Shown here piece by piece: positions 1 to 32,593 of a stretch of DNA of 32,593 nt. The notes beneath the pieces are model-generated. The model was not told the origin of the DNA. It worked only from the letters and a program-made list of their open reading frames with translations, and ran no database searches. The translations under genes were made by a program, and so were the position numbers. The number at the start of each line of letters is the position of its first letter. The first letter of the stretch is position 1. The DNA comes from an uncultured Clostridia bacterium. Lineage in GTDB: Bacteria > Bacillota > Clostridia > Oscillospirales > Ruminococcaceae. The stretch spans positions 1 to 32,593 of the forward strand of contig CANQPX010000021.1 of the NCBI GenBank assembly GCA_947625915.1. The letters are read 5' to 3'.

Positions 1-386
1 CGCTTATTCTTCTTTAATTTTCATCTAATATTAGAACGCTCGTACTAAGATAAGCAAAACTAAAGAACCCGTAGCCATTGCAATCCCCGTTCAAGAGTTC
101 TAAAGAATTATTCCTATAATTTCAACTATAGCATAGCGAGCGCGGAGAGGGATAGGGTTAGGAAAAGAGGGATGCACGAAAGCTGACGCAAGCGTCAGCT
201 GGAGAAACGCAGGGAAAGGGAAATCAAAACGCGTAGCGTTTTGATTTTTAACCCAGTGCGAGCGCCTAAAGGCGCGTTCGGGTTCGCCCTTTCCTGAAGT
301 GTCATCCCCCCGAAAGAAAAAACTAAAAGATTTTTACTATGCTTTTAATAGAAAAGCAAACGGAAGGTTACGTCCAAAAGAAAAAA
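1..386. other. Non-coding region downstream of metG
   Basis: No credible coding region is visible on either strand. The first 135 bases are AT-rich and featureless to my eye. From about 136 the sequence becomes GC-richer and carries three hairpins, listed separately. The segment lies past the 3' end of metG, which is on the minus strand. No gene from the left side enters the window. Confidence 0.6.
181..283. repeat. Three consecutive palindromes (multi-hairpin element)
   Basis: Three hairpins follow each other. The first is at 181-189/192-200, with 9-bp perfect arms AGCTGACGC/GCGTCAGCT. The second is at 221-232/236-247, with 12-bp perfect arms and a GTA loop. The third is at 262-267/270-275 (GCGCCT/AGGCGC), inside a weaker outer ACCC/GGGT pairing. 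An outer imperfect inverted pair (AGGGAAAGGG near 211 and CCCTTTCCT near 287) encloses the last two. The short-loop GC-rich style resembles the dispersed repeats at 5611, 19192 and 30014, but the sequence is not the same. Any of the hairpins could end metG transcription; that role is inference. Confidence 0.6.
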
Positions 387-2336
387 TTACCGCAGTTTCG
401 CCCCGTTCGGTATGTCTTTGTCAACGAATATAACTTTCGCCGCATCATCTACATCGGCAGCTACTATCATTCCGTTTGACTCAACTCCGCAAAGTACCGC
501 AGGCGCAAGATTTGCTACAACTATCAGCTTCTTGCCGATAAGATCTTCAGGCGCGTACCACTTGGCTATGCCCGAAACTACCTGACGTGTGCCAAATCCG
601 TCGTCAAGCTGTAAACAAAGCAGCTTCTTCGCCTTGGGAACCTTCTCACAAGCCTTTACTTCCGCTACGCGTAAGTCAACTTTTCCGAAATCATCTATTT
701 TGATAGTATCCGAAAGAGGTACAAGATTTGCTTTGTCTGCATCTTCCGCGGGCGCGGGAGCGTTTTTCAGGATAATGGCGTTCAGTTCTTCCGTCTCTTT
801 TTCAATGTCAAGACGCGGGAAAAGTATCTCTCCCGGCTTTACGGTGACATTTGCGGGAAGAACACCGAATTTTCCCGCCGCTTCATATGTCACGGAATTT
901 CCGTCCGCACCTATCTGCTCCCGGACTTTGGGCATGGTCTCGGGCATGAAGCAGGAGAGAAGCACCGTTGATATCCTTATGGTCTCAAGCAAATTGTAAA
1001 GGACTGCCGCAAGTCTCGGCTTTTTCGCTTCGTCCTTTGCAAGTACCCACGGCGATGTCTCGTCAATATATTTGTTTGCACGGCTTATAACTTTGAAAAT
1101 TTCCGCAAGAGCGTTGTTCAGCTGCGTTTCGTCAACATAATAGTCAACTTTTTTGCGGAGCGCTTTTGCCATTGAAACAAGTTCATCATCTATTGGGTCG
1201 GACTCTCTTTCGGCAGGAAGAGTTCCGTCAAAATATTTTTTGACCATTGTTACCGTACGGGAAACAAGATTGCCCAGATCGTTGGCAAGGTCGGAATTTA
1301 TCCGCTCTATCATTATCTTGTTGGAGAAAGAACTGTCCGCGCCCAGTGCCATTTCACGCAGAATGTGGTAACGGATAGCGTCGCAGCCGTAACGTTCGCC
1401 AAGGACAAGGGGGTCAACGACATTTCCGAGAGATTTGCTCATTTTCTGACCGTTGAAAGTTATCCAGCCGTGAACGGCAAGATGTTTCGGCAGCGGCAGG
1501 TCAAGCGCCATGAGCATTGCAGGCCATATGATAGCGTGGAAACGCATTATATCTTTTGCTACCATATGCACGTCCGCGGGCCAGAATTTGTCATAGTCGT
1601 TATAAGCGGAATTGTTGTAGCCGAGAGCGGTGATATAGTTTGAGAGGGCGTCTATCCAGACGTAAACAACGTGCTTATCGTCAAAATCAACGGGTATGCC
1701 CCATTTGAAGGAAGTTCTTGAAACGCAGAGATCTTCAAGACCGGGCTTTATGAAATTGTTTACAAGTTCAACGGCGCGGGTCTTGGGGCGGAGATAGTCT
1801 GTTTCGAGCAGGAGTTTTTCGATCCTGTCGGCGAAGGGCGACATTTTAAAGAAATAGGCTTCTTCGCGGGCTTCTTTGACTTCGCGGTGACATTCGGGGC
1901 AGCAGCCGTTCTCATCAAGCTGTGATTCCGTCCAGAAACTTTCACAGGGAGTGCAGTATTTGCCCTTGTACTCGCCTTTGTAGATATAACCTTTGTCATA
2001 AAGAGTCCTGAAAATTTTTTGCACCGCTTCAACGTGGTAGTCGTCGGTAGTGCGGATATATCTGTCGTAGCTGATATTCATATATGCCCAGAGGTTCTTG
2101 AAAATTTCTACTATCTCGTCAACATATTGTTTTGGGGTTATGCCTTTTTCGGCGGCTTTTTCCTCGATCTTCTGACCGTGTTCGTCGGTGCCGGTGAGGA
2201 ACATAACATCATAGCCCTGCATTCGTTTATATCTGGCGATGGAATCGCAGGCGACCGTAGTATAACAATGCCCGATATGGGGATTGCCCGACGGATAATA
2301 GATAGGGGTAGTGATATAGAACTTTTTGTTTGACAT
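387..2336 (-). CDS. metG: Methionyl-tRNA synthetase
   Basis: Cytoplasmic class I aminoacyl-tRNA synthetase that charges tRNA-Met with methionine. At 649 residues it has the length of the Bacillus-type enzyme. The N-terminal Rossmann domain carries the HIGH signature (PHIGH, near residues 19-23). A zinc knuckle follows with two CxxC pairs (CTPC and CPEC, about residues 128-149), then the KMSKS loop (QKMSKSLGN, around residue 300). The helical anticodon-binding domain comes next, and a C-terminal tRNA-binding (OB-fold) domain covers the last 100 residues or so, with a VDLRVAEV start. The ATG is preceded by GGGAGGAA at a good distance. The gene stands alone behind a near-perfect promoter (2370-2398) with a short leader, so there is no room for a T-box or SAM riboswitch. 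Confidence 0.97.
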   Translation of the reverse strand: MSNKKFYITTPIYYPSGNPHIGHCYTTVACDSIARYKRMQGYDVMFLTGTDEHGQKIEEKAAEKGITPKQYVDEIVEIFKNLWAYMNISYDRYIRTTDDYHVEAVQKIFRTLYDKGYIYKGEYKGKYCTPCESFWTESQLDENGCCPECHREVKEAREEAYFFKMSPFADRIEKLLLETDYLRPKTRAVELVNNFIKPGLEDLCVSRTSFKWGIPVDFDDKHVVYVWIDALSNYITALGYNNSAYNDYDKFWPADVHMVAKDIMRFHAIIWPAMLMALDLPLPKHLAVHGWITFNGQKMSKSLGNVVDPLVLGERYGCDAIRYHILREMALGADSSFSNKIMIERINSDLANDLGNLVSRTVTMVKKYFDGTLPAERESDPIDDELVSMAKALRKKVDYYVDETQLNNALAEIFKVISRANKYIDETSPWVLAKDEAKKPRLAAVLYNLLETIRISTVLLSCFMPETMPKVREQIGADGNSVTYEAAGKFGVLPANVTVKPGEILFPRLDIEKETEELNAIILKNAPAPAEDADKANLVPLSDTIKIDDFGKVDLRVAEVKACEKVPKAKKLLCLQLDDGFGTRQVVSGIAKWYAPEDLIGKKLIVVANLAPAVLCGVESNGMIVAADVDDAAKVIFVDKDIPNGAKLR

Positions 2337-2369
2337 TTTAATTCCTCCCGAAATTTACGATATGATACT

Positions 2370-2398
2370 ATTATACTCCGATAAAACCGATTTGTCAA
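2370..2398 (-). promoter_or_regulatory. SigA-type promoter of metG
   Basis: Reading the minus strand, TTGACA (2398-2393) and TATAAT (2375-2370) are separated by 17 bases, which is a perfect vegetative consensus. The start codon of metG is about 34 bases downstream of the -10 box. Confidence 0.85.
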
Positions 2399-2439
2399 AT
2401 TTACGGGAAAAATTATTTTTGTTAATGGAAGTGCGGCTT

Positions 2440-2676
2440 TTACCGCGTCCATATCCCGAAAAAATGGTCAAAGAATATAAATCCTATGCTATCATCGCTT
2501 TTGTAAAAGCTGAACACTTCCATAGGCACGGAACTTATCATGTTGTAGGAATTGACATAGACTGTCATAAAACCCACCGTGAACGCTGCCATAAGCAGCA
2601 CCGCCGTACAGGAATACAGCACGCGGAGCCTTGCTTTTTCCTCTTTGTCGGCAAGGATATTGAAATTGAACGGCAT
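2440..2676 (-). CDS. Small single-pass membrane protein of unknown function
   Basis: Unrecognised 78-residue protein. It has a polar N-terminus (ILADKEEKARLR), then one strongly hydrophobic segment at about residues 18-42 that would span the membrane, then a short polar and aromatic tail ending in FGIWTR. The ATG follows a strong AAGGAGAG ribosome binding site at proper spacing. That is why I call it a real gene although another frame is also open here. It begins 24 bases downstream of the spoIIP stop codon on the same strand, so the two are probably co-transcribed. A role in sporulation is suggested only by this neighbour. No clear terminator follows it. Confidence 0.6.
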   Translation of the reverse strand: MPFNFNILADKEEKARLRVLYSCTAVLLMAAFTVGFMTVYVNSYNMISSVPMEVFSFYKSDDSIGFIFFDHFFGIWTR

Positions 2677-2700
2677 AATAAAAACTCTCCTTGATATGAT

Positions 2701-3897
2701 CTATGTATAACATTCCGCAAGCGCTCTGCCGATGAGTTCGCCGCTGTATACTGCCTGATCGATGCTGTTTGCGTGACCGCCTACTTCTATGAGTATAGAA
2801 CCGGTGGTAAGATCCTGATTATATTTCCTGTAGTCAAAGAGTATCGGACGGGTAAGCCCCGGGAAATCGCTTTCGAGCTGCTGTTCAAGCATACAGGAAA
2901 AGCGGAAATTTTTCATATGCTCGGGCATATCCATAGTTCCGTCGTCGCAGCCGCTTATTATCATTATCTGCGCGGCGTTTTTCCCGTTTATTTCGGCAAC
3001 GGGAGCGATCCTTTCGCCGTCCGGGCGTTCTATTGCGTCGCGGTGTATGTCAAGGACTATTTTTATCGAAGGATATTTTTCAAGGATATTTTGAACCGTT
3101 TCGCGGCTGCGGTCGTAGCTGCCGTTGTATGAGGGATAGTCATGCATGGTCGTGTCATGTATAACGGCAATCCCCGCTGCTTCGAGCTGTTCGGCAATAG
3201 CATTTCCCACCGCAGCCATGTTCATGCGCTCGTCTGTGGTGCGGGAATTGAAGCTGCTGTCATAGAAATCGCGTTCATAGGGTTCATAGCTTTCCGTCGT
3301 ATGAGTGTGCATTATAAGCACCTGCGGCTCACCGTTCTTTTCGGCGGTGAATTCGGGCGCAAGACGGCTCTCGGCAATAAGTTCGCTGTTCGGAACATCG
3401 GTAAGGTTGCGGACTTGTCCCGCAATATCAAGATCGATATATTCATCGCCGCCGAAATGCCCGTAATGAACGGAAGTGATATCCCCGTCACGGTTTTCGA
3501 GATTTTCGGGATAAGGTTTCGGTCCCGCGTCGATGTTTTCATCGGCAACAACGCGTTCCTCATCGGAACTGCTTGGTATCTCGGGCGAACCGAAAGAGAG
3601 CATATCCGTATCGTCAACGGTAAAAACATGACTTTTTTCTGCTGAAGCGGGAGTTTCCGCAGTATGCTCGTCCGACAGCGCGGCGGAAAGGGTCTCTTCC
3701 GCATTTTCCGAAGCGGTCGGTGCTTCGACGAAAATATCCCCGACAGAAAGCATTGCGGATATGCTTGCGGTGCGGAAAAGAATGTTCCTTGTTTTCGGCA
3801 CGACTGCCGCCGCTGCCGATAGCGCAAGCGGCAGGATCAGCAAAAGAGCAGCTGTTACCGCAAGAAGCCGCAGGTGTTCTTTCCTTTGTCTTGTCAT
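2701..3897 (-). CDS. spoIIP: Stage II sporulation protein P (peptidoglycan amidase/endopeptidase)
   Basis: Membrane-anchored cell wall hydrolase which, in the DMP complex with SpoIID and SpoIIM, thins septal peptidoglycan so that the mother-cell membrane can engulf the forespore. The product is 398 residues when started at MTRQRKEHLRLL, which sits behind GGAGGG. A 14-residue longer start has no ribosome site. One N-terminal membrane helix (about residues 10-30) is followed by a low-complexity acidic linker, then the amidase domain from about residue 190. The expected residues are visible: VLIMHTHTTESY with its histidine, VLDIHRDAIER, and ILIEVGGHAN with the catalytic glutamate. A sigma-E-like promoter lies upstream. 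The gene implies that the organism, or its recent ancestor, forms endospores. Confidence 0.93.
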   Translation of the reverse strand: MTRQRKEHLRLLAVTAALLLILPLALSAAAAVVPKTRNILFRTASISAMLSVGDIFVEAPTASENAEETLSAALSDEHTAETPASAEKSHVFTVDDTDMLSFGSPEIPSSSDEERVVADENIDAGPKPYPENLENRDGDITSVHYGHFGGDEYIDLDIAGQVRNLTDVPNSELIAESRLAPEFTAEKNGEPQVLIMHTHTTESYEPYERDFYDSSFNSRTTDERMNMAAVGNAIAEQLEAAGIAVIHDTTMHDYPSYNGSYDRSRETVQNILEKYPSIKIVLDIHRDAIERPDGERIAPVAEINGKNAAQIMIISGCDDGTMDMPEHMKNFRFSCMLEQQLESDFPGLTRPILFDYRKYNQDLTTGSILIEVGGHANSIDQAVYSGELIGRALAECYT

Positions 3898-3928
3898 TTT
3901 ACATCCCTCCGAAAGTTGAACGTTATTA

Positions 3929-3958
3929 ATATTATGCACTGGATATGGGAAATATTCC
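3929..3958 (-). promoter_or_regulatory. Putative sigma-E promoter of spoIIP
   Basis: On the minus strand GGAATATT (3958-3951) and CATAATAT (3936-3929) are separated by 14 bases. This fits the mother-cell sigma-E pattern (ATATT about 14 bases ahead of a CATAnnnT-type -10) and not the vegetative one. In Bacillus, spoIIP is in the sigma-E regulon, so the assignment is consistent with known biology. Confidence 0.6.
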
Positions 3959-4013
3959 TTCCGAAAGAAAAAACCGCCGAAAAAGGTGTTGCAAAAGTAA
4001 TCAGAAAATATTC

Positions 4014-4042
4014 TTGATTTGTTAATAATTGTATGGTATAAT
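4014..4042 (+). promoter_or_regulatory. SigA-type promoter of nadB
   Basis: TTGATT (4014-4019), 17 bases, then TATAAT (4037-4042) preceded by TGG, which gives an extended -10. The nadB start codon is about 42 bases further on. The leader contains TTTTACACCTATAAGG, in which ACACCT vaguely recalls a niacin-repressor half-site, but no second half is evident. Confidence 0.75.
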
Positions 4043-4084
4043 AAAGGTAATTTTTACACCTATAAGGAAATGAAGGAAGAAACA

Positions 4085-5548
4085 ATGACTAAAAATTACG
4101 ATGTAATTATCGCCGGTACAGGCGCAGGCGGACTTTATACCGCCATAAACCTTCCCCGCAGTCTGAAGATCCTTATTATGACCAAAAGAGACCTTATACT
4201 TTGCAACTCCGCTCTCGCTCAGGGCGGTATCGCTGCCGTGTATAAGCCTACGGACGACAGCGTCCGCCTGCATACTAACGATACCCTCATAGCGGGCGGT
4301 TTCAAGAATAACCCCGACAGTCTTAAAATACTCGTGAACGAAGCCGCTCATGAAATAGAAACTATCCTTTCCCTCGGAGTCGATTTTGACAGGGACGAAA
4401 ACGGCGAGCTCCACAGAACTCTTGAGGGCGGACATTCCCGCCGCAGGATATTCCACCATAAAGATTCCACGGGATTTGAGATAACCACTAAGTTACAGGA
4501 GACGGTAAAGTCTCTCCCCAATGTGGATATCCTTGAAAATGCTCTGCTTTGCAGACTGAAAAAAACTTCAACGGGATTTTCCGCAGATGTGCTCCGTAAC
4601 GATGAACACAATACATATAACAGCAGGTATTTTGTACTTGCAACGGGCGGTATAGGCAGAGTTTACGACTATACGACAAATTCCGCTATCGCTACGGGCG
4701 ACGGCATAACTTTTGCTTACGAAATGGGAGCAAATATAAAAAATCTTTCTCTTATACAGTTCCACCCGACAGCTTTCAAGAATAAGGACACAAGAGAATG
4801 TTTCCTTATTTCCGAAGCTGTGCGCGGCGAAGGCGCATACCTTAAAAACTGCAACAAAGAAAGATTTATGCAGAATTATGACGAACGTCTTGAACTTGCG
4901 CCGAGAGATGTTGTTTCTCATGCGATAGTTACGGAAGGACGGAGACTGGAGTCGGACGAATTTTATCTTGACATAACGCATAAGGATCCGGAATTCCTTA
5001 AAAACCGTTTCCCGATGATATATAAATATCTGCTCAGTCAGGGGATCGACATGACAAAGGATATGATACCTATTTATCCGTGTCAGCATTACCTTATGGG
5101 CGGGATAAACGTTAACACTTCGGCAATGTCCTCGATAGACGGTCTTTACGCGGTGGGAGAATGTTCCCATACGGGCGTTCACGGGAACAACCGCCTTGCG
5201 TCAAATTCGCTGCTTGAAGCGTTGGTGTTCGGCAGACAGGCTGCGGAAGATATCGCGCGGAGGATCGAAGCGGACGGTGAAACGGACATAAGCGCACTTG
5301 AAAGTGCGGATTTCCCGATAAATACCGATGCGGAGCCTGTTCCTCACGGGATAAGGACGGAAGTCCGTCACATCATACAAAAGTCGTATTTTGTCATTCC
5401 CGATATGCAGCAGGCTTTAGCGGGATTTGAGAGAGTATCGGAGATAAAGCGTATGCTTGAAGAGGGGAATTATATCATTGACTATAATTATGTTGAAGCG
5501 AAGTCGCTGACAACGGTGGCATATCTTATACTTAAAGAAGTTATTTAA
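4085..5548 (+). CDS. nadB: L-aspartate oxidase
   Basis: FAD enzyme that oxidises L-aspartate to iminoaspartate, the first step of de novo NAD synthesis, and feeds quinolinate synthase (NadA). It has 487 residues from MTKNYDVIIAG. This start follows AAGGAA and AAGGAAG, and the upstream in-frame codons lack a ribosome site. An N-terminal dinucleotide-binding fold (GTGAGGLYTA, about residues 11-20) is followed by SRRRIFHHKD, the FHPTAF segment, EAVRGEGAYL, and the C-terminal FAD contact GLYAVGECSHTGVHG plus NNRLASNSLLEALVFG. These are shared by NadB and the related succinate dehydrogenase flavoprotein. The length and the absence of sdh neighbours favour NadB. The usual nadA and nadC partners are not in this window. 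Confidence 0.93.
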   Translation: MTKNYDVIIAGTGAGGLYTAINLPRSLKILIMTKRDLILCNSALAQGGIAAVYKPTDDSVRLHTNDTLIAGGFKNNPDSLKILVNEAAHEIETILSLGVDFDRDENGELHRTLEGGHSRRRIFHHKDSTGFEITTKLQETVKSLPNVDILENALLCRLKKTSTGFSADVLRNDEHNTYNSRYFVLATGGIGRVYDYTTNSAIATGDGITFAYEMGANIKNLSLIQFHPTAFKNKDTRECFLISEAVRGEGAYLKNCNKERFMQNYDERLELAPRDVVSHAIVTEGRRLESDEFYLDITHKDPEFLKNRFPMIYKYLLSQGIDMTKDMIPIYPCQHYLMGGINVNTSAMSSIDGLYAVGECSHTGVHGNNRLASNSLLEALVFGRQAAEDIARRIEADGETDISALESADFPINTDAEPVPHGIRTEVRHIIQKSYFVIPDMQQALAGFERVSEIKRMLEEGNYIIDYNYVEAKSLTTVAYLILKEVI

Positions 5549-5554
5549 AAAATC

Positions 5555-5601
5555 ATAGTTCGTTGTCAGACGACTCAGCGGGTCATTTGACAACGAACTA
5601 T
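5555..5601. repeat. 14-bp perfect inverted repeat after nadB
   Basis: ATAGTTCGTTGTCA (5555-5568) is the exact complement of TGACAACGAACTAT (5588-5601), with a 19-base loop. It starts seven bases past the nadB stop and could act as a terminator, although no long T-run follows. The right arm recurs with one change at 19516-19530 (TTGACAACAAACTAT), beside repeat copy 2, so it probably belongs to the dispersed repeat family. Confidence 0.7.
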
Positions 5602-5610
5602 TAATTTAAG

Positions 5611-5936
5611 ATCGTCGAAAAAATAAAAAGGCGCGGACAAACTAAAAAACGAAAAACAAAACTTCGCCCGAAAAGCTGGTCCAGCGCAGCCGCGCTGGTG
5701 GGGTCGAGGGGCGAAGCCCTCGCCGCCGTCCGCAGACGGCGGAACTCCTAATGCCTTTAGGAGCTCCGCAAGGGGTGAATTTACGCCGTAGGCGTAAAGA
5801 GGGGGCTGCCACTGCGAAAACCAAAACTTCGTTTGGTTGAGGGCGCCCCCCTTGGCATTAACGGATATTATAATTTATGCCTTGCCAAACAGCCCGGTGA
5901 GCTGTTTTGCAATACAGAGCAATTTGTTTTTTGAAA
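5611..5936 (+). repeat. Dispersed multi-hairpin repeat, copy 1
   Basis: About 325 bases without coding potential. It opens with an A-rich head (GCGCGGACAAACTAAAAAAC) and continues with a chain of GC-rich hairpins. These include CCAGCGC/GCGCTGG, GAGGG/CCCTC, CCGCCGTC/GACGGCGG and TTTACGCC-GTA-GGCGTAAA (5780-5798). It ends with a conserved tail (CCCCTTGGCATTAACG, then GCCAAACAGC and GCTGTTTTGC). Copy 2 at 19192 matches the head, first hairpins and tail but has different palindromes in the middle. Copy 3 at 30014, in opposite orientation, has only the head and first hairpins. It separates the convergent genes nadB and hflX. Confidence 0.85.
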
Positions 5937-5965
5937 AATAATTTATTTTTTGTATATATCGCTTT

Positions 5966-7210
5966 TCATATCCTGTACCCTTCAACAAGGTACAGGATCT
6001 TTTTATCCACAATGGCTTCAATAAGCGTTCCCTCGGGAAGATATTCCTCGGAAAGTATCTTTCCTTCTATACGTATAGTATTTATAAGATTTGTTTTATC
6101 ATAAGGTATAGAAAATTTTCCCCTTACGGAAGTTTCGGGAAGGTTCCGCGCGATACATTCAAGAAGATCGTCAAGCCCTTTGCCGTATTTTGCGGAAATT
6201 TTTACGGTCTTATCATCACAGGGGATATTTTCCGCTTCGGGAAGTTTGTCACATTTGTTGAGAACGTTTATCCTCGGTATGCCGTCACAGCCGAGATCTT
6301 TCAGAACTTCGGCGGTAACTTCCGCCTGTTCGTAACCGTCATCGGCACTGATATCAATAAGATCTATGATGATATCGGCGTTTGCGGCTTCTTCAAGAGT
6401 GCTTTTGAAAGCTTCAACAAGATCGTGGGGAAGTCTCCTTATGAGTCCTACCGTATCAATGAGCATTACGCTGCGTCCGTCGGGAAGTTCAAGACTGCGG
6501 GAAGTCGTATCAAGAGTCGCAAAAAGTTTATTTTCCGCAAGAACTCCCGCGTCGGTGAGAGTATTAAGGAGCGTTGACTTTCCGACATTTGTGTAACCCA
6601 CGATGGCTGCGGTAAGAATGTTATCTTTTTTGCGCCTTGCGCGGTGGAGTTCGCGGCGTTTTTCCAGTTCTTTGAGTTCTTCTTCGAGGGCTTCGATGCG
6701 GCGGCGGATATGGCGTTTATCGGTCTCGAGCTTGGATTCGCCGGGACCTCTTGTGCCGATGCCGCCGCCGAGCCTTGAAAGTTCAACGCCTTTGCCTGCG
6801 AGACGGGGCAGACGGTATTTCTGCTGAGCGAGTTCGACTTGAAGGCTGCCTTCTTTTGAGCGGGCTCTTTGGGCAAAGATATCCAGTATGAGCGTTGTGC
6901 GGTCTATAACGCGGATATCGAGTATTTTTTCGATATTTCTCGTTTGATTTGCGGTAAGTTCGCAGTCGAATATGACAAGATCGAGTTCCAGCGCGGCGGC
7001 TTCTTCGGCAAGCTGTTCGAGTCTGCCTGAACCGATGACGGTGGCACTGTCGCAGGAGGGGCGTTTTTGTATTACTTTTGCGACAATTTCCACACCTGCC
7101 GTTTCGGAAAGTTCTTCAAGTTCGTCAATGGAACGTTCCGCGTCAAATTCTCCGGTGTCAGCCGATACAAGAGCGGCGCGGGTCACTTTTATAATAGTAT
7201 TGTCAGTCAT
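5966..7210 (-). CDS. hflX: Ribosome-associated GTPase HflX
   Basis: GTPase that binds the large ribosomal subunit and splits or rescues stalled ribosomes under stress. It has 414 residues from MTDNTIIKV. The chosen ATG follows GAGGGAGGGAT, whereas the 11-residue longer reading has no ribosome site. The N-terminal HflX domain includes the glycine-rich stretch LSRLGGGIGTRGPGESK. A coiled coil of Glu/Lys/Arg follows (about residues 165-195), then the G domain with G1 GYTNVGKST (near 205), G3 DTVGL and G4 NKCD. The short C-terminal domain ends in LVEGYRI. It is a single gene with its own promoter (7252-7280), divergent from the small gene at 7356. A plus-strand terminator-like hairpin overlaps its last codons. 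Confidence 0.95.
   Translation of the reverse strand: MTDNTIIKVTRAALVSADTGEFDAERSIDELEELSETAGVEIVAKVIQKRPSCDSATVIGSGRLEQLAEEAAALELDLVIFDCELTANQTRNIEKILDIRVIDRTTLILDIFAQRARSKEGSLQVELAQQKYRLPRLAGKGVELSRLGGGIGTRGPGESKLETDKRHIRRRIEALEEELKELEKRRELHRARRKKDNILTAAIVGYTNVGKSTLLNTLTDAGVLAENKLFATLDTTSRSLELPDGRSVMLIDTVGLIRRLPHDLVEAFKSTLEEAANADIIIDLIDISADDGYEQAEVTAEVLKDLGCDGIPRINVLNKCDKLPEAENIPCDDKTVKISAKYGKGLDDLLECIARNLPETSVRGKFSIPYDKTNLINTIRIEGKILSEEYLPEGTLIEAIVDKKILYLVEGYRI
5970..6005 (+). terminator. Plus-strand terminator inside the hflX 3' end
   Basis: ATCCTGTACC (5970-5979) pairs perfectly with GGTACAGGAT (5989-5998) and is followed by CTTTTTA on the plus strand. The hairpin overlaps the codons for the last residues of HflX. 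On the plus strand it would stop transcripts from nadB or the repeat before they run antisense into hflX. On the minus strand the T-run is on the wrong side. Confidence 0.5.
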
Positions 7211-7251
7211 GGCAGATCCCTCCCTCGGATCAAATTCTATCATACCGTTAA

Positions 7252-7280
7252 AGTATAATACGAAAATCCGTTTTTGTCAA
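7252..7280 (-). promoter_or_regulatory. SigA-type promoter of hflX
   Basis: On the minus strand TTGACA (7280-7275), 17 bases, TATACT (7257-7252). The hflX ATG lies about 42 bases downstream. It is back to back with the promoter at 7290-7318. Confidence 0.8.
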
Positions 7281-7289
7281 GACGGGGCA

Positions 7290-7318
7290 TTGACGGCGGG
7301 GGAAAGCTGTGTTAAAAT
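7290..7318 (+). promoter_or_regulatory. SigA-type promoter of the 66-residue gene
   Basis: TTGACG (7290-7295), 17 bases, TAAAAT (7313-7318). The ATG of the small gene is 38 bases downstream of the -10. The promoter is divergent from hflX, with only about ten bases between the two -35 boxes. Confidence 0.65.
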
Positions 7319-7355
7319 GATGTTGGTACATATTTTGAAAAAAGGAGCGGCGGTA

Positions 7356-7556
7356 ATGAAAAAGAAAAAGATTCTGCCTATCCCGCAGGGATTTACGGCG
7401 GAAGATGTGAAAACGGAATCGAGCATTTGCACGGGAGAAAAAACGATAGGATTTTACAGTGCGGCGGATAAGAAGCTTCATTTTGCGGAATTGGTGAGTG
7501 ACAGAACGGACATAGAAAATTTTTACGAAAAATACGGTATCGAAAAAGGCAGATAA
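7356..7556 (+). CDS. Small hypothetical protein, 66 residues
   Basis: Unrecognised cytosolic protein with no membrane segment or signal peptide. It begins MKKKKILPIPQGF and ends in IENFYEKYGIEKGR. The sequence alternates short beta-like stretches (KTIGFYSA, KLHFAELVS) with a final amphipathic helix. It is supported as a gene by a proper promoter, an AAAGGAG ribosome site 9 bases ahead of the ATG, and a strong terminator just after the stop. The longer open frame that starts in the hflX promoter region has no ribosome site and would overlap hflX antisense, so I reject that start. No function can be assigned from sequence or neighbours. Confidence 0.7.
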   Translation: MKKKKILPIPQGFTAEDVKTESSICTGEKTIGFYSAADKKLHFAELVSDRTDIENFYEKYGIEKGR

Positions 7557-7564
7557 AAGATCGC

Positions 7565-7598
7565 GCGTTCCGGGGCATATGCTCCGGAACGCTTTTTT
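7565..7598 (+). terminator. Rho-independent terminator after the 66-residue gene
   Basis: GCGTTCCGG (7565-7573) pairs with CCGGAACGC (7584-7592), and the inner GCATATGC can extend the pairing. TTTTTT follows at 7593-7598. This is a classic strong terminator, eight bases past the stop codon. Confidence 0.9.
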
Positions 7599-7615
7599 GT
7601 GCCTGTGTGCAAATA

Positions 7616-7702
7616 TGCACACCATCGATTTGTGACCCTGTGCTATAATTATACAAATATCGCAGGTTTGCACACCAATTTGAACGGGTCTTGCGCTATA
7701 AT
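7616..7702 (+). promoter_or_regulatory. Duplicated promoter-like unit, 53-base period
   Basis: TGCACACCA occurs at 7616-7624 and again at 7669-7677, each followed exactly 19 bases later by TATAAT (7644-7649 and 7697-7702). The first TATAAT is preceded by TGC (extended -10). No good -35 lies at 17 bases in either unit, so TGCACACCA may be an activator or operator site. The unit sits just left of the MITE and would read toward the phosphosignalling island. Confidence 0.4.
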
Positions 7703-7708
7703 CTCTTT

Positions 7709-7960
7709 TAGGCAGCACCGCGCAAAGAACGCCTTACGGCTTTGCCGCACATCTGCTTGCATATTTTCCGTCATATTGTCCGAAAGATCCTTGACATACG
7801 ACATGTATGCAAAAAGCTAAAGCTTTTGCGGCTCTTTCAGCCAATCTGGCGTGGTCTCCCCTACTACAGGGGAGGTGTCAGCGAAGCTGACAGAGGGGCT
7901 GACCGACAGACTAAAATCTGACGGCGCATCTGCACGACAATCTTTGCGCGGTGCTGCCTA
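7709..7960. mobile_element. MITE-like element with TA target duplication
   Basis: The 18-base ends GGCAGCACCGCGCAAAGA (7711-7728) and TCTTTGCGCGGTGCTGCC (7941-7958) are perfect inverted repeats flanked by TA on both sides (7709-7710 and 7959-7960). This is the insertion signature of IS630/Tc1-mariner elements. The inside (about 212 bases) has no open reading frame of use. It contains smaller hairpins, such as CTCCCCT/AGGGGAG and TGTCAGC/GCTGACA near 7857-7892. It is therefore non-autonomous and needs a transposase from elsewhere. It has landed directly upstream of the first gene of the phosphosignalling island, and its right end is 52 bases before that ATG. Confidence 0.8.
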
Positions 7961-8012
7961 CTGCCGAAGTTCTTTGCTTTTACCCGTATTTTTCTGAAAG
8001 GATCTGATTTTT

Positions 8013-8606
8013 ATGAAACAATGCCCCAAGGGTCACATCTATGATGAAAAAATGAATCCCTCTTGTCCGTATTGCTCGGACAGCAGCGGCTTTCAGCCCA
8101 TCGGTCTCGGCGGTCAGCCCGAATTCCCGAAAACCGTTCCTATAATGAATGACAGCGACGCCGTAAGTGACGCTTTCCCGCCGACTGTGCCGGTAGATAA
8201 CGGTTCAGCAGGCGGCAGCTCCGGAATGAGCGTTACTATCGCTCTGGAAGAAACGGAAGCAGGCATAAACCCCGTAAGAGGCTGGCTCGTTGCGGTGGAC
8301 GGCGATAAGAAAGGATCTTCCTTCGTTATCCACGGCGAACAGAATTCCGTCGGAAGGGGAAGTAAGTTCGATATAAACCTTTCCTTTGACAGAGCCGTTT
8401 CTTCGGACGGAAACGCTGTGATAGCATATGATTCCAAAAACAGCAAGTTCTTCCTCAGCCCCGTTCTCGGAAAAGGAAAAAACAACGTTTATCATAACGA
8501 TTCGATGCTCCTTATGCCTGTGGAACTGCATGACTACGATAAAATACAGTTCGGTACGGCAACTTATGTTTTCAGAAGCTTCTGCAACGAAAACTATACA
8601 TATTGA
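8013..8606 (+). CDS. Zinc-ribbon/FHA-domain protein
   Basis: A 197-residue cytosolic protein. The N-terminus carries a short metal-binding motif C4-x3-H8 and C18PYC21. A flexible Pro/Ser/Gly region follows (about residues 25-85), then a C-terminal FHA-type beta sandwich (about 88-192) with the SVGRG turn that normally contacts phosphothreonine. FHA domains bind pThr peptides, so this is likely an adaptor for the kinases encoded downstream. The canonical SxxH and NGT loops are poorly conserved, so binding activity is not certain. A GAAAGG ribosome site precedes the ATG. It is the first gene of a same-strand cluster, and three bases separate its stop from the next ATG. Confidence 0.8.
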   Translation: MKQCPKGHIYDEKMNPSCPYCSDSSGFQPIGLGGQPEFPKTVPIMNDSDAVSDAFPPTVPVDNGSAGGSSGMSVTIALEETEAGINPVRGWLVAVDGDKKGSSFVIHGEQNSVGRGSKFDINLSFDRAVSSDGNAVIAYDSKNSKFFLSPVLGKGKNNVYHNDSMLLMPVELHDYDKIQFGTATYVFRSFCNENYTY

Positions 8607-8609
8607 TAT

Positions 8610-9401
8610 ATGAAACGCGGCGGCTTTTTTATCCGTATGAAAATTACGGACTCGGACGTTAAGCGTATCGCTCTCGGCAGTATCAGCGACCGCGGCGCAA
8701 GAAATTATCAGGAGGACAGCTTCGGCTTCTCTTCGGTAAAGAAAGCAGACGTGGAGAAATACGGCTTTACGGCTGTTGTTGCGGACGGAATGGGCGGAAT
8801 GTCGGGCGGAGCAAAGGTCAGCGCTTATGTTGTTTCATCACTGCTCGAACTGATAAGAGACAGCGCGCCGGATATCCCGAGACATATACTGCTGTCAAAG
8901 GCTCTTTGCAGGATAAATGAAAACGTCGTTCTCAGCGGCATAGGCGGAGGTTCTACGGCGGTATCGGCAGTATGTACTTCAAAGGGCATATACTGGTGTA
9001 CGGTAGGCGACAGCAGGATATATCTTTTCAGCGGCGGAACGCTCACGGCACTGAATGAGGACGGAGATTACATGAACCGCCTTATGGAACAGGTCATTTC
9101 GGGCGATATGACTTTCGATGAGGCGGGAGAAAACAAAAAAAAGGATTCACTCGCACAATATATCGGCTGCAAAAACGGGATCTCTCCCGATGGGAACCCG
9201 AAACCTTTCGTTCCCTCTTTGGGCGATAAACTTCTGCTTTGTACGGACGGAGTGTATAATGCTCTTTCGGAAACGGAGCTGTCGGAGTCGCTTTCAATGC
9301 ACGCGGACGAAGCTGCGGCGGATATAAGGAACAAAGTCCTGTTAAAAGGTTTTAAGGATCAGGACAATTTTACGGCGGTAGTATTGGAATTTACCAAGTA
9401 A
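8610..9401 (+). CDS. Soluble PP2C-type protein phosphatase
   Basis: Metal-dependent Ser/Thr phosphatase of 263 residues (254 if the second ATG at 8637 is used). All main PP2C motifs are present: SDRGARNYQEDSFG with the metal aspartate, VVADGMGG, TVGDSRIYLF, LLCTDGV and the final DNFTAVVLEF. No membrane segment or extra domain is seen, so it should act in the cytoplasm. It is expected to reverse phosphorylation by the neighbouring kinases. Neither start codon has a clear ribosome site. The first ATG lies three bases past the previous stop, so translation is probably coupled to the FHA gene. Confidence 0.92.
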   Translation: MKRGGFFIRMKITDSDVKRIALGSISDRGARNYQEDSFGFSSVKKADVEKYGFTAVVADGMGGMSGGAKVSAYVVSSLLELIRDSAPDIPRHILLSKALCRINENVVLSGIGGGSTAVSAVCTSKGIYWCTVGDSRIYLFSGGTLTALNEDGDYMNRLMEQVISGDMTFDEAGENKKKDSLAQYIGCKNGISPDGNPKPFVPSLGDKLLLCTDGVYNALSETELSESLSMHADEAAADIRNKVLLKGFKDQDNFTAVVLEFTK

Positions 9402-9423
9402 TTTACGAAAGGAAAGTATTGTT

Positions 9424-10956
9424 ATGAAGAGATTTTTTAAACTTCTGTCCGTCATGGTAACTGCCGTGATGGCATTATCGCTTATTGCGGTGCCTTCGGG
9501 CGCGGAGACGATATCCGACGCAAAAGAAGGCGTTGTATACATTGTTTCAAATTTTACTTCTACGAGCAGTAATCGCTATATATGGAGTTATGAGACTTTG
9601 GTAGGCGCAGGCATATGGGGTCGGGGAGACGGTTCTTCGGGAGATTACGGTTATCAGACCGAGTATGACCCCACTATATCTTTCAGAGGCAGCGGATTTG
9701 CGATCGGCAATGAGGGCGAACCGGTAGAATATATCGTTACGAACGCTCATGTTGTACTTGATGAAACGGCAAGCGGAATAAAAAGCCTTGATCCGCTCAA
9801 TGCAACTATGAACGTCAGCAGCAAAAAGGCTTCGGAAGTATTGGTGTACTTTTCTTACGGAGCAAATGATTTTATGCGCGCTCAGATATATATGGTAAAT
9901 GAGGAGAAGGATATATGCGTTCTTAAACTTCCTCAGGCGACAGATAAGAGAAAACCTTTGGTAGTATGCCGTTCTTCGGATATAGATGAAAATGATGACT
10001 TCGCGGCACTGGGTTTCCCGGGTGACTCGGATCTGCTCATGGACGGCACTTCTATCTCATATGATATGAACGACATTACCACCACAAGAGGCGGTATTTC
10101 AAGAAAATCCACAGATGAAAACGGCAGGAACGTTTATCAGATAGATGTCGATATCGCTCCGGGAAATTCCGGCGGTCCGTTAGTAAACTCCAAGGGCGAG
10201 GTAGTCGGCATAAATACATATTCAATAACAAATCTTTCAAGCGGACATCAGCAGAATTACGCTATAGTAATCGATGAACTTCTTTCAATAATAAACCGCG
10301 ATGTCGTTCCGTATACGCTTTCGGGTGAATCTTCCGCAGGAAGCGGAACTGACGGCGAAGAGGACGTAACTGAGGGAAATAACGACGCGGCGGAAACTGC
10401 GGCAGAAGAAACTTCCGCGGCAGGAGAGGAAACTGTTTCTGCAGCTGCGGACGTTGACAGCGGAAATTCGGAAAGTTCAAATAATACGGTGCTGATAGTT
10501 GTAATTATTGCGGCAGCAGTCGTGATCGCTGCAGTCGTGATCGCGGTAGTGCTTTCAAAGAAAAAGGCTCCGGCAGCTGCGGGAACTCCTGCAAATGTTT
10601 CCGGTCAGGCTATGCAGCCTACAACGGCGGCAGACCATTCTTCAAGAGGCGCAGTGATAACAGGCATGAAGGGAATAATGGCAAACAGATCCTTCAATGT
10701 AAACGGCAGCATAGTTCTGGGAAGAAATGCTCAGAAATGTAACGTATGCTTCCCGGTAGACGCAAAGGGCATATCGGGCGTTCACTGCCAGATCAGACAG
10801 ACTGCGAACGGTTATGAGATAACGGATCTCGGTTCCAGCAACGGAACTTTCCTCGGAAACGGTCAGAAACTTACGCCGAACGTTCCTACAATGCTCCCGG
10901 ACGGCACATATTTCTATCTCGGAAGCGCGGAACAGCTTTTCCAGATCAAATATTGA
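9424..10956 (+). CDS. Exported trypsin-like protease with membrane helix and cytoplasmic FHA domain
   Basis: A 510-residue fusion. Residues 1-27 form a signal peptide (MKRFFKLLSVMVTAVMALS, ending near SGA). A trypsin/HtrA-like protease domain runs to about 300 with a complete triad: His109 in TNAHVVLDE, Asp163 in EEKDICVLKL and Ser249 in GNSGGPL. A Glu/Ala/Ser-rich linker follows (about 300-350), then one membrane helix (about 354-378) ending in SKKK, and a C-terminal FHA domain (about 415-508) with LGRN, SGVHC and GSSNGTFLGNG. The topology puts the protease outside and the FHA domain in the cytoplasm. No PDZ domain is seen, unlike HtrA. A GAAAGGAAAG ribosome site precedes the ATG. I infer that phosphoprotein binding inside controls or localises proteolysis outside. 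Confidence 0.93.
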   Translation: MKRFFKLLSVMVTAVMALSLIAVPSGAETISDAKEGVVYIVSNFTSTSSNRYIWSYETLVGAGIWGRGDGSSGDYGYQTEYDPTISFRGSGFAIGNEGEPVEYIVTNAHVVLDETASGIKSLDPLNATMNVSSKKASEVLVYFSYGANDFMRAQIYMVNEEKDICVLKLPQATDKRKPLVVCRSSDIDENDDFAALGFPGDSDLLMDGTSISYDMNDITTTRGGISRKSTDENGRNVYQIDVDIAPGNSGGPLVNSKGEVVGINTYSITNLSSGHQQNYAIVIDELLSIINRDVVPYTLSGESSAGSGTDGEEDVTEGNNDAAETAAEETSAAGEETVSAAADVDSGNSESSNNTVLIVVIIAAAVVIAAVVIAVVLSKKKAPAAAGTPANVSGQAMQPTTAADHSSRGAVITGMKGIMANRSFNVNGSIVLGRNAQKCNVCFPVDAKGISGVHCQIRQTANGYEITDLGSSNGTFLGNGQKLTPNVPTMLPDGTYFYLGSAEQLFQIKY

Positions 10957-10983
10957 ACCGTTGTTTAAGAAAGGATCAAACGT

Positions 10984-12189
10984 ATGATAATCGATTCAGC
11001 CGAATATACCTGTGCGGGCGGTCACAGCGTAAATGAAGATTCGTACCTGTGCAGCAGGGAAAGAGGGCTTTTTATTGTTGCGGATGGTCTTGGAGGACAT
11101 TCAGACGGAGAAGTGGCGTCCTCCGCAGCGATAGGATATTTTAAAGAAAATTGCTTCGGCGGTTACACCGATGAGCGTATAACAGAGCTTATGGAAGGTG
11201 CAAACACCGAGGTCCTGAATAAAGGCGACGGCGGCAAAACGACCGTCGCCGCGGCTTTTATTGAAAACGGACGATTTGTATATGCAAATGCGGGAGACAG
11301 CAGGGTGTATTTTTTCAGAGGGAACAAGCTGACGGCTCAGACGAAAGATCATTCCGTTTGTCAGGCTTCGGTGGATATGGGTCTTATCCGTCCGGAGGAT
11401 ATACGCGGCAGCGAGGACAGAGCAAGGCTCCTTAAAGTTCTGGGCAGCGAGGAAAAACTGAATATCAAAAAACATTACCAACCGATAAAACTTGAGAACG
11501 GAGACGCTTTTCTGATATGCAGCGACGGGTTCTGGGACTATGTGTACGAGTCGGAAATGGAAGCGGATCTGCTCAAATCGGACAGCGCGGACGTGTGGCT
11601 GAAATATATGCTGAAAAGGCATATACTTCGCGGTCAGAACAAGGGCGATAACTATACGGCGGTATGCGGCATAATACACATCGACAAGGACGAGGTATTT
11701 GAAGATATCCCGTATGTAAAGGATATGCCGAAAACGACAGAAAAAAAGAAAAAAAAGGACCGTTCCGCAAACACAGCCGTTTTAGCGGCGGCAATAATTG
11801 CAGTCGTTGCGGTGATCGCGGTCATTGCAGCGGTGGTATTGTTAAAAAGCCGCGGGGGAGACGGTGAGGATCAGAACGATCTTAAACAGTCCGCAGCAGT
11901 GCTTTCGGAAACTTCACCGCCGCCGAATGAGAACAGTTTTACAAGCCCCACAAGCGCAACGTCAGAATTGCTCGCTTCCGTAACAGAAGAAATTACGACA
12001 GCTTACGAAAGTTCTTCTTCGGAAACTTCGGAAACGTCCGAAATGACCGGAACTTCCGAAACATCCGATACGTCCGAAGCATCGGAAACTTCGGATACGT
12101 CCGAAACATCGGGATCGTCGGATCTGTCGGGACCGCCTTCGGAAACAACAGCAGAAAATGATATCGGCAGAGAACATTTGTCGGTGTGA
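10984..12189 (+). CDS. Membrane-anchored PP2C phosphatase with Ser/Thr-rich outer tail
   Basis: A 401-residue protein. A cytoplasmic PP2C domain (about 1-237) has GGHSVNEDSY, FIVADGLGGHSDGE, NAGDSRVYFF, LICSDGF and GDNYTAVCG, so all metal ligands appear intact. A basic KKKKKDR stretch leads into one membrane helix (about 262-286). The rest (about 290-401) is low-complexity Ser/Thr/Glu with many TSE and TSD triplets and should lie outside the cell, as a wall-spanning stalk or a glycosylated tail. The architecture parallels PstP/Stp-type phosphatases that partner receptor kinases, but the tail is unlike theirs. An AGAAAGGA ribosome site precedes the ATG. The gene is 27 bases from the protease-FHA gene. 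Confidence 0.92.
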   Translation: MIIDSAEYTCAGGHSVNEDSYLCSRERGLFIVADGLGGHSDGEVASSAAIGYFKENCFGGYTDERITELMEGANTEVLNKGDGGKTTVAAAFIENGRFVYANAGDSRVYFFRGNKLTAQTKDHSVCQASVDMGLIRPEDIRGSEDRARLLKVLGSEEKLNIKKHYQPIKLENGDAFLICSDGFWDYVYESEMEADLLKSDSADVWLKYMLKRHILRGQNKGDNYTAVCGIIHIDKDEVFEDIPYVKDMPKTTEKKKKKDRSANTAVLAAAIIAVVAVIAVIAAVVLLKSRGGDGEDQNDLKQSAAVLSETSPPPNENSFTSPTSATSELLASVTEEITTAYESSSSETSETSEMTGTSETSDTSEASETSDTSETSGSSDLSGPPSETTAENDIGREHLSV

Positions 12190-12229
12190 AACGGATAATA
12201 TCCGATTTAAGGATATAAGCTGTTATCGC

Positions 12230-12258
12230 TTGAAATTTACGGAGTTCAATGATATAAT
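12230..12258 (+). promoter_or_regulatory. Internal promoter before the first kinase
   Basis: TTGAAA (12230-12235), 17 bases, TATAAT (12253-12258). The expected start point near 12265 is only about 12 bases before the ATG and falls in the ribosome site (AAGGAG, 12261-12266). If it is used, the transcript would start nearly leaderless. The match to consensus is good. Confidence 0.55.
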
Positions 12259-12276
12259 AAAAGGAGAAGCGTTTAT

Positions 12277-13338
12277 ATGGTTACATTGGGAAATAAAACG
12301 CTGTGTTCGAGCTGCTTTTCGCCGATAAGAAAAGAACCCTGCAAAAAATGCGGGTTTTCTTCCGAGAATTATGTTCCGGACGATATGGTCCTGCCATGCG
12401 GAACGATACTTATGGGAAATTTTATAATCGGCAAAGTTCTCGGACGCGGAGGCTTCGGGGTAACATACCTTGCGTATGATGTGAAATATAATAAGATCAT
12501 TGCTGTAAAGGAATATTTCCCCATAGAACTTGCCGTAAGAAAAAAAGGCGGGACCGCTTTGATGGTGCGCGACAAAAGATCTGCGGAACTGTTCAAGGAA
12601 GGCGTTATGAAGTTCTATAACGAAGCGGGGTTCATCGCAAAATTTTCCGATGAACCTGATATCGTGAAAGTATATCAGTTCTTTTATGAAAACAATACCG
12701 CTTATTTTACCATGGAATACCTTACGGGTATGACACTGAAAGACTATGTTGTGAACTGCGGAACGATAAACGAGGGGCAGGCGCTTTATATCGCGGACAA
12801 GGCGGCGTCGGCATTGGCGCATATCCACGGTAAGAACGTTCTGCACAGAGACGTCTGCCCTGACAATATAATGCTTTGCAGAGACGGCAGTGTGAAACTG
12901 TTGGATTTCGGCTCGGCAAGACAGGTGTTCCCCGAAGGTTCGCAGCTGCTGACGGTCATTCTTAAACCCGGCTTTGCCCCTATAGAACAGTATATGCGTA
13001 AGGGCAAACAGGGCGAATGGACGGATATTTATGCCCTTGCGGCTTCGATCTTTTACGGACTCACAAAAAAAGTTCCCGAAAATCCCCAGAACCGTATCGA
13101 AGATGATTCGGATATGGAAAGCAATGTTTATAACATTCGTCCCGAATTGTGGAACGTAATATATAAGGCGATGATGCTCAAATATACCGACAGGTATCAG
13201 TCTACGGAAGAATTCCGCAAGGCGCTTTCGGATATCCCGCTGAAACGGCAGAATATCAGGCTCCCCGGCAGGATCAGCCGTATGAGCGATACAGACAGCC
13301 CTCTAAGACAGCTGCTCTCAAAGCTGTTCAGGAGCTGA
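12277..13338 (+). CDS. Soluble zinc-ribbon Ser/Thr protein kinase (kinase 1)
   Basis: A 353-residue Hanks-type kinase. The N-terminal zinc ribbon has C10xxC13 and C22xxC25. The kinase domain shows the glycine loop LGRGGFGVTY (55-64), Lys78 in AVKEYF, the catalytic loop HRDVCPDN with Asp192 and Asn197, the metal aspartate Asp210 in LLDFGSA, and the late signature KPGFAPIEQY then WTDIYALA. The lysine usual in HRDxKxxN is Cys194. The C-terminus is a short basic tail with no membrane helix, so the protein is cytosolic. It is the smallest and most divergent of the first three kinases and lacks an ectodomain, so it may relay or be activated by the receptor kinases next to it. Confidence 0.92.
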   Translation: MVTLGNKTLCSSCFSPIRKEPCKKCGFSSENYVPDDMVLPCGTILMGNFIIGKVLGRGGFGVTYLAYDVKYNKIIAVKEYFPIELAVRKKGGTALMVRDKRSAELFKEGVMKFYNEAGFIAKFSDEPDIVKVYQFFYENNTAYFTMEYLTGMTLKDYVVNCGTINEGQALYIADKAASALAHIHGKNVLHRDVCPDNIMLCRDGSVKLLDFGSARQVFPEGSQLLTVILKPGFAPIEQYMRKGKQGEWTDIYALAASIFYGLTKKVPENPQNRIEDDSDMESNVYNIRPELWNVIYKAMMLKYTDRYQSTEEFRKALSDIPLKRQNIRLPGRISRMSDTDSPLRQLLSKLFRS

Positions 13339-13363
13339 CGCGGGAAAGGAGCGTTTCACTTGT

Positions 13364-15664
13364 ATGTTTGAAATAAACAATAAAAAGCTTTGTGAGAACT
13401 GCTTTTCGGAAGTTAAGGACGGGATATGCGGGAACTGCGGATATTCACCCGAAAATGCCGCAGAGGATCATACCGTTCTTCCGCTCGGCACTAAACTCGA
13501 TAATAAGATCATCATAGGCAGAGTAATGGGCAAAGGCGGTTTCGGGATAACATATCTCGGCTATGACATAAGAATGGATAAAGTTATCGCGGTAAAGGAA
13601 TATTATCCTAACGGGATCGCTTACCGTTCAAACAGCGGAACGGAAGTACTTCTCGCTGACCCCAAATCGGCGGAAGCGTTCTCAAAGGGCGCGGAAAAAT
13701 TCTACAGCGAAGCGGAAATGGTGGCGCAGTTCAACGGAAATCCGAATATAGTGAGCGTGTATGATTTCTTCCGTGCAAATAACACGGTCTATCTGGTGAT
13801 GGAATTCATAAACGGTATCACTCTTAAAAATTACATAAGACTGCATGGAAATATATCGGACGGTCAGGCACTGTATATCATGGATAAAATGGCTTCTGCG
13901 CTGAGCATTACCCACAGCGCGGGAGTGCTGCACAGGGATATTTCTCCGGACAACATAATGATATGCAAGGATAAAAAGATAAAACTCATAGATTTCGGAG
14001 CGGCAAGGCAGATATTTGCGGAAAGTTCTTCAAACCTGACGGTCGTTCTGAAACCGGGATATACGCCTGTTGAACAGTATACGAAAAAGGGCATACAAGG
14101 TGCATGGACGGATATTTATGCTCTGGGCGCGTCGATATATTATGCTCTGACGGGAGTTGTACTTGACGATCCGTATGAGAGAATGGAAAGCGATGATGAA
14201 TTTTCTTCAAATAAACGGAAGATAAATACTTCTCTTTGGAATATCCTTAAAAAGTGTACGATGATAAATGCTTCGGACAGATACGGCAGCGCAATAGAAC
14301 TGCGGAAAGCTTTGTCGGCGGTAAATGCTCCGTTAAAGCCCGAACCGCTGACGCTTTCACCTGAGGATACGGGAAATATCACGGCGGAAACGCCTTCTCA
14401 GGCAGAAGATACCGCTGCGAAAGATGTTTCCAAGGAGGAGATCACAGAAGCTCCCGAGCGGAAAGATGATGTAAAAACGGAAGATAATGCCGAAGAAACA
14501 GTGAATATTACGGACGATCTTCCCGTTGACAGTGAAGGTTACGATCCGCAGGTAAATGTTTATAAGAAAAAAGGCGGAAAGAAAAACGGAAAACTCATTG
14601 CGGGGATCTGCACGGCGGCGGTGGTAGTTATTGCCGCGGCGGTCGGAGCGGTGATCGCAGGCAGAGAAAACAATGACGCTCCTATCGTCGAGACTTCGGA
14701 AAGCACTTCGGCTGCGGTCACGGAAACAGAGACCGAAGCAAAAACCGAAACGGAGACGGAGACTGAAACTTCACGGCGTGAGGTCATGACTACTTACAGT
14801 TCGGAAGAACTCGACGGCACTCACGAAAGGATCATAGAACTTGACAGTTCCTATCCGGGAGACAGGGAAAAGGGAAAAAATTCGATATATAAATCTTCAC
14901 TTTATATTTTCGACGGGGATATGAAGTTCACTCTCGCTCTGGAGTTCGTTGACAGCGAACAGGACAGTGACGGCGGATATAAACGTATGCTCAGACTGAG
15001 AGACGGAGAGGAATTTATTGATATAGACGTTATCGGCAAAGAAGCAGACAGCGAAGGCTGGTACGAAGTTTCGGACAATGAATTCTCGTTCATTCTTCCA
15101 TATGAGAGCTACAAAAATATAAAGGGAAGGATATCCTTTGAGGTATTGAACCTTTATGTCAAGTCGGCTTATGTTGAGGACGCGGGAAATGAGGACACAG
15201 GAAATGAGGACTCGGAAAACAAAAATACGGAAAACGTTCGGGCGGAAAGCAAGACCATAACGCTTGACAGTGAATATCCTGGCTTCTGGGGAAAAGGAAC
15301 CGATATCCCCAAGTCGGAACTTACGGCTTTCGGCGGAGATGTGGAGATAACTCTTGATATTTCCGCAGATGACTATGACGTGGAGCCCGAAAACGGTACG
15401 TATTTCTATAACATAAAAACCATGGATCCCGATAACGGCTGGGCGGCGGTACACGTTCTTGATGCAAAAAAAGACGGGGAGCAGGTCGAGCCGCGCGGTT
15501 ACAGCGGTTCAGATGACAGCGTTTATGATGTGGATAAAGATACGAAAAGTTTTTCTTTCAGGATAGCGCGAGGGGATATCGAAGCACTGGGAGACAGCGG
15601 ACTGGGCTTTCAGGTATGCAACGTTACGATAAATTCCGCAGAGCTGAAAGCGGCGGAGAGTTAA
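13364..15664 (+). CDS. Receptor-type zinc-ribbon Ser/Thr kinase with two ectodomain modules (kinase 2)
   Basis: A 766-residue protein. Zinc ribbon C10xxC13, C22xxC25. Kinase domain with GKGGFGITY (56-64), Lys78, HRDISPDN (Asp192, Asn197), IDFGAA (Asp210) and KPGYTPVEQY, reaching about 325. An acidic, disordered juxtamembrane region follows (about 325-405), then one membrane helix (about 411-433), a Thr/Glu repeat stalk (about 440-465), and two related beta-rich modules outside the cell at about 488-605 and 630-766. The modules share an (L)DSxYPG start, a GD(M/V)xxTL strand and an S/N-F-I/L strand. A short degenerate repeat (GNEDTGNEDSEN) links them. An AAAGGAG ribosome site precedes the ATG. 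The ectodomain type is unknown to me; a carbohydrate-binding beta sandwich is one guess. Confidence 0.92.
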   Translation: MFEINNKKLCENCFSEVKDGICGNCGYSPENAAEDHTVLPLGTKLDNKIIIGRVMGKGGFGITYLGYDIRMDKVIAVKEYYPNGIAYRSNSGTEVLLADPKSAEAFSKGAEKFYSEAEMVAQFNGNPNIVSVYDFFRANNTVYLVMEFINGITLKNYIRLHGNISDGQALYIMDKMASALSITHSAGVLHRDISPDNIMICKDKKIKLIDFGAARQIFAESSSNLTVVLKPGYTPVEQYTKKGIQGAWTDIYALGASIYYALTGVVLDDPYERMESDDEFSSNKRKINTSLWNILKKCTMINASDRYGSAIELRKALSAVNAPLKPEPLTLSPEDTGNITAETPSQAEDTAAKDVSKEEITEAPERKDDVKTEDNAEETVNITDDLPVDSEGYDPQVNVYKKKGGKKNGKLIAGICTAAVVVIAAAVGAVIAGRENNDAPIVETSESTSAAVTETETEAKTETETETETSRREVMTTYSSEELDGTHERIIELDSSYPGDREKGKNSIYKSSLYIFDGDMKFTLALEFVDSEQDSDGGYKRMLRLRDGEEFIDIDVIGKEADSEGWYEVSDNEFSFILPYESYKNIKGRISFEVLNLYVKSAYVEDAGNEDTGNEDSENKNTENVRAESKTITLDSEYPGFWGKGTDIPKSELTAFGGDVEITLDISADDYDVEPENGTYFYNIKTMDPDNGWAAVHVLDAKKDGEQVEPRGYSGSDDSVYDVDKDTKSFSFRIARGDIEALGDSGLGFQVCNVTINSAELKAAES

Positions 15665-15715
15665 AACTGTTCCCGAAAAGTTTTTAAAAATAAAAAAGGG
15701 GAGGCGGCATGGTCT

Positions 15716-17656
15716 TTGATAGAGATAAACGGAAAAAAGCTTTGCGAAAACTGTTTTTCCGAGATCACGGAAGAACCGTGCCGTTTTTGCGGTCATGACG
15801 GGTCGGAAAAGGACGATGTTTCCGCTTTGCCCGTGGGCGCAAGGATAAATAAGAATATAATTATAGGCAGAGTAATGGGCAGAGGCGGTTTCGGGTTAAC
15901 TTACCTTTGCTATGACACAAAAAAGGATAAAAAGATCGCAGTAAAGGAATATTTCCCGTATGGAACGGCATACCGTTCAAAAAACGGGAAAGATGTGCTT
16001 ACGACGGACGAAAAAGCTGCGGAGGCACTGAAAAAAGGCGCGGAAAGTTTCTACCGTGAAGCGGAGACCATATCACAGTTCGGCAAGAGCGGCGGGATCG
16101 TGAATATTTACGATCACTTCCGCGAAAACGGAACGGTATATATCGCGATGGAATATCTGAACGGGATAACACTGAAAAAATATGTAAAAGATAACGGTGT
16201 TATTTCGGAAGGTCAGGCAGTTTATCTGTTGGAAAAGCTTGCGGCAACGCTGGAAGTCATACACGGCAGGAACGTACTGCACAGAGATGTTTCTTCGGAT
16301 AACATCATGATATGCGGCGAAGGAGAGATAAAGCTTATAGATTTCGGCGCGGCAAGGTATTTTGACCCGTCAAATCCTTCTTCACATACAGTCGTTATGA
16401 AGCCCGGTTATACGCCTATCGAACAATATACAAAAAAGGGCAGGCAGGGCGCATGGACGGATATTTATTCTCTCGGCGCATCGGTATATTACGCACTGAC
16501 GGGAACACTTACGGACGATCCGTATGAAAGATTGGAAAATGACGAGAAATTCGGCGGCAATTCTTTCAGCATAAGCAGCGGGTTATGGGATATCATAAGG
16601 AAATGCACTATGGTAGATCCTGCGGAGCGTTACAGCAGCGCATCGGAACTGAAAAAAGCGGCGGCGGAAGTTTCGGAGAAGATACCTCCCGAACCGATAC
16701 TTTTGAATTCCGATAATATCAATACCGCGGCAGCACCTGCGAGCGATCGGGCAGAAAAACTTCAAAAGCAAAAATTTAATTTCGGACGCTTTTTTACGAC
16801 GGCAGCACTTATGCTGATGATAATAATAACAATAGTCGGAGCAGGTCGGTTCGCAGAAACAAATGAGGAAAATAAACATTCAAACGGCATTACTTTTCCG
16901 ATAGACGACGAGTACCCGGGTTTCTGGAAAACAGGGAACCTGATAGAAAAAAGCGATCTGTCGGCATTTAAAGGAGATATAAAGTTCACGCTTGAACTTG
17001 AGCCGATAGAAGTTAATCCTTGGCAAGGCTATACGAAAGAGATAGTATATGCTTACGGGATAAGGGTAAAAGATATGCAGGGCGTGCCGGTGGAAGTTTC
17101 GGCATTTAATACGGCGGTGAATGACGATGGATTTTTTGCGTTCAATAAAGGGTTGGAGGAATTTGTTTTTGTACTTCCGAGGAGTTCGCTCGAAGCGGTA
17201 AATGACGGCATATGTTTTTCCTCGGACAATGTGATGATAAGATCGGCATATGCGGAAGAATACGATCCTTCTCTTTATGCTGCGGGGAAAGGCGCGCTGT
17301 GCTATGATATGAGCAGCGGCAGGCAAAAAGGTTATACGGACTATATCCCCAAAAAGGATCTTGAAAGCATAGGCGGGGATGTTCTGATAACGGTGGACGA
17401 ATTGGAAGTATACTGGACGGAATATCCGTGGTACAGACCTTTGGATCATGATGAGAATTTTGTGCATATTTCGGGTGACAACATATTGCCGTCATGGTTC
17501 GGAGATCAATATCTTATAGGTAACGGAGAAGGCGTTGACAAACTGAGATTTGTTATTTCCGAGGAAGAGATAGCGGGATTGGACGAAAAGGGACTGAAAT
17601 TCCTGCTGGCGGGCATAGAATTTAAAAAAGTCTTTATAGAAAAAGCTGACAGCTGA
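15716..17656 (+). CDS. Receptor-type zinc-ribbon Ser/Thr kinase (kinase 3), TTG start
   Basis: A 646-residue paralogue of kinase 2. The start is TTG, because MIEINGKKLCENCF aligns with MFEINNKKLCENCF of kinase 2 and GGGGAGG lies about 11 bases upstream. The nearby ATG at 15709 is out of frame. Zinc ribbon C10xxC13, C22xxC25. Kinase motifs are GRGGFGLTY, Lys77, HRDVSSDN (Asp191, Asn196), IDFGAA (Asp209) and KPGYTPIEQY. The juxtamembrane region is short, the membrane helix is at about 356-378, and the ectodomain has two modules (about 385-520 and 525-646). These begin with DDEYPGFW and with a diverged GALCYDMSSG segment, both followed by SxL/KDL-x-GGD/KGD-type strands. The module order suggests duplication from a common ancestor with kinase 2. 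Confidence 0.9.
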   Translation: MIEINGKKLCENCFSEITEEPCRFCGHDGSEKDDVSALPVGARINKNIIIGRVMGRGGFGLTYLCYDTKKDKKIAVKEYFPYGTAYRSKNGKDVLTTDEKAAEALKKGAESFYREAETISQFGKSGGIVNIYDHFRENGTVYIAMEYLNGITLKKYVKDNGVISEGQAVYLLEKLAATLEVIHGRNVLHRDVSSDNIMICGEGEIKLIDFGAARYFDPSNPSSHTVVMKPGYTPIEQYTKKGRQGAWTDIYSLGASVYYALTGTLTDDPYERLENDEKFGGNSFSISSGLWDIIRKCTMVDPAERYSSASELKKAAAEVSEKIPPEPILLNSDNINTAAAPASDRAEKLQKQKFNFGRFFTTAALMLMIIITIVGAGRFAETNEENKHSNGITFPIDDEYPGFWKTGNLIEKSDLSAFKGDIKFTLELEPIEVNPWQGYTKEIVYAYGIRVKDMQGVPVEVSAFNTAVNDDGFFAFNKGLEEFVFVLPRSSLEAVNDGICFSSDNVMIRSAYAEEYDPSLYAAGKGALCYDMSSGRQKGYTDYIPKKDLESIGGDVLITVDELEVYWTEYPWYRPLDHDENFVHISGDNILPSWFGDQYLIGNGEGVDKLRFVISEEEIAGLDEKGLKFLLAGIEFKKVFIEKADS

Positions 17657-17680
17657 GAATAATTGAAAGGAAATATTTAT

Positions 17681-18070
17681 ATGGATACGGTAGATCTTGA
17701 AAGAAAGCTTAAAGAAGACGTTTTTTTTGACGAAGCAGCCGTGTTAGAAAACAAAGTTCCGGATATACATATTCTTATAAATAAATATATTGCGGAAAAG
17801 AAACTTTCCCATGCGGACGTGATACGCAAACTGAATGTGGAGAGGAGTTACGGTTATCAGCTCCTTAACGGCAAGCGTGTGCCTACAAGGCTCCACATAA
17901 TAAAACTCGGACTGATCTTCAGACTGGAACTTGACGAGATGCAGAAGCTGCTGAAAGCGGCGGGAAAGGAGATACTCTATGCGAGAGATCTCACCGATGC
18001 AAAGGTGATATATGCGATAGAGCATAAATTTGACTATGATAAAGCCTGTGAATTTGCTTTTGAAGAATGA
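17681..18070 (+). CDS. Helix-turn-helix protein within the kinase cluster
   Basis: A 129-residue protein started at the ATG behind AAAGGAAA; a TTG six codons earlier has no better support. An acidic helical N-terminus (about 1-30) is followed by an XRE/lambda-repressor-like fold (about 32-95): LINKYIAEKK, then SHADVIRKLNVERSYGYQLLNGKR as the likely turn and recognition helix, and IIKLGLIFRLELDEMQKLL as the closing helices. The remaining 35 residues (EILYARDLTDAKVIYAIEH) extend the helical bundle. It has no ligand or membrane domain. It starts 25 bases after kinase 3 and so is probably co-expressed. It may be the transcriptional output, or a non-DNA-binding adaptor of this fold that kinases use. 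Confidence 0.75.
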   Translation: MDTVDLERKLKEDVFFDEAAVLENKVPDIHILINKYIAEKKLSHADVIRKLNVERSYGYQLLNGKRVPTRLHIIKLGLIFRLELDEMQKLLKAAGKEILYARDLTDAKVIYAIEHKFDYDKACEFAFEE

Positions 18071-18073
18071 CTC

Positions 18074-18102
18074 TTGATTTCCGGGGCGGGATAGGGTATA
18101 AT
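18074..18102 (+). promoter_or_regulatory. Internal promoter before kinase 4
   Basis: TTGATT (18074-18079), 17 bases, TATAAT (18097-18102). It starts four bases after the stop of the helix-turn-helix gene and leaves a leader of roughly 75 bases before the kinase 4 ATG. Kinase 4 can therefore be expressed separately from the upstream operon. Confidence 0.65.
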
Positions 18103-18183
18103 TATTAAGGCGGTACCGTGCAGATCGCAGGCGCGGTGCGGACGATAACGGGATCTATTCCGAAACAGAACGGAGTTATATAT

Positions 18184-19167
18184 ATGGAAAAAGTCTGCGG
18201 GAGATGTTCTTCTCCGGTAAAGGGCAGTTTATGTCCCGTATGCGGATATGATTGCAGCATAAAAAGCGAATCGGTCGCTCTGAAAGCGGGGAGCGTCCTT
18301 GACGACAGATATGTTATAGGCAGAGTGATAGGTTCGGGCGGTTTTGGGATAACATATATTGCTTACGACACGGAAAAGGAACGGACGGTCGCGGTAAAAG
18401 AATATTATCCCAAAGGGATCGCGATACGCGCCGAGGACGGTTTTACGGTAGAGCCGATAGTTTCGATGCAGAAAAGCGAGTTCCTGTCGGGAATGGAAAA
18501 ATTCAGGAACGAAGCGGATATACTTTCGGCTCTCAGCACGGATACGGACGTTATAAAAGTATTCGGGACATTTTTACAGAACGGCACAGTCTACTATGTA
18601 ATGGAATATGTTCACGGAATGACGATAAGGGAATATACGGAAAAATACGGGAAGATAAATGAGGGACAGTTTATTTATGCGGCGGGGAACATTTCTTCCG
18701 TATTCGGGCATATCCACAGCAGGAACGTTATACATAGAGATATTTCGCCGAATAATGTCATGGTGGATATCAGCGGGCAGGTACGGCTGGTGGATTTCGG
18801 GAATGCAAGGCAGTTCATATTTGACGGAGAGAACAGCATGACAGTCGAGTTAAAGCCCGGATATGCGCCGCTTGAGCAGTATCAGCATTACGGGAACCAA
18901 GGACCGTGGACGGATATATATTCTTTGGGCATGGTGTTGTATTATGCGCTGACGCTGGCAGTTCCTGACGATCCGATGACAAGGCTTGATGATGACAGGG
19001 AATTCCAAGGCAGGCTTTCGGGTATAGACGGCAGGATAGTTCCTATATTGAACAGAATGACCGCAGTAAAAGTAAGCGACAGGTATTCATGCAGTGAAGA
19101 ACTTACGGCGGATATAAAGAGAGCGGGCATAAAGCCGCAGAAGTTTGACATAGCGGAGGGAAAATAA
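18184..19167 (+). CDS. Soluble zinc-ribbon Ser/Thr protein kinase (kinase 4)
   Basis: A 327-residue kinase, started at the ATG behind ACGGAG because the zinc ribbon begins at once (C5xxC8, C17xxC20). The upstream GTG frame adds 22 residues unlike the paralogues. Motifs are IGSGGFGITY, Lys72, HRDISPNN (Asp186, Asn191), VDFGNA (Asp204) and KPGYAPLEQY then WTDIYSLG. The domain ends near 315 and no membrane helix follows. It differs from the other three in the ribbon spacing before the kinase domain and in its own promoter. It may be the housekeeping or amplifying kinase of the island. Substrates are unknown. Confidence 0.92.
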   Translation: MEKVCGRCSSPVKGSLCPVCGYDCSIKSESVALKAGSVLDDRYVIGRVIGSGGFGITYIAYDTEKERTVAVKEYYPKGIAIRAEDGFTVEPIVSMQKSEFLSGMEKFRNEADILSALSTDTDVIKVFGTFLQNGTVYYVMEYVHGMTIREYTEKYGKINEGQFIYAAGNISSVFGHIHSRNVIHRDISPNNVMVDISGQVRLVDFGNARQFIFDGENSMTVELKPGYAPLEQYQHYGNQGPWTDIYSLGMVLYYALTLAVPDDPMTRLDDDREFQGRLSGIDGRIVPILNRMTAVKVSDRYSCSEELTADIKRAGIKPQKFDIAEGK

Positions 19168-19191
19168 AAAAGAGACGCGAGGTCTCTTTTT
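19166..19191 (+). terminator. Terminator after kinase 4
   Basis: AAAAGAGAC (19168-19176) pairs with GTCTCTTTT (19182-19190) around GCGAG, directly behind the kinase 4 stop. A-tract and T-tract on either side make it work in both directions. A related hairpin in inverted orientation lies at 19553-19575. Confidence 0.75.
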
Positions 19192-19501
19192 CAGACTATC
19201 GAAAAACTAAAAACAGGCGCGGACAAACTAAAAAAACGAAAAACAAAACTTCGCCCGAAAGGCTGGTCCAGCGCAGCCGCGCTGGCGGGGTCGAGGGGCG
19301 GAGCCCTCGTCGCCGTCCGCAGACGGCGAAATTCCCCTTACGAAGGCGCCTCTGCAAAGGGGTGAATTGCCGCTGCAAGCGGCAAGAGGGGAACGCTCTG
19401 CAAGAGAGAGCGTTCCCCTTGGCATTAACGATTAATACCATCTAAGCCTTGCCAAACAGCCCGGTGAGCTGTTTGGCAATACAGAGCAATTTGTTTTTCT
19501 A
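19192..19501 (+). repeat. Dispersed multi-hairpin repeat, copy 2
   Basis: Same orientation and order as copy 1 at 5611: A-rich head with GCGCGGACAAACTAAAAAA, CCAGCGC/GCGCTGG and the GAGGG/CCCTC hairpin, then GACGGCG. The central slots then differ. Here 19367-19385 is TTGCCGCT/AGCGGCAA, where copy 1 has TTTACGCC/GGCGTAAA, between the shared GGGGTGAAT and AGAGGGG. A second slot holds GGGGAACGCTCT/AGAGCGTTCCCC. The shared tail (CCCCTTGGCATTAACG, then GCCAAACAGC and GCTGTTTGGC) closes it. No gene is present in this stretch. Confidence 0.85.
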
Positions 19502-19551
19502 AGAAAATCCGTTGCTTGACAACAAACTATACTATACTTTATCGACAGACT

Positions 19552-19577
19552 GAAAAGAGATACAAGATCTCTTTTTT
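19552..19577. terminator. Terminator between repeat copy 2 and the lipoprotein gene
   Basis: AAAAGAGAT (19553-19561) pairs with ATCTCTTTT (19567-19575) around ACAAG, with a longer T-run on the plus side. It can stop transcription from both sides. With its upstream CGACAGACTG it looks like a diverged inverted copy of the terminator plus flank at 19166-19205. Confidence 0.7.
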
Positions 19578-19582
19578 TTATT

Positions 19583-20200
19583 TTATCCCGGTATTATAAC
19601 GGTAGTTTCCTCAGACGGCTGCGTTACAGTCGTCTCCTCCGGCGGCTGAACGTCTCCTTTTATTATGCTGAATCCGGTGAACTCTCCCACTATCTCTTTG
19701 GTCGGGATCTCTATCCTTGTGAGCGCGGAACTCTTCGGATCAAATGTCAGCTTATATGTACCGCCGGAAAATTCTCCCGTGTATACATTCCCGTCCTCGG
19801 TACTCGTGCAGGAAAGTTCTCCTGCCGACGCGGCACAGTCTATGGCTTTGAATATGAGCGAAAATACCGCCCCGTCACGAATGTTCTCTGTGGGAACGTC
19901 AAGTTCCAGTCCGTCAAGAACGGCTTTTACCCCGCTGCCGTCATCATAGGAAATGTTCAGTCCCGCAAGCGTTTCGGGAGAGGTTATTTCCATACTCCAT
20001 ATACCTGCGGCACTGCGTTTTAAATTCCCCTCGAATTCAAGTTCTCCTGCCTGCATTTTTGCTTCCGCTCCGAACGGAACATTTATATCCGGCGATCTTT
20101 CAAGTATCCCGCTGCCGCTTTTGTTACAGCTCGTAAATAAAAGCAATGTTATTGCTGTAAGTATAAAAAATCCTGCGGCAAAAGTCCTTCTTTTGTACAT
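19583..20200 (-). CDS. Lipoprotein of unknown function
   Basis: A 205-residue secreted lipoprotein. The start MYKRRTF is chosen because GGAGGGC lies just upstream; a start 17 codons earlier lacks a ribosome site. A basic N-terminus and hydrophobic core are followed by the lipobox LLFTSC, so the mature protein would begin at that cysteine and stay on the outer face of the membrane. The mature part is beta-rich, with alternating strands such as MQAGELEFEGNLKRS and GIWSMEITS, and reminds me of LolA-like or similar half-barrels in Gram-positive lipoproteins; this is only an impression. The tail is Thr/Glu/Pro-rich. It is the last gene of the minus-strand run after nnrD. Confidence 0.75.
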   Translation of the reverse strand: MYKRRTFAAGFFILTAITLLLFTSCNKSGSGILERSPDINVPFGAEAKMQAGELEFEGNLKRSAAGIWSMEITSPETLAGLNISYDDGSGVKAVLDGLELDVPTENIRDGAVFSLIFKAIDCAASAGELSCTSTEDGNVYTGEFSGGTYKLTFDPKSSALTRIEIPTKEIVGEFTGFSIIKGDVQPPEETTVTQPSEETTVIIPG

Positions 20201-20204
20201 AAAA

Positions 20205-20233
20205 TTGCCCTCCGTTTTCCGAACAGAGGGCAA
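20205..20233 (-). promoter_or_regulatory. Hairpin covering the lipoprotein ribosome site
   Basis: In the minus-strand transcript TTGCCCTC (20233-20226) pairs perfectly with GAGGGCAA (20212-20205). The second arm contains most of the GGAGGG ribosome site that serves the ATG at 20200. The hairpin would hide the site unless it is melted or a ribosome or factor opens it. It could also act as a weak terminator, although only TTTTA follows. Confidence 0.5.
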
Positions 20234-20265
20234 GGATATGTTTTTGTTCACATGGGAAAATTGCC

Positions 20266-21807
20266 CTATCTGTTCAAATTTTTGAACACAAAAGACAGGC
20301 TGTTTATCACATCGGAAGGGAGCATTGCTGTTTCGGAAAAGTTTTCCGCCGCATTATCCGCAGCCGCACCGTGAAGGTATACTCCCGCGGCAGCCGCTTT
20401 GAACGGTTCTATGCCCTGTGCGCAGAGAGCGGCTATTATGCCCGCAAGTACATCTCCGCTGCCGCCTTTGCTGAGTCCCGGATTTCCCGCGGGAACGGCA
20501 TAGACCTTTCCGTCGCCCGCCACAAAGGTAGGAACGCCTTTTGCGACCACGATAACATCATATTCCCTCGCGATATTGACCGCAAGTGTGAGCCTGTCGG
20601 CGGCAGCATTTTCGGAGGAATTCCCCGAAAGCTTTGCAAGTTCGCCGATATGCGGAGTGATGATGAGCTTGTTCTTTGTGTTTCTTATTATATCTATGTT
20701 GTCCGATATGCAATTTATTCCATCTGCGTCCAGAATAACGGGACATTCCGTTTCGGTCAGCACTTTTTTTACGACTGCTTTTGTTCCTGCGGTAACGGAA
20801 AGCCCGCAGCCGATACAAACGGCAGTCTTGTTTTTAAGTTCTTTCATGATGGTGTCGGCGTCAGATTCGGTAAGAGAACCGTTTCTGCCTGCGGAAAGAG
20901 GAAGATATGTAGCTTCCGGGATATGCGCAGCTATGCGGTTTATCACCGCGTCGGTAGAAGCGAGGGTAACGAGTCCTGTTCCGCATTTAAGGGCAGCGCT
21001 TGTGGAAAGCATAGCCGCGCCGCTCATTCTTGCGCAGCCTGCTATGTTCATAAGTTTTCCGAAGTCGCCTTTGTAGGAATTCTTGTGCCGTTTCGGGAAA
21101 ACGGAAAGCATGGTCCTTTCGTCAAACAGTCTCGGAAGATAGTCTATCCTTTTTATGCATGAATCCGTAAATCCTATGTCGGCAACTATGATCTCTCCGC
21201 AGTAGTCCGCAAGCGGGTACATCAACATTCCGACTTTTTTGTAGCCGAAAGTTACGGTATATGCGCATTTCATAGTTCCTTCGGCAACTGTTCCCCTCAG
21301 GCAGTCTCCGCCTGACGGAACGTCTGCGGCGATCTTTATGCCGCTGCACTGTTCGGCGTAGGTAAAGCAGTCTTTTATGTTCTGCGGGAGAAATCCCCTG
21401 TAGCCTGTTCCGAAAACGGCGTCAACGATTATAGACGCGGCGGAAAGGTGTTTGAACACCATTTCGATGTTGTCGTTTATATCTATGACTTCAACGCCTT
21501 TTGCGCCGCTGAGTTCCATATATTCTATAGTGGCAAGCTCGGTGGAAGGGTCGCCGCAGGCAAGGGCAACGGTCACGGGGATCCCCGCTTCCGCAAGGAG
21601 CCGTGCGGTAACAAAGCCGTCGCCGCCGTTATTTCCGCTGCCGCAGAAGATCACGGCTCCCGCCGACAGGTCGAAATCCTCGCCGATCTGGTTTATGAGC
21701 AGAGTGAGCATTTCACCCGCGTTCTCCATAAGTGCGCGGTAGGAAATGCCGCTGCCATCGGAGTTTTCCTCGATCGTTTTCATTTGTCTTGGTGTTGGGA
21801 ATATCAT
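20266..21807 (-). CDS. nnrD: Bifunctional NAD(P)HX epimerase/dehydratase
   Basis: Metabolite-repair enzyme that converts damaged, hydrated NADH or NADPH back to the normal cofactor. It has 513 residues from MIFPTPRQM, behind AAGGAGG. The N-terminal epimerase half (NnrE/YjeF_N, about 1-210) has FCGSGNNGGDGF and IIVDAVFGTGYRG. The C-terminal ADP/ATP-dependent dehydratase half (NnrD, about 225-510) has KGDFGKLMNIAG, VILDADGIN, ITPHIGELAKLSG, and the nucleotide loop PGLSKGGSGDVLAG. The fused form is the usual one in bacteria. It lies 39 bases downstream of the acpS homologue, a pairing common in Firmicutes and other bacteria. Confidence 0.96.
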   Translation of the reverse strand: MIFPTPRQMKTIEENSDGSGISYRALMENAGEMLTLLINQIGEDFDLSAGAVIFCGSGNNGGDGFVTARLLAEAGIPVTVALACGDPSTELATIEYMELSGAKGVEVIDINDNIEMVFKHLSAASIIVDAVFGTGYRGFLPQNIKDCFTYAEQCSGIKIAADVPSGGDCLRGTVAEGTMKCAYTVTFGYKKVGMLMYPLADYCGEIIVADIGFTDSCIKRIDYLPRLFDERTMLSVFPKRHKNSYKGDFGKLMNIAGCARMSGAAMLSTSAALKCGTGLVTLASTDAVINRIAAHIPEATYLPLSAGRNGSLTESDADTIMKELKNKTAVCIGCGLSVTAGTKAVVKKVLTETECPVILDADGINCISDNIDIIRNTKNKLIITPHIGELAKLSGNSSENAAADRLTLAVNIAREYDVIVVAKGVPTFVAGDGKVYAVPAGNPGLSKGGSGDVLAGIIAALCAQGIEPFKAAAAGVYLHGAAADNAAENFSETAMLPSDVINSLSFVFKNLNR

Positions 21808-21846
21808 ATATGGCTTACCTCCTTCAAAGCTTGTATGCAATTATAT

Positions 21847-22206
21847 TTATTCGTAGAAAATTATTGTCGAAAGGGCGGCGTGCCGGGAGTGTGAGCAGCT
21901 TACGGCGGTACGCAGTCTTTTGGCGGCAAAGGCTCTTTTGGAATTTCCGCTGAGACTTATATAATAGTTTCCGCCGTAATCGGTGAGAACGGAGATCTCA
22001 TTTGCCTTATAATCTCTTGCGTGAACGCCCATTGCATTCAGGAAGGCAAGTTTAGCCGCGAACATTTCCGCGATAACGGGTACGGGGAAATGTTTTTCCA
22101 TAAGGAACTTCATTTCGGCGGGGGAATAGTATCTTGCGATGAATTTTGGTTTTGCGGCGAGTTTCTTGATGCGTGGGATCTCAAGAATATAAGAGCCAAC
22201 GGTCAT
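21847..22206 (-). CDS. AcpS-like protein (holo-ACP synthase family) with altered metal site
   Basis: A 119-residue AcpS-family protein by length, overall pattern (GSYILEIPRI, FIARYYSPAEM, FAAKLAFLNAMG, VSCSHS) and position next to nnrD. AcpS transfers phosphopantetheine from CoA to acyl carrier protein. In active enzymes the first block reads G-x-D-I-x-E and the second F-A-A-K-E, and the Asp and Glu bind magnesium. Here they appear to be Tyr6 and Leu53, and the Arg normally before FAAK is Met48. The frame is open and translation signals are good (AAAGGA), so this is not simple decay. It may be a pseudoenzyme or a relaxed variant, so I give no symbol. A separate active synthase would be needed if it is dead. 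Confidence 0.8.
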   Translation of the reverse strand: MTVGSYILEIPRIKKLAAKPKFIARYYSPAEMKFLMEKHFPVPVIAEMFAAKLAFLNAMGVHARDYKANEISVLTDYGGNYYISLSGNSKRAFAAKRLRTAVSCSHSRHAALSTIIFYE

Positions 22207-22249
22207 TTATATCATATCCTTTCAAATGTATACTTGTTAAATGTTAAAG

Positions 22250-22798
22250 TTAATGTCTTTTTGACATTTCTATTTTTAACTGTCGGGAGAAAAACGGTGA
22301 AAGTGCGTCGATAACACGCTGTTCGGGGCAGAATATGAGACGGACATTACCTGCGGAGGGATGTTTCAGGTCGGCGTAATAGGTTTTCAGGGGAACTATC
22401 TCTCCCGCTTCGTTTGCGGTCTCGCCGACTCCTACGGCACTTACGACGGTAACGCCGTTTTCGGCTTCGGGAGCGTCCTTATATTCGCCGAAGCCTTCAA
22501 AAGCGGAAGCTTTGGCGGTGATAAGGCGGACGCGTTTTCTCTTGGCTATGATCTTGTCGATGTCGATCTCGCCGTTGGTGACGATGTATTCATACTCGCA
22601 GTCGGTGTTGGTGATAAGGTACCAGCCGCCCCATATCACTCCGACAAAAAGGGGCAGACCCAGTATCGGCATTATGAACAGGAACACGAACAATGACACT
22701 GCAAGCAATATGCCCATACCGAGACCGATGGCGGTGCGTATTGCCCAGTCCTTGCCGGTGACTTCTTTTTTAACTATCTGTTCGACAAAAATATCCAT
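22250..22798 (-). CDS. DUF6106-like membrane protein
   Basis: A 182-residue protein of unknown role. The start MDIFVEQIVKKEVTGKD is supported by GAAGGGAA upstream. A longer frame runs back through the promoter and is rejected. The protein has a short amphipathic N-terminus, two close membrane segments (about 20-65, including LLAVSLFVFLFIMPILG), then a cytosolic beta-rich domain from CEYEYIVTNGEIDIDKI to the end (LSPFFSRQLKIEM). The pattern matches my memory of the DUF6106 family in Clostridia; this was not checked by a search. It is the first gene of a minus-strand run with acpS-like and nnrD, behind the promoter at 22896-22924. Confidence 0.7.
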   Translation of the reverse strand: MDIFVEQIVKKEVTGKDWAIRTAIGLGMGILLAVSLFVFLFIMPILGLPLFVGVIWGGWYLITNTDCEYEYIVTNGEIDIDKIIAKRKRVRLITAKASAFEGFGEYKDAPEAENGVTVVSAVGVGETANEAGEIVPLKTYYADLKHPSAGNVRLIFCPEQRVIDALSPFFSRQLKIEMSKRH

Positions 22799-22895
22799 TT
22801 CAACAATTCCCTTCACATATGATCGGATTGGGAAATTATCCCTGAAACTGTTCCGATCACGGCATAAAATTTTCACAGAATTTTGTATAAAATAT

Positions 22896-22924
22896 ATTAT
22901 ACCATAAAATTTTTTGTGTTTCAA
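22896..22924 (-). promoter_or_regulatory. SigA-type promoter of the DUF6106-acpS-nnrD run
   Basis: On the minus strand TTGAAA (22924-22919), 17 bases, TATAAT (22901-22896) preceded by TGG (extended -10). It is divergent from the pheS promoter, whose -35 starts 22 bases away. Confidence 0.75.
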
Positions 22925-22945
22925 TAAATTTAAATAAAAATTTAC

Positions 22946-22974
22946 TTGCAATTTGTGACTTTATTGTATATAAT
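22946..22974 (+). promoter_or_regulatory. SigA-type promoter of the T-box/pheS operon
   Basis: TTGCAA (22946-22951), 17 bases, TATAAT (22969-22974). Transcription should begin near 22981, just ahead of the T-box leader. Confidence 0.8.
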
Positions 22975-22980
22975 ATAGTT

Positions 22981-23263
22981 ATGGAAATGTCCCGAAACAT
23001 TATGACCGGGCAAAGTAGCTGTATCGGAAGCGGCGTTTTCAGAGAAAAAGACATTTGCTGGAAGTCTTTTGCGCCGCGGTAAAGTGAAATTTCACCCGTG
23101 AATGGTCCTGTTGAACCCCTTGCTAAGCATACTTGCGGGCAGTAGGCGGGAACGTGTGCCGCGTTAAGGCAAAGGACTCGGTGCGGGAGCATCGGCTCCG
23201 ATAGGGTGGTATGAACAAGGTATGATGTGCCTTGTCCCTGTATCGGGACAGGGCATTTGTTTT
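22981..23263 (+). ncRNA. T-box riboswitch, predicted tRNA-Phe specificity
   Basis: A leader of about 280 bases that senses uncharged tRNA. Stem I has the AGTA region near 23014 and an apical hairpin AAAAGAC/GTCTTTT inside GCGGCG/CGCCGC. The likely specifier codon is TTC (Phe) at 23091-23093, followed by a purine. The T-box AGGGTGGT is at 23203-23210. The antiterminator is textbook: AGGG and ACAAGG on the left pair with CCCT and CCTTGT on the right, with the TGGT-containing bulge free for the tRNA end. The T in TGGT fits a discriminator A. The competing terminator is an 11-bp stem, 23228-23238/23245-23255, followed by TTTGTTTT. Confidence 0.88.
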
Positions 23264-23296
23264 GGGATAAATTTTTACCGAAAGGATAGGTACACA

Positions 23297-24316
23297 ATGA
23301 AGGAACAGCTCGAAAAGATCAGACAGCTTGCCGAAAAGGAACTGGCTGAATGCGGCGCGGCGGACGCACTGGAAAATCTCCGAGTAAAATATCTCGGCAA
23401 AAAAGGCGAACTGACTGCAATACTTAAACAAATGGGCGGTCTTTCCGCAGAGGAAAGACCCGTTATCGGTCAGCTCGCAAACGAAGTACGCAGGACCATT
23501 GAAGAAAAACTTACCGAAAGAGCGGATCTGCTCGGAAAAGAACTTGCGGCAAAGAAGCTGAAAGAGGAGACTATCGACGTTACTCTCCCCGGCAAGACGC
23601 AGACGGTGGGAAAACTCCACCCGCTGACGGTCACTCTTAACGATGTAAAGGAAATTTTCCTCGGCATGGGCTTTGAAGTCGTTGAAGGTCCGGAAGTTGA
23701 GACGGATCACTATTGCTTTGAGGCACTCAATATGCCCAAGCACCACCCTGCAAGAGATACGCAGGACACTTTCTACATCAACGATAATGTAGTCCTCAGA
23801 ACCCAGACTTCTTCCGTTCAGATAAGAACTATGGAAAAGAAAAAGCCGCCTATCAGGATAATCTCCCCGGGACGAGTTTACCGTTCCGATGCGGTGGACG
23901 CTACACACTCCCCAATATTCCACCAGATAGAGGGACTTGTTATAGACAAGGGCATTACAATGGCAGATCTTAACGGAACGCTGGAACTTCTCATGAAACG
24001 CCTTTACGGCGAGGATTGCAAGATACGTCTCCGCCCGCACCATTTCCCCTATACGGAGCCTTCCGCAGAAGTGGATATAATGTGCTTCAACTGCCACGGC
24101 GAGGGCTGTCCCATGTGCAAGAACGAGGGATATATCGAGATCCTCGGAGCGGGTATGGTCCACCCGAAAGTCCTTGAAGGCTGCGGCATAGATCCGGAAG
24201 TTTACAGCGGATTTGCGTTCGGTATCGGTCTGGAACGTATTACAATGGGACGTTATGAGATAAACGATCTCCGTCTGCTTTACGAGAACGATATGAGATT
24301 CCTCGGTCAGTTCTGA
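23297..24316 (+). CDS. pheS: Phenylalanyl-tRNA synthetase alpha subunit
   Basis: Catalytic alpha chain of the alpha2-beta2 enzyme that charges tRNA-Phe. It has 339 residues from [11 protein letters not shown] behind GAAAGGATAGG. The N-terminal coiled coil (about 1-85) binds tRNA. The class II catalytic core contains [19 protein letters not shown] (motif 1 region), [12 protein letters not shown] (motif 2 region), the CFNC/CPMC cysteine pairs, and the ATP-binding motif 3 [13 protein letters not shown]-like segment ([12 protein letters not shown]) near the C-terminus. The T-box upstream should raise expression when charged tRNA-Phe is scarce. Its partner pheT is not adjacent but 2.7 kb downstream, behind four other genes. 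Confidence 0.97.
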
Positions 24317-24334
24317 GGAGGGGGAGAATGTTAT

Positions 24335-25156
24335 ATGCGTAAAGACAAAGTAAAAGCCATTGAAGCTCTTGTTGACAGCAGCATAAAAAGCTTTGCAGCA
24401 GGACTTACAAGCAGATATGAACGTGAATTAAATTGCGATGATGGTGTAATTAATATGAAAAAAATGAACTGTTTCATTGCAGAACTTGGTGATGAATTTA
24501 TGTTCTATTCTGCTTTTGTAAGAAGCTTTGACAGTAGTTTTGGGAACGTTCTGGAAATGCTTGGGAATAAAATAGCGACATTATCGTATGATGTAAAAGA
24601 CAATATAGATTCGTTTATTCTTCCCGATCAGACTCAAAGAATAGCTTCAATTTTGGATAATTATACCGATCATACAGCAGTTCCGTCGGTAGAGCATTAT
24701 TCAACATTTGATGTTATATATCCTAAAAATGTTACAAGTTATGAACGGACACACGTTACAGACAATTACTTTTATAATCCGAGTAAAAATGAACATTATT
24801 TGATTGAATTAAAGGCTTCCGGAGATTTGGACAATAAGAAAGCTAAAGCAGAGAAATCGGCACTTCTTGATGAATATTTTTTACTTAAAAATTTATTGAA
24901 AGATGATAAAACCGCAAAAGTAAAAATATTTTTTGGAACAGCTTATAACAAATACGGTGAGGGGAATTATTGGAAACAAGAAAGGGTAAGGCAGTTTTTT
25001 GCTGATGATGAACTCCTTATTGGCAAAGATTATTGGAACTTTGTATGTAATGATAAAGATGGGTTTAATGTTGTTTTTGGACAATATAAAAAATCTGCCG
25101 ATAGTATAAAAAAATCATTATCTACAATAAAAGCCTTATATTTTGGTGGGAAATGA
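24335..25156 (+). CDS. Type II restriction endonuclease, TdeIII-like
   Basis: A 273-residue predicted DNA-cleaving enzyme. The C-terminal half has HYLIELKASGDLDNKKAKAEK, in which E158-x-K160 with Asp126 (STFDVIYP) could form a PD-(D/E)xK nuclease site. The ELKASGDLDNKKAKAEK block resembles what I recall of the TdeIII restriction enzyme family; the recognition site cannot be read from sequence. It starts 18 bases after pheS with a GGAGGGGGAG ribosome site, and its last four bases overlap the start of the methyltransferase gene. Base composition is clearly more AT-rich than pheS or pheT (19 G+C in the 60 bases at 24721-24780), which points to acquired DNA. Confidence 0.8.
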   Translation: MRKDKVKAIEALVDSSIKSFAAGLTSRYERELNCDDGVINMKKMNCFIAELGDEFMFYSAFVRSFDSSFGNVLEMLGNKIATLSYDVKDNIDSFILPDQTQRIASILDNYTDHTAVPSVEHYSTFDVIYPKNVTSYERTHVTDNYFYNPSKNEHYLIELKASGDLDNKKAKAEKSALLDEYFLLKNLLKDDKTAKVKIFFGTAYNKYGEGNYWKQERVRQFFADDELLIGKDYWNFVCNDKDGFNVVFGQYKKSADSIKKSLSTIKALYFGGK

Positions 25157-25899
25157 TTAATATAGATAAATTGAATAAATGTACTATAATTAATGATGAT
25201 TGCTTTTCAGTACTAAAAAAAATACCAAACAATTCCATAGACTTGATTTTGACAGACCCACCTTATAATCTTGCTCAATATAGTACAGGTAATTTATGCT
25301 TTGATTGGCGGACAGATATAAATAATGACCTTGCAGAATGGGATCTGAAACTTTTGGATCCGAAATCTTTAGTCCCTGAATTTAAACGTATTCTTTCTCC
25401 AAAGGGAAACATATTTATTTTTTGTTCATACAATCTGATCGGTGAATATCATAAAGCTTTTGATCCGGAATTTGATACTTTTCAATTCATGGTATGGCAT
25501 AAAACAAATCCTGTGCCAAATATTAGAAAATCATCTTTTTTGAATAGCTGTGAATTGATAATTTCCTGTTGGAATAAAGGTCATACATGGAATTTTACTA
25601 ATCAAAGAGATATGCATAATTTTATTGAAAGTGGTATTTGTATGGGAAAAGAGAGGATTAAAGATGAAAACGGAAAGAATCTTCACCCTACTCAAAAACC
25701 TGTTTCAGTTTTAGAAAAAATAATTAAGATCGCTTCAAATGAAAATGATGTGGTTTTAGATTGTTTTAATGGGGTTGGAAGTACAGGAGAAGCCGCGTTA
25801 AAACTAAATCGGAAGTATATTGGAATTGAAATAGATACCAAATATGCTCAAGCATCTAAAGTGAGATTAGAGAATATTTTAATGAATAAAAATATTTAG
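25153..25899 (+). CDS. Type II DNA methyltransferase (N6-adenine or N4-cytosine), partner of the nuclease
   Basis: A 248-residue S-adenosylmethionine-dependent DNA amino-methyltransferase. Motif IV DPPY is at residues 35-38, and motif I lies near the C-terminus (DCFNGVGSTGEAALKL from Asp203, then YIGIEID). The order IV then I marks the beta group. The middle part should hold the target recognition region. N6-adenine versus N4-cytosine cannot be told from DPPY alone. The gene begins in an ATGA overlap with the nuclease gene, so the two are translationally coupled. The nuclease comes first, which is less usual than methylase first. Like the nuclease gene it is AT-rich. Confidence 0.9.
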   Translation: MINIDKLNKCTIINDDCFSVLKKIPNNSIDLILTDPPYNLAQYSTGNLCFDWRTDINNDLAEWDLKLLDPKSLVPEFKRILSPKGNIFIFCSYNLIGEYHKAFDPEFDTFQFMVWHKTNPVPNIRKSSFLNSCELIISCWNKGHTWNFTNQRDMHNFIESGICMGKERIKDENGKNLHPTQKPVSVLEKIIKIASNENDVVLDCFNGVGSTGEAALKLNRKYIGIEIDTKYAQASKVRLENILMNKNI

Positions 25900-25910
25900 G
25901 AGGTAAAAAT

Positions 25911-25937
25911 ATGTGTTATATAAATGAGGTGACGTAG
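25911..25937 (+). CDS. Eight-codon micro-ORF with strong ribosome site
   Basis: ATG at 25911 opens an eight-residue frame (MCYINEVT) ending in TAG at 25935-25937, one base before the next gene's ATG. It has a better ribosome site (AGGAGG, 25898-25903) than the next gene. It may be a translational leader, or what remains of the original start region after the R-M cassette was inserted. The run GGAGG, then ATGTGTTATAT, resembles GGAGG, then ATGTTATAT, just after pheS (24317-24334). Confidence 0.3.
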   Translation: MCYINEVT

Positions 25938-25938
25938 T

Positions 25939-26508
25939 ATGGCTTACAATAATGATAAAAAAAACTGCCCTATAATGAAATTATGTCTCAAAAAGTCGCT
26001 CTTTAAGGCGGAAGCGATATTTTCGTCATTGTTCTATGCAAGTATACTGTTTGTCTGCGTGGTCGGCTTTATTATTCAATTGCGCGAGAAATTCAGAGGG
26101 ATCGTGTCGTTAGTGTTCGGTCTGCTCCTGATAGCATTTTTAGCTTATAAATTTTTCGGTGATATATATTCAAGGATACGCGGACTTAAAGAGGTCGCGG
26201 AGGAGATCGAGTATCTTACGGACGAGGAATATGAGGGGCTGCTTTCGGAGTTTGAAAAAGCCGCACCCTATTCAAAGCCTATATATTATTTCAGCCGATG
26301 GCTGTTTTCTCCGAAAGTGCCGATGCTTATGGAATATACGGACATAACAAGTTTTAAGACCAGAACAGTATGCCAAAAAAGAACGCCTGTGGGCTATGAA
26401 GCTATAGTAAATTCCTACGGCACGAGCAGGGTAATAAAACTAAGCTTGAAGCAGGAGAATGAACTCCTCAGATTTGTTTCCGAACTTAAAGAGAGGAGAC
26501 ATTTATAA
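25939..26508 (+). CDS. Two-helix membrane protein (paralogue A)
   Basis: A 189-residue protein of unknown function. The N-terminus has a KNCPIMKLCLKK motif, and two membrane helices follow (about 29-50 and 56-75). The soluble C-terminal part has conserved blocks (LTDEEYEGL, YSKPIYYFSRWLFSP, YTDITSFK, GYEAIV) and an alternating beta pattern like small PH-type domains. The next gene encodes a clear paralogue with the same blocks. A GAGGTG ribosome site precedes the ATG. Base composition is closer to the host genes than to the R-M pair, so these two genes may have been in the pheS-pheT interval before the R-M cassette arrived. Confidence 0.75.
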   Translation: MAYNNDKKNCPIMKLCLKKSLFKAEAIFSSLFYASILFVCVVGFIIQLREKFRGIVSLVFGLLLIAFLAYKFFGDIYSRIRGLKEVAEEIEYLTDEEYEGLLSEFEKAAPYSKPIYYFSRWLFSPKVPMLMEYTDITSFKTRTVCQKRTPVGYEAIVNSYGTSRVIKLSLKQENELLRFVSELKERRHL

Positions 26509-27062
26509 TGCAGTTTGACGGAAAAAATTGTCCCGTTCTGAAAAAATGCCGCAGAGAAGCTGTTTTCGCACCCATGAAAATTCTTGCGATGATACTGCTT
26601 GCACTGTTTGCGGCGGGCGGATTTTACATTATGAAAAATTCCATTGATATTTTATGGAATATAGCAGGCGGGATCTTCGGCGTGGTGTGCATTCTCTGCT
26701 TTGTATGGCAGATATTCTATGTTTCAAGAGGAATGGCTGAAACGGCTTCATATCTGCAAAGCCTTTCCGATGAGGATTACGGGAAATTGTGTTCGCAGAT
26801 GTATCTTACGGAGTATTCTTCGGAACCTGCATATTTTCTGGACGGTTTCTTTTTCGCCCCCTCATCGCCCATAGTTGCGGCATATGATGAAATTACCGAC
26901 TGTAAAATACGCGATATCAGAACAAACGGTGTTCACAGCGGCTACAGAGTAATAATTTCATTACGCGGAAAAAAGCGCGAAATAAATTTAAGCGGCTATC
27001 AGAAATTTGACCCCGCATTTTTTCAGAGTGAACTTGAAAATAAAATAAACTTAACAAAATAA
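26508..27062 (+). CDS. Two-helix membrane protein (paralogue B)
   Basis: A 184-residue paralogue of the preceding protein. It shares the order KNCPVLKKC, two membrane helices (about 23-42 and 49-70), LSDEDYGKL, YSSEPAYFLDGFFFAPSSP, YDEITDCKIR and GYRVII. The overlap TAATG with the upstream gene and GAGAGGAG ahead of it suggest coupled translation. Function is unknown. It ends 17 bases before pheT, so it is part of the same transcript. The CxxxxC motif at the N-terminus of both proteins faces the cytosol if the first helix is the first crossing, and could bind metal or form a disulfide. Confidence 0.75.
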   Translation: MQFDGKNCPVLKKCRREAVFAPMKILAMILLALFAAGGFYIMKNSIDILWNIAGGIFGVVCILCFVWQIFYVSRGMAETASYLQSLSDEDYGKLCSQMYLTEYSSEPAYFLDGFFFAPSSPIVAAYDEITDCKIRDIRTNGVHSGYRVIISLRGKKREINLSGYQKFDPAFFQSELENKINLTK

Positions 27063-27079
27063 CGAAAGGATAGATTTAA

Positions 27080-29497
27080 ATGGATCTTTCAATGAGATGG
27101 CTTAACGATTACATTGACGTGTCGGATATGCCGATAAAAGAATTCTGCTCGGGACTGACTCTTTCCGGCTCGAAAGTAGAGCGTTGGGATACGGAAGGTT
27201 CGGAGATAAGCAAAGTCGTTGTGGGAAAACTTCTCTCGGTAGTTCCCCATGAAAATTCCGATCACCTTGTTGTGTGTCAGGTGGACGTGGGAAAAGCGGG
27301 AAACGGCGAGCCGATACAGATAGTTACCGGCGCGTCAAATGTAAAAGCAGGGGATATCGTTCCTGTCGCTATGGACGGTTCAACGCTGCCGAACGGCGTT
27401 AAAATAAAGAAAGGCAAGCTTCGCGGCGTTGAGTCAAACGGTATGCTCTGTTCCCTCGGCGAACTTGGTCTTACAACGCATGATTTCCCGTATGCGATCG
27501 CGGACGGAATTTTCATCATGCAGGAGGAAGAGGGCTGCGCTCCCTTTGAACTCGGTCAGGATATAAAAGAAGCTATCGGCTTGAACGATACCTGCGTTGA
27601 ATTCGAGATAACCTCAAACCGTCCCGACTGTATGTCGGTCATCGGTCTTGCAAGAGAAACTCACGCAACTTTTGACCGTCCTTATACGGTGAAAACTCCT
27701 TCATTCAAGGGCATTGACGGGGATATAAACTCAATGCTGAAAGTAACTATCCATAATCAGAAGCTTTGCCCGAGGTATATTGCGGGCGTTGTTAAAAACG
27801 TAAAGATCGCTCCGTCTCCGAGATGGCTGAGAGAACGTCTCCGCGCAAGCGGTGTACGTCCCATAAATAATTTTGTGGATATCACAAACTATGTTATGCT
27901 TGAATACGGTCACCCCATGCACGCATTTGATATCCGTTACATCAAGGGCTCGGAAATAAATATCCGCAACGCAAAAAGCGGTGAAAAAATCACCACTCTT
28001 GACGGTGTGGAAAGAGAACTCAACGAGAATATGCTTGTTATCGCAGACGCTGAAAAGCCCGTTGCCGTGGCAGGCGTAATGGGCGGCGAATACAGCGGTA
28101 TCATGGACGATACGGTGGACGTTGTTTTTGAGTCGGCTTGCTTTGACGGAGCTTCCGTCCGCACCACCGCAAAAGCCCTCGGAATGAGAACGGACGCTTC
28201 CGCGCGTTTTGAAAAGGGTCTTGACCCGCAGAACGCTTATCCTGCGATAATGAGAGCATTTGAACTTGTTGAAATGCTCGGCTGCGGTGAAGTTGTAAAA
28301 ACGATCATCGACGCGGACTATTCCGACAAGACTCCCAAGGGCGTGGAATTCAACGCGGAATGGATAAATGATTTCCTCGGAACGGATATTCCCGAAGCGG
28401 ATATGATAAAATATCTTGAAAAGCTTGATTTCAAAGTTGAGAACGGCAAGGCTTATGCTCCCTCTGTCAGAATTGACATAGAGTGCAAAGCGGATATTGC
28501 GGAGGAAGTTGCAAGACTTTACGGTTACAACAACATTCCCAAAACGATCATACGCGGAGTTGCAGAAGCGCAGCTTTCAGAAAAGCAGAAATTTGAGCGG
28601 AAAGTTTCAAACGCTATGGTCTCTATGGGAGCATATGAGATAACGACATACTCTTTTATCAGCCCGAAATATTTCGACAAGATAAGACTTCCCGAAAACA
28701 GCCCGTTGAGAAATACCGTTGTTATAACAAATCCTCTTGGCGAGGATACTTCCGTTATGAGAACGTCGGTACTCCCGTCAATGTGTGAAGTCCTTGCAAG
28801 GAATTACAACAGCAGAAATCCCGAAGTTTGCTTATTTGAAATAGGCAGCGAATATATCCCGAACGGCGGGGAACTTCCCGATGAGCCTGTACGCCTTTCG
28901 ATAGGAATGTACGGCGGCAAAAAGGATTTCTACGACATAAAGGGAATGATAGACACGATGTTTGATCTTGTGGGCGTGGAAGATGTTGAATACACCGCTT
29001 GTACCGATACCGCCGTATTTGCGGAGGCAAGCACTTTCCACCCGGGACGCTGCGCGGTCATTTCCAAGAACGGAAAGAATTACGGCATTGTGGGAGAACT
29101 TCACCCCGAAGTGCTTGAAAATTACGGCATAGGTACAAAAGCATATGCAGCAAAGATAAACCTTACAGAACTTATGGAAGAAGCCACGGCGGTAAAAGTT
29201 TTCAAGCCGCTGCCTAAGTTCCCCGCGGCAACGAGGGATCTTGCAATAGTATGCGATGAAGCGCTGCCCGTTGCGGAACTTAAAAAGGCTATCAAGAAGG
29301 CTGTGGGAAATATCCTTGAATCGGTAACGCTGTTTGACGTTTACAAAGGAAAGCAGATAGCCGAAGGCAAAAAGTCCGTTGCATATTCTATTTCAATGCG
29401 TTCTCACGAGGGAACGCTCACGGACGAACAGGCGGACGCGGCGGTAAAACGTGTTCTCAAAGAACTTGACAAATTAGGCGCGGAACTCAGAGCGTAA
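27080..29497 (+). CDS. pheT: Phenylalanyl-tRNA synthetase beta subunit
   Basis: Beta chain of the alpha2-beta2 enzyme, needed for tRNA-Phe binding and for editing of Tyr-tRNA-Phe. It has 805 residues, the usual length, and the full domain order: an N-terminal piece with [10 protein letters not shown], an EMAP-like tRNA-binding domain (about 40-150), the B3/B4 editing domain (about 210-385, including [14 protein letters not shown]), the B5 domain (about 400-475), a catalytic-like core, and the C-terminal FDX-ACB anticodon domain (about 710-805, [15 protein letters not shown]). A GAAAGGATAG ribosome site, very like that of pheS, precedes the ATG. It depends on transcription from the T-box promoter or on an unseen internal one. 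Confidence 0.97.
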
Positions 29498-29533
29498 AAT
29501 TCCAAAAATATTTTATTGAAGGGGTAATATTTT

Positions 29534-30007
29534 ATGAGCAAAATTTTAGTAGCATATTTCTCACCAAGCGGAACGACTGCAAAGATAGCTAAGAGTTTAG
29601 CTTATGCGGCTGACGCGGACATTTACGAGATAAGACCCGAAAAGCCCTATTCCCACGCAGATCTTAACTGGACGAACAATCAATCCCGCAGTGCGGTGGA
29701 AATGAACGATCTTTCCGCGCGTCCGGAACTTGCGGATAAAGATGCGGATATCGCGGCGTATGATAAAATATTGCTTGGATTTCCCATATGGTGGTATGTT
29801 GCGCCAAGGATCATAAACACGTTCCTTGAAAGTTATGATCTTACGGGGAAAGATATTATCCTTTTTGCCACATCGGGCGGCAGCGGTTTCGGAAAGACGG
29901 CGGAACTGCTTGCGCCGAGCTGTCCGGGAGCGAATCTCATTGAAGGGAAGATACTCAACGGGGCGTTTTCCGCAAAGGCGCTGAAAGACTGGGTGGCGTC
30001 GCTTTAA
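29534..30007 (+). CDS. Flavodoxin-like FMN protein
   Basis: A 157-residue flavodoxin-family electron carrier or NAD(P)H-dependent reductase. The N-terminal phosphate loop SPSGTTAKIA (about residues 10-19) binds FMN, followed by LLGFPIWWYVAPRI and FATSGGSGFGKT, the isoalloxazine-contacting loops. The length and the WWYVAPR signature fit the flavodoxin_4 type seen widely in anaerobic Firmicutes. A GAAGGGG ribosome site lies 9 bases ahead of the ATG. It starts 36 bases after pheT without an intervening terminator, so it may be read through from that operon. Repeat copy 3 follows and probably ends transcription. Confidence 0.9.
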   Translation: MSKILVAYFSPSGTTAKIAKSLAYAADADIYEIRPEKPYSHADLNWTNNQSRSAVEMNDLSARPELADKDADIAAYDKILLGFPIWWYVAPRIINTFLESYDLTGKDIILFATSGGSGFGKTAELLAPSCPGANLIEGKILNGAFSAKALKDWVASL

Positions 30008-30013
30008 ACTTTA

Positions 30014-30150
30014 AAGCAGAGCCGGCGGCGACAAGGGGCTTCGCCCCTTGACCCCACCGGCGCGGCTGCGCCGGATCAGCTTTTCGGGCAAGGTTTTGTT
30101 TTTCGCTATTTAGTTTGTCCGCGCCTGATCTAAGACTTTTTCGATAGTTT
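30014..30150 (-). repeat. Dispersed multi-hairpin repeat, copy 3 (inverted, short)
   Basis: Read on the minus strand this gives the same head (GCGCGGACAAACTAAATAGC) and first two hairpins as copies 1 and 2, with compensating changes. CCAGCGC/GCGCTGG has become CCGGCGC/GCGCCGG, and GAGGG/CCCTC has become AAGGGG/CCCCTT. The rest of the family (variable slots and tail) is missing. It follows the flavodoxin stop immediately, and its hairpins may terminate that transcript. Confidence 0.8.
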
Positions 30151-30183
30151 TAAACTTTGCGCTCTGCGCAAAATTACAGCTGT

Positions 30184-30219
30184 AAAATAAAGTAAATATC
30201 TTACTTTATTTTGCTTTTT
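30184..30219 (+). terminator. AT-rich hairpin with T-run between flavodoxin and chemoreceptor
   Basis: AAAATAAAGTAA (30184-30195) pairs perfectly with TTACTTTATTTT (30201-30212) around ATATC and is followed by GCTTTTT. It is a weak but possible terminator. The remaining bases to 30314 are AT-rich, and I see no gene in them. Confidence 0.45.
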
Positions 30220-30314
30220 ATGGCTCCATTTTACGTTTTATACAAAAACTTATGCCCATTTATGCCGCAAATCCTAAAAATATGTTGAAAATTTTTAATT
30301 TTTTCCAAAATGAA

Positions 30315-30343
30315 TTGCATTATCTATTGCATAATGATATAAT
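30315..30343 (+). promoter_or_regulatory. SigA-type promoter of the chemoreceptor
   Basis: TTGCAT (30315-30320), 17 bases, TATAAT (30338-30343). It drives the gene starting at 30383. It does not look like a flagellar sigma-28 promoter. Confidence 0.75.
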
Positions 30344-30382
30344 TATAGTGTATTATTTTTATTGTTAAATGGAGTGATAGCT

Positions 30383-32359
30383 GTGTTTAATAAGAATAAG
30401 GGTCTTAAAGCCAAACTCGGTAAACATATTTACCTTATTACAGTGCTTTCAGTGCTTTTTGTGGCACTGGTGGCGTGCTTTCTGACCGCACTTACGAACC
30501 AGAACCAAATGGAACGCACCGTTTCCGCTCAGCTGGAAGATTGCAGTATGAAATTACAGTCTTGGCTGGAGGAAAAGATCTCTCTTACGGAATTCATCGG
30601 TGATGAAGTCGTAGACAGAGGTTATGCGGAAAACAGAGGTGAATGTCTGCCGTTCCTTCAGGACTGTCTGGCTCGCGATGATGATTGCTTTGAAGTCTAT
30701 GTCGCATATTCCGATAAGAGTATTCTGTTCGCAAGCGGCGCGACCGCTCCGGAAGGCTTCGATCCTACAACAAGAGGCTGGTACCTTAACGCAGCTGCTT
30801 CTGACGGAGTTGTAGTTACCGATCCTTATACCGATGCGGTAACAGGCAGAATGGTCATCACCTGTGCGAAAAAAATAGAGGTGAACGGTCAGGTAGTCGG
30901 AGCGCTCGGACGCGATATTTTCATAGATGAAGTCGCGGATATAATCAATTCTCTGCATATTGACGAAAACGGCTACGCTATGCTCGTTACTTCAAACGGC
31001 GATATAATAGTTCACCAAAACGATGAATATATGCCTAAGGTCGATGCAAGCGGCAGTGACGTTTTTACAAATCTTTCCGACGTTATGCCCGGATATTCTA
31101 CAGATATTGCAGCGGGAAATATAATCAAACTCAAAGACTATACCAATAAAAATATAAATTTCGCACAGTGCGGAATGGATCTTCTCGGGTGGAAACTGGG
31201 CTATGCGCTTAACTATTTTGAATATCACAGGAACAACGCAACGATATTGGTACTGTTCGCAATAATAGTTATCGTTTTCAGCATTATCATTTCAACATAT
31301 CTTACGATACTCCTTAAAAAAGTGTTCAAACCGCTTGAAGATGTTGCGGAAACGGCGAAGCTTGTTGCACAAGGACAGCTCAACGTTTCATTTAACTACA
31401 GCGGAAATGACGAGATCGGCGCAGTTTGTCAGACAATTGAAGTTAACAACCGCGTTATGAGAGATTACATAGACGATATCGCCGCAAGACTGGACGGCAT
31501 TTCACGCGGAGATTTCAAGAAAACTTCGGAAGTCGAGTACCGCGGCGATTATACGGCGATAAAAGATTCCTTGGACAACATTTCTTCATCGCTGGGTCAG
31601 GTGTTTGACGGTATCGAGGGAGCGTCCGAAGCCGTATTCGGCGGCGCAGGCGGCGTTGCAAACGGCGCAAATCAGCTTGCGGAATCGGTCTCGATGCAGA
31701 CAGCGGTAATAAACGAGATAGTAAACGAAGTAAATCTCGTTTCGGAAAAGATCGCAAACAACGTTTCCCGCACAGACGATGCGAGAAGCCTTGCAAAAGA
31801 TACGGCAGCTTCCGTTCAGGATAGCAATGCTCAGATGAATAAGCTTCTTGACGCTATGAATGAAATTTCAAAGGCTTCCGAGGAAATAAAGAAGATAATC
31901 GGCACTATCGAGGATATAGCTTTCCAGACGAATATACTTGCGCTGAATGCTTCTGTTGAAGCTGCAAGAGCCGGCGCGGCAGGAAAAGGTTTTTCAGTAG
32001 TTGCGGACGAGGTAAGAAACCTTGCGGGCAAGAGCGCGGAAGCGTCGGTACAGACTTCCAAGCTGATAGAACATTCCACCGAAGCGGTAAGCAGCGGTTT
32101 GAAGTATGCCGAAGCGGCGTCCGATTCGCTGAAGAAAGTTGTTGAACACACCAACGAGATCGATGGTATCATTGTAAAGATAAACGAGGAATCCCACGAT
32201 CAGAGCAGCTGCATGGACGATGTAAACAGCAAGATCGGCGTTGTAGCGGATTATGTATCGTCTGCCGCGGCGAACGCAGAGGAAAGCGCAGCGGCTTCGC
32301 AGGAGCTGAACGGTCAGGCATCTGCGCTGAAAGAAATGCTCCAGAATTTCGGAGAATAA
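30383..32359 (+). CDS. Methyl-accepting chemotaxis receptor with dCache-type sensor
   Basis: A 658-residue membrane receptor started at GTG behind GGAG; a TTG seven codons earlier has no ribosome site. Membrane helix 1 (about 16-40) is followed by a large outer sensor (about 45-280) of dCache type, with the typical [24 protein letters not shown] and GRDIFIDEV blocks seen in amino-acid or organic-acid sensors. Membrane helix 2 is at about 285-310, then a HAMP linker ([20 protein letters not shown]). The signalling domain has the hairpin tip [20 protein letters not shown] and [17 protein letters not shown]. It would control CheA activity. No che or flagellar gene is in view. A strong terminator follows. 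Confidence 0.93.
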
Positions 32360-32371
32360 AACGAAAAAACT

Positions 32372-32408
32372 TATCCCCGACGGCGCACAAACTGTCGGGG
32401 ATATTTTT
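32372..32408 (+). terminator. Terminator after the chemoreceptor
   Basis: TATCCCCGAC (32372-32381) pairs perfectly with GTCGGGGATA (32394-32403) and is followed by TTTTT. It begins 13 bases past the stop codon. Confidence 0.9.
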
Positions 32409-32417
32409 CATTTTTGC

Positions 32418-32446
32418 TTGACAAATCGGTCAAAAGGTTGTATAAT
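32418..32446 (+). promoter_or_regulatory. Consensus promoter of tRNA-Leu
   Basis: TTGACA (32418-32423), exactly 17 bases, TATAAT (32441-32446). This is a perfect vegetative promoter, and the tRNA starts 15 bases downstream of the -10. Confidence 0.9.
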
Positions 32447-32460
32447 AATTAATAGATTTT

Positions 32461-32547
32461 GCCGCTGTGGTGGAATAGGCAGACACAAGGGACTTAAAAT
32501 CCCTCGTTGGCGACAACGTACCGGTTCAAGTCCGGTTAGCGGCACCA
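32461..32547 (+). tRNA. tRNA-Leu, anticodon UAA
   Basis: The gene is 87 bases including an encoded CCA end. The acceptor arms GCCGCTG (32461-32467) and TAGCGGC (32537-32543) pair, followed by discriminator A and CCA (32545-32547). The anticodon stem AGGGA/TCCCT encloses the loop CTTAAAA, with anticodon TAA. The long variable arm (CGTTGGCGACAACG region) is as expected for the leucine class. The T arm has GGTTCAAGTCC. It reads UUA codons. It has its own promoter and terminator. Confidence 0.96.
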
Positions 32548-32550
32548 TCG

Positions 32551-32580
32551 AAAGAATGTCGATTTTACGGCATTCTTTTC
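32551..32580 (+). terminator. Terminator after tRNA-Leu
   Basis: AAAGAATGTC (32551-32560) pairs with GGCATTCTTT (32569-32578), with one G-T pair, around GATTTTAC, followed by TCTTATTTT. It starts three bases past the tRNA CCA end. Confidence 0.8.
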
Positions 32581-32593
32581 TTATTTTCTGACT

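What the first reader, a model, noticed from the sequence alone, without database searches (positions are those of the whole stretch)
8013..19167. Self-contained kinase/phosphatase/FHA/protease signalling island
Nine same-strand genes encode a zinc-ribbon FHA protein, soluble PP2C, exported protease-TM-FHA, membrane PP2C, one soluble and two receptor kinases, a helix-turn-helix protein and another soluble kinase. The domain calls are seen in sequence. PP2C reversing Hanks kinases and FHA binding pThr are established for those families. That they work as one circuit, sensing outside and acting on a surface protease and a regulator, is inference. I know of no described system with this exact set.
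Basis: partly seen in the sequence, partly recalled or inferred. Interest (0 to 1): 0.8.

Follow-up and report, generated by a model that had tools for sequence, protein, structure and literature searches.

The report
Receptor-kinase cassette with surface protease
A Ruminococcus-like bacterium carries a conserved gene cassette of outward-looking kinases, their phosphatases, and an exported protease tied by a phosphate-reading domain to the cell interior, which looks like a complete signalling unit with exchangeable sensors.

Summary
In detail: all nine genes are present, open and carry the domains named. It is not a one-off. The exported protease-TM-FHA protein occurs patchily (37 of 396 family genomes). 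Of 62 loci with it, 53 also carry a kinase, a PP2C and the zinc-ribbon FHA protein, 50 in one same-strand run. None of 20 control loci around plain HtrA-type proteases matches kinase, PP2C or FHA. Components co-diverge (Mantel r 0.77-0.84).

New here: (i) receptor ectodomains are swapped (LRR, beta-sandwich, others) while kinase domains stay conserved; (ii) other membrane proteins in sister islands carry FHA tails (vWA, RDD, DUF805, PrsW, FHA-FHA-ABC transporter); (iii) the zinc-ribbon FHA protein has a variable linker with a threonine-specific motif: T-[VM] 103 against 27.8 expected, S-[VM] not enriched. I propose that receptor kinases phosphorylate this linker, which docks FHA tails of membrane effectors, above all the protease; two PP2Cs reset it; an XRE-like regulator is a side output. 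Phosphorylation, binding and protease substrate are inferred.

The parts are known kinds; ten searches showed no paper on this set. New variant of a known kind.

The parts
8013..8606 (+). A: zinc-ribbon + Thr-motif linker + FHA protein, soluble (197 aa); proposed phospho-scaffold
8076..8270 (+). linker of A (65 residues, 22-86) with FPK-T-VPI, FPP-T-VPV and MSV-T-IAL
   Evidence: linker and first test; controls
8610..9401 (+). B: soluble PP2C phosphatase (263 aa)
9424..10956 (+). C: signal peptide - trypsin/HtrA-like protease - TM - cytosolic FHA (510 aa)
10984..12189 (+). D: PP2C - TM - Ser/Thr-rich external tail (401 aa)
12230..12258 (+). promoter-like site before E (11 of 12 consensus, TG before second hexamer)
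12277..13338 (+). E: soluble zinc-ribbon Ser/Thr kinase (353 aa)
13364..15664 (+). F: receptor kinase, zinc ribbon - kinase - TM - two beta-sandwich repeats (766 aa)
15716..17656 (+). G: receptor kinase with the same kind of ectodomain (646 aa, TTG start)
17663..18070 (+). H: XRE-like helix-turn-helix protein (ATG probably at 17681)
18074..18102 (+). promoter-like site before I (10 of 12 consensus)
18118..19167 (+). I: soluble zinc-ribbon Ser/Thr kinase (349 aa; ATG perhaps at 18184)
19165..19193 (.). hairpin after I, possible terminator (listed for the minus strand)

Best explanation
A modular transmembrane signalling cassette. Receptor kinases F and G read an external ligand through their ectodomain and switch on themselves and the soluble kinases E and I. 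The kinases phosphorylate threonines in the disordered linker of A (T-[V/M]-x-hydrophobic). Phosphorylated A then docks the cytosolic FHA domains of membrane proteins, always the exported protease C and, in related islands, other FHA-tailed membrane proteins, so that an inside event controls an outside enzyme. PP2Cs B (soluble) and D (membrane) remove the phosphates. H is a probable transcriptional side output. Shown by sequence: domains, active-site motifs, conservation as a unit, ectodomain swapping, the Thr-specific motif. Predicted from sequence: topology. Inferred: ligand sensing, that A is the substrate, FHA docking, control of protease activity, and what the protease cuts.
For: Unit: 53 of 62 loci complete against 0 of 20 controls; 50 of 62 in one same-strand run; co-divergence of A, the next PP2C and C, r 0.77-0.84, 0 of 2000 permutations (47 loci). 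Receptors: kinase part of F 74-78% identical to four relatives while the ectodomain is 30-34% (one of the four, L043, holds a run of N that lowers its figure); 49 ectodomains fall in 13 sequence groups with LRR, DUF5050, pectate-lyase-like adhesive, transglutaminase, Big_2 and other domains. Scaffold: T[VM] 103 against 27.8 +- 4.7 in shuffles (max 42 of 500) in 57 of 58 A linkers, S[VM] 24 against 27.0, no T[VM] excess in C linkers (13 against 15.8) or D tails (19 against 18.6); in 23 non-redundant linkers 35 against 10.7 (max 20 of 1000), S[VM] 10 against 10.0. FHA binds pThr, not pSer (established knowledge). The four window kinases' activation loops read T-V-x-[LM]. C's FHA keeps G433, R434, S451, H454 in 7 sequences. 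Effector side: FHA tails on vWA, RDD, DUF805, PrsW and FHA-FHA-ABC proteins in sister islands. Precedent: autophosphorylated Thr in the disordered PknG N-terminus anchor the FHA protein GarA (PMC8546545, passages).
Against: No phosphorylation, binding or expression data exist here. I chose the motif after seeing the linkers. Motif number per linker does not rise with the number of FHA proteins in the locus (Spearman -0.17, p 0.22). 22 of the 40 activation loops printed (of 100 parsed) carry Ser where the window kinases carry Thr (my count). Kinase ectodomains show a moderate T[VM] excess too (270 against 185), and kinase juxtamembrane linkers a mild one for Thr (46 against 31.8) and Ser (44 against 32.5) alike. 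Two internal promoter-like sites argue against one operon. The protease serine pattern is unmatched in 5 of 63 C-type proteins, of which three lack the serine by my reading, and my His pattern in 15 of 63, so cleavage may not be the whole role in all islands.
Confidence: 0.5

Rival explanations
1. The FHA of C (and of A) binds the kinases directly, through phosphorylated activation loops or juxtamembrane linkers, and the protease trims receptor ectodomains as feedback; A's linker is an internal GarA-like switch that only turns A itself on or off.
For: Predicted topology puts receptor ectodomains and protease in the same compartment. Kinase juxtamembrane linkers show a mild excess of T[VM] and S[VM]. 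GarA/OdhI precedent: N-terminal phosphorylated Thr, FHA protein recruited by the autophosphorylated kinase (PMC8546545, passages).
Against: The Thr-specific excess lies in A's linker, not in kinase linkers, where Thr and Ser are equally and mildly enriched. 41 of 57 linkers hold two to four T[VMI] motifs, more than an internal switch needs.
Confidence: 0.25
2. Anti-phage defence: the kinases and protease form a defence island.
For: Kinases score against PADLOC mad6 and PD-T4-6 and the protease against RT-Protease and LmuA profiles. Patchy distribution. A TdeIII restriction-modification pair lies about 5 kb away.
Against: Those profiles match kinase and trypsin domains in general; NCBIfam MAD6 scores 111-124 bits against a cut-off of 460. 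Exported protease, external receptor domains and reversing phosphatases fit surface signalling better. The restriction pair sits between pheS and pheT, not in the island.
Confidence: 0.07
3. Cell-envelope or fibre-adhesion control: the same cassette, but its main job is to sense plant polysaccharide and switch on surface enzymes through H, the protease being minor.
For: Ectodomain relatives occur in 20 of 21 genus genomes; those read in five loci are small secreted, C-terminally anchored-looking proteins; one sister island holds a GH5 cellulase with the same LRR type as its kinase; weak fold matches include a glucan-binding protein (6e57).
Against: F's ectodomain matches no Pfam family and no carbohydrate-binding module is among the 25 families listed for the 49 ectodomains; fold matches have low TM-scores; H was found in few related islands.
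Confidence: 0.15
4. Co-located but independent Ser/Thr signalling genes, gathered without forming one circuit.
For: Separate promoter-like sites; 9 of 62 loci lack a kinase, PP2C or A in the stretch fetched.
Against: Core order and co-divergence over many genera with differing flanks where checked; 0 of 20 control loci.
Confidence: 0.03

Closest known systems
Actinobacterial pstP locus (fhaA, fhaB, pstP, rodA, pbpA, pknA, pknB)
   Same: Two FHA proteins, PP2C and two kinases in one conserved locus, kinases with separate start sites (PMC6554272, passages; it also notes pknB-fhaA in a subset of Firmicutes).
   Different: No PASTA domains, RodA or PbpA here; FHA sits on an exported protease; two PP2Cs; zinc-ribbon kinases; patchy distribution.
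PpkA-PppA-Fha1 of type VI secretion (link to that system recalled; the three proteins are named in PMC6213207, passages)
   Same: Kinase, PP2C and FHA protein as one post-translational switch.
   Different: No secretion genes among the window genes scanned.
GarA/OdhI and PknG
   Same: FHA protein with phosphorylatable Thr outside the FHA; a disordered autophosphorylated Thr segment recruits FHA (PMC8546545, passages).
   Different: Multi-motif linker between a zinc ribbon and the FHA; the ETTS motif is not in A.
Rv1747 FHA-FHA-ABC transporter phosphorylated by PknF (title in the reference list of PMC6213207)
   Same: Sister islands L143 and L164 encode proteins of this layout (read; Pfam run on L143 only).
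   Different: Not in this window.
HtrA/DegP and MarP-type proteases
   Same: Trypsin-like exported serine protease, best NCBIfam match MarP at 66.8 bits; PDB relatives are HtrA-type.
   Different: Below the MarP cut-off of 250; no PDZ match; TM plus cytosolic FHA.
Zinc-ribbon kinase + PP2C + vWA sets in actinobacterial conflict systems (PMC7159879, passages)
   Same: Zinc-ribbon kinase linked to PP2C; some sister islands add a vWA protein.
   Different: No FHA-tailed protease described in the passages seen.

Membership tests
Actinobacterial pstP/pknB/fhaA locus | PASTA-bearing PknB-type kinase | tested here: not met
   No PASTA in P0005-P0007, P0009; kinases 131-172 bits against the 450 cut-off of NF033483
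Actinobacterial pstP/pknB/fhaA locus | rodA and pbpA in the locus | tested here: not met
   Neither family among the 29 window ORFs scanned
Type VI secretion kinase switch (PpkA-PppA-Fha1) | secretion-system genes alongside | tested here: not met
   Pfam of 29 window ORFs; TagH model 29 bits against 120 for C
HtrA/DegP proteases | trypsin-like domain with His-Asp-Ser | tested here: met
HtrA/DegP proteases | PDZ domain | tested here: not met
   no PDZ match in P0003 at E up to 1
GarA/OdhI | match to the OdhI equivalog model | tested here: not met
   P0001 matches no NCBIfam model; P0003 16.8 bits against 200
GarA/OdhI | phosphorylatable Thr outside the FHA domain of the same protein | tested here: inconclusive
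   Thr-specific motif enriched; phosphorylation untested
MADS defence kinase MAD6 | curated cut-off for MAD6 | tested here: not met
   111-124 bits against 460
Hanks-type (eukaryotic-like) Ser/Thr kinases | Lys, HRD and DFG catalytic motifs | tested here: met
   over related loci Lys in 99, HRD and DFG in 101 of 102 kinases
Hanks-type (eukaryotic-like) Ser/Thr kinases | kinase activity | not testable with these tools
   needs an assay
PP2C phosphatases | PP2C domain with metal-site aspartates | tested here: met
   domain; motifs read

The most novel reading that the evidence does not exclude
The zinc-ribbon FHA protein is a multivalent phospho-threonine hub: receptor kinases with swappable ectodomains write on its linker, and a swappable set of FHA-tailed membrane proteins (protease, vWA, RDD, PrsW, ABC transporter) reads it, giving bacteria a plug-in receptor-kinase pathway with inside-out control of a surface protease.
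Probability: 0.45. Interest if true: 0.78.

Novelty: new variant of a known kind. Interest (0 to 1): 0.63.

Why it matters
If true, Ruminococcus and related Clostridia would carry receptor-kinase pathways, some with leucine-rich-repeat ectodomains as in plant receptor kinases, in which one scaffold links many possible sensors to many possible membrane effectors. It would give bacterial FHA signalling a clear rule (Thr motif in the scaffold, FHA on the effector), make phosphosites predictable from sequence, and show how a cytosolic phosphorylation can steer a protease on the cell surface.

Tried and rejected
Defence system: considered through PADLOC; matches look generic for kinase or trypsin domains. 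Phage or plasmid cargo: viral contigs gave 10 loci, all matching only the protease half of the query (residues 1-294); phages 1 record, FHA part only; plasmids 29 records, none covering 80% of the query, 8 listed; the Subdoligranulum one among these has only the protease match in 20 kb.

Clean empty site: not found. The right flank (orf19583-nnrD-orf21847-orf22250-pheS-pheT, not all members in each) is kept in four genus members without a full-length C match, with other genes where the island would be; in a fifth (G003) only orf19583 and nnrD; hflX lies elsewhere in all five.

One, a Ruminococcus sp. MAG (L049), has the order A, PP2C, C, PP2C, kinase, kinase; a short Clostridia contig (L054) has A next to a protease.

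Structure: ectodomain model is moderate (mean pLDDT 74.5) and PDB matches are weak and mixed, so I claim only beta-sandwich repeats. Motif number against FHA number: no correlation. A separate kinase-HTH fragment on another contig of G015 may be an assembly break and is not used.

Literature: ten searches (80 and 99 aimed at known comparators) showed no description of this cassette; the library lacks most subscription papers and preprints.

Dropped before counts: 4 of 66 loci without a protease-FHA ORF (L154, L155, L172, L230); L047 and L048 not counted; the G314:C67 hit not fetched; 1 of 58 A proteins without a parsable linker, 6 of 58 in the first test; 34 of 57 linkers removed as redundant; Mantel test on 47 of 62 loci.
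Full report
WHAT IS THERE. The window is the whole contig C21 of a 2.1-Mb genome, 89% complete. The closest named relative found is a Ruminococcus sp. MAG (L049, 58% in the best segment of C). Nine same-strand ORFs lie at 8013-19167. Pfam and NCBIfam give A FHA, B PP2C, C trypsin-like protease plus FHA, D PP2C, E, F, G, I kinases. A's FHA scores 20.0 bits against a 20.7 cut-off. H matches HTH families only weakly, but nine relatives align and its model (mean pLDDT 89.9) has partial matches to XRE-type domains such as SinR and DdrO (TM by target 0.79-0.80, no Foldseek E-value under 0.001). C's FHA is the only FHA match at E <= 0.001 in the genome; 4 of 7 kinase matches and 2 of 4 PP2C_2 matches lie in the island. 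Elsewhere the genome has a PASTA kinase with a PP2C beside it.

TOPOLOGY AND ACTIVE SITES. By hydropathy and the positive-inside rule, C has a signal peptide, the protease outside, a TM segment and a cytosolic FHA; D, F and G have one TM each. The protease triad and FHA core residues G433, R434, S451, H454 are invariant in seven close sequences. Over all related loci the kinase motifs HRD and DFG are found in 101 of 102 kinases and the Lys motif in 99; a zinc-ribbon-like N-terminus in 83. In 63 C-type proteins my patterns match the protease serine motif in 58, the histidine site in 48 and the FHA GR in 61; of the five without the serine pattern, two have GMSGG and three lack the serine by my reading. 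The histidine pattern may be too narrow.

IT IS A CONSERVED, PATCHY UNIT. Profile A1 of protein C matches 37 of 396 genomes of the family (24 of 126 genera) at E <= 1e-25, 27 of 394 of the order (six of these already counted in the family) and 6 of 398 of the phylum at E <= 1e-20 (own genome included). I examined 66 loci (window): 40 of the family (two genomes, G011 and G012, rather), 21 of the order, 5 of the phylum. 62 of 66 have a protease-FHA ORF. Of these 62, 53 also have a kinase, a PP2C and the A-type FHA protein within the fetched stretch of up to 20 kb, the window being longer (33 of 37 family, 17 of 20 order, 3 of 5 phylum); three of the nine others (L148, L210, L221) are contigs under 10 kb. 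50 of 62 have all four in one unbroken same-strand run; A is directly followed by a PP2C in 47 of 62. As control I took 20 loci of 8-20 kb around trypsin-like proteases without FHA from genomes: 0 of 20 has a kinase, PP2C or FHA match; one has an HTH match. Pairwise distances of A, the next PP2C and C correlate (A-PP2C r 0.84, A-C 0.77, PP2C-C 0.81; 0 of 2000 permutations each; 47 loci). This fits inheritance as a block, though shared descent of the hosts alone would also give correlation.

PLACE IN THE CHROMOSOME. Right of the island, nnrD, pheS, pheT and small genes between are kept in G018, G016, G001 and G013, which have no full-length C match, with other genes on the island side. hflX, left of the island here, lies elsewhere in these. 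So the island sits at a variable junction; I found no clean empty site.

RECEPTORS ARE SWAPPED. Between F and four relatives the kinase part is 74-78% identical and the ectodomain 30-34% (a run of N in L043 lowers one figure). The 49 ectodomains first collected fall into 13 groups by BLAST. Among the 25 families Pfam lists for them are leucine-rich repeats (LRR_8 in 11, BspA-type LRR_5 in 7), DUF5050 in 4, pectate-lyase-like adhesive in 4, and single cases of transglutaminase, Big_2, MORN and PASTA. F and G have two repeats, modelled for F as beta-sandwiches; fold matches are weak. Relatives of this domain occur in 20 of 21 genus genomes. I printed ORFs of eight such loci: in five they are small secreted proteins with a C-terminal hydrophobic stretch and basic tail, in two the matching frame was not among the ORFs kept, and one (L239) is a receptor fragment with an H protein. 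So the receptors share a module with surface proteins. In G022 a GH5 cellulase in the island has LRRs like the neighbouring kinase.

EFFECTORS ARE SWAPPED TOO. 23 of 62 runs hold further FHA proteins. Of seven scanned, two carry vWA (one just under its cut-off), and one each RDD, DUF805, PrsW intramembrane protease and FHA-FHA-ABC transporter; in one (L217) Pfam found only FHA-type domains.

A THREONINE-SPECIFIC MOTIF IN A. The linker between zinc ribbon and FHA is variable but repeats short Thr motifs. In 57 of 58 linkers T[VM] occurs 103 times against 27.8 +- 4.7 in 500 within-sequence shuffles (max 42); T[VMI].[ILVM] 66 against 6.3; [KR]T[VM] 56 against 2.0; S[VM] 24 against 27.0. C linkers (13 against 15.8) and D tails (19 against 18.6) show no T[VM] excess; kinase ectodomains show 270 against 185, and kinase juxtamembrane linkers a mild excess for Thr and Ser alike. 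In 23 linkers under 50% identity: T[VM] 35 against 10.7 (max 20 of 1000), S[VM] 10 against 10.0. FHA domains bind pThr and not pSer (established), and the activation loops of the four window kinases read T-V-x-[LM], the same local pattern; 22 of the 40 loops printed have Ser at that place. I chose the motif after seeing the sequences, so the shuffle figures are descriptive; the Ser control and the non-redundant set are the stronger evidence. Against: motif count does not track the number of FHA proteins.

HOW IT MOST LIKELY WORKS. External ligand to F/G; kinases phosphorylate A; phospho-A docks FHA-tailed membrane proteins, above all protease C; B and D reverse it; H may carry the signal to transcription. 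Every step after the domain calls is inference; the precedent for docking is PknG with GarA/OdhI (PMC8546545, passages).

KNOWN OR NEW. The closest described locus is the actinobacterial pstP cluster (PMC6554272, passages); it shares the grammar but, as far as the passages go, has no protease, one PP2C and no swapping. A review of bacterial Hanks kinases has no hit for 'protease' or 'clostridi' in its main text (PMC6213207, find). The eLife survey of conflict systems mentions a zinc-ribbon kinase with PP2C and vWA in actinobacteria (PMC7159879, passages), a partial likeness. Ten searches found nothing on this set. I rate it a new variant of a known kind. Rechecking changed some details (start of I, linker coordinates, serine counts, one dropped argument from G015) but none that moves the odds.

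Noticed in passing
7710-7959: A 250-bp MITE-like element with inverted ends; 15 further matching pieces on nine other contigs of the genome (longest 95% identical). It ends 53 bp before A's ATG and may have replaced or supplied its promoter.
   Followed up: partly
24335-25899: A TdeIII restriction enzyme and DNA methylase in a low-G+C stretch sit between pheS and pheT; no match to them there in G018, G016, G001 and G013.
   Followed up: partly
L047 and L048 (G016, G018): Gene clusters with their own FHA, PP2C and kinase genes; in L048, which I read, the neighbours look like a Tad pilus (by reading, no profile run).
   Followed up: no
L040:11485-13224: A secreted GH5 cellulase with leucine-rich repeats like those of the neighbouring receptor kinase, inside the G022 island.
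   Followed up: partly
L240, L241, L244, L245, L246: Surface proteins, in tandem in some, end in a T-rich TGN-containing stretch, a hydrophobic segment and a basic tail: a possible unlisted sorting signal.
   Followed up: no
G000:C35 (L038, L139): A second PP2C plus kinase-like pair with zinc-ribbon-like cysteines, recalling TerY-P type triads (label recalled, not tested).
   Followed up: no
19240-19420: G+C-rich, hairpin-like stretches between the island and orf19583 (read, not tested).
   Followed up: no
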